DNA of 64,000 nt. Origin: Ctena decussata. Lineage: Eukaryota; Mollusca; Bivalvia; Lucinida; Lucinidae. The notes beneath the pieces were generated by a model, which saw nothing but the letters and a program-made list of their open reading frames with translations, made no database searches and was not told where the DNA came from. Positions 1 to 64,000 of the stretch are shown in pieces (positions within the stretch are counted from its first letter, which is position 1; each line of letters opens with the position of its first letter). The stretch spans positions 51,391,454 through 51,455,453 of the forward strand of contig OZ022502.1 in the NCBI GenBank assembly GCA_963989385.1, read 5' to 3'. A program made the position numbers and the translations under genes.

Positions 1-701
1 CTTTCTAAATAACCCACGGTGGCACGTCTTTCCTGCTTTTATGATCATTATGGTAATATCATGCGGCAACATTGGGAGATAAAAAGTGTCATGTGTCACT
101 TTGATCTATACTATAGTGCTCTTGACAGCAATCTTTGCAACTACATGCATTCTGAGCGAAGAATTCCACTTTGCCTTGAAAAACTGTAGCAGGATCTGAG
201 TGTCATTTATCTCGGGTCACAGGTACAAGTCAATGAATTCGGAGGCAACCTCTTAACAGGACTGAAACATTCTTTACTGAGCTGTTTTTACTAATTTAAA
301 GAGTAACTTCACTTCAGGACCTGACTGAATCAGATCCCAAACCCTATCCCCAACATCAATGGGAAAGATTGACAAACACATCCCAACAAACAATAAATTA
401 CAAGTGATAAGCCGAGTCAGCAGCTCTTTCCCAAATAGGTGGCAACTCAGCTATCTTTACTGAACTAAATAATTTAGACCAACAGAAGGATTACAAAAGA
501 CTAAGCAAATTATACGAAAAACATCAAACAACTATTTTTACCCATTTTCTATTTTTATTATAGTAGGGTTAAACTGTGTTAGAAGCTGTTAAACCACACC
601 TCAGCTCACTCAAAGGCAATGGTTTGGAGTAAGATGCTTACTGATTTAAGCCTTCAGAAGTGTATAGCTGGGCATCAACTTCTGTGTCAGCATAAACCTA
701 C
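1..701. other. Non-coding stretch, probably intron or 3' part of the minus-strand gene
   Basis: No ORF, repeat array or clear exon was seen here. The neighbouring exon at 702-784 ends with a good donor on the minus strand (GTAGGT), so this stretch should begin as intron of that gene. The next exon was not identified and may lie beyond the window edge. AT-rich, with no palindrome or microsatellite of note. Confidence 0.5.
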
Positions 702-784
702 CTTTCTTCTGACTGGCACTCCTTGCCTGTCTTGGTTCTACTTTTGGTGCTGACGCACTGGCTCCTCGACTTTGCCTACTTTGT
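702..784 (-). CDS. Internal coding exon of a small basic-protein gene (partial)
   Basis: An 83-nt exon on the minus strand. It is bounded upstream by a polypyrimidine tract ending in CAG (785-787) and downstream by the donor GTAGGT (696-701). Joined in phase to the exon at 1620-1870 through a split Arg codon (AG/A), it gives 28 residues without a stop. It starts RQSRQSRGASASAPK and ends SASQKK, which continues the Ser/Arg/Lys-rich composition of the upstream exon. It leaves one base (phase 1) for a further exon not found in this window. Two strong splice sites, an open frame and matching composition support it as a real exon. The function is not recognised. The 835-nt intron between the two exons holds two MITE-like elements. 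Confidence 0.62.
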
Positions 785-886
785 CTGAAAAAAAAATTAG
801 TGTATTTAACCTAAAATATCAGTTTTAAAGCACCGAGACAACAGCTCATCTAGCTACCAGGACTGTTGCTACTTCTGCAAAAGATA

Positions 887-1047
887 CAGTAGAACTTCAA
901 TGGCTCGAACACGCTTTGGACCATGGAAGTTAGTTCAAGCCATCCAGGGTAAAATTCCATATAAATTGAACTCTAGGGACCTAAGAACGAGTTCTGGCCA
1001 GGCAGGGTAAACAGGCCATCAGGGTTCAAGCCACTGAAGTTTTATTG
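887..1047. mobile_element. 161-bp mariner-type MITE in the intron
   Basis: Inverted ends: the left reads CAGTAGAACTTCAATGGCTC and the reverse complement of the right reads CAATAAAACTTCAGTGGCTT. Each end is flanked by TA (885-886 and 1048-1049), the target duplication expected of Tc1/mariner elements. There is no coding capacity, so it is non-autonomous. It lies inside the intron of the minus-strand gene. Superfamily assignment rests only on the TA sites and the short length. Confidence 0.6.
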
Positions 1048-1310
1048 TAGGTCTTGACATCACAGACTTTCTAAGTGCCAATATTTTTTTAATGAGCTTT
1101 TTAAACTGAGTTACTGAGTATGTGTAATACATTCAAAACCTGCTCCTGAAATCTTATCATGACTTGCATTCTTAAACTGAATTTCTACCCTCAAAGCATA
1201 TTTTCCAGCTCCAAACAAGATGACGATTCTGAGATTACTTTTGTTAAATCAGAGGTGGTTCTAATGATATTAAGTGAGGAGCCACAATCTCTGATTTTAC
1301 ACAGAAATCA

Positions 1311-1545
1311 GGGCCCAGTTGTTAAATATTGTCAGTTAATGAGACATGATGTTTTCTAATGTACTGTATGCAAAATCTCTGCCATTTTCTCATTGAAAAA
1401 AAATGGGCGCTTTTGATATTCAAAAGCTTATTAATCTTTTTCTTTTCATCATACTTATATTTATGTAAGAAGATTAATAATAAAGTATTAACTAACTGCT
1501 TTGTTCAGTTAAATGAGGCGTTTAACAACTTGATCAAAATGGCCC
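1311..1545. repeat. GGGCCC-ended inverted-repeat element, copy 1
   Basis: The left end GGGCCCAGTTGTT and the right end (AACAACTTGATC then GGCCC) form imperfect inverted termini about 235 bp apart. A second copy at 57192-57415 has the same ends and a shared internal stretch around TGTATGCAAAA..GCCATTTT, so this is a dispersed family. Adding the flanking bases makes the ends read CAGGGCC, which is hAT-like, but I could not find an 8-bp target duplication. It lies in the intron of the minus-strand gene. The short ORFs in it are chance readings. Confidence 0.5.
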
Positions 1546-1619
1546 TGAAAATATATGTTATTATCAACATCAACCAGGTATCAACTTAATTTGGAGCTCA
1601 GTCTGAAAGTTAGCCAAAC

Positions 1620-1870
1620 CTTGCAGGAGGTGCTGGGCTTGGACTGGCTGCCCGAGTTTTCTTGGCTGGTGTAGCAGTTCTCTTTGGTGCAGGGCTTGGA
1701 CTAGCTTTTCTTTTCTGGGCGGCCTTGTCTTGTGGTGGGGCCCTCGATGACCCTCGAGTGGATCTTGTAGATTCTACCGGCTTTGGTGCTTCTTTCTTTG
1801 CTGGTTCCTTTACATTTCTTTTCGGAAGTTCCTTCTTCCCCTTTTTGCCAGCCTTTTTTCCCTTAGACAT
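1620..1870 (-). CDS. First coding exon, Lys/Pro/Ser-rich basic protein (partial gene)
   Basis: Minus-strand exon starting at ATG 1870-1868. The longer frame begins at a GTG two codons upstream, so the ATG is preferred. Sixteen bases above the ATG is a 3' splice site (TTCTTTTCAG, ending at 1887), so an upstream non-coding exon should exist. The 83 complete codons start MSKGKKAGKKGKK, followed by Lys/Glu/Pro stretches, an STRSTRGSSR patch, and SPSPAPKR/TPAKK segments near the end. These resemble S/T-P-x-K DNA-binding motifs of linker-histone tails. No folded domain, signal peptide or membrane segment is visible. The donor used to join 702-784 is AAG/GTTTGG, which is weak. Without splicing, the frame runs on to a stop at 1612-1610. 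A disordered, possibly nuclear or RNA-binding protein is an inference from composition only. Confidence 0.6.
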
Positions 1871-2161
1871 TTTCACTAGTTAATACCTGAAAAGAAAAAA
1901 TGCACTGCCATTGGGCCAAGCATAAAAAATATTTTGTTTGCAGTTGTTAACCAAGGATAATTTCTTAGGGTAGGACCCAATAGGTAGGTCGTTTTTTTTT
2001 TATTCCTGCAAAATGTAAATTAAAGCAGCCCAGATACTGCATGTTAAAATATTATATTATATTACCCATATTACATACGAAGATAACAGCATCCTACAAG
2101 ACGAACAAACCTTATTTACCCGCAAGTGGAGTACCCACCATAATGTGCTAGTGGAATGGCA

Positions 2162-2238
2162 ACCAGTGTAGACCCAGATAGACTGCTCTCCAGGAAGACT
2201 GCTCTCCAGGAGCAGTCTGATCTGGGTCTGCACTGTTT
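2162..2238. repeat. Single imperfect hairpin, relative of the 59-60 kb array
   Basis: An inverted repeat with arms built on GACCCAGATAGACTGCTC and GAGCAGTCTGATCTGGGTC around a duplicated CTCTCCAGG spacer. It is flanked by CAGTG and CACTG. The same core recurs at 36322-36383 and, more degenerate, nine times at 59296-60433. It lies upstream of the minus-strand gene exon, but a regulatory role cannot be claimed. Confidence 0.6.
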
Positions 2239-2831
2239 GCTCAAGCCTGTTTGTCTTACTGCCGTAATTACCCTGAACACTGTAATTTTCACATTTTCAA
2301 AAAAAGAACAAAAAAAAAAAAAAAAATCTGCCCCAAATGACCAAAAAAATTTTGGGGGTAGGGAGGGTTTGTGTGGGCAGGTAGGCAATTGCAAACAAAC
2401 AAAGTTTTATTTTTGGCCTTGTCATCAAACAAACCATTAAAAAGACTGACAATTTGAACTTATCCCTTAAAGCACCAAAAAAATAGCCATCAGAGGAGAT
2501 GGCAAATCCCCCGACCGAAGACCCCCATGGGCTTGGTAAAAAGGGTGCACTTCAAAACACATATTAGTAATATATTGTCGTTCTTTTATGCTTCTGATTG
2601 ACATTAACTGTTAACAGATGCATGATTATCTAACACTCAGACTAAAACAGTATGCTTGACTGCTAAAAAGAGGTAATATCTCAAACAGCCACCATAAACA
2701 CAAATGTATAGCATACGATACATTCAATTTTCAAAATGTGTAAATAACTTCTAAAGTTGAAGTCCTACAAACCTAATTTTGAGCTCTCTAGTAAGTGAAT
2801 TTGGACAAAGAATCCAAATCTGGAAAAAAAA

Positions 2832-2836
2832 TTTTT

Positions 2837-2867
<31 letters not shown>

Positions 2868-2872
2868 GGGGG
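2832..2872 (+). repeat. T15-G26 homopolymer pair
   Basis: About 15 T are followed without interruption by about 26 G, then a G-rich tail. The equivalent place in the second element copy (about 20631-20675) is G-rich but mixed, so the pure G run arose after the copies separated or reflects sequencing uncertainty. Such a run can form G-quadruplexes, and its exact length should be treated as unreliable. Confidence 0.9.
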
Positions 2873-3968
2873 TGCGGGAGGGGGCAAGGGAATGTGGAGG
2901 GGTCAGAGAGAGTTAGGAACACTGATAAGATATCACAGCATGATCATCATTATTCTAAAAGGTACACGGTTATTCAAATTCTGGAGCTGCCAGGGTTATA
3001 CAGTTATGGAGCAGAGACTCAAACAGCAGCTCAAACTACCAAAGGGAAATAACTCACAAAGTATAAAAGCAAGAGTTATCATTCATGTATGAGACAAATT
3101 GTCATGACCCGTTCTGCATATCTGTGAAGTATCATGAAAATATTTCAAAAGGTATTCAAGCTATGGAGCAGAAACCTTAAATCATCAAAGGGAAATAACA
3201 CCAAAAGTAAACAAGCAAGAGTTGTCATTCTTGTTTGCGACACATCATCATGAACTGTTCTACATATCTGTGAAGTATCATGAAAATATTTCAAAAGGTA
3301 TTCAAGTTATAGAGCGTACACGAAATCACACCTAAAACCATCAAGGGGAAATAACTCATAAAGTAAGAAAGCAAGAGTTGTCATTCTTGTTCGCGACACA
3401 TCGTCATGACTTGTTCTGCATTTCTGTGAAGTATCATGAAAATATTCCAAAAGGTATTCAAGTTATAGAGCGGACACGAAATCATACCTAAAGTGATCAA
3501 GGGGAAATAACTCAAAAAGTATGAAAGCAAGAGTTGTCATTCTTGTTCGCGACACACCGTCATGACCTGTTCTACATATCTGTGAAGTATCATGAGAATA
3601 TTCCAAAGGGTATTCAAGTTATAGAGCGGACACGAATCTGCCAAAAAAATCACACCTAAAACTATCAAGGGGAAATAACTCCAAAAGTAAGAGAGCAAGA
3701 GTTGTCATTCTTGTTCGCGACACATCGTCGTGACCTGTTCTACATTTCTGTGAAGTATCATGAAAATATTCCAAATGGTATTCAAGTTACAGAGCGGACA
3801 CGAATCTGCCAAAAAAATCACCAAAGGGGAGATAATTCAAAAAGTACAATTGCAAGAGTTACCATTCTTGTACGCGACACATCGTCATGACATGTTCTAC
3901 ATAACTGTGAAGTATCATGAAAATATTCCAAAGGGTATTCAAGATATAGAGCGGACAAGAAAATGTTT

Positions 3969-4018
3969 ACGGACGGACGGACGGACGGACGGACAGACGG
4001 ACGGACGGACGGACAGAC
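3969..4018 (+). repeat. (ACGG)n tetranucleotide run
   Basis: About twelve ACGG/GGAC units interrupted by two ACAG variants, ending the tandem-repeat body of the element just before its terminal hairpin. The second copy has a shorter version at 21660-21703. Confidence 0.9.
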
Positions 4019-4089
4019 GCCAGGCTCATCGCTATATCCCCCGAACCTTTCGGTCGGGGGATAAAAAGGACACAAAAAAATGTCTGTAA

Positions 4090-4869
4090 AACGAAAAAAA
4101 AAATTACTTGCTGACAGTTTGGGCGTATCCCTTAAAGCACCCAAAAAAGAAGATATCAAAATCTATGTCTGTAAAATTTAAAAAAATTGTTTCGTGTAAC
4201 CCATATCATATTGAGAATTCAAAGACCATAGAGTAAACACGATTCCTAACTGGTTATAAATTGGTATGAGAGCAGTGATAAACGATTTCTAGTTTCTGTG
4301 TGATTAGCCAGCCCTGCTTGGATCTAAGTATGTACTTCGATCAAAGTATATACTTACAAGTTACAGTCCAACATTTTCTACAGATTTATAAGCAATCAAC
4401 GCCGTGAAACTATTAAACCATGTGTATATATATATATTCAACAGCTGTTTATCTTAACGATTATGCTGGGGAGAGTGGAGTACTGCTTACGCCTAAGTTT
4501 GTGCTCAATCTGACAATAGCGGACCAACAATGTTTACTTATTTTCTGAAAGATTAAAACTGTAATTTAAACCAGGCAGCCTCTCACATGTATCACTTCAA
4601 TGGCACAGCTTCAGAAATGGCCAAAAACACTTTTGAAGTGGCCCAGAAAATAGCAACAAGATTTCTGGTAAACCTGAGTAATCTTGTCTTCCAATCAGAC
4701 TCCAGGCATATGACAACAGGCATTTTAGGAAGAAATGACACAGAAATTACCAAGGTTATCCCTCAGGTCAGAATTTTAAGAGTCCTTCACGCTTGTGACT
4801 CTCTTCTCTATTCTGAAGGGTCCAAGGATGAAAATCAAAGGTACCATATTTTGAGATGAATGAATTTAC
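4090..4869. other. No gene seen
   Basis: A 90-codon open frame at 4587-4859 has no motif, Kozak context or splice signal that I trust, so it is left unannotated. A short (TA)n run lies near 4425-4440. A direct copy of the sequence left of the 2.5-kb element (TATCCCTTAAAGCACC) lies at 4126-4141. Confidence 0.5.
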
Positions 4870-4886
4870 CTGATATTTGCCGCCAT
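4870..4886 (-). CDS. Candidate 17-nt first coding exon (MAANI..), partner exon not found
   Basis: On the minus strand the sequence reads GAAAAATGGCGGCAAATATC followed by AG and the donor GTAAAT. This is an ATG in an AAATGGCGGC context directly followed by a good 5' splice site. It resembles the TISU-type start (ATGGCGGC) used by genes with very short 5' UTRs, where the same bases also bind YY1. Joining it to the acceptor at 1887 gives a stop after seven codons, so it is not simply the start of that gene. No other downstream acceptor was identified. It could be chance. Confidence 0.25.
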
Positions 4887-5084
4887 TTTTCAAAGGGGGA
4901 TACTTTCTGAAGCAGAAAGTGGCTTTTCTGGTATATAAATTCCATTACAAATGAGGGCTACTCTTAAAGGAGAGAATTTGCTAGCAAATTCTTTCCTTTC
5001 AGAATGGCCCCAATGAGAAGGGAACCTTATTTATGCAAGAGTAACCACCCTTTGAAGAGCATCTATTTACTGGGCATTTTCTGC

Positions 5085-5385
5085 CATAGCCATGCGGCCG
5101 AATTTCGGCACCATTCCCAATGCCAAATTGCAGCCAAATAATCTCTTTTTTCCCCAATTTCATGATATTTTTTCCTATCAAAAAAGATGACAAAAGACAA
5201 TGGAAAAATCTGCATGAAAACTTTTTTGTCTGAAATGTGACAATCAAAAGCACAGCGTCTGTAACAACGTGTTGAAATCCAATTATCTAGTTAGCTGGTT
5301 TACGGCTTTACACACAAGCTGTATCAGTTTAAGCATTGGACACAGGGATAAACTGTACATGTTGCGCGCGCAGGTGAAAATAAAT
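5085..5385 (-). repeat. Dispersed repeat, copy A (inverted relative to 16250-16560)
   Basis: Blocks match the reverse complement of 16250-16560: ACACAAGCTGTAT / GGGATAAA / TTGCGCGCGCAGGTGAAA, and further left the block around CCAATTTCATGAT..CATTCCCAATGCCAAAT. Parts translate to similar peptides (around IGKN..MKLGKKE and GIGNGAE) in both copies, which hints at an old coding repeat. I do not recognise a protein family. Confidence 0.55.
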
Positions 5386-6448
5386 ATGTACACATTCATG
5401 TTTCATGATCATACAAGGTCAATTTGTGTAAATGTAATAAGGAAAGATGTCTGCAGTCGGCGTGTACATAAAAAGATTAAAACAAAGGATAAGGTGATAA
5501 TAGACTAGTTTAAATAGCGCTCGACTATCAACTATAACTATACCAAGAACTAAGACTATCGGGTGGCGGATTCACACCGTATTTATTAAGATTTCTAATA
5601 ACATAGGTAGCCTATGGTTTAATGAGTTTCACTTCATTTTTGTGCTTGTGAACAAACACATTTATGTGTATGGAGACAGATTTGTAAAAAACCGAAGAAT
5701 TCATAGAATAATAATTAAATTTATGAACTAATAATCTAAGACCTAACGATGATGAAAACTGAATCCGCCCATCAAGATAGTTAGTTACTCAAGCGCATCA
5801 AGAGCGTGCGCATTTCACCCTTGTGAATAGATATTCTGCGAAACTCTAAAAGAATAGTATACCATTGGTTGGTTGGTTGATTGATTGGGGCTTAGTTTAT
5901 ACGTATTTTTATTTCTCTTTTTGCGAAACATATATTACAACATACAAAATAAACTAGGATTGACAGATTTGACACGAAATCAAATTAAGAAAAACACAAA
6001 AAAAGTGCAGCCAGTCCTTGTCATCCTGTTTTCCAAATTACATGTATTGGGGGGGTGGGGGCTCCGACACTGAAACTTACTTATCACCGTCGCACGAATC
6101 GACGACCCCGATTTACGATTAGCAAAAGCAGCTAACTTTACAGAGCGAAGCGTATTCTATACGGACATACAAATCTGTGTAAGTGGTATAACATATTTGT
6201 ATTCATTTTATTTGCTTCCTTTTCTTTATATCGTGTAATCGACTAGCTGCCTGGAACGAGAATTGGAAAGATAGCCTATTCCTTGGCTATATCCGCAGTT
6301 TGCAGTCGGTTTAAGCTGCAGTGTGCAAGTTTCAGCCCGCTAAATATTTTGTCATATTAGGGCTCGCTCCGGGCAACTTGATATCTCAAAAGGCTAATCA
6401 AGATGTTTGACGAGTAACTTGAATGTTTACTCTTTTGAAGTACAGATA

Positions 6449-6640
6449 CGGGCCTCTGTGGCTTAAACATAAGGTACCTCACCGCTGTGAGTTCAAGCCT
6501 CGGCCGTGTACATGGAGAAAGCCAAGTTCTGCATACGGAAGGTGAGGTGGTTTTTCGCCGGATGCTCCGTTTTTCACCCACCTCTGCTTAACTGATTGAC
6601 AGAAGTGAAATATTCTTGAAGAGCCGTGAAAACCCATGTC
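6449..6640 (+). mobile_element. tRNA-derived SINE
   Basis: A tRNA-like head GGCCTCTGTGGCTTAAACAT contains a degenerate A box (TGTGGCTTAAACATAAGG). About 30 bases on is a B-box-like GAGTTCAAGCCTC, closed by CGGCC complementary to the start. The body that follows includes a GTGAAATATTCTTGAA block and ends with a CGTGAAAACCC-like tail. The order of pol III boxes and the fixed tail are what define a SINE. It is too diverged to be a working tRNA gene. A six-base poly(A) tail is not evident. Confidence 0.6.
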
Positions 6641-6645
6641 ATATT

Positions 6646-8849
6646 CTCTGTACAAATATATCCTATCGATGCAATGACAAAGGCATGACGAGACTTTATC
6701 TTTGAAACCTCACAGAGACACTAGCACCATAAAGCTGGGCTTGTAAATAAGCTGTGTATAGTTAGATCCTTTGGAAGCAAGGGATACACCAGAGAAACGA
6801 AAAGAGCAGACTCGGTCTAGTTAAAATGTTCATCACCAGTAACGAAATTTGCATACCGGTCACTTTTAATTAAATCATATTATTGTCAATACTTCGGAAA
6901 AACGGAAAAATCTGCCCCGAAATTCAATTCCTTTTCTGGTTCCCCGTCTAACAATGGACCCTCTGTCCGTACATTGTATTTTTCCGCTTCATTGGGCCTG
7001 TCTGTGCGTTGTATTTTTACCGCTTCATCCAAGTTATGGTAGAATGACCTAAATCTTTTTTCAATCCTTTTTTACTTGAAACTCAATGATATTATATGTG
7101 TTAAAAGCTTGCTAATCGGTTCAATTACAAAGACAAAACTGTTGTTAAAAGCTTTCAATTGTACCTGATGCGAAATATTATGATTTTATACTACTGATAA
7201 AGAAAGGGGACCTTTATCAAAGTGTGAACTGTAAAGCAGGGTGTGAAATATGAACAGCAACGTATGCAATATGTTTGTAATTTCACGTCTCATATAGTAT
7301 GCTTCATATTTCACAGCTCATCATTTAGGCTTAATTCCAGACTGCTCAGATCTCACACATTGTTTCTTAAAGTGTGAGGTACATTATGGGAAAACATTAA
7401 AGGTTTCCAACAGCCTTGTGATCGTAGTGGCAGTGAGTGGGAGTTAAAGAGCTCATCTTTCTATATTCGTTGTCATGAATTGTTTTAAGTACGAACTGTA
7501 TACTGTAAAAATGCAAACTGAATTATCAAATAATTACGCGCCTGTAATACACGAGACTTCAAATAACGCTGTTACTTCTTCACATCTCATACTTCATTTT
7601 ATCATATGACGTCGCTGTTATTCAGTGGATAACGCCGTGTCATAAAAATCGTATGGACACGCGTGTAATAACACTTTGGCGCGTACATGTAACATCATTG
7701 ATAACGTCCATATCAACAATGCGTTTACTTATCGAAATAATGTTCAGCTTGAAGGCGTTAAAATCCCATTTCAAAGGGTCATATGATAAACAGAATCTTA
7801 CACTTGTGGTCATTTCATATGAAATTTATGAAACTCGCCGAAGGCTCGTTTTATAAATTTTATATGAATTGACTACTCGTGTAAGATCCTCTATTTACAT
7901 TTTATATTGCAAGCTGCGATATATGACGCTTCATTAGTGAAGTGTGACGTCACGTGTACATTATGAAGTGTTAAATTCTACGATAAATGTTCAAGTTTCC
8001 ATACTCTGTTATTGGTAAAAACGTCTAAATACAAATAATTGTGAAAAACGGTTCAGCCTTTACGTCTGGTGATAAAATGTGGTTATGTGTGCATATACTG
8101 AGTCACAAAATTGCCTAAAGGTAGAAGGAACATTTTTGTAAAAAGTCAAGTCGCTCTACATCATATAATTTTCGTTTTATGGTTCCCGTAGAGCTATGGA
8201 GTATAAACGGGACAATGAGTGGGGTTCTACGCTTAAACATTGTAATTTTACCATTTTTTCAAGTTTATGATAACGACAGTAAGTCATTTTACTTGCCAAC
8301 TTAAATGACCCACACATGTCCTCAAACCTTTAAAGTAAATTTAAGGATGTTTATTAGTTTAAAAATGGCTCATCACGGTCATTTAATGATTACACTATTG
8401 TAAGAAGCTTGCAGCTATACCTTACGATAAAACATTTCATGCTGATAGAGCAATGGGGCCTTTAAATGCAAAATTTTTAATAAAGTCTATGTGAATTTCT
8501 TCTCAGAACTGTGAAACGTAAAGCAGCAAAAGTGTGGTCAACTGACGTGTAAAATTGATTGCCAAGAGAAAATTGTAAAGAACAACATTCCAAATCACCT
8601 TGATATGTTTCTTCATTTTTATCACCATGAATTACGATAAACATATGATCCACGTATGTCCCCATTTGTTGTCATATTAATCTAAAATATTTTTCTTCTT
8701 TCTTACTGGACGATTGTTCTGACACCTCCAGATAATTAAGATATCTTTGAAGTCAGTCATCTACGGTGCAGCTTCCTTTATACAAATGTGTTATAGCCTT
8801 CAGTGTTACCCTAATTATGATGCTATTACTTAAGGAATGACCTTCTTTT
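6646..8849. other. AT-rich stretch without genes, inside the 5.5-9.4 kb element
   Basis: Only short accidental frames occur. From 7190 to 7330 several variants of TATTTCACA/TGTGAAATA occur on both strands, and 7560-7980 contains repeated GACGTC/ACGTGT words. I see no tandem array or coding signal. Confidence 0.5.
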
Positions 8850-8967
8850 TCTAGTGTTTATCAAAGTATAAACTACATTGGGTCGCGTGCAAAGTCAGTC
8901 AATCCCTTCTGGTTTCATGTAAATATTGCTAGCGACCCAATGTAGTTTATATTTCGATAAACACCAG
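8850..8967. mobile_element. 118-bp palindromic MITE-like element
   Basis: The left arm TCTAGTGTTTATCAAAGTAT followed by AAACTACATTGGGTCGC pairs with the right arm from GCGACCCAATGTAGTTTAT to ATAAACACCAGA, with only a few mismatches around a ~45-bp centre. The words GAAGTATAAACTACATT recur at 9234-9250, so part of the arm is present again 0.3 kb downstream. Confidence 0.7.
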
Positions 8968-9570
8968 AAAAATTAAGTTCATTGCTTATACTTACATTCT
9001 TTTCTATCTACATGTATTATTTGACCACAAATTCGCATGAAGGGCTACAGTTGAAGCAGAAAAAAGAACAAACAAAAAAAAAACACAAAACATTTATATG
9101 CAGTTTTCCTACTTATAGCGGAAAAGCGCCATGACCTCATAACGTCGCGTACGTCCAATCAGATTGGAGAGAACCACTGTTTATTTTGACGTCACGTAAC
9201 TCATGTAACATCGCGTGAACCGATCCAGTTGTTGAAGTATAAACTACATTACGTTCTAATGGTTATTAAAGGACTTTGCAATAAATACACTAAGAATGTA
9301 AATACCAGTCAACACGCTCTTGTTGGTATCATTTCTGCCGTACTTCATTACGAACAGTGTTCACCGATAGTTTTTAGTATAGTCGGATAGTCGATAGTTT
9401 GATCTTATTTAAACTAGTCTACTATGAAACTGTCTGCATTTGGGTTCTAACTTCAGCCCATTATCAATTAGTGGTAGCACCTGCAGGATCGCTGATTTTG
9501 TCTTTATGAGTATTAGTATTACTGTTGCGTTTTTATGAGAAGATAGTGGGACCGGATGGGGTAAAATAAA

Positions 9571-11556
9571 ACAAGAGGCCCAAATGGGCCTGATATCGCT
9601 CACCTGGCTATTGTGCAACGGGACCATTCTGATACAAAATTGGTCCAATTCCACTGAGAATTTCTCATTTTCACATTTTGCTACTTTTAGTAACAGAGGC
9701 CAACTTGCCTGGTCTTTATATATTTACTTTTGAAACACCTCAATGCAAGAATCATTTTGCCACAAATTTCATCAAAATCCATTCAGGGGTTACTGAGATA
9801 TTGCCAGTTTCATGTTTTGTGCTATTTTTAGTAACGGCAGATGGCGGCCATCTTGGATTGCTAAAATGCAAAAAATCGAAAAGCCTTCATGCAAGGACCA
9901 TTTTGACACAAATTTGGTTCAGTTCCATTGAGATTTTCTGATTTTCACATTTTTCTATTTTTAGTAACAGAGGCCAATATGACTGGTCTACAGTTAGATA
10001 TTTTTGAAACATCTCAATGCAAGAATCATTTTGACACAAATTTCGTCAAAATCCATTCAGCGGTTACTGAGATATTGTCATTTTCATGTTTTGTGCTATT
10101 TTTAGTAACAGCAAATGGTGGCCATCTTGGAATGCCAAAATGCAAAAAATCGAAAATGCTTAATTAAAGGACCATTCTGACACAAAATTAATCCAACTCA
10201 ATTGAGATTTTCTAATTTTCACATTTTTCTATTTTTAGTAACAGAGGCCAATATGAAGGGTCTACAGTTAGATGTTTTTGAAACATCTCAATGCAAGAAT
10301 CATTTTGACACAAATTTCGTCAAAATCCATTCAGCGGTTACTGAGATATTGTCATTTTCATGTTTTGTGCTATTTTTAGTAACGGCAGATGGCGGCCATC
10401 TTGGAATACCAAATTGCAATTAATCAAAACGACTTCATGCAAGGAGCATTCTGACACAAAATTGGTCCAATTCCATTAAAGGGTTCTTGAGTAATTGTCA
10501 TTTTTATGTTTGTGCTATTTTTAGTAACACCAGATGACGGCCATCTTGGAATGCCAAATCGCAATTAATCGAAACGGCTTCATGCAAGGAACATTCTGAC
10601 ACAAAATTGGTCCAATTCCATTCAAGGGTTCTTGAGAAATTGTCATTTTTATGTTTGTGCTATTTTTAGTAACGGCCCCCATGGTGGCCATCTTGGATAG
10701 TCAACTGGCACAAAATTGAAATAATTCCATTCAAGAACCATTTCTGACCAAATCTGGTCAGAATTGGTTGCATTTTCTTTAGATATTGACATTTGAGCAA
10801 AATCGGCCTTGTAAACGCTAAGTAGGTCACTGTGACCTAATTCCGCTATAGATTTTTTTTATTTTTACAATTTTTAATACCAAGGTCCTACTTATGTTCC
10901 ATGCAAACTTTCAACCAAATATACCAAATGGTTCTGGAGAAGAAGTTGATTTTGTTGTTTTTGCTATTTTTAGTAACGGCGGCCATCTTGGATTTTCAAC
11001 CTGACCCAATTTTACAATTCTGAGACCCTGGAGTCAGGTCATGCTCCATGTGAAATTTGAGAACCATGGGACCAGTAATTTTAGAGAAGAAGTTGTTTGA
11101 AGTTGTTTAAATAGGTCATTTTTTGACATTGGCATTTGAGCAAAATTACACACGTAAACAGAAAGTAGGTCACTGTGACAAAACTCCGCTACAGATTTTT
11201 TTCATTTTTACAATTTTGAATACCAAGGTTTCACTGATGTTCCATGCCAAAATTCAGACAAATATACCCAGTGGTTCTGGAGAAGAAGTTTATTTTGTTG
11301 TTTTTGCTATTTTTAGTAACGGCGGCCATCTTGGATTTTCAACCTGACCCAATTTTACAATTCTGAGACCCTGGAGTCATGTCATGCTCCATGTGAAATT
11401 TGAGAACCATGGGACCAGTAGTTTTACAGAAGAAGATGTTTGAATATTTGTTTTTAGGTGTTGACGGACACATTCCGTGACGACGCACGACGCACGCCGG
11501 ACGCATTGGTATGACAATAGCTCACTATGGCCCTTCGGGCCAGGTGAGCTAAAAAG
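9571..11556 (+). mobile_element. ~2-kb composite repeat (GAGGCCCAAATGGGCC..CAGGTGAGCT type)
   Basis: It starts ACAAGAGGCCCAAATGGGCC then GCTCACCTGGC, and ends GGCCCTTCGGGCCAGGTGAG then CT, so CTCACCTGGC is inverted at the two ends. The interior consists of degenerate tandem units of about 150-340 bp that repeat CTATTTTTAGTAACGGC and GGCCATCTTGGA seven times (about 9842, 10116, 10388, 10535, 10683, 10978 and 11320). Two longer units near the right contain TTTGAGCAAAAT..GTAGGTCACTGTGAC. I recognise this as a common dispersed repeat of bivalves. The ORFs reading LFLVTADGGHLG are translations of the repeat, not genes. Confidence 0.75.
10824..10838. promoter_or_regulatory. Perfect oestrogen-response-element-like palindrome
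   Basis: AGGTCACTGTGACCT, two perfect AGGTCA half-sites inverted with a 3-bp spacer, the consensus for steroid-type nuclear receptors. The paralogous unit at 11166-11180 reads AGGTCACTGTGACAA, so its second half-site is incomplete. Use in this genome is not shown. It sits inside a repeat, not at a recognised promoter. Confidence 0.4.
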
Positions 11557-12086
11557 AGAAATTTTGCCGACCTACCGACCCAAATTTTTTGGGCATGTCA
11601 TCGGAAAAATGCCTTTTTTTCTTGGCCTAATGACCCAATATGGGTAAAATATATCTCAGATGGGAAAAATACACAGTAATCTTTAGATTCCTTGAGATTT
11701 TGATCTTGTTTCAGTATATCGCCATTTGCACAAGCGGAATTACATATCACCAAAGGTCATACTAAAACTGACCAAAACTGTAACGAATTACAAAGGGGGA
11801 TCACAGTAACAGTTGGTACTGTTAATAATAATATTTGTTGTTCTTCTTTTTAACATTATTTATTTATTATTATTAATATATTTGTTTATTTGTCTATTTG
11901 TTTAAATTAATGGTGGCGAGTTAATGTCAATTAGCACTTTCATTGAAGTAAGCAAACCGCAACTGCAGGCACATTGCTTTAAGGCTTTCATACAGGTCTG
12001 CTAATTGGTTGCCAACAAGAACATCCTGAAGTTGGCCATACGACTGTCTTCCCGTAATCCATGCAAACAGTACAATTATACTAATT

Positions 12087-12322
12087 GAGCCGTGACACGA
12101 CAAAACCAACAATGTGGTTGTGCGCCCAGCGCAGACTCAGATCAGCCTGGGCCTCCGCCCAGTCTGATCAGAGTCTTGGCTGTCCGCATGGAGGCAGCTT
12201 AGACCCTTAGCTACCATTTGAGCACTTAACGAAGAGTCTGGTCGAACTGGGCTGATACCCAGGCTGATTTACGTCTGCGCTGGGCGCACAACCACTTTGT
12301 TGGTTTTGTCGTGTCGCGGCTC
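12087..12322. mobile_element. Palindromic MITE family P, copy A (236 bp)
   Basis: The ends are GAGCCGTGACACGACAAAAC and, inverted, GAGCCGCGACACGACAAAAC. The arms continue through CCAACAAAGTGG, GCGCCCAGCG, GACTCAGATCAGCCTGGG to a short centre, so nearly the whole element folds back. It is flanked by AATT on both sides (12083-12086, 12323-12326), an exact 4-bp target duplication. There is no coding capacity. Frames such as GQLQDVLV or SLKAMCLQLRF are by-products. Confidence 0.9.
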
Positions 12323-12599
12323 AATTAACAGCCAAATCATCCATGAAATATATCCCCGGTAGCTTAAGTCAATGATTTTTTCACTGTCATATTGACATCA
12401 TGGCTTACAATGTCCACGTCATCGGACAACAATGTGAAGATTTTTTTGGCTTTGGAAAGTGCAGTTAAACGGCACCAAGATACTGAAAATGTGCAACTCT
12501 TCAAAAGTGACTCGTGGTCGTTGGCAGTTGCAAAAGGCAGAGTTACTATGAAGTCACCTACCACTGTATTCGCGGCGGGAAGAACTTCAAGCCAAGAGG

Positions 12600-13110
12600 G
12601 ACAGGAAAGAAAGAAACGAGGTAGATCTATCTATCTATCTGTCCATCTGTCAATTGGTTTTTCATGCATACTTTTTATACCCTGTCACACAATTGGTGGC
12701 AGGGTAATGTGTTTTCCCACTGGCCGTTCATGTATTTGTCCATCCGTTGCTCGTATGGGACAAGAAAGAAGTAAACATGGCATATCTGTCTATCTATCTT
12801 AGATATTATCTATTTTTTTTTCAGTTGGTTTTTTAAGTACCTTTTCATACTCCACCATGTTATGCTCCGGGAATTAGGTTTTTCGTGTGTCCGTTCGTCC
12901 GTCCATCTATCTATCTCCTGCCACACGTTAAGAGGTGGGTATTATGTTTCCCGATGGCCGTTTTTGAGGTGTGTGTCCGTCTACTGTATGTATGTTTAGC
13001 CATTTGTCTTTTCTGTCCGTCTGTGAGCACTGCGTTTCCGTTCTATAACTTGAGTATTTATTGGCTGATTTTCTTCAGCTTGAGATATTTGTGCTGAATA
13101 ATCATCATTT
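12600..13110 (+). repeat. Degenerate CTAT/GTCC-rich repeat
   Basis: Clusters of ATCTATCTATCT and GTCCGTC/GTCCATC alternate with repeated blocks (GGGACAAGAAAGAA, GATGGCCGTT, TGCCACAC..GGTGG) at intervals of about 150-170 bp. This suggests two or three decayed tandem units. The 136-codon frame across it shows no domain and ends in Ser/Val/Leu-rich repeat translation. Confidence 0.5.
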
Positions 13111-15120
13111 AAGGTAACAATCACTGATGTACAGGGATTGTTTAACATACTACCAGACCTTGAGCCATTTGTCACAGGCAAGACTCAGAGGCCAGTGTTC
13201 CCACTCAAATTTTAAACTGAGGGTTTTTATACCCCCTATCTATAAAATTTGAAGGTATGAAGTAAAATTTACGGGTATGACTTTTTATCGCGAAAAAGTT
13301 ATGGGCCGAAATGGACATGGGCCGAAATGACACGGAATCCTTGGTCCGCTTCTTTTGCAAACACTAAAGTGCCGATGTGTTTCCAATTGAAGCCTGAAAA
13401 AACGAAGAAAACGGCTGTCATGCCTGTTTCCAGTCCTCATTTTATCCAATATTAATCATTTGATGGATTCCTTTCCACAGTGCTCCAGATAAGCAGCGTA
13501 TTTGCGTAAATACCCAATAAAATAATTGAAAAACACAATTGACCTTTTCCTATAAGCGTACCAATACGCAGACAAAATTCCCGGTACGCAAAGACCCAGA
13601 AGACAGAAGCGTAACGACGGTGTTATCCGAGGCTGTCATATGTAAACAAAAGCGCCAGGTGTAATTCCTATGCCGCGTGTTCAACTATCTGTGTTGACCT
13701 CACAGAATTACCGCAGCGTTATTTATAGATATATTGGTACTCGTTCTGTATATGGTGCGCGAGAAATGGCGGAAAACAGACTAAAAACAGCGGGAAAGAA
13801 TTTTAAAGTGCACGAACCGAAGATATCAAGTCACCGGTTTCCGGGAATTGCAACGACTTGGTCTTGCTTAAATATAGTATAATTATCTCTGACGACCGCT
13901 TCTAGCAACTGGAAGCTACCGATTGCATTTTCCAAGTTGAAAACTGATTTAACACACGTGTTATGCCCATCGAGTACAGCGCACGTGCGTAATACAAACA
14001 GTCAGGAAATGAAAAACGTGCCTCGGAAAAGGCTCATAACTTCAGCAGGCAACATAATTTTTTTTTCTCGTGAAAGATTCTGCAAACTCTTTAATGAGAC
14101 CGGAGTTGGCCGAGTTGCCCCATCCCTTTGGCGGGTGATATACCGGTAATATAATATTAATTTGCAGGCAAAGCCACTGTAAAAGTCTCACCTTCTGACA
14201 AGCTGTCAACTATTGCGATGCGATACTTCTAAAGACGTAAACTGACCAATCACGTGAGGCGGTAGATCTAAGACAAAGATACCGTGTTGACCCAATTACA
14301 GTGATCAAGAAAGTGGGAAATACTGACACGTGCCGTATGCTACTGCTGATTAACGACATACGGTAGTGGGGATTAAGAAGGTGTGAAATTCCAGGTAAAT
14401 GAGAGGTGGCATTTACGATGATTTTATTGATTTCTGGTTCAAATAAACAGTCCCTCTGCAGCTCTGTCAAAGGTGCGAGCAATGCGTGGCTTCTTCAAAA
14501 CTTGCAACAACTGACATTTGAGGAGATTTTAAAGAAGTACAGCCGGCAAAAATAACGCGCCCACGGGAATCCTCGGAAAGCAATTATTGGCGTCTGGGCC
14601 GAAATTTTCGCGTCCAGGGCGTCCCCGAGATCCCTGGACTATATATATATAGATAGATACCGATGCAAAATCATGGTGATGCAAAATGTTAAGATTGCAG
14701 GACTATTGCTAACTCGATCCAGTTTTACCAAATTGCACAAATAAAAATCAGAATACCCAATTAAAAGCAAAATCAGTGGGTAATGCAAGTTGCATTACCC
14801 AATTAAAATTCAGAATACCCAATTAACAAAAAAATCAGTGGGTAATACCCAATTAACCATAAATCCTTATCTGGAGCCCTGTTTCCAAATGAAAAATAGA
14901 AAGTGCCGTTTCCAAACAGAAACAGCGAAAAATAAACGCAAAAATATGGACAAATTCTGTCGGCCATTATGACAGTTCTAGTGCGCAACATGACTGCACG
15001 TCATTAATATTCATGCAGCCAATTAGTGGTAGTGTTTTCCAATAATGAATTTGATTGGCCGTAGAACGGATGTGACGGACGTGAGTGAAAGCATGGTATC
15101 TTACTACGGCCCGCATTTCA
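13111..15120. other. No gene identified; scattered short repeats
   Basis: Short frames at 13670-14149 and 14210-14482 have no recognisable domain or splice signals. At 14750-14860 the words AATACCCAATTAA and AATCAGTGGGTAAT recur several times within 110 bp, and a short (TA)n/(GATA) run lies at 14640-14660. Two lineages of TE debris are likely, but I cannot assign them. Confidence 0.4.
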
Positions 15121-16249
15121 GATCAAAACAGCGACTTCTGACTCTCTTCTCGGCTACAAAAATCATCTGGCCTGGCAGACTCGCAATAGACTCGCAATAG
15201 AATGAAGAAAAATGATGATTTTTTTATATTTTTGAGAGAAACATATGCGCGTGAATGCATGTTCTTGCCCCAAAATTTATGCGTGATTAGAATGATTTCC
15301 GCGTGATTCACGCACAATTCTACGTGAATGGGAACACTGAGAGGCAGGATCCCTAGCCTGCTAGTCTCGGCATCCAGTACCGGACCCTGAGGCTTGCCTA
15401 TAAGGAATGGCTCCAGGTCCGGTAGATGATAAACACTCACTGTACATGCAGGGCCTGACAAATCCATTTTCTGGCTGCCCGGGACTAGTTAAAATTTTTG
15501 CTGGGCTAGTAAAATATTTTTTACTTGTCCAGAAAATATTTTACTTGCCCAGAAAAATGTATATTCTATAAAACAAAAATGGAAAAATTTCACCATTTTT
15601 GTTTTTCTAGGGGTATAAAAGCCACTACTGACCAACTGAGCCATAGATTGTTTGTTTTTTTCTGCAGGGCTTTATCCAGGGTTTTTGGGAAAAGGCCCCT
15701 AGTCGATATTGGGAAAATTTTATCGACAAAATCCCAAAATTGGGAATAAATTTGATTAAGGGAATATCAAAATTCACAAGCTTCTCTGAGATAAGAAGCA
15801 GACAAAAAGTGATGAAAAAAACCTTAGGTCAGGTTCATTTTATTCATGACACTGTGTCCGCATACTATTATCCTAGTCTCTTTTTTTTCCTCTCATCTCA
15901 CTTTGTTATGTTACAGCTAGCGGCACGTGATCTGTAGTACCGGTAGATATCGCCGACATGGAAAACTTACCCCAGAGGACCTAGGCCCTGTTTAATTCTA
16001 GCTGGTTTTTCCCCAGATGAAAAACCCAAATGAAAACAGTTTCCAACTTTCATCTTTATCCTTTTTTCAACCCTTTTCATCTTATACTTGTTATTGTGTA
16101 ACCCTCTTTAAATGAAGTCTTTATCTTATCTTATTACGCCACACGAAGAGCGGACATCTTTCTTGTTTACATTAAATTTTACACAATCGACCTTGAATGA
16201 CCGTGGATGTGATTCGTCCAGAGAAGTAAAGCTACTCTAGCGAATTATA
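15121..16249. other. Unassigned repeat debris
   Basis: CCAGTACCGGA and AGGTCCGGTAGA words (15370-15430) resemble those at 17010-17060, and TTACTTG(T/C)CCAGAAAATA is repeated at 15517-15560. These suggest fragments of one family. No reading frame with a known motif was found on either strand. Confidence 0.4.
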
Positions 16250-16560
16250 CATACGTAATTTCACCTGCGCGCGCAACATATTTATCCCTGCATACACTCC
16301 ATAAAGTAATATCACTTGTGTGTATTAGCCGGAAATCAACAAAACCGATATGGGATTACAACACATGGTTACAGATGCTACCCGTTCAATTGATACATTT
16401 GAAACGAAACATTTCATGCGAATATTTTTTTATTGTTTTTTTTTGTCTTCTGCCCATTGGGAAAAATTATCATGAAATTGGGAAAAAAGAGGATATTTGG
16501 CATTGGGAATGGGGCTGAATTTCGGCCCCTAGGGTATGGCAGAAAATGCCCTGTTCTGAC
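16250..16560 (+). repeat. Dispersed repeat, copy B (inverted relative to 5085-5385)
   Basis: It contains CACCTGCGCGCGCAACATA..GGGATA-type and TTGGGAAAAATTATCATGAA..GGCATTGGGAATGGGGCTGA blocks that match the reverse complement of the earlier copy. Near 15700-15760 the words ATTGGGAAAATTTTAT and AAAATTGGGAATAAA repeat part of it again. Confidence 0.55.
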
Positions 16561-17880
16561 TTTCTTTATAATGATTTTTTAATTGATATGAGCCAAAACA
16601 CAAAAAATAAAGTATTTAAAAATGTTGTTTTTCTATGATTTCGAGATTTGACCGAAATAAATCTATAAATAAAACCATAACAAACAGTCTGATGCAGGTT
16701 CCAATCTATAATTGAACCACATTATATTGACATGAGCCGATTTAATTGTCTCGTGTCATTGTGGGCAATTCAGTAAATTGCGGTCTGGTTATAGAACCCG
16801 CCCGCATCTGACTGTTTTTTAAGGTTTTAGTTACAGAAGTAATTTTGGTAAAATCTGGAAATTAGAGTTATTCCGCTTTTGCAATATGGCAATATTCGGG
16901 AGCAAAATCTCATAGGAATTTAAAAGATTTCTGTGTTTTTCCTTTGCCACACATATTGGGACATTAAACTTCACTACCAGACCCGCAGACAATCCTTGTA
17001 GGAGCGTCTCCAGATCCAGTACCAGATGCGGAGACTGAGTCTCCGAGTCCGGTACAGGACCCAAAGACACTTAATCATGGACCTGATGAAAAAAACGTGA
17101 TTGGCGCAGCCTTGGGTTAACTCTAAATGGGCAGCAGCGTCTTTCCAAAACTGTGACAAAATACTTAAGCTTCTTCCACTTTAAACGCAGAAGCAAGCAT
17201 ATCGCATGTGACTGCGGCGCCGGGGCAATGCTGTCTGGACAGTGCAAAATGTGTTATCTGGAAAGAAGCAGTACGAAGAAAGTACGCATGTTTTCACCAG
17301 TTGAAACATTTCTGGAAAACCATATTGTACCATATACTTTGAATATGTGGAGGATTATTCTGTCACTACTATATACATCGCAAAACAGTCCAAACAAAGA
17401 AAACCCTGACCTCAACATCAACATAAGAGTACCGCCATCACATGCAGTAAAATTGAAACACGCAGCTGATTGAGTCAAATTATAACATCAATCTTTTATA
17501 TAAATAAATAATATGAATCATAATTTAAATCTATTTTAGTATGTTAAATGCCTGTAAAATTTGTTTAAAAAAATTCAAGTAAAAAAAAATATTTGAGTCG
17601 CACAAATTTTAATCAATCAAAAGGAGCATAGGCTTTAGTGCAAAGCCTTAAAGAGCTACACGAATCGAAATACGTGACAAGTTCGTCTGTCATAAATGTA
17701 AAATAATGTCAGCAACATTATTATTATTATTATTATTATTTTCACATTGTATATATTTCAAAATCTTGGCGTCCTTGCTGATTTCTATAATACTAGATTG
17801 CTGTGACCTACTTTTGTGATTGTGATCGGTAAGGGTTTTGGCGAATGATCTAATGAAGTTCAAAAGGCGTGAGGCTTATT
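16561..17880. other. No gene supported
   Basis: The 106-codon frame at 17153-17473 (plus) contains CDCGAGAMLSGQCKMC, but nothing else argues for a zinc-binding domain and it overlaps an equally long antisense frame. A (TTA)n run lies at 17717-17741. The region 16680-16800 contains a long-arm inverted similarity (AATTGAACCACATT..) that I could not delimit. Confidence 0.4.
17717..17741 (+). repeat. (TTA)n microsatellite
   Basis: About eight uninterrupted TTA units. Confidence 0.9.
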
Positions 17881-17894
17881 GAAGCTTACATACA

Positions 17895-18010
17895 GGGCCG
17901 ACATTGTAAACTTGATATGGTCACAACGTTGAAATAACGTCAAACTGACATCGATGCGACATGATGACATCGCATCGACATCAATACGACGTCATTTCGA
18001 CGTCATGTGC
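17895..18010. repeat. ACGT-rich quasi-palindromic repeat
   Basis: A chain of AACGTTGAAATAACGTC, CATCGATGCGACATGATGAC, ATCGCATCGACATCAATACG and ACGTCATTTCGACGTCA words that are near reverse complements of one another, so the stretch can fold on itself in several registers. No pol III boxes or ends were recognised. Confidence 0.6.
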
Positions 18011-18228
18011 TTGCTGGGAGTATAGTTTGTATAAAACGGGATGTATAATGTTATGACGCTGGCCGTCTGTCAATCCGTTGTTAACTTTTTGTTTCCGGAT
18101 AACTCCTCCTACAGTTAACATCCAATGAAGCTGAAACTTGGTATATAGTAAGATTATCAGGTGGCCCTTTCTGAACTATACTAACACTCTTTATCGCACT
18201 GTACAAACTCATCTCACACACTTTCCTA

Positions 18229-19180
18229 CAAGGCCGTCGTCGGCGGTCCGGCCGGTCCGGCCATGGCTGGACCACTTTTTCGGCCAAACATGGTATTGGC
18301 CGTACCACTTTTTTCCATTCGGCCGAATACAGTTTTGGCCGTATCACTTTTTTTCGTTATTCTTTCTTTGCCTTTTTTACATTTTAATGCGGTGATCCAA
18401 AGGTCGATTAATAAGTGATAATTAAAGCGTGCCGCGGTCAGTAATTCATCTGCCACGGGGAGTAAAAACTTCAGTCACGCTCGTTATCTAAACATGATTA
18501 TACAACTTACACATGATTTAACGACAATAATCATCATTAAAAGATTAACATATGAAGTATGGGTGCATCTAAGTGTTCTTTAATTAATAATGCCACATTA
18601 ATGAGACCGACTTCTAGGGATCTTAGACTTCACCAAGGGGGTGGGGGTCGAAAAAGATAGTTCGGTAGTGATAGTGGGGGGCGGGGTGGTTGGAAAGGGG
18701 AGGGGGCGTGGGCATGCAGTCTTTAAAAGCGGGGTAAGCATTTGAAATACAGCAAATACTCATAAAATAAATTGTTTCACAAGCAAAATGGTCTCAGAAT
18801 GCATTAAAATCGCCTCTAGAGACGTCCTGATTTCAAAAATTTTCTCATGGAAGGTAAATACTCATAAAATCAATTGAGTTTCAAAAGCAAAATTGGTCTC
18901 AAAATCGCTTCTGGAGACATCATGAATTAAAAAAATTTCTCATGGGAGGTAAATACTCATACAATCAACTGAGTTTCACAAGCAAAATTGGTCTCAAAAT
19001 ACATTGAAATCGCTTCTGGAGACGTCCTGATTTCAAAACTTTTATCGAGGGAGGTCCCCGAACCCCCTTACAAGAGAGGGAACACCCCCTCGTGTGCTCT
19101 CCTCCACTCGTGCCTTCGGCACTCGGGGAACGCCTTTGACGTTCCATGGCCGTACCACTTTTCAAAAGCCGACGACGGCC
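18229..19180. mobile_element. 952-bp non-autonomous hAT-like element with 8-bp target duplication
   Basis: The left end reads CAAGGCCGTCGTCGGC and the right end reads GCCGACGACGGCC, inverted to each other. Immediately outside, CTTTCCTA occurs at 18221-18228 and again at 19181-19188, an exact 8-bp direct repeat as made by hAT transposases. The right terminus lacks the last three bases of the left inverted repeat, so the boundary is uncertain by a few bases. The interior has GGCCGTACCACTTTTT words near both ends, a GC-rich piece (GCCTTCGGCACTCGG) and a ~105-bp tandem repeat. There is no transposase. Confidence 0.72.
18744..19050 (+). repeat. Three ~105-bp tandem units inside the hAT-like element
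   Basis: Units share AAATACTCATAAAATCAATT, AAGCAAAATTGGTCTCA, TCGCTTCTGGAGACGTCCTG and ATTTTCTCATGGGAGGT. The second unit lacks about ten bases. Confidence 0.8.
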
Positions 19181-19273
19181 CTTTCCTATACTTTTGTTTC
19201 ACTGCTAACCCCCTTCAGCACTTGGTTCGCCGGAACCCGTCTGACGTCCCCCTCGAGGGTTAAGACGTAAAGG

Positions 19274-19301
19274 AAGATAGATAGATAGATAGATAGATAG
19301 A
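19274..19301 (+). repeat. (GATA)n microsatellite
   Basis: About seven GATA units. Confidence 0.9.
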
Positions 19302-19304
19302 TTA

Positions 19305-20280
19305 GTGTATATTATATATCAAGGTTACTCTCCAATAAATTTAAGCGGAGTTACACTCCTAGATTTAGCATGTTTGTTTGCTGAACTACTCCTACTGCTT
19401 TCAGTCTACTAAGCTGAAACTTTGTAAAAAATATAAGACTATGGATTGTTCTCGTGCAAGCCATAGCTAGGTTATTGTATGGCTTATCTTGATGAAAATT
19501 TATAGCAATGTTGAGAAGGTATTCACATATCAGAATAATTGCTTCCCCTTCCTTATATTTGGAGTTACATTCCTTTTATGATTTTTAAGGCTATTCTTGT
19601 GGGCGCCAAAACTAAGTAAGCTTTAGGATATCTTGATGAAACTTTATACCAATGTGCAATAGGTTAAGACGGTCTTGATGAAACTTTATAGCAATGCAGA
19701 CAAGGTTGAAACGGTGTTTTTCATATAAGGATATGTTGCTCCTCATTAATTACTTTCAGAGTTACGTCCCTTTGATTATTTCTTAGTCTATTTTTGTGTG
19801 CGCCATTACTAGGTGATAGTTTTGAATTTATAGCAACGTGCATTAACTTGAGACTGCGGGTTGAGTATGGGAACGGTTAACGTTGCTTTCCCTTTCTTAA
19901 TTTTGGACTTACACCCCGTTGATCGGTATTTACAGACTATTATTGTGCACACAATGGTGCCTGTGTATGGCTGATTATCAGGCTATAGATCTGTCCGAGG
20001 TACTGAATGGGACTGAAACTCACTCAGAAACAGGCGTATATATTGACCCACTTGTGGTACTCTTCTTTCAGTACATTACATGTCACTACACGCTACCTTT
20101 GAAGCTGGTGAGCTGGTCTGAGGTCTGATTATATTACATGTGCACCCTAATTACCGATTATTGGATTATTCAGATTTGAGAAAAGGAATCAGCAGGGTTC
20201 CTGAAGAGATTTTTTCTTTCATAAAGGTAGAGTGAATATAGGCAATGATCAGGAATTAATACGGTCAGTCACGCCGCTTT
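19305..20280. other. No gene; degenerate repeat
   Basis: Between 19380 and 19870, the words GAAACTTTATAGCAATG, GTTGAGAAGGT/GTTAAGACGGT and GGAGTTAC(A/T)C recur every 110-170 bp, indicating about four decayed tandem units. Nothing coding was seen. Confidence 0.5.
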
Positions 20281-20286
20281 CAAAAC

Positions 20287-21755
20287 CAAAAATAGCCATC
20301 AGAGGAGATGACAAATCCCCCGACCGAAGACCCCCATGGGCCTTGGTAAAAAGGGTGCACTTCAAAAGACATATAAGTAATATATTGTCTTTCTTTTATG
20401 CTTCTGATTGACATTATCTGTTTAACGGATGCATGATTATCTAACACTCAGACTAAAATAGTATGCTTGACTGTTAAAAAGAAGTAATATCTCATATACA
20501 TAAATATATAGGATATGATACATTAAACTTTCAAAATGTGTGAATAACTTCTAAACTACAAGCCCTACAAACTTAATTTTGAACTCTCTAGTAATAAGTG
20601 AATTTGGACAAAGAATCCAAATCTGGAGAAAAAAAATTGGTGGGGTGGGGTAGGGAGGGGGGGGGGTGGGGGAGATGTGGAGGGGTCAGAGAGAGTTAGG
20701 AACACTGATAAGATATCACAGCATGTTCATCAATATTCTAAAAGGTATAAAGTTATTAAAATTGTGGAGCAGGCCAGGGTTATACAGATATGGAGCAGAA
20801 ACTCAAACAGCAGCTCAAAATACCAAAGGGAAATGACTCACAAAGTATGGATGCAAGAGTTGTCATTCATGTATGAGACAAATAGTCATGACCTGTTCTT
20901 CATATCTGTGAAGTATCATGAAAATATTTCAAAAGGTATTCAAGCTATGGAGCGGACACCTAAAATCATCAAAGGGAAATAATTCAAAAAGTAAGAAAGC
21001 AAGATTTGTCATTCTTGTTCGCGACACATCGTCATGACCTGTTCTACATATCTGTGAAGTATCATGAAAAATTTTCAAAAGGTATTCAAGTTATAGAGCG
21101 AACACGAAATCACACCTTAACCCATCAAGGGGAAATAACTCAAAAAGTAAGAAAGCAAGAGTTGTCATTCTTGTTCGCGACACATCATCATGACCTGTTC
21201 TACATATCTGTGAAGTATCATGAAAATGTTCTAAAAGGTATTCCAGTTATAAAGCGGACTCGAAATCACACCTAAAATGATCAAGGGAAAATAACTCAAA
21301 AAGTAAGAAAGCAAGAGTTGTCATTCTTGTTTGCGACACATCGTCATGGCCTATTCTACATATCTGTGAAGTATCATGAAAACATTCTAAAAGGTATTCA
21401 AGTTATAGAGCGGACACAAATCTGACAAAAAATCACACCTAAAACCATCAAGGGGAAATAACTCAAAAAGTAATTCAAGTTACAGAGCAGACACGAATCT
21501 GCCAAAAAACTCACCAAAGGGGAAATAACTCAAAAGTACAATAGCAAGAGTTACCATTCTTGTTCGCGACACATTGTCATGACTTGTTCTACATAACTGT
21601 GAAGTATCATGAAAATATTTCAAAGGGTATTCAAGATATAGAGCGGACAAGAAAATGTTTACGGACGAACGGACGGACGGACGGACAGATGGACGGACGG
21701 ACGCCAGGTTCATCGCTATATCCCCCGAACCTTTCGGTCGGAGATAAAAAGGACA
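20287..21755 (+). mobile_element. Composite non-autonomous repeat element, copy 2
   Basis: Same order as the copy at 2482-4072: AATAGCCATCAGAGGAGATG, ATCCCCCGACCGAAGACCCC, a G-rich stretch (20640-20675), five to six ~115-bp units, an ACGG run, and the terminal CCCCCGAACCTTTCGGTCGG hairpin. It is shorter by about one tandem unit. The left flanking sequence (CGCCGCTTTCAAAACC) differs from that of copy 1, which fixes the left boundary near AAAAATAGCC. The right boundary lies after GATAAAAAGGACA. Confidence 0.75.
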
Positions 21756-21757
21756 GA

Positions 21758-21759
<2 letters not shown>

Positions 21760-21805
<46 letters not shown>
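21760..21805 (+). repeat. (AC)n microsatellite
   Basis: About 23 uninterrupted AC units, directly after the end of the element copy. It lies where the first copy has CACAAAAAAATG, so it is an expansion at the insertion boundary. Confidence 0.95.
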
Positions 21806-21807
<2 letters not shown>

Positions 21808-21809
21808 TT

Positions 21810-22449
21810 GACAAAAGTTCACGAAAGACACGCACGGTTAACCGAATGAGCAGCTCTTTTCCAAAATAGGTAGTTATTTAGTTACCCAAATTAAAAACAG
21901 CAACAACATCTATTTTACCTATTTTTCATTTTAAAATAATAAACAAAAGAAAACATACAGCAGAATGAGCAGCTTTTCAGGAGGCCATAGACAAGCGGAC
22001 ATATGTATGTAACATTGAGGAACCACAACAGAAGTACCGCCTTGGAACGGTCAGCAAAAAACTACTTGGGTGAAGTTTACACTGAAGGGCTTTTATGACA
22101 TTGCTAATCACGTAGATAAGAGATTCCTTTGGTGTAAGGAATAGGAAAAGGGTATGTTTATTGGGGTGATAATAAGGGGCCACCCTGAAAAACGTGGCTC
22201 AAAATATGAAAACTAAAATGCAGGACGGATCTCGAAAACTCGATATTGTGTGCATTTGTGAAAGTAGGTCACTGTTAATGTTTTGTAGCTTGATGGCTAG
22301 CTTGTAGCAGTTTATGGCATACAAAAGGAAGGCCACCAGCCGTAGCATTAAGAGCCCATTTTTAATGTTTCTATTGGTTTAAACAAAACCTATTTCTTAA
22401 TACCTTACATGTTCAACAAATGCATAGATATCTTAGATAACACATAGTA
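21810..22449. other. No gene seen
   Basis: Short accidental frames only. No repeat could be delimited. Confidence 0.5.
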
Positions 22450-22618
22450 CAATGACTGGATGAATGGCTGGATGACTTGGGGTTTTACGTCCTTTTCAAC
22501 AGTATTTCAAAGCAGGACGATGGGCGGGGAATAATGAAAGGCTGTGTGCAATGGAATCCTGTTTACAGTAAGAAAGATTCTCGCCTCAAGCGGGGGTCGA
22601 ACCCGGGTCCGCTAACAA
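22450..22618 (-). mobile_element. tRNA-derived SINE, minus strand
   Basis: Read on the minus strand, a B box GGTTCGACCCC (in CGGACCCGGGTTCGACCCCC) is followed by a ~120-bp body and then by CTGTTGAAAAGGACGTAAAA then CCCC. The GGACGT(A/T)AAAC tail is also the tail of the SINE at 26204-26472, so the two share a 3' module. The A box is missing or unrecognisable, so the head is truncated. Confidence 0.6.
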
Positions 22619-22649
22619 TGAATGGGTTACAAAAGAAAGTCAGTGACTA

Positions 22650-23160
22650 TTTAAAAATCTTCATACCTTTTTGTCATGGAAAACAAGCCAAAAAAGCAAT
22701 ATGTCAGACTGAATAATATCGAAGATTTGTCATAATATACCATATGCCCTTGTCAGTGGCCTTTTTAGGGCCGTGGGGTTGATGTGACTCGTTGGGAGAC
22801 GTCGCACTTATGAGTTGATACGTAGGTGCAGATTCTGAGAAGCACAAAGTGACCTTCCCAAAATGATCACTTCCAGTGGTTTCATAATAAGAAGATGGAA
22901 GACTTCTCTTAATAGCTCCATTATCAGGACTGTAAAACCCATAAACTGTCAGATACCAGGGAGCTCAGTTGGGAATCAATCGATGTCATTCAGTAAAAAC
23001 ATAGAAAACATTATGTTCTAAATTATTTCTATATTTTTAAAACTTTCTATTAATTTGTAATTTAATAGCTCTTATCTATATTTCTATATGTATTTAATTG
23101 ATTTTTTACATAGCTGATGCCATGAAAATTAACTTTCCGGCCTTGAAAGTTAGTCTCAGA
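22650..23160. other. No gene seen
   Basis: AT-rich, no clear ORF or repeat. Confidence 0.5.
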
Positions 23161-23218
23161 CAAAAAAAAAACGAGAGAGAGAGAGAGAAGAAACATGAAA
23201 ACGATGTACATGATACAT

Positions 23219-23800
23219 TAATTTATTAAAGCCATCCTCGGATCATTATAAGGGTTTAACGTTGTCAGGCTCTTGAAATTCAAAGATTATAGAATGTATA
23301 GCAATTAAAAAAAAAATAGGATTCTTTAAAAAGAATCAAATAGAGAGGCCTAATGCATTGTCTTATTGAAAAGCTTTTCAAACCTTTCCACTGTGATCAA
23401 TTTGCGAGCAGGGCATTTAAATCTGATTATGTCTTTTTAACTCCTAAATCAGTTATCGCTGGTTTAGAAAAAAATCGATAAAGCGATGTCCAGTCCAAAA
23501 TCACAGTGCTTATTAAGGTGCGGCAGGTAACATTGTTTATTGCAAATTTTCACTGTCTTGGACAAGGTATGGAGTATTATTTCGTAATGACCGTTGCATG
23601 TTTTATTCAGCAACACATGCTTTTTTTGTAAATATAAATTGTAACAAATGCATTTTTAAATAATATGAGCTGTTCTACAACATCTTATTATTATACTAAA
23701 ACTAGACAACATGTTGCATTTCCCAGTAGTATGCAACAATCAATAACGATAAAGATGATGCACCGTACCTTAGTCCCAAAAGTTTCGACCAGAAAAGAAT
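23219..23800 (+). repeat. Tandem ~0.8-kb repeat R, copy 1 (uninterrupted)
   Basis: Blocks AAAGCCATCCTCGGATCATT, GGCTCTTGAAATTCAAAGATTA, TCGATAAAGCGATGTCC, TTAAGGTGCGGCAGGTAACA and TTTCACTGTCTTGGACAAGG follow in order. Each recurs in the same order in two downstream copies (24005 onwards and 28868 onwards). This copy is not split, so it serves as the reference. Function unknown. The 98- and 73-codon minus frames come from a (GA)n/(T)n tract. Confidence 0.8.
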
Positions 23801-23902
23801 GATTGAACATGCAAAAAATAACCCCCCCCCGCCCCCAAAAAAAAACAAAACAAAAAAAAAAACTGACAAAAAGCAAGGGAAAAATTAAAACAAACAACAA
23901 TA

Positions 23903-23929
23903 AAGAGAGAGAGAGAGAGAGAGAGAGAC
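23903..23929 (+). repeat. (GA)n microsatellite
   Basis: About 13 GA units, following an 8-10 C run and A-rich stretches at 23822-23880. Confidence 0.9.
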
Positions 23930-24004
23930 AAATACAAGAGAAAGAAAGAAAAAAAAAGAAGAAACGTGAATTCGATGATAAAAACAATCATTGCACGAGT
24001 CGTT

Positions 24005-24306
24005 AATTAAAGCCATCCTCCATTATAAGGGATTAACGTCGACAGGCTCTTGAAATTCAAAGATTACAGAATATATAACAATTGAAACCAGTTGGAGTCT
24101 TTAAAAAGAATCCAATAGAAAGGTCTATAATGTTTTGTCTTATCAGACCTTTCCACTGGGTCCAATTTGCAAGCAGGGCATTTTAACCTGGTTATGTCAT
24201 TTTTACTCCTAAATCTGTTATCGGCGGTATAGAAAAAAATCGATAAAGCGATATTCAGTCCAAATCACAGTGCCTATTAAGGTGCGACAGGTATCATAGT
24301 TTATTA
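24005..24306 (+). repeat. Repeat R, copy 2, left part
   Basis: Matches copy 1 from AAAGCCATCCTC to GGTGCGACAGGTATCATAGT then TTATTA, where the match stops abruptly. It resumes at 28196 (CAAATTTTCACTGTCTTGGG). The intervening 3.9 kb is therefore an insertion. Confidence 0.8.
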
Positions 24307-24429
24307 GTCCAGGAGCCCAGGAGAAAAAAAAAAAAGAGGTTCGCTCTCCTTTAATAGTAGAGTTTGGCAACCAGGTGCATTAAAATATACATTTATTTTA
24401 CCATAGATTTTGGCCCGGAGACATTTCGA

Positions 24430-26060
24430 GAAACGCCCAGGAGACTCAAAAATGACCATCGGCTCACCTGAGCAATTTCTACAGAGAATAGGCCTATCTG
24501 TTCTGTTGTGCTTCTTTCGACATTGAAACCAGCCTTTTGTTCAGCGATAATCTCTTCAACCTTGGGTTTAAGCCTGTTCAAGATGACTTTCAGCATGACT
24601 TTACATCGAGGCTGATGGTTCTGTAGTTCTGGCAGAGCTGTTGTTGGTCTCTTGAGGGAGCGTAGTAACCAGCGACGGAGTCATTGGGGTTGGCCATTCT
24701 TCTGTACTTCAGAACTTTTTACAGACCTTTCAGGGTCTCCCCGCCTGCTTGAACAAGTTCTATTGAAATATTATCAACTCTGGCAGACTTTTGCTTTTTC
24801 AGTGCAGCTACTGCAATGTAAGCTGCCTCGCAAAGGATCGGTTGTAGATCTTTTTCTGAGTGTCAAGTGCAGTCCAGAACTGTATTGTCACCAAGACACA
24901 TGGTTGTATAGCTCTGAGCAATATTCTGTCAATCTGATGAGAATTTTGTGCTGTTTTAGACATGTTCCAGGCTAGTCCTGGATATTTGTTGATCTACCCT
25001 GTTTCCGTGAAGTTAGATCCTTCACCATCTGTTATGCTGATATTTTTGTTCAGGCAAGTTTCAATCTCCTCGCACTGTCATTCCTAGCTTTCTTCAGGGT
25101 CTTTTGAACACTCTTGTCAGCTGTCCTGTATTCTTTCACTCCTGTTTCATACCGGCTCTTCTTCGAATCTCTCCTCTCATCAGCGAGATCAAGAACATAT
25201 CTGGTGACCCAGGGCGTTGTCCTCTTAAGTTCCTTCCCAAGTATCTCACTGGCTGTGTCAGTCAATGTTGTATTGTAGTTTGAATTCATGCTATCTATGT
25301 CTGTCACCATCCCTCAGACTGATGAATGGTGCAAATTTCCCGCCTATTGCTACTTGGAATGAGCATGTCCACATCTGGGTTTTTGAAGTTCTCACGGTGA
25401 AACCTCAGTCTGGCTGGGTTGTCTTTCTGGTCTCCTTCAGACGAACCTGAGAGGTAATCATCGATAGGTAATGTACACTTCCTATGTCTGCGCTAAGAAA
25501 GCTCCTTGTCCTCCTCACTGGAACCGCTTCCTCACCCAGATATAGTCAATCTGGTCTTAATGCTCCCTGTCTCGGCTGTGCTATGTCCTCCTTGTGGATG
25601 GTTTGTGGGGCCCAGGTATTTGTCAGTACAGGTTGTTATAGTTGCAAATTTAGGAGTTTGAGACCTCTCTCATTTGTCTCGGCATTGCAGTAGGGTCCAC
25701 ATACGTCTCTTCAGACTATTTGTGATTCCCTTCCACTTGCCATTCCAATCACCTTGTAACCCAGAATGTCCTTCGTAATTTACTGGAGTTACTGGTAGAA
25801 ATGGTCTACCTTCTTGTCATCTTGCTCAGATCTTTATGATTGTGTTGTGACATTGAAAGGAGCTGCTCGCAAACGGAGAGTCTGCAGCAGGCTGGTTGGC
25901 AAACATTATGGGTGTCGTCCGTTGACATTTCACCAATGTTCTCTATGCATCTCTCAGAGCTCCAGTATGTTCCAATGGTACCTGTCCATTTTATGGATAA
26001 GCTCTTCAAGTTTCCCGGATAGCCTCAGAGCCCTCACATAACAGGTTCCTACTCACATGT
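24430..26060 (-). pseudogene. RTE-type LINE remnant (EN to early RT), dead
   Basis: On the minus strand, from high to low coordinate, it shows degraded endonuclease text (GDWNGKWKG near 25750, DQIDYI near 25540, VRKRF near 25525). Next is a linker frame at 25310-25050 with TASEILGKELKRTTPWVTR, then an RT fingers block at 24596-24440 (ILNRLKPKVEEIIAEQKAGF then STTEQI). Many stops and frame changes interrupt it, and RT is lost after the first blocks. This EN domain family is often misannotated as a host craniofacial-development-like protein. It is of the same type as the plus-strand remnant at 31120-32630. It lies inside the 24307-28195 insertion. Confidence 0.72.
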
Positions 26061-26203
26061 TCTCCCTACCTCTCGTTTCTCGACCTTTGTCACATCAGTC
26101 GCACACTTATCAACTACATGTACTTACTATTGTCAAACGGTAGGCGTGATCATTGTTAAGCCGGGCCCCGACAGACCCAGTATTCAAGTATCATTGGGGG
26201 ACC

Positions 26204-26472
26204 GGGCCGCGTAGCGCAGTCGATAGCGCGTCTCACTTGTAAGCCAGATGTCCCGAGTATGATACCCGATCCGGCCATTTACTTTCATTTCCCCTTCCGC
26301 CGATTCAAGAAAGGCAGTTGTCAGTTACTGATGAAAGTAAGTGCACTTAGTACTGGTTAACCTCTTAGGAGGTCTAAGCCTGCCCAGGAACAGTATGGTT
26401 AGGTTAACTGACCGTACCGACATGACCATAGCTGTTTACCGTGGACGTTAAACAATAACACAACAACAAAAA
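26204..26472 (+). mobile_element. tRNA-derived SINE, plus strand
   Basis: A tRNA-like head (26204-26276) opens GGGCCGCGTAGCGCAGTCGA with an A box (TAGCGCAGTCGATAGCG) and a D stem GCGC..GCGC. Next come the words CTTGTAA in anticodon-loop position (TGT, Thr-like), a worn B box (GAGTATGATACC), and closure by GATCCGGCC. A ~190-bp body follows, ending GTGGACGTTAAACAATAAC then CAACAACAAAAAG. The missing acceptor pairing and the attached body and tail show that it is a SINE and not a tRNA gene. The tail word GGACGTTAAAC is shared with the SINE at 22450-22618. Confidence 0.75.
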
Positions 26473-26539
26473 GTATCCTTGGGTCTGTCTTCCAAAATGT
26501 TACTTGGGCAAAAATCAACCTGATGGAGCCCATACTTCT

Positions 26540-27090
26540 CCAGACTGATTATGCTGACCATAACCGAATTCCAAGAAAATTATATGGCTCGCCTTGGTCA
26601 TAAACACGTGTTGGCTAAAAGTGTTATTCCATCCCGGGAGTTTACCTCTTCTATGAAGACGTTCACTCATTGATGTTGGGGCTACACCAACCCAAACTGA
26701 CCCCTAGGCTTTGGAGAGTCATGGAGGTGGAAGTGGCGTCTTGTTTTCTCCAAGCAAGCCACTGAATATAATACAACCAGACGGAAAGGGCGAGGCTGAT
26801 TAGGCCTATCCTAAAAAACAGTGACCTCTAAAATCTAGATGTTGTACCAAGCTGAGCAAGGCTCGCTCGGGTCTTGCAAGTAACACACGACTGTTGAACT
26901 CATGTTGGTGCTCTACACTGGCCGTTGACTTCTTCTAGGAAGACTTCAACACAGTGATGCTGTTTTCACAGATATTCTTTAGCACGTTTTGTTCACAGAC
27001 CTAGCAATGAATTCCTAGGTCGACTGCCAACCAAGGCTAAGGATTGCACTTACCCTTCAACATGTAGTTCTTATTATCCTCCCAGGCTGA
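26540..27090 (+). repeat. Dispersed repeat, first copy (related to 30790-31110)
   Basis: Shared ordered words with 30790-31110: GGGAGACTCATGGAGG/GGAGAGTCATGGAGG, ACCAAGCTGAGCA, GCTCG.TCGGG, CTGGCCGTTG.CTTCTTCTA, GAAGACTTC, GTTTTCACAG. Both are in plus orientation. In the other copy it directly precedes RTE-type RT sequence, so it could be LINE 5' sequence, but that is an inference. Confidence 0.55.
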
Positions 27091-27099
27091 TGAGATCCA

Positions 27100-28020
27100 T
27101 CTGCCCACATGCAACCGTTAGTATTGGACAACATGGTACCATGACGATTAGGTTATACTATGCACCCATACACTTTTAAGTTCGAAATAGCCCTGGTTCC
27201 ACAAGTTTTAAAATGAAATTTTATCTTTATACAGTATAATCGAATCATAATGTACATTTTGTATAAATTGTATTTTACATATAAATATGTCCATATATAT
27301 TTTTACATAAATATGTAGCATATATAAATCAGTAGCACATATGAATGTGTATATATTCTCCTTTAATAGGCTACCACCTTGTAAGGGAACTTTATAAAAT
27401 GTCTATTTACTACATTATTTTTGATACAGATTAAACTTAACGAAGGGTAGCTTTTTTCTTCAGGGTTTATATAAACCTAGAATATTTATGACTGACATAT
27501 GTGCCAAATTTGCATCAAATTAGACGTTTTTATAATTATATTTTTTTAAACATTTCAGTGTTCGTCAACAAAATTCCAACCAAAATGCCTTATTCCATGT
27601 CAATGAGAGACAATTGTAGTTTAAATTTAAATAGTTTGGTCATTGGTTTAAGAGAATTTTGCATTCATATATCTCATTTTACCATGGCGCGCCCGTTATC
27701 TCGAACAAAAATGTTATGCACTTAAAAACTGTCACAGGATAAATGCAAACCCTCCATACTTAAATAAAATCAAAATCGTTTAGAAGTGATTCAGAACATA
27801 ACATTTTTATAGGGTGGGGTCAAAATTACGAAAATTATACTACTGGTAATTATTCCTTCGTGGGGCCCCTTTGGTGATATTTACCTCACCTTGAAAGGTC
27901 TTATTTATTAGAACACATATGTGGCAACATATATACGGGTGTAATATAATACAAAATTAAGACAACCGGATTTTTTTTCAAAATTTAAAAGAATGAGAGA
28001 AAATAGTCATTTTTTGTCTT
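27100..28020. other. AT-rich interior of the insertion, no gene
   Basis: ATATATAT- and TTTATA-rich stretches (27230-27360). Only accidental frames. Confidence 0.5.
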
Positions 28021-28195
28021 TTTTACAAATTCACCCCTCTAGCGCCCCAGAGGGATTTCTCAGAATGTCTCCGGGCTTAATTATGTCCAGAGGGGTACAG
28101 GCTATAACATCCACATGGGTGCCAAACTCTACTCTTTAGACAGAGCGAAAGTGTTTTCTAGCGTAGATACAGATTTCGGGCCTAGCACTATATTA

Positions 28196-28630
28196 CAAAT
28201 TTTCACTGTCTTGGGCATATTTCGTAATGAGCGTTGCATGTTTTATTAAGCAACAAATGCGTTTTTTTGTAAATATAAATTGCAACAAATGCATTTTTGT
28301 TAATATGAATTGTCCTACTACATCTTATTATCAAACTAAAGCTAGGCAACATTGTTTTATTCCCCAATAGGTGTGTAACAGTCAATAACGATAAAGATCA
28401 TGCATCGTTCCTTAGTAAAGACCGTCAAAATTTTCGGCCAGAAAATAATATTTCAGCATTCATAAAAACCCTGGAAAACGTTAAGGGAAAAAATGAAAAC
28501 AAACAACAACAACAACAACAATAACAAATAAATAAAGACAAATACGAGAGAAAAAGAGAGAATAAAAAAAAACCCGGAAAAAAGAAGCATGAAAACAATG
28601 ATACAAACAATCACAACACGAGTCGTTAAT
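28196..28630 (+). repeat. Repeat R, copy 2, right part
   Basis: Continues the copy interrupted at 24306: CAAATTTTCACTGTCTTGGG, then TTTCGTAATGAGCGTTGCATG, (CAA)n at 28503-28522, and the ACACGAGTCGTTAAT end. Here a short LINE end is inserted. Confidence 0.78.
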
Positions 28631-28867
28631 CTTATTGTTTTTATTATTATTATTATTATTTATTATTATTATTATTGTCATTATTCTTTTTTTTTTCTTA
28701 TACTTTTTTTTGTTTACTCATCTACATATTCTCTGTTTATTTTATCATGGTGAAGCCTAGTTGACGATTTGTATATACTGTTCTAAGGGAAGGGCTGTAA
28801 CTAATGTTGGTAGAACTTGTAGCCCAACCCTATTGTTAGTTCTAAGACAATAAAATATGTTTAAACT
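28631..28867 (+). mobile_element. 5'-truncated LINE 3' end with 11-bp target duplication
   Basis: 237 bp ending GACAATAAAATATGTTTAAA then CT, a LINE-like 3' terminus with a polyadenylation-type AATAAA. It is bounded by the direct repeat GAGTCGTTAAT (28620-28630 and 28868-28878). The left side begins with (TTA)n and a T run. Target-primed insertion of a severely truncated retrotransposon fits length, end and duplication. The LINE family differs from the one at 29139-30320, whose end is TACTTTTTACT. Confidence 0.72.
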
Positions 28868-29138
28868 GAGTCGTTAATAAAAGCCATCCTCGGATCATTA
28901 TAAGGGATGAGCGTCGGCAGGCTCTTGAACTTCAAGGATTACAGAGTGTATAGCAATTAAAACAAGACTTAGTTGGCTTCTTTAAAAAGAATCCAGTAGA
29001 AAGTTCTAATGCCGTGTCTTATTGGAAAGGTCTTTCCACTGTGTTCAATTTGCAAGCAGGGCATTTAACCTGGTTCTGTCTCTGTTATCGCTGGTATGGA
29101 AAAAAAGCGATAAAGCGATGTCATGTCCAAAATCACAT
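28868..29138 (+). repeat. Repeat R, copy 3, left part
   Basis: Matches copy 1 from GAGTCGTTAATAAAAGCCAT to GTCCAAAATCACA. It stops there and resumes at 30321 (TATTAAGGTGAGGCAGG). Confidence 0.8.
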
Positions 29139-29708
29139 CTATCTATTTCTAACGGTTTTGTATCTTCTAAAATTTATGATAAACGTGATGACTTTGACTT
29201 TGATATAGTTAATTTTCCATTTTTGGATGGTGACGTTCCACGTCGTCCCTCTTATGGAGTGTATATTTCTCAACTTATAAGATTTGCTAGAGTGTGTAGT
29301 CATGTAGATGACTTTAATGCTCGTAATAAATGTTTAACTGCTAAACTTCTTCAACAGGGCTATCGGTATCATAAGCTTAGAAAGGCTTTTTCTAAATTCT
29401 ATCGCAGACACCATGAATTGGTTTCAAAATTTGATGTCGGATTAAAATTTCTTTTACACCAAGGCCTATCGGAACCAGAATTTTATGGTGACTTAGTATA
29501 CAAATTCAAAAAGATTAAGGGTAGGACTGATTTTTCTGATCAATTCCGAAAAATAATAATACGTCACAAACGTATTGGCTATAATTTAAATGTTATGCGA
29601 CAGTCTGCATGCTTAGTGATTAACCCAATCACGGTTGATAGCTTTGCTGCACTCTTTAATTGCACACCGGGGGATCGGTCGTCAGACTCTATGATGGCCC
29701 CGACCTAA
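29139..29708 (+). pseudogene. LINE reverse-transcriptase C-terminal fragment (5'-truncated, frame open)
   Basis: 190 codons, open to a natural stop. They contain the post-RT block SKIYDKRDDFDFDIVNFPFL, then PSYGVYISQLIRFAR, KLLQQGYRYHKLRKAFSKFY and a SEPEFYGDLVYKF stretch. I recognise these as the conserved C-terminal tail of non-LTR retrotransposon ORF2 proteins of marine invertebrates. The catalytic RT motifs (FxDxxxAF, YADD) are missing because the copy is 5'-truncated. The open frame extends upstream to 29022 only because repeat R happens to be open, so those first residues are not LINE. The intact frame suggests a fairly recent insertion. Confidence 0.8.
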
Positions 29709-30320
29709 AGCTATATATTTTAGTTGGTTGGGACCGGAGCCTTTTTGTCTGTTGCTTGGTCCACCGGGGCTCAACTGGTGACCTTCTTTTGCTTCAGATT
29801 TCCAGTGGGGTTGTTTGGCAGGACAGGGATCTCCACCTGTCAGACGGCCCGTTGTATCTGTTGAGTCCTCGTCTTTGCTTCTTCATGGTGTTGAAATTTG
29901 ATTTATGTGTTTACCGTGATGATTCATTGACGAGTTAGAGGGTTATCATGCGAACCGAACAACCAACTAAATGTTTTGTACCACTTCAGAAACTGAGGGT
30001 GAGGTTGGGCCTGTAAAATCGATTTAAGCCCCCCAGTAATTCATTACTGACCGTTCCAAGGCGGTAGTTCTGTTGTGGTTCTTTGTTGCCTGTTTTTGGT
30101 GTCAGAGTTTCTGTGATGTTTTACCTTATGTATGTTATTATTATTTTTGGTTCGGTTTGGGTTGCTGAGTGGCCACCTTTTGGGAACAAGCTGCTCACTC
30201 GGTTGGCCATATGTTCTCTGTATCTTGATTATTTGTAATCTTAGTTGTTTCCAACTATGGTTTGAGGGCTGGATTTGGATTTTGATTGTTTCAGTTCCTG
30301 GTCTTTGCATACTTTTTACT
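29709..30320 (+). mobile_element. 3' untranslated part of the truncated LINE
   Basis: Follows the RT stop to the junction with repeat R. Its last 280 bp (words TGTTGTGGTTCTT, GTGATGTT, GGATTTGGATTTTGATTG then TTTCAGTTCCTG) match the fragment at 35555-35930 (GGGTTGAATCTGGGATTAGA then TTGTGTCAGTTCCTGAC). So both are 3' ends of one LINE family. The last bases are TACTTTTTACT. No A tail is seen. Confidence 0.7.
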
Positions 30321-30600
30321 TATTAAGGTGAGGCAGGTAACATTGTTTATTGCAAATTTTCACTGTCTTGGACAAGGTATGGAGTATTATTTCGTAATGA
30401 CCGTTGCATGTTTTATTCAGAAACAAATGCATTTTTTTGAAAGTATAAAGTGTAACAAATGCATTTTTTTGTTAATATCAATTGTCCTACTAAATCTTAT
30501 TATCAAACTAAATCTAGACAACAGTGTTTCATTCCTTAATAGGTATGCAACAATAAATAACGATAAAGATGATGCACCGTATCTTAGTAAACACAAAGAT
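30321..30600 (+). repeat. Repeat R, copy 3, right part
   Basis: Nearly identical to 23510-23790 (AGGCAGGTAACATTGTTTAT then TGCAAATTTTCACTGTCTTG then GACAAGGTATGGAGTATTAT). The left junction completes the split copy. Five bases expected between the two halves (GTGCT) are missing. Confidence 0.8.
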
Positions 30601-30789
30601 TTGAATTTTTTTCTCAGCTATTACGCATTATTCTTCTCTTTTTTTGGAAATAAGAATTGTTTCACCTGATCTTATAAGTAAGCTAAATGGAAATCATTTC
30701 TCTTCGGCCATTGAAACGCAACAGCCATATAAGAATAGGTAAAAATTTGTACCGCACCGCAGCACCACACATATGTGCTTGCTTCTTAT

Positions 30790-31115
30790 AGTTCATACGT
30801 TTGGAGTTAACACCATCCCTCATTGACCCATCAGGCTGGGAGACTCATGGAGGCCGGGGATAGAGTTGGAAGCGTCTAATTTCCTCTCAGCAAGTCATTG
30901 ACTTTCCCACCGCCTATAACCAACCAGACTTAAAGAGCCAAAGTGGTTAAGCCTTTCCCATACTAACCCCCACTTAATCTAGCTCTTTAACCAAGCTGAG
31001 CAGTGCTCGTTCGGGAAATACCAGCTACACTTGACTCAGATTCGAGTTCTATCCTGGCCGTTGGCTTCTTCTATGAAGACTTCCGCCAAATGATACCGTG
31101 TTCACAGGTTTTGTT
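30790..31115 (+). repeat. Dispersed repeat, second copy (related to 26540-27090)
   Basis: Contains GGGAGACTCATGGAGGCC, AACCAACCAGACTTAAAGAG, ACCAAGCTGAGCAGTGCTCG and CTTCTTCTATGAAGACTTCC. It ends where RTE-type RT sequence begins. Confidence 0.55.
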
Positions 31116-31119
31116 TCAT

Positions 31120-32630
31120 CTACAACGAATCCATCGTGAGGATGTTGAGATTGCAGTAGCAGCACTGAAAGAGAGAAAGTCTACCGGAGTTGACAATATT
31201 CAAGCAGAACTTGTTCAAGTTAGCGGGGAGATCATGACTGACGTTTTAACAGAAATCTGTATCAAGAGCTCGAGAACAGAAGAATGGCCTACCCCATGGT
31301 CTTAGTTACTGATTATTACACTCCCTAAAAAGGGCAACTAAAGCTCTGCCAGAACTGCAGAACCACCAGCCTCATTAGTCATTCGAGCAAAGCTATGCTG
31401 AAAGTAATCTTGATCAGACTTTAACCTCAAGTCGAAGAGATAATCCCTGAAGAACAGGCTCGGTTCAGAGCTGGAAGGGGCACCACTAAACAGATATTCA
31501 ACCTCAGAATCTTGTGTGAAAAGTATCTCCAACATCAGGCAGTAAAATCTGTTCAATGACTTCATTGATTTCAAACAAGCCTCTGACAGCGTATGGCGTG
31601 CAGCCTTATGGACTACAATGCGGAAGTACAATATCAGTGCAAACCCAGTTTGCACCACTGAGCAGCTCTACGATAAGACAACGAGTGCAGTCCTGATGAA
31701 TGGCAGCACGGGAGAATGGTTCATAAGAGCATTTGGAGTAAGAGAAGGGTGTCTTCAATCACACCTTCTTCAACATTTTTCAAGAGCCGATCATATCTAA
31801 TGGAAGAACATGAAAGTTAGCATAGGCGGCAATAATAATTCCAATCTGCGGTTTGCCGAGAACATAGATGCTCTAGCGAGGAAGAAAAGGAACTAGAAGA
31901 CCTAGTTGGAAGTCTCAACAATAACTGCATACGGTAAAAATGTAGATAGTGCTAAGAGGACCAAACTGATGACAAACAGCGCCAATGGCATCCAGAGGAA
32001 GAGCAAGGTAAAATGACAGAAGCTGGGTACCATAACAAGCTTCAAATACCTTAGAGCAATTGTCTCAGATGGCTCAAAACCGGAGGATCTCTCAATGATT
32101 GCACAAGACATTGCAGCTTTTACAAAGCTAAAGCCATATCTTTTGGATCAAATGTGAAACTTATGCGCTCCTAGTCATTTCCATACTTCTGTATGTCTGT
32201 GAATCGTGGACCCCGACAGCAGTGTTAAAGAAAAGAACGCAGGCCTTTGAGATGAGATGCTACCGAAGGTTATTGAATATTTTGTACAAGGACCATATAA
32301 CCAATGAGGAGGTTCGCAGAAAGATCCAAGCAGCCATTTGAGAATATGATGAACTCCTGATCGTGGACAAGAAACGGAAACTAAGGTGGTTTGGCCACGT
32401 CTTAAGGTCTTCTGGCTTAGCAAAGACGATTCTACAGGGCACGGTGACAGGAAAAAAGAAGAGGTAGACAGACGAAGAGGTGGGAAGACATTATTAAACA
32501 ATTGACACTGATAGACTTTGCCAGTTCAACTAGGGCAGTTGAGAACAGGACAAGGGGAAAAGGAATTGTTGCGAAGTCATCTATGGTGCCTCAACGACTT
32601 TGCAAGGTTATGGGATAGAATAGAATAGAA
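31120..32630 (+). pseudogene. RTE-type LINE reverse transcriptase, decayed
   Basis: Ordered RT blocks across changing frames: AALKERKSTGVDNIQAELVQ at 31160-31222, then VEEIIPEEQARF near 31430, and KQIFNLRILCEKYLQHQ at 31480-31540. Further on, RFAEN stands near 31850 in place of the catalytic FADD box (both Asp lost). A thumb region with SFKYL-type remnants follows, then FGHVLRSSGLAKTILQGTVT near 32390-32445. At least a dozen stops or frame changes occur. It ends at ATGGGATAGAATAGAATAGA then ATAG (32609-32633), a short tandem 3' tail typical of RTE elements. It is non-functional. Confidence 0.78.
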
Positions 32631-32779
32631 TAGATGTAGTCCACGTTTGTATTAGCCATACGTGTGCAAGTTTTTGATATCGTCCTTCCGCATGGTGGCC
32701 CATACGGCTGCATGCAATACCACGTCAAAGACTTTTTTGAAATCCTAAGGATCTGTGACTCTCCCGAAAGAAACAAAGC

Positions 32780-34395
32780 ACATGCTCAGGACAAAAAAGA
32801 AAATCGCGAGTGCTTATTGAAAATTATATCTCATATTCGCTTCTTAGCGCGCCAGGGCTTTACATGGAGATGAAAATGAAAGCAACTTTGTTCAAATCAT
32901 GAGGCTATGTGGAGAAGATGATGTTAAATTACTTGACTGGATGAAAAGAAAAACAAACAAATACACCATTGCAGAAATGCAGAATGAAATGCTGCAAGTA
33001 ATGGCGCTCAAAATATTTAGGGAAATTGCTGATAATATCAGAAACTCAACATTTTTCTCAATAAAGGCTGTTGAGACAACTGACAAATCAAATCGTGAGC
33101 AAGTTGTAATTTTAATTGGATACGTTGATGACGATTTAATGGCCCATGAGATATTTATTGAACTTTCTACAGTTGAATCTCTTGTTGCTGTAACACTTAC
33201 TGGAGTTATTCAGGACTGTTTATTGAAGAATTGTTCATTAAAAAATGCAGAGGAAAGTGTTATGACGTTGCAAGTATCGTGTCAGGAACTAAGTCCAATC
33301 TCAGACGAAGAAAGCAGGTCTGTTAACACCTACTCTAACGGACACGCTTTAAATGTAGCTGCCAGTGGCTCTATAAAGCAGAGTAAAATAATGCAGGACG
33401 CTTTAGATACTACTTGCGAAATGTCCAAGCTTGTTAAGCATTCAGAAAGACGTGATACAATGTTTGAACAATTAAAACAAATGGCACCTGAAACACCAGG
33501 ATTCAGATTTTTTTAACCAACAATTAAGGTGGAGTGTTAGGGCTGACAGTCTTCAAAGTGTTGTGGACAATTTATCAGTTCTGCAGGAGCTATTTGATAC
33601 TTGTCAAAGGGTAGTGAAAGATACTAAAAGCGCATATTAACGGAGTTACTTCCCAGATGACACAATGAGCCGCGACACGAGAAAAACAACAACGTGGTTG
33701 TGCGCCCAGCGCAGACTCAGATCAGCCTGGGCATCCATCTTGTCTGATCAGAGTCTTCGCTAAGCGCTTTAAGGGTAGCTAAGGGTCTGTGCTACCTCCA
33801 TGCGGACAGCGAAGACTCTGATCAGACTGGGCGTATGCCCAGGCTGATCTGAGTCTGCACTGGGCGCACAGCCACTTTGTTGGTTTTCTCGTGTCGGGGC
33901 TCAATTTATTTTTCTGTTTGGCGTAATGCTAGGACAACTCATGTTGCAGCACACGGACAATTTGATTAAAGCTCTGTAACAAAGTGAGCTCTCAGCTGGA
34001 GAAGGACAAGTAGTGCTGGCTTCTACGCTGATTGATACTTTAGAGAAGCTAACAGCGGTTCGGAGTGATTTGGGTCTAAGTAATGAGTATATCTCACAGT
34101 GTTGACGTCAATGAACCTTCATTACCCAGGAGACGCAAGGTTCTGAAACTCTTCAATATTGCATCTGGTGAAACGTCGTTCCCAGATTCCGTTTCCGACA
34201 CGTTCCGTCGACACTTTCATGAAGCATTAGAACCTCAAAGATCGATTTAACCACCCGGGTTACACGATCTACAGAAATCTCCAGGAACTGATTCTCAAGG
34301 CTTTGACATCAGCGCCTGTAATGTATCAGGATGAACTGGACTTGGTTGTGGACGCCTATAGCAATGGCTTTCAGAAAAACAATCATAAGGTGCAA
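32780..34395 (+). pseudogene. ZMYM1-like hAT-family transposase, broken and interrupted
   Basis: An ordered match to the DUF4371/hAT region of zinc-finger-MYM-type-1-like transposases. CLLKIISHIRFLARQG (about 32813-32860) leads, then the main frame 32899-33516 with RLCGEDDVKLLDWMKRKT, KYTIAEMQNEMLQVMALKI, ETTDKSNREQ and NGHALNVAA. RWSVRADSLQSVVDNLSVLQ then ELFDTC follows at 33528-33605. After the nested MITE, FLFGVMLGQLMLQHTDNLI and PGYTIYRNLQELILKA (about 34255-34300). The first catalytic Asp appears as Val (AVETTD), the CYD segment is out of frame (33252-33310), and frameshifts and stops occur at several points. No zinc finger is left at the N-terminus. Inactive. Confidence 0.75.
33667..33902. 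mobile_element. Palindromic MITE family P, copy B, nested in the hAT pseudogene
   Basis: Ends GAGCCGCGACACGAGAAAAA and inverted GAGCCCCGACACGAGAAAAC, 236 bp. Coding sequence continues in the same frame on both sides (..GVTSQMTQ before, FLFGVMLG after), which shows the exact insertion point. The flanks read CAAT and AATT, so the 4-bp duplication has one mismatch or is offset. Confidence 0.88.
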
Positions 34396-34430
34396 CTTTA
34401 AACCCTCGGTTCAGCCATGTAACACTTTGG

Positions 34431-34513
34431 TAAGACTGGTCGGATGCCCAGGCTGATTTCAGTCTTCGATGATCGCACATGCCACTTTGTTGGTTTTGTC
34501 ATGTCACAGCTCA
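34431..34513. mobile_element. Half copy of palindromic MITE family P (copy C)
   Basis: Only the right arm is present (AGACTGGTCGGATGCCCAGG ... CACTTTGTTGGTTTTGTCAT ... AGCTCA). The left arm is gone and the border lies within the end of the hAT pseudogene. Confidence 0.75.
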
Positions 34514-34519
34514 AAATTT

Positions 34520-35060
34520 GAATTTCAGAGTGACATTGTTGAACGATGCTTATATACTGGGGATAAATCATACTTACTGAAACTTTGGTTTATCATTGAA
34601 GTTGCTTACCTTGGACTTTTATGAAAATTCGAAAATTCCTCGAGGACGTCGGAAAGGAATATTTCTACTCTTATATTTACACTTTGATCCGTAGTTTCAA
34701 AATCGAGGTACATAAAAAAAGAAAGGAAGAAAGAAAAAAAAAAAGAACATTAACGGCCGAAAGGCCGTAACAGCTATTTGGCGTAATATGAACGTTATAA
34801 ATCAAATTGCTCAGTAAAAACGTTAGTTTGACACTTGCATGGCGACTGTCCATTATCGGCAAATATGGAAGACAAAATTGCCCCATACCAACTACGTCCA
34901 TTTAAGGAAAGTCACTACCAAGTGTAAATATAAGGAAAATGAGGCAATTATAGAAGAAAGATGGCGTATCGTGCAAAAACAGCGGCAACTCGGAGCACCG
35001 GCACACCTACACAGTGTGACCAGTCTTAGCTTTTCTGTATAGACACCGCAAAATATATAA
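34520..35060. other. No gene seen
   Basis: Short frames only. An A/G-rich stretch lies at 34712-34745. Confidence 0.5.
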
Positions 35061-35063
35061 AAT

Positions 35064-35301
35064 GAGCCGCGTCACAAAATCAACATAGTGACATGTGCGT
35101 CCAGGAAAGACTCATATCAGCCAGGGCATCCGCCTAGTCTGACCACAGTCTTCGCTTTCAGGGTGAAGGTAGCTTAGACCCTTAGCTACACTATAAGCGC
35201 ACAGCAAAGATTCAGGTCAGCCTGGGCAGATGCCCAGGCTGATCTGAGTCTTTCCTGGGCGCACATATCACTTTGTTGATTTTTTTTCAGTGTCGCGGTT
35301 T
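35064..35301. mobile_element. Palindromic MITE family P, copy D
   Basis: Begins GAGCCGCGTCACAAAATCAA and ends with the inverted equivalent TGTCGCGGTTT. The arms carry CAGCCTGGGCAGATGCCCAGG at the centre right. It is older than the other copies. The flanks are AAAT and ATAT, one mismatch from a 4-bp duplication. Confidence 0.82.
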
Positions 35302-35554
35302 ATATAAGAGCTAAATAATTAGATCATTTGGAAGCAAAAATACACCAAGAAACGAAAATAGCAGACTCGGTTTAACTGAGTCTGAACTTTTCTCGTGTCA
35401 CTACACAGTTGGAGTATCGTAGGTTATCGACAAACATCTTTTCCGTTTTATTATTATTTTGAACGACTGATATTAGCAGAGGTATTGTTCCAATTTGTTC
35501 TTATTGCCAGGGTTGGTGCTTTTGGGAAGACTGTTGTGTGGGCGGTGGTTGTTT

Positions 35555-35930
35555 TTTGTTGGGTTGAACAACTAAGTATCTGATGGATCAAGGCAGAACA
35601 AAAGGCGAGGGTTGGCCGACCACAAACCGGTTAAGCCCATACTGGCCGTCTAAAGGCGGCAATTATGTTTTGGTTCTTCTTGGTTGTTTTATGTGTTGTT
35701 AGTTGCTATGTCTGTTATTGACATATTGTTTGTGATGTTCAGGCTAGCCCGTTGTCCACCTACATGGGAAATGCCTGTTCACATGGCTGCCGCCTGTGTT
35801 GTCTTTGATGTTGACTAATTTTATGTTGTCTCTTTCCCACATTGTGTCCTGGGTTGAATCTGGGATTAGATTGTGTCAGTTCCTGACAATTTTCTTCCTT
35901 ACTTTTTTTCTTTCTTATTTTAAAACAAGG
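35555..35930 (+). mobile_element. LINE 3'-end fragment (same family as 29139-30320)
   Basis: Contains TTGGGTTGAACAACTAAGTA, GGTTGTTTTATGTGTTGTTA and a terminal GGGTTGAATCTGGGATTAGA then TTGTGTCAGTTCCTGAC, ending in a T-rich tract. The terminal part matches the 3' UTR at 30260-30320. No coding part is present. Confidence 0.6.
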
Positions 35931-35939
35931 TTATATTAG

Positions 35940-36320
35940 TTGTTGTTTTGGGTTTAACGGCCTCATTAAGACAGCTTTGTAGTATATGCCGAGCCGTTTC
36001 TTGAAAGCCGTCTTTTATTCACTGTATAAAGGATATAAAATGCAAAAAATCGACTGAAGGCTTATTTTTTGTTTAGCAAGGAACCTTATTATCTCATATT
36101 TTAACTTTAAATGTTAAGAGATAATATATAACCAAGAGATCTCATCCAACGCCATGATGACAAAGCCAAGATGTATTCATACACCTTAATTGTGATATAA
36201 CCCATTTATACACAGTGGACTCCTCTATTATTATAAATTAGAAGAGGCTAGTCATCATTTGAGGTGCATTTACTTTTTTTTTTATTTATTTATTTTTATA
36301 GAAATTGGTGTAAATTTATG
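35940..36320. other. No gene seen
   Basis: AT-rich, no frame or repeat delimited. A T/ATTT-rich run lies at 36272-36300. Confidence 0.5.
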
Positions 36321-36321
36321 T

Positions 36322-36383
36322 AAACAGTGAAGACCCAGATCAGGCGCCGCGTTCTGCGGCGTCTGATCTGGGTCGCACTGTTT
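36322..36383. repeat. 62-bp near-perfect hairpin
   Basis: AAACAGTG then AAGACCCAGATCAGGCGCCG pairs with CGGCGTCTGATCTGGGTC then CACTGTTT, leaving a loop of a few bases. It is the same family as the hairpin at 2162-2238 and the nine-hairpin array at 59296-60433. Confidence 0.85.
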
Positions 36384-36837
36384 GCCCATGTCCTTTTTAT
36401 GGGACGCCAGGCATTAATGGGTTAAAGTTTTTCTTTTCTTTCTCTCCCGCCTTTTTTTGCTCTTTGCACGTGCAAAAGGCATATTTTCCCATTCACATTA
36501 ATTTATTGGACTTGTTTACAACACCACCTTCCATTTTTCGCTGTAGCACCGTTTTATCCGATCAAGAACAATGTTAGTTTGCGTACCGTTCATTAGGTCT
36601 ACAGTCTTTAGCTTTTAACTTTTCTTTGTTTCCAGAAATGAAAACGGACAGGCGACAATCTTGTTATTCGGCCCATTAGGTAGAGTGGTCATCATCTAAT
36701 GGCAATTTGAATAGCAATAAGCAAAATGGTGTCTGAAATGTGTGCCAGTCAGAGCGTCAGTTATTTCCTCTAAGATAAACAAAGATTCGGACGCTGCTTT
36801 GTCAGGTCCGCCATGGACTTCGATAGCGTGATTCCGG
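36384..36837. other. No gene seen; left flank of the foldback element
   Basis: Contains no recognised repeat. It ends in GGTGACTGAAGC, the left copy of the target duplication. Confidence 0.5.
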
Positions 36838-36847
36838 TGACTGAAGC
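36838..36847 (+). repeat. Left target-site duplication of the foldback element
   Basis: TGACTGAAGC, repeated exactly at 50297-50306 on the other side of the 13.4-kb element. The next base differs (G here, T there), so the duplication is 10 bp, or 11 with one mismatch. Confidence 0.8.
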
Positions 36848-37035
36848 GGCTCGGTAAAATTAGCAGAACGAAAATTCTGCAGAAAATTCTGCAGAAGATT
36901 CTGCAGAATTTTCTGCAGAATTTTCTGCAGAAAAAGTGGTAAAGTTAGCGAAATAAATATTCTGCAGAATTTTCTGCAGAATTTTCTGCAGAAAAAGTGG
37001 TAAGGATAGCGAATTGAAAATTCTGCAAAATTTAG
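36848..37035 (+). repeat. Left terminal block: TIR plus eight TTCTGCAGAA palindromes
   Basis: Five palindromes at 12-bp spacing, the spacer AAAGTGGTAAAGTTAGCGAA, then three more, and AAAGTGGTAAGGATAGCGAA. The order and spacers are repeated inverted at 50110-50296. The short-period repeats lie outside the long-period ones. Confidence 0.92.
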
Positions 37036-40000
37036 CAGTTTTTATTTCTTTGTTCTGTCATCTATAGGCCACAAAATGTGAGTGCGAACCGTTTACCGCA
37101 CTACTCTATCTCATATGTGGACCGAGATATTCACAAAAATCGCATATTTTCTTCTGCTGGAAAGTAGCAGAACGACATTTCAGAAACCCTTTATTTGAAA
37201 AGTTTAATTTCTATGTTCTGTCATCTGGATGCCACAAAATGTGAGTGAGCGCCGCTTACCGCACTACTCTATCACATAAGTGGACCGAGATATTCACAAA
37301 AATCGCATATTTTCTTCTGCTAGAGAGTAGCAGAACGAAATTTCAGAAACCCTTTGTTAGCAAAGTTTGATTTCTATGTTCTGTCATGTAGAGGCCATAA
37401 AATGTGAGTGAGCGCCGTTTACCGCACCTCTCTATCTCATAAGTGGACCGAGATATTTACAAAATTCGCATATTTTCTTCTGCTGGAAAGTAGCAGAACG
37501 AAATTTCAGAAACCCTTTGTTTGCAAAGTTTGATTTCTATATTCTGTCATCTGGAGGCCACAAAATGTGAGTGAGCGCCGTTTACCGCACTACTCTATCT
37601 CATAAGTGGATCGAGATATTCACAAAAATCGCATATTTTCTTCTGCTAGAGAGTAGCAGAACGAAATTTCAGAAACCCTTTGTAAGCAAAGTTTGGTCTC
37701 TATGTTCTGTCATCTGGAGGCCACAAAAAGTGAGTGAGCGCCGTTTACCGCACTACTCTATCTCATAAGTGGACCGAGATATTCACAAAAATCGCATATT
37801 TTCTTCTGCTAGAGAGTAGCAGAACGAAATTTCAGAAACCCTTTGTTAGCAAAGTTTGATTTCTATGTTCTGTCGTGTAGAGGCCATAAAATGTGAGTGA
37901 GCGCCGTTTACCGCACCTCTATATCTCATAAGTGGACCGATATATTCACAAAAATCGCATATTTTCTTCTGCTGGAAAGTAGCAGAACGAAATTTCAGAA
38001 ACCCTTTGTTTGCAAAGTTTGATTTCTATGTTCTGTCATCTTGAGGCCACAAAATTTGAGTGAGCGCCGTTTACTGCACTACTCTATCTCATAAGTGGAC
38101 CGAGATATTCACAAAAATCGCATATTTTCTTCTGCTAGAGAGTAGCAGAACGAAATATCAGAAACCCTTTGTAGGCAACGTTTGATTTCTATGTTCTGTC
38201 ATCTGGAGGCCACAAAAAGTGAGTGAGCGCCATTTACCGCACTACTCTATCTCATAAATGGACCGAGATATTCACAAAAATCGCATATTTTCTTCTGCTG
38301 GAAAGTAGCAGAACGAAATTTCAGAAACCCTTTGTTAGCAAAGTTTGATTTCTATGTTCTGTCATCTGGAGGCCACAAAAAGTGAGTGAGCGCCGTTTAC
38401 CGCACTACTCTATGTCATAAGAGAACCGAGATATTCACAAAAATCGCATATTTTCTTCTGCTGGAAAGTAGCAGAACGAAATTTCAAACACCCTTTGTTA
38501 GCAAAGTTTGAGTTCTATGTTCTGTCATCTGGAGGCCACAAAAAGTGAGTGAGCGCCGTTTACCGCACTACTCTATCTCATAAGTGGACCGAGATATTCA
38601 CAAAAATCGCATAATTTCTTCTGCTAGAGAGTAGCAGAACGAAATTTCAGAAACCCTTTGTAGGCAAAGTTTGATTTCTATGTTCTGTCATCTGGAGGCC
38701 ACAAAATGTGAGTGAGCGCCGTTTACCGCACTACTCTATCTCATAAGTGGACCGAGATATTCACAAAAATCGCATATTTTCTTCTGCTGGAAAGTAGCAG
38801 AACGAAATTTCAGAAACCCGTTGTTTGCAAAGTCTGATTTCTATGTTCTGTCATCTGAAGGCCACAAAATGTGAGTGAGCGCCGTTTACCGCACTACTCT
38901 ATCTCATGATTGGACCGAGATATTCACAAAAATCGCATATTTTCTTCTGCTGGAAAGTAGCAGATCGAAATTTCGGAAACCCTTTGTAGGCAAAGTTTGA
39001 TTTCTATGTTCTGTCATCTGGAGGCCACAAAAAGTGAGTGAGCGCCGTTTACCGCACTACTCTATCTCATAAGTGGACCGAGATATTCACAAAATCGCAT
39101 ATTTTCTTCTGCTGGAAAGTAGCAGAACGAAATTTCAGAAACCCTTTATTTGAAAAGTTTAATTTCTATGTTCTGTCATCTGGATGCCACAAAATGTGAG
39201 TGAGCGCCGTTTACCGCACTACTCTATCTCATAAGTGGACCGAGATATTCACAAAAATTGCATATTTTCTTCTGCTGGAAAGTAGCAGAACGAAATTTCA
39301 GAAACCCTTTGTTAGCAAAGTTTATTTCTATGTTCTGTCATCTGGAGGCCACAAAATTTGAGTGAGCGCCGTTTACCGCACTACTCTATCTCATAAGAGG
39401 ACCGAGATATTCACAAAAATCGCATATTTTCTTCTGCTGGAAAGTAGCAGAACGAAATTTCAAAAACCCTTTGTTAGCAAAGTTTGAGTTCTATGTTCTG
39501 TCATCTGGAGGCCACAAAAAGTGAGTGAGCGCCGTTTACCGCACTACTCTATCTCATAGGTGGACCGAGATATTCACAAAAATCGCATATTTTCTTCTGC
39601 TAGAGAGTAGCAGAACGAAATTTCAGAAACCCTTTGTTTGCAAAGTTTGATTTCTATGTTCTGTTATGAAGAGGCCACAAAATGTGAGTGAGCGCCATTT
39701 ACCGCACTACTCTATCTCATAAATGGACCGAGATATTCACAAAAATCGCATATTTTCTTCTGCTGGAAAGTAGCAGAACGAAATTTCAGAAACCCTTTGT
39801 TAGCAAAGTTTGATTTCTATGTTCTGTCATCTGGAGGCCACAAAAAGTGAGTGAGCGCCGTTTACCGCACTACTCTATCTCATAAGTGGACCGAGATATT
39901 CACAAAATCGCATATTTTCTTCTGCTGGAAAGTAGCAGAACGAAATTTCAGAAACCCTTTATTTGAAAAGTTTAATTTCTATTTTCTGTCATCTGGATGC

Positions 40001-41620
40001 CACAAAATGTGAGTGAGCGCCGTTTACCGCACTACTCTATCTCATAAGTGGACCGAGATATTCACAAAAATCGCATATTTTCTTCTGCTAGAGAGTAGCA
40101 GAACGAAATTTCAGAAACCCTTTGTTAGCAAAGTTTGATTTCTATGTTCTGTCATCTGGAGGCCACAAAATGTGAGTGAGCGCCGTTTACCGAACTACTC
40201 TATCTCATAAGTGGACCGATATATTCACAAAAATCGCATATTTTCTTCTGCTAGAGAGTAGCAGAACGAAATATCAGAAACCCTTTGTAGGCAACGTTTG
40301 ATTTCTATGTTCTGTCATCTGGAGGCCACAAAAAGTGAGTGAGCGCCGTTTTCCGCACTACTCTATCTCATAAGTGGACCGAGATATTCACAAAAATCGC
40401 ATATTTTCTTCTGCTGGAAAGTAGCAGAACGAAATTTCAGAAACTGTTTATTTGAAAAGTTTAATTTCTATGTTCTGTCATCTGGATGCCACAAAATGTG
40501 AGTGAGCACCGTTTACCGCACTACTCTGTCTCATAAGTGGACCGAGATATTCACAAAAATCGCATATTTTCTTCTGCTGGAAAGTAGCAGAACGAAATTT
40601 CAGAAACCCTTTGTTAGCAAAGTTTGATTTCTATGTTCTGTCATCTGGAGGCCACAAAATGTGAGTGAGTGCCGTTTACCGCACTACTCTATCTCATAAG
40701 TGGACCGAGATATTCACAAAAATCGCATATTTTCTTCTGCTGGAAAGTAGCAGAACGAAATTTCAGAAACCCTTTGTTAGCAATGTTTGATTTCTATGTT
40801 CTGTCATCTGGAGGCCACAAAAAGTGAGTGAGCGCCGTTTACCGCACTACTCTATCTCATAAGAGGACCGAGATATTCACAAAAATCGCATATTTTCTTC
40901 TGCTGGAAAGTAGCAGAACGAAATTTCAGAAACCCTTTGTTAGCAAAGTTTGAGTTCTATGTTCTGTCATCTGGAGGCCACAAAAAGTGACTGAGCGCCG
41001 TTTTCCGCACTACTCTATCTCATAAGTGGACCGAGATATTCACAAAAATCGCATATTTTCTTCTGCTGGAAAGTAGCAGAACGAAATTTCAGAAACTCTT
41101 TATTTGAAAAGTTTAATTTCTATGTTCTGTCATCTGGATGCCACAAAATGTGAGTGAGCACCGTTTACCGCACTACTCTGTCTCATAAGTGGACCGAGAT
41201 ATTCACAAAAATCGCATATTTTCCTCTGCTGGAAAGTAGCAGAACGAATTTTCAGAAACCCTTTGTTTGCAAAGTTTGATTTCTGTGTTCTGTTATCTGG
41301 AGGCCACAAAAAGTGTGTGTGCGCCGTTTACCGCACTACTCTATCTCATAAGTGGACCGAGATATTCACAAAAATCGCATATTTTCTTCTGCTGGAAAGT
41401 AGCAAAACGAAATTTCAGAAACCCTTTGTTAGCAGAGTTTGATTTCTATACGCTGTCATCTGGAGGCCACAAAATGTGAGTGAGCACCGTTTACCACACT
41501 ACTCTATCTCATAAGTGGACCGAGATATTCTCAAAAATCGCATAAATTCTTCTGCTGGAAAGTAGCAGAACGAAATTAAAGAAACCCTTTGTTAGCAAAG
41601 ATTGATTTCTATGTTCTGTC
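37036..41620 (+). repeat. 163-bp satellite array, left arm (~28 units)
   Basis: The unit contains TTCTATGTTCTGTCATCTGG, AGGCCACAAAATGTGAGTGA, GCGCCGTTTACCGCACTACT, CATAAGTGGACCGAGATATT, ATCGCATATTTTCTTCTGCT and AGCAGAACGAAATTTCAGAA. The 163-bp period was checked at 37211, 37374 and 37537. Two main variants alternate irregularly (GGAAAG or AGAGAG inside TTCTGCT..AGCAGAA, which is itself a small hairpin). Short frames in it are repeat translations. It ends at TTCTGTCA before unique sequence. Confidence 0.95.
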
Positions 41621-42264
41621 ACATGTAGATTTGTGATGGTCACTGAAAATAAAGAAAATACACAAAAAGCGGCCATAGCGGACCGCCATTCCCGCCAAAA
41701 ATGAAGACTGGATACGCCCAGCAATCATAATTAATCAGGATAAAGTTATACCATGAATAATTTTAAGCCCTTCCTTTAATCGACTTCTGACAGTTAATTG
41801 GCTGAAAAAAACTCGCGTGCACAGATTAGAGGTTAATGCTTTTGTAAAATTATTTACCCCACCAATCATAAAATTCAAAACATGCTTGCAGAAACGCGTG
41901 TGGAAGTCAGTCAATTTATGACTACAAAATATTCGTGGATATTCAAGAAGGGTACGCATTGATATATCGTCTCTGCCTCCGTAACAAAGATGTTTTCGTT
42001 GAAGATTTTTTGAACAAATCTTAATTATGTTGCATACAACTAACCAGAATCATAATTTTGTAATTATTTTGTAAAGAAATACGAGGGAGTATACCTTTAA
42101 ATAAACATATTTTAGTCGTGCACAAACAACACAAAACATTACCAATCCAACACCTACTGCAAGCAGAGGCAGGCCCTTGCCCTCCATCAGGATGACGTGG
42201 TTCTACGACCTTGTCAACAGAAGGTAAGTTGTATCGAGTTATGGAAGGCTGATAATGAAAGATA
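41621..42264. other. Middle of the foldback element, left part, no gene
   Basis: Non-repetitive, no convincing frame. At 42150-42175, CACCTACTGCAAGCAGAGGC resembles words in the element at 51068-51314. Confidence 0.5.
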
Positions 42265-42946
42265 TACTGTTCACAAAAAGTAGGGGATATTAAGTCATTA
42301 AAAATTGTATAAATTCATCTGAAACGGCAAGTATCCATCAGACAAATATTCGATAAGACATTTTGCATTACAATTTAGATGGTGTATCCTGTCACGTGAC
42401 CTGCGTGTCATTCGTTTTAGACAGGGGGTCAACACCCGAATTTCACACGAATCTGGTATCGAAACAGATTGTTTTTAGATTACAAAATTTACAGAGAAAC
42501 ACTTGTCATGCTTCATTTAACAAACTAAAAATTGGGTTTACACACTCTTTCATCAAAATAATGAGTGCAAGCCATAAACGTCTAAATATTTCGGTAACTC
42601 GATGCACCTGTACGAATTTTGTTTTCTGGTTTTCTTCCCAACATAACAGTTTTGAAGAAGAAGAAAAATCTTTTAGCATACAAAACTTAAAAGTGCATAA
42701 AACGGTTAGCTTAGTTGAAGAATTTGAATAAATTTTTGTTCGAATTTACCACATTTTAGTCCTGACCCCCTGTATGAAACAAATTGTATGCAGATCACGT
42801 GACAGGATATATTGTCTAAACCTTCATGAAAAGTGTCTTAACAGATAGTTATCTCATCAATATTTAGCGTTTCATATGAATATCACATTTGTTGTAGATG
42901 CTACAATTTTTCATACCTGAAAATCCCCTACTTTTTGTGAACAGTA
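42265..42946. mobile_element. 682-bp element with long inverted ends, mariner-type
   Basis: The ends are TACTGTTCACAAAAAGTAGG then GGAT at both sides, inverted, with TA flanks (42263-42264 and 42947-42948). A second inverted block inside (TCCTGTCACGTGAC at 42387 and GTCACGTGACAGGATAT at 42797, GACAGGGGGTCA and TGACCCCCTGT) extends the inverted arms to about 170 bp. The 122-codon frame at 42363-42731 has no transposase motif and is probably non-coding filler. It lies nested in the middle of the foldback element. Confidence 0.75.
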
Positions 42947-43068
42947 TATGATTGAAATACTGGTTTAACCGCATGCCAACTTAAATATTTCTTCAGATTC
43001 CAAAAGGCTATCTCTATACAAAATGCTTAAGTCAGATGTTTTTCACGTCGTTTCTTCTCAGTGACAAG

Positions 43069-43289
43069 GGGCCGTATTCATAAAGCCACTTAAGTCGTTG
43101 CTATGCGGTTGCTAAGGCTAAATATCTATAAAGGAGGTTCCCTACATCTATGAAATTTGCTCTGGAGGAACAGTCTTTGTAAGACTGTTCCTCCAGAGCA
43201 AATTTCATAGTTGTAGGGAATCTCCTTCAAAGAAATTTAGCCTTAGCAACAGCATAGCAACCACTTAAGTCGTTTTATGAATACGGCCC
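43069..43289. mobile_element. 221-bp palindromic MITE family Q, copy 1
   Basis: Ends GGGCCGTATTCATAAA inverted at the two sides. The arms run through CACTTAAGTCGTTGCTATGC, GTTGCTAAGGC and AAATTTGCTCTGGAGGAACA to a tiny loop, almost a perfect hairpin. It is flanked by AAG on both sides (43066-43068, 43290-43292). The second copy at 56464-56683 is flanked by CTG twice. A 3-bp duplication with GG(G)C ends fits PIF/Harbinger-type elements, by inference. Confidence 0.85.
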
Positions 43290-43292
43290 AAG

Positions 43293-44687
43293 GCCCCTTG
43301 AGAAGACGAATACGGGACTGCAAATTCATGCCATATATAAGAATTTCAATATCTTCGTATCAGCCGTTTTTGAGATTCGCAGCTACCAGAGCATGTTACG
43401 GACGGACAGACTAGAGACAGGCGAACAGACCAGCAAACCAAAATGCTCTTTAACCAAACCAGTTTGCCCATTAACGGTTGGGCAGCTGGGGACATAATAA
43501 ATGAGTCAGTAAAAACGAGTGAGGCTCGAGGGAGGTGTACACTTCACTCGACCATCACTCAATTCTCAACACGCCAGACTGAGTGAGATTTTAATGAGTG
43601 AATTCAGGGATTACATCAGGAGTGTGAGTAACGTTCTAGAATACAGGCGTTAAAATTGTAATGTGTTGTGGTCACACTGACAAACATCATTAATGCCTTA
43701 CTGACATTGGATTTCAAACTCGTCCGAGATTTTATAGCTATCTTTTCCATCTTGGGTATCCATATATAAGCGCATGTTTCCCATAGATCCTCTTAAAGAA
43801 AAAAAGACAAAACAAAACAAAAACAAAACCGAAGATGTATGTGCTACATGTATCTTGTTTGCACGAGCAAATAGGGTGTCTTTTCCATAGATATTGATTA
43901 AACTTGGCCATATTGTGGTCGACGGATGGACAACCGTTGTTCTAACTTTCATTATGAAGCCAAATGCGTTCCGTCATCAACACCAATGCTTAGCTTTGTA
44001 AAACATCAAATTTAAATTAATTTGAGTAAGCAATACACAGAGCGAGCAGAGAAATCAATGCCCCAAATATTCACATTTTCGAGAGAAAATAATGCTTCTT
44101 TTAATGATTATAAAAGCAGTAGCTTCGTATTCGCCAAAACATTAAACTTAAATTGGTGAACATGAAATTGGTGTAACAGAAATACTGACAGCAGATCATA
44201 ACGGTTTTTTTTCTTCCCAAAATGTGTTTTTCACACACATGCACGTTTGTGCTGGCTTTGTGCAGTTGTTACTCAAATTTAAATTAAACTGGTAAATTTC
44301 ATGCTGACCAGTCAGGACAGAATACATTAACTTCCACAAAAAGTTAGAATTCAGTTGTTATTATCTCCAATGATCTTGTTACATTTGCTTTTTCAGCACG
44401 CTTAACCTTTGGCGAGGAACGTATATATAAATGTCAGACGAAACAGTGCACGAAATTGGACTATTTTGCTCAGAGAATATATGCCTTGTTAAAAAATTAA
44501 CCAGTTCTTCCATATTAATATAACAGAATGAAAAGTAATCTCACACATCCTTGCAAGGGTTGTGGGGTGGAGGGGGGCTTTCGAATTTACAAACACTGCT
44601 GGGATCGAACATCAAATGTGGCCACCACTTTAAAAACAGAAAATGAAATCCATAAAGAATCTTTGAAATTGTTATTTGAGCAACATG
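43293..44687. other. Middle of the foldback element, no gene
   Basis: Short frames at 43698-43952 (minus) and 44528-44761 (plus) have no recognisable domain. The second runs into the MITE. TGAGTGA/GAGTGAG words cluster at 43500-43640. Confidence 0.5.
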
Positions 44688-44904
44688 ACAAAACCAACAA
44701 AGTGGCATGTGCGCCCAGCGAAGACTCAGATCAGCCTGGGCATCCGCACAGTCTGATTTGACTCTTCTTTATGTGCTTAAAGGTTAGCAAAGCTTGCTCC
44801 AAGCGCACAGCGAAGACTCTGATCAGACTGGGCGGATGCCCAGGCTGACCTGAGTCTTGGCTGCGCGCACATGCCACTTTGTTGGTTTTGTCGTGTAGCG
44901 GCTC
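44688..44904. mobile_element. Palindromic MITE family P, copy E
   Basis: Starts GAGCAACATGACAAAACCAA and ends inverted GAGCCGCTACACGACAAAAC. Flanked by ATTT on both sides (44684-44687, 44905-44908), an exact 4-bp duplication. 217 bp with a small central deletion. The translated arms give the PSEDSDQPGHP / SQDSGQPGHP strings often seen as false proteins in bivalve annotations. Confidence 0.9.
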
Positions 44905-45149
44905 ATTTGTTTTCATCATGGCAGACCTTTGCACCCTTTTTCCAGTTGCAAGTTTCTGTAAATGTCAAACATTATACTGGAATTATTTGCAGACGCAATG
45001 ATATCTGCATAATAGAATATGAAAACTAGGGCATGCTAACACGTGTGTCTTCACCAATCGTTGAAGCATTTTCATGAAAGTGATTTGTGTGGCGCCACTA
45101 GAAAAGGCCGGCTAGGTGTTTTACCACCTGTGCAGATCAGCCATCAGCT

Positions 45150-45265
45150 CATCCGACTAGCTTTGAGGCCTTACTAACACCTTCGTAGGAGATAATAAGT
45201 CCTACGTAGCACTTACTAACACCTACTTAGGACTTATCTTATTAGTTAACTAGCAAATTCGACGA
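45150..45265. repeat. Short CCTACGTAGG-type repeats, left part
   Basis: TAAGTCCTACGTAGCACTTA and CACCTACTTAGGACTTATCT are the same ~21-bp theme as 45780-45915, which lies beyond the 508-bp element between them. Confidence 0.65.
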
Positions 45266-45270
45266 ATTTA

Positions 45271-45778
45271 TGTCCCCCGCCTTGGAAATTAGGTCTCCAC
45301 CGTATATACACTTAGTGTTTGAGCTGGAAAGGCGGCTAAGTTAAAAATGTGAAAAAAGTAATAAAAAAAAAATAACGTGAGGATTATATCCATACCACAT
45401 GCATATCTTCAGACCATGACCGAAACACCTGTGAAGTTTCAAAGGCATCGGCATAAAACTGTAGAGAAGTTGCGCACACAAGGTACCCACCATCTAGTCA
45501 CTTTGATAGTAAAAACGCCTAAAAAATGACTAAGTTCAACTTGTGGAAAAAGTGACAAAAAATAATCTCAGGATTACATCCAAACCACATGCGTATCTTC
45601 AGACCATGACAAAAACATCTGTAAAGTTTCGAAAGAATCGGCATAAAACTGTAGGAGGAGTTGCGCACACAAGGTACCTACTACTTTAGGGGGACGGAAA
45701 GACGGAAGGACGGATGGACGGAAGGACGGAATGCCGAAAACTATGTCCCTCCGCTTTTCTTCGAAAAGGCGGGGGACA
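45271..45778 (+). mobile_element. 508-bp composite element with TGTCCCCCGCCTT ends
   Basis: TGTCCCCCGCCTT at the left and AAGGCGGGGGACA at the right. The right end again forms its own hairpin (ATGTCCCTCCGCTTTTC/GAAAAGGCGGGGGACAT). Inside are two ~185-bp units (CCACATGC.TATCTTCAGACC, ATCGGCATAAAACTGTAG, GTTGCGCACACAAGGTACC), then a GGAC/GGAAGGAC run. The architecture matches the elements at 2482 and 20287, although the sequences differ. It is inserted within a CCTACGTAGG repeat tract. Confidence 0.75.
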
Positions 45779-45779
45779 A

Positions 45780-45915
45780 TAAGTCCTTCGTAGGAGTTAG
45801 TAAGTCCTATGTAGGAGTTAATAAGTCCTACATAGCAGTTACTAAGTCCTATGTAGAAGCTAGTTAGCCTAGCGTAGGAGTTAGTAAGCCCTTCGTAGGC
45901 ATTAATAAGTCCTAC
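45780..45915 (+). repeat. ~21-bp minisatellite (CCTANGTAGGAGTTANTAAGT)
   Basis: Six to seven units such as TAAGTCCTATGTAGGAGTTA and TAAGTCCTACATAGCAGTTA. A 21-bp period keeps one frame open on the minus strand, giving a false seven-residue protein repeat (SYxGLTN-like). Confidence 0.8.
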
Positions 45916-46123
45916 ACAGGATAACAATATTGAACATATACCAATTTGACATGTGTGATCACCACATCCACTTTAAAGTGCTTATGTCTCAAAAAATAGA
46001 TGCCTCCCCATCAAACGGCATATGCTGTGATAAAGTAGACTCATGATGCCACTTATCAGCAAAAAATAGACACTTTGATAGGGTCAGGAAACATGCTTTA
46101 TTAAGACTCCCCCTTTGGTGGCC
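45916..46123. other. Middle of the foldback element, right edge
   Basis: No feature recognised. The satellite arm starts at AAGGTTTCTGAATTTTC. Confidence 0.5.
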
Positions 46124-49100
46124 AAGGTTTCTGAATTTTCATTCTGCTACTGTTCAGCAGAATATCCGATTTTTCTGAATATCTCGGTCCACTTATGAGA
46201 TAGAGTGGTGCAGTAAACGGTGCTCACTCACATTTTGTGGCCTCCAGATGACAGAACAAAGAAATAAAACTTTGTTAACAAAGGGTTTCTGAAATTTCGT
46301 TCTGCTACTTTCCAGCAGAAGAAAATATGCGATTTTTGTGAATATCTCGGTCCACTTATGAGATAGAGTAGTGCGGTAAACGGCGCTCACTCACTTTTTG
46401 TGGCCTCCAGATGACAGAACATAGAAGTCAAACTTTGCTAACAAAGGGTTTCTGAAATTTCGTTCTGCGCCTTTCCAGCAGAAGAAAATATGCGATTTTT
46501 GTGAATATCTCGGTCCACTTATGAGATAGAGTAGTGCGGTAAACGGCGCTCACTCACTTTTTGTGGCCTCCAGATGACAGAACATAGAAATCAAACTTTC
46601 CAAACAAAGGGTATCTGAAATTTCGTTCTGCTACTTTCCAGCAGAAGAAAATATGCGATTTTTGTGAATATCTCGGGCCCTTTATGAGACAGAGTAGTGC
46701 GGTAAACGGCGCTCACTCACTTTTTGTGGCCTCCAGATGACAGAACATAGAAATTAAACTTTTCAAATAAAGCGTTTCTGAAATTTCGTTCTGCTACTCT
46801 TTAGCAGAAGAAAATATGCGATTTTTGTGAATAACTCGGGCCTCTTATGAGATAGATTAGTGCGGTAAACGGCACTCACTCACATTTTGTGGCCTCCAGA
46901 TGACGAAACATAGAAATCAATCTTTGCTAACAAGGGTTTCTGAAATTTCGTTCTGCTACTTTCTAGCAGAAGAAAATATGCTATTTTGGTGAATATCTCG
47001 GTCCACAAATGAGATAGAGTAGTGCGGTGAACGGAGCTCACTCACATTTTGGGGCCTCCAGATGACAGAACATAGAAATCAAATTTTGCAAACAAAGGGT
47101 TTCTGAAATTTCGTTCTGCTACTTTCCAGCAGAATAAAATATGAGATTTTTGTGAATATTTCGGTCCTCTTCTGAGATAGAGTAGTGCGGTAAACGGTAC
47201 TCACTCACATTTTGTGGCCTCCAGATGTCAGAACATAGAAATCAATCTTTGCTAACAAAGGGTTTCTGAAATTTCGTTCTGCTACTTTCCAGCAGAAGAA
47301 AATATACGATTTTTTGAATATCTCGGTCCACTTATGACATAGAGTAGTGCGGTAAACGGCGCTCACTCACATTTTGTGGCCTCCAGATGACAAAACATAG
47401 AAATCAATCATTGCTTACAAAGGGTTTCTTAAATTTCGTTTTGCTACTTTCCTGCAGAAGAAAATATGCGATTTTTGTGAATATCTCTGTCCACTTATGA
47501 GATAGAGAAGTGCGGTAAACGGTGCTCACTCAAATTTTATGGCCTCTAGATGACAGAACATAGAAATCAAACTTTGCTTACAAAGGTTTCTGAACTTTCG
47601 TTCTGCTACTCTCCAGCATAAATATTATACAATTTTTGTGAATATCTCGGTCCACTTATGAGATAGAGTAGTGCGGTAAACGGTGCTCACTCACATTTTG
47701 TGGCCTCCAGATGACAGAACATAGAACTCAAACATTGCTTACAAAGGGTTTCTTAATTTCGTTCAGCTACTTTCCAGCAGAAGAGAATATGCGATTTTTG
47801 TGAATATCTCGGTCCTTCAATGAGATAGAGTAGTGCGGCAAACGGCGCTCACGTACTGCTACTTTCCAGCAGAAGAAAATATGCGATTTTTGTGAATATC
47901 TCGGTCCTCTTATGAGATAGAGTAGTGCGGTAAACGGCGCTCACTTACTTTTTGTGACATCCAGATGACAGAACATAGAAATCAAACTTTGCTAACAAAG
48001 GGTTTCTGAAATTTCGTTCTGCGCCTTTCCAGCAGAAGAAAATATGCGATTTTTATGAATATCTCGGTCCACTTATGAGATAGAGTAGTGCGGTAAACGG
48101 CGCTCACTCACATTTTGTGGCCTCCAGATGACAAAACATAGAAATCAAACATTGCTAACAAAGGGTTTCTTAAATTTCGTTTTGCTACTTTCATGCAGAA
48201 GAAAATATGCGATTTTTGTGAATATCTCGGTCCACTTATGAGATAAAGAAGTGCGGTAAACGGTGCTCAGTCAAATTTTATGGCCTCTAGATGACAGAAC
48301 ATAGAAATCAAACTTTGCTTACAAAAGGTTTCTGAACTTTCGTTCTGCTACTCTCCAGCATAAGAAAATATGCGATTTTTGTGAATATCTCGGTCCACTT
48401 ATGAGATAGAGTAGTGCGGTAAACGGCGCTCACTCACATTTTATGGCCTCTACACGACAGAACATAGAGATCAAACTTTGCTTATAAAGGGTTTCTGAAA
48501 TTTCGTTCTGCTACTCTCTAGCAGAAGAAAATATGCGATTTTTGTGAATATCTCGGTCCACTTATGAGATAGAGTAGTGCGGTAAACGGCGCTCACTCAC
48601 ATTTTGTGGCATCCAGATGTCAGAACATAGAAATTAAACTTTTCAAATAAACGGTTTCTGAAATTTCGTTCTGCTACTTTCCAGCAGAAGAAAATATGCG
48701 ATTTTTGTGAATATCTCGGTCCACTTATGAGATAGAGAGGTGCGGTAAACGGCGCTCACTCACATATTATGGCCTCTACACGACAGAACATAGAAATCAA
48801 ACTTTGCTAACAAAGGGTTTCTGAAATTTCGTTCTGCTACTCTCTAGCAGAAGAAAATATGCGATTTTTGTGAATATCTCGGTCCACTTATGAGATAGAG
48901 TAGTGCGGTAAACGGCGCTCACTCATTTTTTGTGGCCTCCAGATGACAGAACATAGAGACCAAACTTTGCTTACAAAGGGTTTCTGAAATTTCGTTCTGC
49001 TACTCTCTAGCAGAAGAAAATATGCGATTTTTGTGAATATCTCGGTCCATTTATGAGATAGAGTAGTGCGGTAAACGGCGCTCACTCACATTTTGTGGCC

Positions 49101-50109
49101 TCCAGATGACAGAACATAGAAATCAAACTTTGCAAACAAAGGGTTTCTGAAATGTCGTTCTGCTACTTTCCAGCAGAAGAAAATATGCGATTTTTGTGAA
49201 TATCTCGGTCCACTTATGAGATAGAGAGGTGCGGTATACGGCGCTCACTCACATTTTATGGCCTCTACATGAGAGAACATAGAAATTTACGTTTGCTAAC
49301 AAAGGGTTTCTGAACTTTCGTTCTGCTACCTCCCAGCAGAAGAAAATATGCGATGTTTGTGAATATCTCGGTCCACTTATGAGATAGAGTAGTGCGGTAA
49401 ACGGCACTCCATCACATTTTGTGGCCTCCAGATGACAGAACATAGAAATCAAACTTTGCCAACAAAGGGTCTCTGAAATTTCGTTCTGCTACTTTCCAGC
49501 AGAAGAAATTGTGCGATTTTTGTGAATATCTCGGTCCACTTATGAGATAGAGAGGTGCGGTAAACGGCGCTCACTCACTTTTTGTGGCCTTTACACGACA
49601 GAACATAGAAATCAAACTTTGCTAACAAAGGGTTTCTGAAATTTCGTTCTGCTACTCTCTAGCAGAAGAAAATATGCGATTTTTGTGAATATCTCGGTCC
49701 ACTTATGAGATAGAGTAGTGCGATAATCGGCGCTCACTCACTTTTTGTGGCCTCCAGATGACAGAACATAGAGATCAAACTTTGCTTACAAAGGGTTTCT
49801 GAAATTTCGTTCTGCTACTCTCTAGCAGAAGAAAATATGCGATTTTTGTGAATATCTCGGATCACTTATGAGATAGAGTAGTGCGGTAAACGGCGCTCAC
49901 TCACATTTTGTGGCATCCAGATGACAGAACATAGAAATTAAACTTTTCAAATAAAGGGTTTCTGAAATTTCGTTCTGCTACTTTCCAGCAGAAGAAAATA
50001 TGCGATTTTTGTGAATATCTCGGTCCACATGTGAGATAGAGTAGTGCGGTTAACGGTGCGCACTCACATTTTGTGGTCTATAGATGACAGAACAAAGAAA
50101 TAAAAACTG
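46124..50109 (-). repeat. 163-bp satellite array, right arm (~24 units, inverted)
   Basis: The reverse complement of the left-arm unit, including the same two variants. The innermost units (46124-47880) are more diverged than the outer ones. A partial unit occurs near 47850-47870 (CACGTACTGCTACTTTCC), marking a ~90-bp deletion. Confidence 0.95.
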
Positions 50110-50296
50110 CTAAATTTTGCAGAATTTTCAATTCGCTATCCTTACCACTGTTTCTGCAGAAAATTCTGCAGAAAATTCTGCAGAATATTTATTTCGCTAA
50201 CTTTACTACTTTTTCTGCAGAAAATTCTGCAGAAAATTCTGCAGAATCTTCTGCAGAATTTTCTGCAGAATTTTCGTTCTGCTAACTTGACCGAGC
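50110..50296 (-). repeat. Right terminal block: eight TTCTGCAGAA palindromes plus TIR
   Basis: Mirror image of 36848-37035, in the same order: three palindromes, spacer, five palindromes, then TTTTCGTTCTGCTAA and ACCGAGC at the very end. Confidence 0.92.
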
Positions 50297-50306
50297 TGAC
50301 TGAAGC
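50297..50306 (+). repeat. Right target-site duplication of the foldback element
   Basis: TGACTGAAGC, identical to 36838-36847. Confidence 0.8.
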
Positions 50307-51065
50307 TAGGTTTACACCTAAGGAGCAAATTATTTCTCTCATGAGCATGATGAGGCTATCAACTTCTGCTATGGTTTATAGAACTCCTTAATTTTGATGA
50401 TAACCTCACAGGCACTGCATGGCTCCTGAGTGCAGAGAAACTCTCTAGATTATCAGTGTATAATCTGTGCAGACAGCTTGTATGGATAATCTCAGCTGGG
50501 GAAATTTCATTTTCGAGTATTGGTCACATCATGAAAACAAATATTTTCATGTACAAAGGTATAAACTGAAATGCTAAATGAAAGTCTGTAAACTTTGTAG
50601 TCTTTCCTGGTTCCGTTTCACAAATTTACACGTTTTGAAAGCTTTGTAAAATAACTAGTACAGCTGCTCAAACGCAGCTGCCCTTTTAAATTCCCTTGAC
50701 ACGTCTCAATAAATAAATAAACCAAAGAAAAGCCAGCAAAAGCTAATGAAACTATATCCTTCCTAGGCTTAGCTTGTACAGTAGCTGATAGCCCCATTAG
50801 AGAAATTATAAGCTCCTGACACCCATAAGGACAAATGCAGGCAACATTCGCACCTTTCTAATGAAATGGGGCCATATGCAGCCAGCATAAAAATAAGAGT
50901 GCTAATAAAAATGTTTCAATGACCGCACTTTGACTTTCCTTTACTTTTCAATGCATTTTGATTACCTGTCCAATTCACGAATATCGTTCATCAATTTTAA
51001 AGGGCGGCGTGAAAAAAAAATATAAAAAAATGGGATTTTCTTGTTGCTAATATCATTATCTTCTT
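50307..51065. other. No gene seen
   Basis: Unique, AT-rich, no frame or repeat recognised. Confidence 0.5.
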
Positions 51066-51067
51066 TA

Positions 51068-51314
51068 CGTCCAAAGAACAAAGACAAAAAGGGACAAAAG
51101 AGCCGTCCCGCACCTACTGCAAGCAAACCAGGCACTTGTCAGGAATGTCTTCCGATATTGAATATAGATTAAACTAGTGCCAGTTGTGCTTGCAGTAGGC
51201 GCGGCACATCTCTTTTGTCCCTTTTGTCTTTGTTATTTACTGACAAGTGCCTGCTGTGACTGCAGTAGCTGTGGGACGTCTCTTTTATTCCTGATTGTCT
51301 TTGTCCTTTGGACG
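51068..51314. mobile_element. 247-bp TA-flanked palindromic MITE
   Basis: The left CGTCCAAAGAACAAAGACAA..AGGGACAAAAGAG and right CTCTTTTATTCCT..GACAATCAGG..CTTTGGACG sides are inverted over about 75 bp. Flanked by TA (51066-51067, 51315-51316). The words CCTACTGCAAGC and GACAAGTGCCTG occur in both arms. Confidence 0.75.
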
Positions 51315-51399
51315 TAGGTACCTTGAACACTGGCCAACCGATAAGATAGTCAAGAGACTGCTGCACTTGCAGCAGGTGCGGTATTTCTATTTTTGTTAC

Positions 51400-52470
51400 T
51401 ATTCCCATAAAATCTTCGATTTCATTTCCATTTCCATTCTCCCTGGTAGGAATTCTTACGGAACCATTGAATACAATACAGCCAACAGCCCACCAAACAT
51501 TACTTCAGTTGTAATGTATTTTCACGGTTTCACAAGCTGCAACACAGCGAGACTTGGCTCTTGTACATATCCGTGTTTTATACTTTGATTGCTGTAGCGT
51601 TGTGTTTATTTCTGTAGGTGCAAGACGATGGCATGCCATTTAGGTGTTGTCAGCCATTTTAGTTTTATAATTTGACCTGCATGGTCCCCGCTTAGGGGAC
51701 TATTTTGCTCCTTTTTGTTTTTAGAAGCTTTTTTTATGTTCAGATTTTTTCTCGAAATGAAAATATTTTTTAATTGTTTCTATCATTTTATTGTTTGAAA
51801 CCTCTGATGAAGCCGAAAGGCGAAAGCGCTTAGGTATCACATTGACAAATTGTGCATTGTAATGATAATCTCTCCATTTATAGCAAAATCATGCTAGCAC
51901 CAGTGTGGATCCAGTGCTGCCGAAGTATTGTGTTTGTTAAATGCATATTCCCTAAATATGTTTTTTTTTCTACATACTGTTTTAGATTTAGCACTTAAAT
52001 ATATAATGGACCAGCATCTGTCATAAGATTCACGCTCGGAAGGCGGATAAGCGACCTTTTGCAGCATAAAAGTTAGTTCTGTTGCATGAATGAAAGACAG
52101 GGCACGAAAGAAAAAAAATCTTGAGCATCGAGCGCCCGCCAAGCGCTCACGTTGTTGAAAAGACCTCTGGTTTACTGTGAGAGTCGCATTATTGGGACCC
52201 AGGGGACTTTAAACTCTATATTAGCGCATGAAAGTGTCGTCTTCTAGATGATAAACTTGTCTTTCCAGACGATAATAAATGACTGTACGTGTTGTTATAC
52301 TACAATCTGCGTAGGAAGGGATGTGACGGCATTTAAACTTAACAAATGCCGAGGGTAACAAAGGATATAAAAGAGGTTAATAACAGGACGGTTGCTCTAT
52401 AATTAAGCTTCTTTACAATCCATGCACGGCTTGTCGTTTATCAGTATGGTACTTCGAATCTGCTCGCAAA
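51400..52470. other. No gene supported
   Basis: An 82-codon minus frame (51894-52142) lacks any motif. Besides the ribozyme-like word near 51804, nothing was identified. Confidence 0.4.
51804..51825 (+). ncRNA. Hammerhead-ribozyme-like core motif (weak)
   Basis: CTGATGA followed by A, a GCC-GAAA-GGC stem-loop, then GAAA. These are the two conserved strands of a hammerhead core around helix II. Helices I and III were not identified, and an extra A sits at the base of helix II. Similar TGATGAAG..GGCGAAA sequences occur in Penelope-like and other retroelement ends, so this may be TE debris. Confidence 0.25.
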
Positions 52471-52477
52471 GCCAAAT

Positions 52478-52709
52478 GAGCCGCAACACGACAAAACCAA
52501 CAAAGTGGCATGTGCGCCCAGCTAAGACTCAAATCAGCCTGGGCATCCGCCCAGCCTGATAAGAGCCTTTGTTGTCCGCATGGAGCTAGCTGTAAACCCT
52601 TAGCTACCCTTTAAGCGCAAGTGAAGAGTCTGAACAGACTGAGCGGATGCCCAGGCTGATCTGAGTTTCCCTGGGCGCATATGCCACATTGCTGGTCGTG
52701 TCGCGGCTC
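52478..52709. mobile_element. Palindromic MITE family P, copy F
   Basis: GAGCCGCAACACGACAAAAC to an inverted GAGCCGCGACACGACCAGCA end, 232 bp. Flanked by AAAT exactly (52474-52477, 52710-52713). Confidence 0.9.
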
Positions 52710-52713
52710 AAAT

Positions 52714-53084
52714 GTCTTCTAACTATTCCCAAATTTTGGTGATACATAAATCACAAGGCGACTTTTATCAACGTATTTTACATGCAGACGTTTCCTAAAA
52801 GCTGGCGACAAACTTTGGTGTAAAGCTACGCGATCTTTAATAGCTGAGTGAAAATTCTGTTTTTGTCTAAATTACAAACTATCGTTTTCTGTTAGCAGGG
52901 CTTATCTGTGATGTGGCGGCGTAGAGTACTTGGACTTGTTGGGTAGGAGTGACAGATGCCCAACACGGCCTTTAGCACCATGGCCAGATTGCGGCTCTGA
53001 TTACAAATGTTTAACATAAGATCTCACTTAATGGGACAGCCATCAGTCTTTTAACTAGTACTATCTGATGTCAAGTAGCCGTTG
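52714..53084. other. No gene seen
   Basis: No frame or repeat recognised. Confidence 0.5.
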
Positions 53085-53320
53085 ATTCAGGTTTCTTGTT
53101 GGTTGTTTTATGTGTTGTTTGTTGCTTTGTCTGTTATTAATATATTGTGTGTGATGTTAAGGCTAGTCCTAGAATTTGAATAAAAAAAGTAAAACAATAA
53201 AAAATAGAAAATAGGTAAAAATAGAAGTTTAATGTTTTCGTATAAATTGTTCTTGTATGTTGTGTGGGTGGTGTTTGTATTGGTTGGGTTGAACAACTAA
53301 GTATCTGATGAACTAAGGCC
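53085..53320 (+). mobile_element. Rearranged LINE 3'-end fragments
   Basis: 53085-53170 matches 35670-35760 (GGTTGTTTTATGTGTTGTTT). 53250-53320 matches 35490-35600 (TTGGGTTGAACAACTAAGTA then TCTGATG). The order of the two blocks is reversed compared with 35.5 kb, so either two truncated copies lie head to tail or the sequence was rearranged. Confidence 0.55.
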
Positions 53321-53413
53321 CTCTGTCCCAGAGCTTTGATTTTTACAGTATATCGTACTTGCGAAGGATACAGAGTGTGTTGTGCCAGGGCGTCTAGCGG
53401 GAAAAACTTATTT

Positions 53414-53649
53414 GAGACGCGACACGAGAAAACCAACAAAGTGGGATGTGCGCCAAGCAAAGATTCAAAACAGCCTGGGCAGCAGCCCAGTCTGATCAGA
53501 GTCTTCGCCGTCTGCACGAGGCAGCTTTGACCCTTACTACACTTAAGGCGCACAACGAAGATTCTGATCAGACTGGGCGGATGCCCAGGCTGATCTGAGT
53601 TTTCGCTAGATGCACAAGCCACTTTGTTGGTTTTCTAGTGTCGCGGCTC
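53414..53649. mobile_element. Palindromic MITE family P, copy G
   Basis: GAGACGCGACACGAGAAAAC to an inverted GAGCCGCGACACTAGAAAAC end, 236 bp. Flanked by ATTT exactly (53410-53413, 53650-53653). The 161-codon minus frame across it is a by-product. Confidence 0.9.
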
Positions 53650-53653
53650 ATTT

Positions 53654-54280
53654 GGATTTAATTATGTCTAACATTAACATTTTAATGAAAATATATTCAT
53701 ATTGTTTCATTGTCTATGAAATCCAAAAATCCATTTTTAAAACGATTGTGTACTAAAACTACTTTGAAGCCATGCTAATAGCTGTTATCCAGTTCATAAT
53801 GATATGGGATGTATCTGGCTTTTAGATTTAAGCTCACTAATGAAGAATTGTGATCTATTCCTCTTTGCATAATTGTCAGATCGCATTAATTTCTTGTTAT
53901 TTAAATACCGGATTTGGTATTCTCTCGAAGTTTTAGATGTGATTAATTTCCTTATTAATTTTACTGCTACGGACTTAAAATTTGAAATATGTTTCTGCCC
54001 TAATTTTGTTTAGGTACAGACTTCTTGCTTTTTGCTCCACGTAGTGCACTCTGACAACTTATTCTGAGCAACAGTGTGTATAGATATACATTGAGCCACT
54101 TTTGTTACGCACCACCTAAATCATGGAGAATTTCAGCTCTCAGAATTTGATGAATTTTATTCAAATTTTGGTGGAACAAACTTAATTAATTTGGCGATAT
54201 TATCATATAAAAAATTATGATAATCGAAAGTGGTTCTTGAGAGTTCTAGACTCATTTCTTTCACTAGGATCCAAATTTCA
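53654..54280. other. No gene seen
   Basis: AT-rich; no frame or repeat recognised. It may include the end of the Tc1-like element that follows. Confidence 0.5.
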
Positions 54281-54284
54281 GTTC

Positions 54285-54930
54285 GCATTTTATCTGGTGT
54301 AACCACCGTTAGCGTTTGGATAGGCAAGACATCTGCGCCTCATAGACCCTATCAAATTGTCAATGAACTGTTGTTGAATGCTATTCCACTCCTCCAGAAG
54401 AGATCTGCGCAACTGTGGTACGGTTCTTGGTGGTGGCCTCGCATAAACTCTGCGCCCCAACTCATCCCCAATGTTCTCGATCGGCGACGTGTCAGGGAAT
54501 CTTGCCGGCTAGTTCATCATATCGATGTAATTAGCGCGGAGGTAGTTCATTGTATGCCTAGCCGTATGTGCCAGGGTATTGTCCTGCTGAAATTCTGCCC
54601 GGCCTCCGGAAACGTTGCCTCATGGAAGGAACAACAACTGATTGCGGCACATCCTGGACGTAGTAAACGTTTTTGTCAAAAATCACTTACCTGGTCTTGT
54701 GGAACTATGAAATACCACCCCACACACAGACACCACCACCACCCACCTATCACGTAGTAACACACACTAATCGGCATAGCGCACCCCTCGTTCGCGGTAA
54801 ACTCGTACTCGCCCATCAGCCTTTGATACGTTAGATTTGGACAAATCTGAAAACAACACCGCGCCCAATTGGCCCTGGGTGTACCGTAAGCGGCGTGTGG
54901 CTCATCTATCTCGCTCAATTGCGTATAAAA
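54285..54930 (-). pseudogene. Tc1-like transposase, C-terminal half, broken
   Basis: On the minus strand: GEYEFTANEGCAM near 54800, then VWGGIS near 54715 and QDVPQSVVVPSMRQRF near 54660-54610. Next come FQQD followed by NTLAHTARHTMNYLRANYID (second catalytic Asp in QQDN) and PDTSPIENIGDELGRRV near 54490-54445, with Glu in SPIE as the third catalytic residue. The end is LLEEWNSIQQQFIDNLIGSM, RRRCLAYPNANGGYTR, stop. A frameshift occurs before FQQD and TAG replaces an expected Trp codon (MMN*PARFPD). The DNA-binding N-terminus is absent. The 175-codon frame on the plus strand is its shadow. Confidence 0.85.
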
Positions 54931-55454
54931 AGAAAATGGTGCTATCTGAGAATTGATGTCTCCCTCCCCCGCCCCCACCCATCCCAACTTCCCTCCCACA
55001 ATATCCAGCGTTCTTTAAGTTGAAAGAATATGAAAATACTTTTCAGTGCGTGGAAACGAAAATGTCGCTATCTGACAATTGATGTTAAATTGTTAAATGC
55101 AATAGCTACTCTTCATAGTTCAAAATCGTGTAAACACGCCCATTTTACTGCATGAATGCACGGACGTCTAAAAATATCTTACTACATTATTGTTCTTATA
55201 TTATAGTTTCTGTTTTTAATCTCATTAAAAGTAAGAAATCTTCTTCCCCTCATTAAGAAACATGGATTTATTTTCCACGCAAAATGAAGTATGGCCACTA
55301 ATGATACTAAATACCACCTCACATTACGAAATTGAGATTTCGTTTTACAGCATTTACCGGGATAATTGGCGACACGTTTCTTAGGGAATGGTGATGCGGC
55401 TGTAGAGGTCAAGTGTATTAGGCGATGCAGCTCGTATTCATTCACCTGACTGCT
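54931..55454. other. No gene seen
   Basis: May contain the 5' part of the Tc1-like element, not recognisable. A C-rich stretch lies at 54961-54990. Confidence 0.4.
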
Positions 55455-55681
55455 CAGGGGCGTAACTAGGGGCAATTACATGATACGCACAACCATGTTT
55501 TATGCTCTACTTCTTGAAAGGAAAGCTAGTGTTTCAGCCACTTTGGTAATTGGTATTGAAATCTTGTCTTATTCATAAAATTTCAGCATGTAAATATGCA
55601 GGTGCGTTTTGAAATTTTGTCAATTTTGACAAAATTTCAATACGCACTTGCGTATTTGCCGTATACGTAGCTACGCCCTTG
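55455..55681. mobile_element. 227-bp hAT-type MITE
   Basis: The left end CAGGGGCGTAACTAGG and the right end (reverse complement) CAAGGGCGTAGCTACG are typical CAGNGGCGTAGC hAT termini. Subterminally, GCGTTTTGAAATTTTGTCAA then TTTTGACAAAATTTCAATAC (55604-55643) forms a perfect-stem hairpin. The adjacent 8 bases (TGACTGCT / CTGCTTGA) do not match, so no target duplication is claimed. Confidence 0.65.
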
Positions 55682-55807
55682 CTGCTTGAACATTAGTTGC
55701 ATTATTGAACACAAAATATTCATTTTAATGCTGGAAACTTTGATGGATATGAACTAGTAAAGATGTATTAACACCGACTTACCTGTAATATACAGATTTA
55801 TAAGTTT

Positions 55808-56120
55808 GAGCTATTCAGGCAAAATATCTTAAGCTATTTCAAGCAAGCTATTTCAGGCAAAATATCTAACATAGGCTATTCAGTTTTAAGCTATTTCAGG
55901 CAAAATTTCTAACATATTCAGTTTCAAGCTATTTCAGACAGAATAGCTAGCATATTTCAACACATTCAGTTTAAGCAATTTCAGGCAAAATATCTAACAC
56001 ATTCATTTTCAAGCTATTTTAGGCAAAATATCTAACAAATTTAGTTTTGATCTGTTTCAGGAAAAATATATAACAAATTCAGTTTAAGCTATTTCAGGCA
56101 AAATTATCTAACATATTCTA
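55808..56120 (+). repeat. ~37-bp minisatellite
   Basis: About eight units of AAGCTATTTCAGGCAAAATA then TCTAACATATTCAGTTT, with 1-5-bp indels and two truncated units. Confidence 0.88.
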
Positions 56121-56463
56121 AAACTAGGACTGATATGGCATTGCGACATAATTAGCGAAGTTTGGTTTTACTTCTCTTGGATAAGTTAGGCTTGTTATGT
56201 ACAGGTTCTAACAGGGACCTGTCGTCTTAGTTCTTCTGCCTTCGTTCCTCAGTGTCACTTGTTGTATGTCCGCTTGTCTGTGATCTTCTAGCAATACGGT
56301 CACCTGTATAGCTACCCGCTTTGCTTTCTGTCTTGTTTTGTAATCAAAATAGAAAATAGGTAAAATAGAGGCTACCGCTGTTTGTTCTGGTTGTCCATGT
56401 GGTGCTTTCGTTCACATCTTGTGTGAGTGGTAGCTGAATGACCATCTGTCTGGGAAAGAGCTG
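56121..56463. other. No gene seen
   Basis: The word AAAATAGAAAATAGGTAAAA (56345-56366) is shared with 53200-53221. Otherwise nothing is recognised. Confidence 0.45.
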
Positions 56464-56683
56464 GGGTCGTAATAATAAAACCACTTAAGTCGTTGCTATG
56501 CTGTTGCTAAGGCTGAATTTCTATAAGGTGAGTCTCTACAACTATGAAATTTGCTCTCGAGGAACAGTCTTTTTCAGACTGTTCCTCCAGAGCAAATTTC
56601 ATAGTTGTACAGAACCTCCTTCATAGAAATTCTGCCTTAGCAACAGCATAGCAACCACTTCAGTCCTTTTATAAATACGGCCC
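56464..56683. mobile_element. Palindromic MITE family Q, copy 2
   Basis: Worn left end GGGTCGTAATAATAAAACC, intact right end ATAAATACGGCCC, arms as in 43069-43289 around CAGTCTTTTTCAGACTG. Flanked by CTG on both sides (56461-56463, 56684-56686). Confidence 0.85.
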
Positions 56684-56689
56684 CTGCTC

Positions 56690-57190
56690 ATTCGGTTAAC
56701 CGTTTGCGTCTTTTGCGAACTTTTGTACTTTTTTTCCCTTGACTGTATTAGTTCTGATCGTCGACTATCTCTTTAAAATTGCGTACCCGAATCCATGGAA
56801 ACTCCATTTGAAACTTGATTTTAATCGACTCAACGATTTTGGAGGAGGTATTGTTAAAGTTATGACGTATGACGACGACGGACGAGCCGGCTAATCCAAC
56901 AATTTCCCTTGGGGCATTCGGCTCAGCTGAAGATACCTTTAGGGAATTTTCACCAATCTGTGAAATGTCAACATTGTCACTTACAAGTTACAAAGCATAG
57001 CATTAGTCAATTAAGCAGTTACTCTCATGAATTTGCTTTGCACTTAGAGGGACGGTTTACTGTCGCTTGTTACGGCTGTCAAGTTAACATGTTCGCGGTA
57101 TTGCATCGTATACAATGTATGTATACTCTCTCCTGTGCAAAAGAAAAACAATGCGGTTGATTCTTTGAATGGAAAAGTCTTGAAACAATC
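56690..57190. other. No gene supported
   Basis: An 83-codon plus frame (56909-57160) contains CQHCHLQV..CYGCQVN but no complete zinc-binding domain or splice signal, so it is judged a chance frame. Confidence 0.4.
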
Positions 57191-57191
57191 T

Positions 57192-57415
57192 GGGCCCATC
57201 TGTTCAAAGCTAACGACGTCGTTAGTAAACTAGATGTTAACTTTTCGAACGTATTGTATGCAAAAACATAGCCATTTTGGGATGAAAAACCTCCTCAATT
57301 TGGTTTTCAGCAAAAATATAAGGGCATTTGATTTTACGGGTACAGGAAGACTGAACGAATACTCGACTAATGACCTCGTTAAGCCAACTATGCTTTGCTG
57401 TGAACACATGGGCCC
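57192..57415. repeat. GGGCCC-ended inverted-repeat element, copy 2
   Basis: GGGCCCATCTGTTCAAAGC at the left and the inverted GGGCCCATGTGTTCACAGC at the right. Internal words TAACGACGTCGTTAGT and TAATGACCTCGTTA are near inverses. The central TTGTATGCAAAAACATAGCC matches the copy at 1311-1545. Confidence 0.6.
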
Positions 57416-57771
57416 TGTTTGATTTTATTTTGTCTTGTTTGCACATAGGGTTGATACTCTGACGTTAACTTATAGCGCACTAAACTGATGTTTTCCAAAA
57501 GTGTTGATAATTGCAGATAGGACAGACCCACAAAAATTTTATTTATTTATTTATTTTTATTTCATTTATGATGACAATGAACACTGATACAATGATAGAT
57601 TATGGTAGATTATGGTAGTTCACACTGCGCCGTCGGCTCAGGTGAGTTAAATGAGAAAAGACCATAAAGCATCCCAATCTCTAACTTATTGCAGGTACAA
57701 AAAGCCCTTGTCCCACCTTCAGTCTGTACCAGTAAAAGCGCCCCAGCGTTGACAGTTTCACGGCATATTTA

Positions 57772-57942
57772 GGGTCGAGTCACGTAGCTTCGGACAGCGG
57801 GTAAATTCGGACATACCGTGAAAATCCAGATGAGACGGATTTCCATTGTTTGCCTTGTTAATTTTGTTTTAATTCCAAACAACTGACATATAAAGGAAAA
57901 AATCCGAATTTACCCGCTGTCCGAAGGTACCCGACTAGACCC
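57772..57942. mobile_element. 171-bp mariner-type MITE
   Basis: The inverted ends are ~40 bp: GGGTCGAGTCACGTAGCTTC and GGGTCTAGTCGGGTACCTTC, each followed by GGACAGCGGGTAAATTCGGA. Flanked by TA (57770-57771, 57943-57944). Confidence 0.85.
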
Positions 57943-58039
57943 TACTTCTCTTACTACTCCTTTCCTCGACCACCACCCCCACTCCTCACCCTCCCAAAAT
58001 GAAACAAACTGATCAGCGAATCTTAGCGGAGTTTGGCAT

Positions 58040-58495
58040 CCATTTTAGCGCGCCTTTGCGAAGCAAAGGAGAGCTTATGCTATGCCTCCAGCGTCGTAGT
58101 CCGGGTATGCGTTTGCGTTAGCGTATCCGTCAGCGTCCTCGTCGGCGTCCGTGATCAGGTTAACCAATGTTAACAATTGCGTTTAACTCGATGTTCAAGT
58201 ATGTATCTTACAAAATACAGCAGCTACAATAATCATACTTGGTACATACATACATCCACATGACTGCAGCAGCTGCATCACACGATTATATATCCTTGAC
58301 CTTTATATTACGGTTGACTGACTTTGCTGTTTGGGACTGTTTTAAGGCAAAATTTTAGTTTTGATAATACCTTTGACACAAGAGACACGATACTTGATCA
58401 AATAGCATATCCCTATAATTGCAGCAGCTGCAAAGCTGCCATGCTGACTCCTGTGCCCTTGACCTTTGTTCATGGTCCAGTGATTTTGCCTTATA
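58040..58495 (+). repeat. Dispersed repeat, left half, split by a LINE
   Basis: Starts near AGCGCGCCTTTGCGAAGCAA, has GCGT/GTCC-rich words (58090-58150), then TGACCT-rich text ending TTCATGGTCCAGTGATTTTG then CC. The text resumes at 63643 with the related TTTCATGGTTCAGTGATTTG then CC series of tandem-like units, ending CACCCGTTAGGCGCGCTTTG near 63970. So one repeat appears on both sides of the LINE. Confidence 0.55.
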
Positions 58496-59295
58496 TTTCT
58501 TTCTTTCTTTATTTATTTACACTCAGGCTTACATAAGTAAACAACATGAGGAGCAGAAAACGAAACATACATAATACAAAATACAACAACATGGTGGTAT
58601 ATCAAACACATAAATTTCAAGGCGCCACAAGAGATCAAAAATTATCTATATGCGATTGGCAATCGGTATTGAGTATTTTGATTAAGCTTATTTAACTATT
58701 GAGTATGAGAGAGAGGAGCACATACACTTACACAGACACACACACATACATGCATACAAGCAGATGGGAGAACACTTACTGCTGCAATGATGTGTCAAAA
58801 CACCTTATGAACCTACATATTACATATTATATCTGTAAGATATAAGTGCAAGCTATAATGTCACAGCATGATATACAGGTACTAAAAATAGTAATGACAG
58901 AATTAGTAATAAGTTCACTTAGGAGGACTCAAGCAAAATTTCATTACCCCTTGAAAACATACTTAGAACAGTATTGGCTGTCTATATATTTACGCATGGC
59001 TTACCTGCACGAGACTGCATTCAAGGTTCAGTTGTTATGTAAGAAACTGGTTAACATTGCCTAGTCCGTGCGAGTCGTGTCTTGACACGTTGCGGTTTTA
59101 TTGAGGCAAAACCATGAATGAGGCCTCGTGACAGTGAAAGTGATGATGATACTAAAAAAATTCGTTTGGATTTAAAGCAAAAACTATCAGAATAGCTGAA
59201 ATGTAAGTTAATAAGTCACTGTATACCCGTAGCTATCCTAAGTACTCGGACAGTGTGGCCATTAACCAGTAGAGTAAAGATTTTGTCGGCATCCA

Positions 59296-60433
59296 TTGCA
59301 GGTCCCGACCCGACTGGTCCGCATAGACCGGCGGATCAGGGCCCGCAGTGTTTGCCCGATTATTGTTGTCCGAGTAACTAGGACAGCTACACCGTTATAG
59401 CTGGCACAGTACATTCGTTGCAGATCCCGATCAGACAGTTCGAGTAGTGCTGTCCGATCAGAATCTGCAATGCAAACCTAGATATTAGCCTTCATTTATT
59501 ATACGACACATTAAAATACGTTAAAATATGCTACAACGTGACGCAGTCAACGCGCAGACATTGCAGATCTTGATCAGACCCCTTCATAGAGTAGTATGGC
59601 CAAGATCTGCAATGGTGGCTCAATAATCAGCGTCCAAATATTCAAGGAAAAATATACGCATGTATCAAGCACAGTGCGACCGTTGGCAAGCACTGCATAA
59701 CAGGATCAGACTGTCCGGTGGAACAGGCTGATCGTGGTGTGCAGGCATACAATATCAATCATATAACCCGTCCAAGGAACCAAGACAATCACATAGCCAT
59801 ATAATTAATAATTAACAGAATAAAGTGTGTTTGATGACAGATCTTGCAGATCCTGGTCAAACTGCTCAGCAGGAGCAGCCTGACCAGGATCTGCACGATT
59901 AGTTCTGTTGTTAGAATCCCCATACTTAGGACAAATACGGCATAGAAATTTAGTTCAGCCTTAAGGCGGTTGACAAACACTGCAAATCCTGATTGCACTG
60001 ATCCGCGAGAGCAGTACGACCAGGATGTGCACTGCTTGTCCATCCATTAGCATCAGCTGACCAAGTCCCAAACAGCAACAAGGATCAAGACTCAGTTCGT
60101 TAGCAAACACTGCAGATCCTGACCAGACTGCTCCTCTTGGGCAGTCTAGACAGGGTCCATAGTGTTGATAAGGGATAAGCGTCTGAGTTCACAAAGGACC
60201 GCTGCATGGCGCGGTCGACGTCCGAGCATTGCAGATCCCGCCAAGACTGCTCATACCTGGTCAGTCCGAACAGTCCAAGTTATTGATTAACGAGGGTTTA
60301 TAATGTACAATACAGCAGCATGATACACTTGAACAAAACAAAAAAGAAAAAAAAAGCAGTAAGGCAGTCATTTTGGCGAACCCGGCAGACCCCGATTAGA
60401 CAGCTCGTCATGAGCAGTCTTATCGGGATCAGT
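59296..60433. repeat. Array of nine ~50-bp hairpins, 118-154 bp apart
   Basis: Each hairpin is a degenerate TGCAGATCCTGACCAGACTG then CTC arm with its inverse. Starts are at about 59296, 59418, 59571, 59692, 59845, 59981, 60111, 60230 and 60382. The best pair (59845-59895) matches at 21 of 23 arm positions. Arms keep pairing although they differ between units (AGATCTTG with CAAGATCT at 59571; AGATCCCGATCAGACAG with CTGTCCGATCAGAATCT at 59418). Between hairpins lie 65-95 bp of less similar sequence. No pol III boxes, ORF or splice sites were seen. Confidence 0.8.
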
Positions 60434-60711
60434 AGCATAATTTAATAACCGATTTTTTTTTATTTTTTTTTTATTTTCTTATTTATTTTAGTATATATAG
60501 GAGATTTGCCGAAATAAATAACATGCTTTCGTATCATTATTTATTGATTTATTATTAGTTTTATTATTATTTGGTCGCAGTATTTCGAACGTACATTTAT
60601 TACTTATTAGTGTCTTTCGATAAATATTGGTAATAATTAAAAGACGTCTTCAAGATATATTAACATACTGGAGAATATATACTTAATTCATATATTGGTA
60701 GGTACATGTAG

Positions 60712-61014
60712 CTACTTGATTTCTTTCAACAAAATGGCAATAAATGAACAGAGATTCTTTAATTGATTTGTTTGCTTTAGATTCATCAACTCATTATATT
60801 TTAATACAGTTGGGTGCTTATAATAGTATGGTTTAATATATTGTCTCCTGAGATGAAGAAAGTGCTTGCAATTCATTACATAATGGAATTCGTCTCCAAT
60901 ATCTTCGGAGCATAACAAACATTTTCGCTCACTAAGTGGGATACCAAGCCATCTACCTTTTTCTACAGGAAACCTATGATTTCTTGTGCGAAACGCAAGA
61001 AACTGTCTAGACAT
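60712..61014 (-). pseudogene. LINE ORF2 C-terminal zinc-binding (zf-RVT-like) region
   Basis: 100 codons reading FPVEKGRWLGIPLSERKCLL and then CLLCSEDIGDEFHYVMNCKH, the Cys-x2-Cys..His..Cys pattern at the end of many LINE ORF2 proteins. It belongs with the RT frame just upstream, but about 200 residues expected between RT and this region are missing and the frame shifts, so an internal deletion has occurred near 61010-61060. Confidence 0.75.
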
Positions 61015-62593
61015 GTTTTTCGTAAGTATATTGAAATAATCGCTTTTTTGAATTCTGTTTTAAACAAACGATAACAAATGAACCACTTTGAGCTAGATTG
61101 ATACCTAAATATTTATATTCTTTTATTATTTCTATGGTGTCGTTTCCAAAGTAAAACCTACAGGATCGCCGTCTGCCAGTTGAAAATATAACAATCTTTG
61201 TTTTAGATATGTTTACTGTTAGTTTCCATGTTTCACAGTACAGTTTGAAATTATCTAAAGCGCATTGCAAGTCCGACGCTGTACTGCTGAATAAAACTGT
61301 ATCGTCCGCATAGAGAAGCAACAGAATTTTGAGATACATATATATGTCGTCACTTGCTACCTCACAATCTATTCCAGTTACATTATGTGACATAAGGAAA
61401 TGATTTAAATCATTTAGATAGAGAGAGAAAAGAATCGGGGACAAATTTTCCCCCTGTCTGACTCCCGCTACACAGGGGAAAAAGGCTGAAGACTCATTAT
61501 TTGTTGCGACCTTAGATTTTATATTTTCATACATATTTTTTATTAGGTTAAAACTTTTTCCATTTATGTTGTATTCTTTTAATTTGCACCATAGGCCTTG
61601 CCTCCAAACGGTATCAAAGGCCTGTTTGAAATCAATAAAACAACAGAATAGTTTATTTCGACTAGATTTTGCGATATCGATTAAACTTTTTATGATGAAT
61701 AAATTATCTACTGTCGAATGATTCTTCCTAAATCCGGCTTGGTTTTCCTCAATAATGTTATATTTTTCTGTGAAGAGCTTCAATCTGTTATCAATTATAA
61801 GTGTAAATAACTTCCCCAAGCAGCTTAATATAGTAATGGGTCTATAATTTTCTGGCAATTTCGGGTCCCCCTTATTTTTATAAATCGGCTTTATAACACC
61901 CAATGTCCAGCTTTCTGGTATTTTACCGCTATTAAACACTAAGTTAAACAGTTTTGTGTATATAGGCAACATTATGTTAATCGTTGTCTTTATATGTTCA
62001 TTTTTTATATTGTCTATGCCCGGTGCTTTATTGTTATTCAATTGTTTGACAGCTTTAAGTATTTCGCTTTCACTTATTACCTGATTTAGTTCTTCGTTCA
62101 GGTCGGCATTGTTGTTATTATCTATATCTGTTTGTGTTTGACTGTTCTTTTGTGAGTTGACGTCTTTGAAAGAATTAAATAAATCATTTAGAGATGCTTT
62201 TATATCCTTGTTTTCACTTTTAAGGTTCAAAAGTTTCCAGTATTCCTTGCTGTTGGATGACTTAAGTCTTCTAAGCTTTTCAATGCGATTCTGATTGAAA
62301 GTTCTAACGTTTCTTGCAATAGTTTGCTTATATTGTTTACTTATTCTTTTTAGATACATTTTGCTTTCCTGTGACTTATATCTGTTATAAAGTTTTCTAG
62401 CATAATGATATTGGTTTCTTGATTGACGGCATTCAGAATTAAACCATAGTTTCTTCTCGCGTGCCACAGAGTTAAAATCGTGTTTTGGCACTGTAGAACC
62501 AAACGTTTTTAAAGCATTTTTCTCAAAAAGAATGCCTATTTCGGCAACAACACCATCCAATTCGTTCTGCGTTATATCTTTGTATTGCCAGAG
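61007..62593 (-). pseudogene. LINE reverse transcriptase, long open frame
   Basis: 517 codons from 62560, and continuous in frame with the sequence above the TAA at 62596-62594. Numbering from Met 62560: NNKAPGIDNIKNEHI at 176-190, NYRPITILSCLGKLF at 238-252, QAGFRKNHSTVDNL at 274-287. Motif A is FIDFKQAFDTVW at 308-319 (Asp310), motif B GVRQGENLSPILFSLYLNDL at 366-385, and motif C YADD at 417-420. SKTKIVIF at 452-459 and YKYLGINL at 482-489 follow. All three catalytic Asp are present, so this RT core looks recently active. The thumb/connection region is then lost. Confidence 0.88.
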
Positions 62594-63642
62594 TTAATTT
62601 AATTTCGAAAGAATTTCGGTCACAGAACTCAAATCTAGATTTTCTTCAAAGTGACTGCTATTATTATCATTCCATAATCTTGTTTTGCTATTATCAAATT
62701 GATATTCCTGACCAAAGCTGAAATTTGTATCGGTGGACTGTGATCGTATAGATAACGCAACAGGGCAGTGAACATCTGAATACAGGCTGCTAAATTCTAA
62801 AATTTCAAGCTTATTTATTTTGGGAAACAAATTCGAGGTGCTTAAAAAGTAATCTACTGTACTTTTATTTTTACATGTAAATTTTGCGCTATCTATACAA
62901 TCATTTATTCTTCCATTCAATATGAATAGATCAACAGTTTTGCAAAACTCTAGCATCTGATTGCCATAGTGATTAATTTGTTTATCCATATTCGACCTCT
63001 GCAAAGCAATGTTACATTTTGAAAAGTAGTCAAAAACTTCTAAATTCTCGTCCCGTAGGGACTCCAAGCCATGCATTTCGCTAATAAACAAATCAATCTC
63101 TTGGAAGTCATTTTTCTCACCAGTGCGAGAGTTAAAGTCACCAAATAAAATAAATTCAGAATTATTACAATATCTTAGATTTCTCGTTGCAATTCAGCAT
63201 AAGGATCTTCATGGGCATATTTCGAGCCGTACGGAGGTATATATACCACACCACAGTTTATAGGGCTGCCCGTCGGTGAAATGTCTGAAGAAATTGTAAA
63301 CCACTGTACGATTTTGGACTCGTTTTTCGTTTCAGTTTTGATGTACTTTCGAATTTCGCTTTTAATAAGTAACGCGATACCTCCCGATTTGGTTCTTGAT
63401 AACTTTTGTCTGTTATTATATATGATATTATATCCCGAAATGTTAATATCATCACAGTCATCCGTCTTACTTTCTTGTATGCCGATAATATCATAACGAT
63501 TGATCAATTCGGTGAATTCCGGAATTTGTGATTTCGATGCTAAACCACAAACATTCAGTGAAAGTATTTTTAATTCTGGTTTCCCGGCGCAGCTAGAATT
63601 AGAAATGTTTGCACTACTACAATTAAAATCACGTGAATCACT
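62594..63642 (-). pseudogene. LINE AP-type endonuclease, frameshifted
   Basis: From 63642: ELKILSLNVCGLASKSQIPE (Asn of the first EN motif), DIIGIQESKTDD (catalytic Glu), SGGIALLIKSEIRKYI and VVYIPPYGSKY. One base is lost near 63178, and the frame resumes with FILFGDFNSRTGEKND (GDFN motif). It continues through FTCKNKSTVDYFLSTSN to YSDVHCPVALSIRSQ (SD-H catalytic pair). A TAA at 62596-62594 separates it in frame from the RT. The catalytic residues survive, while the frameshift and stop make the copy non-coding as a whole. Confidence 0.85.
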
Positions 63643-64000
63643 GTTTGGTGTATTAACATTATACCTGGCATAGTGGATCAGTCTGATATCGCAAATGACC
63701 TCATATTATTTATAGAATCACAGTTACCTATATTTCATGGTTCAGTGATTTGCCTTGTTTCTCCAAGACTGTTTGATAGATTAACATCATATTTGGCAGT
63801 TCAACACTTTGAATGACCTCATAGAAGACATACTTTCATCATATTTTGAGTTGTATTCAGTATGTATTCATCATATACCTGGGATAATGGCTCAGTCTGA
63901 CACAGCAGATTACTTGATATATTTGTAGGTCTTTGTGACTGTGAGATTCAGGCACCCGTTAGGCGCGCTTTGTTGTCCTCTGACAACTCTTGTTTCAGAC
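63643..64000 (+). repeat. Dispersed repeat, right half, continuing past the LINE
   Basis: Three degenerate units start ATTAACATTATACCTGGCAT, ATTAACATCATATTTGGCAG and TTCATCATATACCTGGGATA, each followed by CAGTCTGA..GA-type words or AATGACCTCAT. It ends GTTAGGCGCGCTTTGTTGTC then CTCTGACAACTC. It is related to 58320-58495. Confidence 0.55.

Follow-up and report, generated by a model that had tools for sequence, protein, structure and literature searches.

Evidence for a multi-copy foldback transposon family with satellite arms in the bivalve Ctena decussata

Two long blocks of tandem satellite repeats lie in opposite orientation within a 64,000-nucleotide stretch of the Ctena decussata genome (the window), which raises the question of whether they are neighbouring arrays or the arms of a single mobile element. 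The first-pass annotation had read the whole block as one inserted foldback transposon, and this is borne out by copies at other loci and by related empty sites. With at least 64 ends in the genome, duplicated target sites at 10 of 14 convergent end pairs and related empty sites for one copy, we conclude with high confidence that the block belongs to a real, multi-copy family of foldback DNA transposons that carry large arms of satellite repeats.

Structure of the window element

The element extends from 36848 to 50297, about 13.4 kb in total, and consists of two inverted arms flanking a 4.5-kb middle, each arm being made up of a terminal block of about 195 bp and an array of 163-bp satellite units (Table 1). 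A direct repeat bounds it on both sides as the first-pass annotation had claimed, but its length is 9 bp rather than 10 bp. The sequence TGACTGAAGC is found exactly twice in the window, at 36838 and 50297; in all 26 distinct fetched ends with the GCTCGGTCAAG signature, however, the preceding base is A, so that the T at 50297 is a base of the element and the duplication is the 9-mer GACTGAAGC. A 10-bp duplication at this copy is thus ruled out, the tenth base being the element's own. In a chance control, pairs of places drawn at random from the window's first 36 kb shared a repeat of at least 9 bp, no more than 2 bp away, in 29 of 200,000 draws.

Table 1. Features of the window element
Feature	Position	Strand	Remarks
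Left target-site duplication GACTGAAGC	36839..36847	.	identical to 50298-50306
Left terminal block, 'G' end GGCTCGGTAAAATTAGCAGAACG...	36848..37040	+	97.9% identical to inverted right block; fold; near-full genome matches elsewhere
Left (G-side) satellite array, 28 units of 163 bp	37041..41621	+	
Middle	41622..46125	+	no Pfam match in six frames
Nested MITE, TA duplication, inverted repeats	42265..42946	.	empty site in sister copy C14_50.82
Nested foldback MITE, CAAGG duplication	43070..43288	.	empty site in three sister copies
Inverted-repeat MITE	44680..44899	.	family has several more window copies
Private insertion, about 530 bp, GTCCCCCGCC/GGCGGGGGAC inverted near ends	45250..45779	.	this copy only
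Right (A-side) satellite array, 24 units of 163 bp	46126..50104	-	
Right terminal block, 'A' end AGCTCGGTCAAGTTAGCAGAACG... read on minus strand	50105..50297	-	
Right target-site duplication GACTGAAGC	50298..50306	.	

The identity between the terminal blocks holds over 192 bp (36849-37040 against inverted 50105-50296). With up to three mismatches allowed, the terminal pattern has three matches in the window against 0.37 expected, and it is perfect at the two termini only. The left block contains 12-bp palindromic repeats centred on CTGCAG and is predicted to form a hairpin with a 26-bp stem; the DNA fold of 36848-36990 has a z of -10.0, none of 200 shuffles being equally good. Exact-pattern scans of viral and of prokaryote contigs gave no lead, nor did an Rfam search. 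The sole likeness on one Rickettsiaceae contig (L001), the single contig from a second prokaryote scan, was a 24-bp stretch matching several spots in the palindromic terminal repeats.

A family across the genome

The count of distinct ends includes the window's two, and the list of 64 is a lower bound. Fourteen convergent end pairs were examined, the window's among them, and ten have a duplication of their own (seven exact 9-mers, two exact 10-mers and one matching at 8 of 9 bases), so that at least nine other copies lie between their own duplicated target sites; in the other four a duplication was looked for and none was found. The test on which the first-pass annotation had staked its reading thus came out in its favour, the terminal block standing beside different direct repeats at other loci. 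The same plan occurs on several chromosomes, and the features of the foldback class, namely long inverted termini of tandem repeats and multiple copies with their own duplications, are present in the window and in other copies.

Related empty sites were established for one copy, C1_35.88, which is inserted in a different tandem repeat. Relatives of that repeat without the insertion can be compared with it, and all four that were fetched continue through the junction with a single copy of the target. The window copy's left flank has a single match in the genome, and hence provides no empty site.

The two ends are polar. A G end is partnered with an A end in all ten duplicated pairs, and the orientation of the middle tracks end type in all eight duplicated copies that hold a middle, while the right end of C9_43.72 combines marks of both types. 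C7_23.07 and C8_4.19 are shrunken copies, the former being a tail-to-tail palindrome of two arrays without a middle.

Satellite arms and middle

In the window, the first unit of the left array begins at 37051 and the right array runs inward from 50094, two of its units being deleted forms; across the family, arms hold 9-64 counted units. The terminal 13-mer TAGCAGAACGAAA recurs along these arms: ten copies with 458 counted full units have 341 occurrences of it in their arrays, or about three quarters. It occurs exactly once per terminal block in 12 of 12 copies, its other occurrences being confined to the arrays (in the window there are none outside terminal blocks and arrays), and in the same 12 copies it lies on the plus strand in the left arm and on the minus strand in the right, always pointing the same way as in the terminal block of that arm. 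The 16-bp stretch containing it ranks 28 of 163 in conservation; the 13-mer is not the best-conserved part of the unit, and conservation therefore does not demonstrate selection for a binding site. A protein search with the satellite reading frame gave no lead.

The nearest relative of a unit lies in the same arm for 185.9 of 458 units, against 29.6 by chance, and in the opposite arm of the same copy for 15.0 against 25.2, below chance. Unit order is hardly common to copies: of 90 same-type arm pairs, two did better than every one of 100 shuffles, which does not point to long arrays jumping at full length rather than growing after landing. Within the window, the four-unit blocks L03-06 and R06-09 resemble each other to a degree equalled in at most 1 of 1000 shuffles. 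The arm-to-arm exchange or conversion that this suggested is not claimed, since the opposite arm is nearest less often than chance, and the run test does not bear it out either, with none of ten same-copy arm pairs beating all shuffles.

Most of the window middle is common to seven other copies, part of it to an eighth and about 0.4 kb to a ninth. The description of the element as complete is accurate for its ends but not for its middle, which has no recognised coding, lacks a block of about 0.67 kb that is present beside the G-side array in several sister copies, and carries the private insertion, missing from all nine sister copies that hold the site. The nested MITEs are filled in some family copies and empty in others; that at 42265..42946 is probably Tc1/mariner-like, judged only by its TA and inverted ends, and the CAAGG foldback MITE has a second window copy at about 56463-56683. 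Among the best 120 of 1529 matches in a reverse-transcriptase search were a Mercenaria clam protein and a pearl-oyster protein, both about 45% identical, along with Thiodiazotropha-bin proteins whose identity reached 60%. This is consistent with a bivalve, the bins possibly representing host contamination.

Transposase and superfamily

Six-frame scans of the window middle and of the inner blocks of five other copies yielded no transposase match above the Pfam cut-off; in another three copies the reading was confined to open frames. The genome does contain MULE-domain genes whose open frames are long, but all 53 MULE-domain matches lie more than 380 kb from every one of the 64 listed ends (at least 64 exist in the genome), and 20 short MULE loci of about 3.3 kb contain no terminal block or 163-bp unit. 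The 9-10-bp duplications of the ten copies are within the 8-11 bp given for MULEs (PMC6446971). The Mutator-like transposition proposed in the first-pass annotation thus fits in duplication length and found no supporting transposase; since none was recognised in the scanned copies and no MULE match lies near the listed ends, Mutator parentage is suggested by duplication length alone.

Alternative explanations

Satellite arrays and assembly palindromes are common, the arms are repetitive and the assembly was judged without reads, all of which would suit two adjacent opposite arrays, or a palindrome created in assembly, that lie between direct repeats by coincidence. We give this next to no credence and reject it: the same ends, arrays and middle occur at many places with different duplications, related empty sites exist, and an artefact is made unlikely by arms that differ in sequence (2% in the terminal block) and unit number and by the recurrence of the plan on several chromosomes. 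A satellite that was resident first, and that a smaller element captured or entered without the arms becoming part of the mobile unit, would agree with the varying array lengths and the hardly shared unit order. Against it, all ten duplicated copies have their arrays inside the terminal blocks and enclosed by the duplications, the first units of 20 arms closely resemble one another (likeness 0.958, compared with 0.901 between first and other units) and the inner junction of the A-side array with the middle recurs in 10 of 12 copies, and we consider it very improbable.

Pearl elements of the Helitron/Helentron type are also mobile elements with tandem repeats of about 160 bp in bivalves, in arrays of up to six, close to the 163 bp found here (PMC7492417). 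They are described, however, with a single central array between two modules and no long inverted arms (PMC7492417), whereas the present family has two inverted arrays, one per arm, long terminal inverted repeats and 9-10-bp duplications. On the duplications and inverted ends the pearl plan is rejected, its likelihood being negligible; as weak evidence, the comparison with the BIV160 satellite covered two published D. trunculus primers, which fit the unit only as well as shuffled ones do. Of greater weight, though still unlikely, is movement of the unit by a non-MULE transposase, P-like as in Galileo or of an undescribed superfamily, with a convergent foldback plan. Different superfamilies are said to have evolved that plan (PMC4079207, PMC3169594), and the absence of MULE-domain matches near any listed end is in keeping with this; the duplications fit MULEs (PMC6446971) but are too long for the 7 bp of Galileo (PMC3573991), and long-frame MULE-domain genes exist in the genome.

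Comparison with known elements

A foldback plan characterizes FB/NOF of D. melanogaster and the TU elements of sea urchin, and the likeness of the present family to these is one of plan, at the level of description only; the first-pass annotation also drew a parallel in repeat periods with Drosophila FB elements, short outside and longer inside. The plan of the element is that of Drosophila Tetris, a direct precedent. As described for Drosophila virilis, Tetris is likewise an apparently non-autonomous foldback element, with an outer flanking domain and tandem repeats of about 220 bp in its TIRs corresponding to the terminal block and array here, a 37-bp stretch common to repeat and outer domain that recalls the terminal 13-mer, a middle of variable content with no apparent coding capacity, and duplications of 8-10 bp (PMC4079207). 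Variation in its array length was ascribed to unequal exchange, as proposed here, and satellite arrays of up to 66 repeats were argued to have grown inside it (PMC4079207). Its TIRs reach 1,735 bp and long arrays were thought disruptive (PMC4079207), whereas here single arrays of 1.7-10.4 kb belong to copies that are duplicated at the target site and have both ends. Compared by description, the family further differs from Tetris in its outer domain of CTGCAG-centred palindromes, a fixed difference between the ends and its host (PMC4079207).

Tm1 of root-knot nematodes differs in its repeat unit of 13-15 bp, one described copy being 1,080 bp long, and one member encodes a Phantom-type MULE transposase (PMC3169594), whereas none has been recognised here. 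Galileo, of the P superfamily in Drosophila, is similar in its long, internally repetitive TIRs and in arms that vary separately in repeat number, and differs in its 7-bp duplications, which the 9-10-bp duplications here do not match, its P-type transposase and TIRs of up to about 1.26 kb (PMC3573991, PMC3688188). Its repeats contain extra transposase-binding sites, as biochemically demonstrated (PMC3573991, PMC3688188). New here are the family itself, the polar end pair and the repetition of the terminal 13-mer in own-end direction.

Proposed mechanism and significance

We propose that the foldback family is moved by a transposase whose gene lies outside the element. This enzyme, which would recognise one G and one A end and insert the unit via a 9-bp staggered cut, most probably belongs to the Mutator (MULE) superfamily or to something closely related, for example Rehavkus. 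By analogy with Galileo, and because TAGCAGAACGAAA recurs in most units in own-end direction, the units of each arm plausibly provide additional transposase-binding sites, which could explain the persistence of such arms. The arms would lengthen and shorten separately, most simply through unequal exchange, the outermost unit staying nearly fixed while inner units turn over, and internal deletions, most of them breaking where the middle borders the G side, would give shrunken forms, down to middle-less tail-to-tail arrays. A tentative and rather doubtful extension is that the family is a mobile satellite carrier in which, with the terminal recognition sequence present in most units, growth of the satellite and transposition reinforce one another, longer arms collecting more transposase and each jump seeding two inverted arrays (up to 64 counted units per arm) at a fresh site, with a palindrome like C7_23.07 as the end product.

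The family adds a well-supported, many-copy foldback family in a non-insect animal genome, and allows direct tests of the link between satellite DNA and transposons, by comparing change in array length with jumps and by assaying binding of the motif by transposase. With its long inverted arms on many chromosomes, the family is a candidate cause of inversions as well, a role reported for Galileo in flies.

Structure and target duplication of the element

The first-pass annotation had proposed a single inserted unit with matching inverted ends and a 10-bp target duplication. The structural part holds. The terminal blocks are 97.9% identical over 192 bp, with the satellite arrays inside them. The proposed duplication has to be shortened by one base. 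TGACTGAAGC occurs in the window only at 36838 and 50297, and the base preceding the GCTCGGTCAAG signature is A in all 26 distinct fetched ends; the T at 50297 is therefore the last base of the element, and the duplication is 9 bp long. Among pairs of random places drawn from the first 36 kb of the window, a repeat of at least 9 bp within 2 bp arose in 29 of 200,000 draws. The terminal block contains 12-bp CTGCAG-centred palindromes and has a single-stranded DNA fold with a z of -10.0, equalled by none of 200 shuffles, while the one satellite unit tested gave a z of -1.3 (22/200 shuffles equal).

Sister copies and empty sites

Two terminal-block searches of the genome (1.658 Gb, 245 contigs), in which 40 of 455 and 40 of 453 candidates were scored, yielded at least 64 distinct ends (41 from one and a further 23 from the other, the total including the window's two). 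A duplication flanks 10 of the 14 convergent pairs examined, window included, and a second extraction of the sequence covered nine of these ten sites. The terminal block thus stands beside different direct repeats elsewhere (sister copies are named by contig and Mb position), and the reading as one inserted foldback unit stands, having survived the refutation test set for it in the first-pass annotation. Each duplicated pair combines one G end (GGCTCGGTAAA) with one A end (AGCTCGGTCAAG), the two types of terminal block. No duplication was found at C14_50.82, whose left end is damaged, at C9_43.72, where the left side has a pair of terminal blocks placed head to head and the right end is of mixed type, at C2_55.93/55.98, with ends 52 kb apart, or at C9_43.575/43.592, where each end is of the A type; C2_55.93/55.98 and C9_43.575/43.592 are probably not genuine pairs. 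The two blocks at the left edge of C9_43.72 (G000:C9:43722900-43723400) are separated by a few bases, and two adjacent elements or a chimeric copy are candidate readings.

The window copy's left flank matched the assembly only at itself, in a search that skips very common words, and gave no empty site. The target of C1_35.88 is a different tandem repeat, with neighbouring matches about 177 bases apart (G000:C1:35877250). With 39 of 840 candidates scored, its joined flanks matched at 317 places spread over many contigs, the listed matches spanning the junction. Four fetched relatives, 89-91% identical, read straight across the junction with a single copy of the target and represent related sites in that tandem repeat, not the other allele.

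Features of the window and target duplications of the copies
Feature	Window position	Detail
Element	36848-50297	duplication GACTGAAGC, exact 9-mer
Terminal block, G end	36849-37040	plus strand
Terminal block, A end	50105-50296	inverted
TA-flanked MITE	42265-42946	missing from C14_50.82
CAAGG-flanked MITE	43070-43288	same place filled in C7_14.93, C10_18.82, C2_67.74, C9_43.72; clean empty site in C5_84.10, C1_35.88, C14_50.82
Insertion, ~530 bp	45250-45779	window copy only, absent from 9/9 copies with the site; contains internal 8-bp GGACGGAA repeat
156-bp tandem repeat, two arrays	3033-3962; 20817-21473	
ACGG microsatellite	3969-4019; 21661-21703	after each 156-bp array
LINE-type endonuclease and reverse-transcriptase frames	60712-63705	several pieces, minus strand
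C5_26.88		duplication TATATATTC, exact 9-mer
C10_18.82		duplication TCTCTAGCG, exact 9-mer
C13_26.23		duplication GGACCACAG, exact 9-mer
C8_4.19		duplication AAATTATCA, exact 9-mer
C2_67.74		duplication TCAAAATCT, exact 9-mer
C1_35.88		duplication CTTAAAAGG, exact 9-mer
C7_23.07		duplication GTTCCTCCAG, exact 10-mer
C5_84.10		duplication CAGAGATACA, exact 10-mer
C7_14.93		duplication GGTCGAAAG/GTTCGAAAG, 8/9 bases

Satellite arms

The window arrays comprise 28 units of 163 bp on the left and 24 on the right, including two deleted forms (TRF and unit cutting). The set used for comparison holds 458 full units from ten copies, with C14_50.82 and C9_43.72 excluded and the window's right arm represented by its 22 full units, the two deleted ones uncounted. 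Arms in these copies range from 9 to 64 units, the longest array measuring 10,430 bp. The likeness among first units is 0.958, and that of first units to the others 0.901. Of the 458 units, 185.9 have their nearest relative within their own arm (chance 29.6), 175.5 in a same-type arm of another copy (204.3), 81.6 in an other-type arm of another copy (198.9) and 15.0 in their own copy's opposite arm (25.2). These counts favour the same arm far beyond chance; the arms thus evolve separately, with G and A arms keeping some identity of their own. Unit order is hardly kept between copies, beating all 100 shuffles in 2/90 same-type, 1/90 other-type and 0/10 same-copy pairs, with a longest common run of five units. 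The A-side array of C2_67.74 is interrupted after its first ~157 bp by ~4.2 kb without satellite matches (G000:C2:67750900-67755250).

The terminal 13-mer TAGCAGAACGAAA has 43 occurrences in the window: 25 in the left arm, all plus-strand, and 18 in the right arm, all minus-strand, with none outside the arms. In all 12 copies it is found once per terminal block and otherwise in arrays only, without exception in the orientation of its own end. The arrays of the ten copies with counted units hold 341 occurrences vs 458 full units, and its conservation among units is moderate and unexceptional (a 16-bp stretch ranks 28 of 163). This sharing between terminal block and units resembles Tetris of Drosophila virilis, whose 220-bp repeat has 37 bp in common with the outer domain according to the available text of PMC4079207.

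History of the middle

Most of the window middle is common to seven other copies, with C13_26.23 holding ~1.8 kb of it and C8_4.19 ~0.4 kb, all at roughly 92-98% identity, and in 8/8 duplicated copies with this middle its orientation tracks end type. The middle of C5_26.88 is different and is shared in part with C2_67.74; C7_23.07 lacks a middle, its arrays joining tail to tail. Array and middle meet at the same A-side junction in 10/12 copies; the G-side junction is distinct in nearly all, C2_67.74 and C5_26.88 having one in common. A ~0.67-kb block at the G-side edge is present in C2_67.74, C9_43.72, C1_35.88, C7_14.93 and partly C13_26.23, and not in the window copy. Nested MITEs served as history markers among copies.

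Transposase and superfamily

Six-frame Pfam scans of the window middle and the inner blocks of C2_67.74, C5_26.88, C9_43.72, C13_26.23 and C1_35.88 recognised no transposase and nothing over cut-off, returning two weak unrelated matches; for C5_84.10, C14_50.82 and C7_14.93 the inner blocks were examined solely for open frames. Twenty window open frames, two of them in the middle, gave a LINE reverse transcriptase above cut-off, several weak sub-threshold matches (e.g., DUF4371) and no MULE-like match. Of the 53 MULE-domain matches in the genome, none lies closer than 383 kb to any of the 64 listed ends, and neither the terminal block nor the 163-bp unit is present in the 20 MULE loci examined. 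Contig C9 carries three open frames with a MULE domain, each 975 aa long and exactly 11,942 bases from the next (16055795, 16067737, 16079679), with tandem triplication or an assembly repeat as candidate readings. The Mutator-like class proposed in the first-pass annotation is matched by duplication length and not by any transposase in the copies scanned; as duplications are 8-11 bp in MULEs and 9 bp in Rehavkus in the available part of PMC6446971, the 9-10-bp duplications point to a putative MULE-type superfamily.

Relation to known elements

Tetris is the nearest system in plan among those described in the source sections available. Its TIRs reach 1,735 bp and its satellite arrays, argued there to have grown inside the element, up to 66 repeats (PMC4079207); large arrays by themselves are therefore no novelty. 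In the parts available, Tm1 of root-knot nematodes likewise makes duplications of 9 bp and has composite TIRs with unlike end motifs (PMC3169594), and in Galileo, a Drosophila element of the P superfamily, the arms also change separately (PMC3573991) and the TIRs carry multiple transposase-binding sites (PMC3688188). No bivalve foldback family was found in the literature searched, mostly outside subscription papers and Repbase. Within the accessible text of bivalve or satellite papers, foldbacks enter via citation of Tetris (PMC11136912, PMC12628747, PMC7492417), the word foldback occurs once (PMC5139131) or it is absent (PMC10294476). Taken together, the window element is well supported as representing a new foldback transposon family, whose satellite arms exceed the TIRs that the available source sections give for complete copies of the compared elements.
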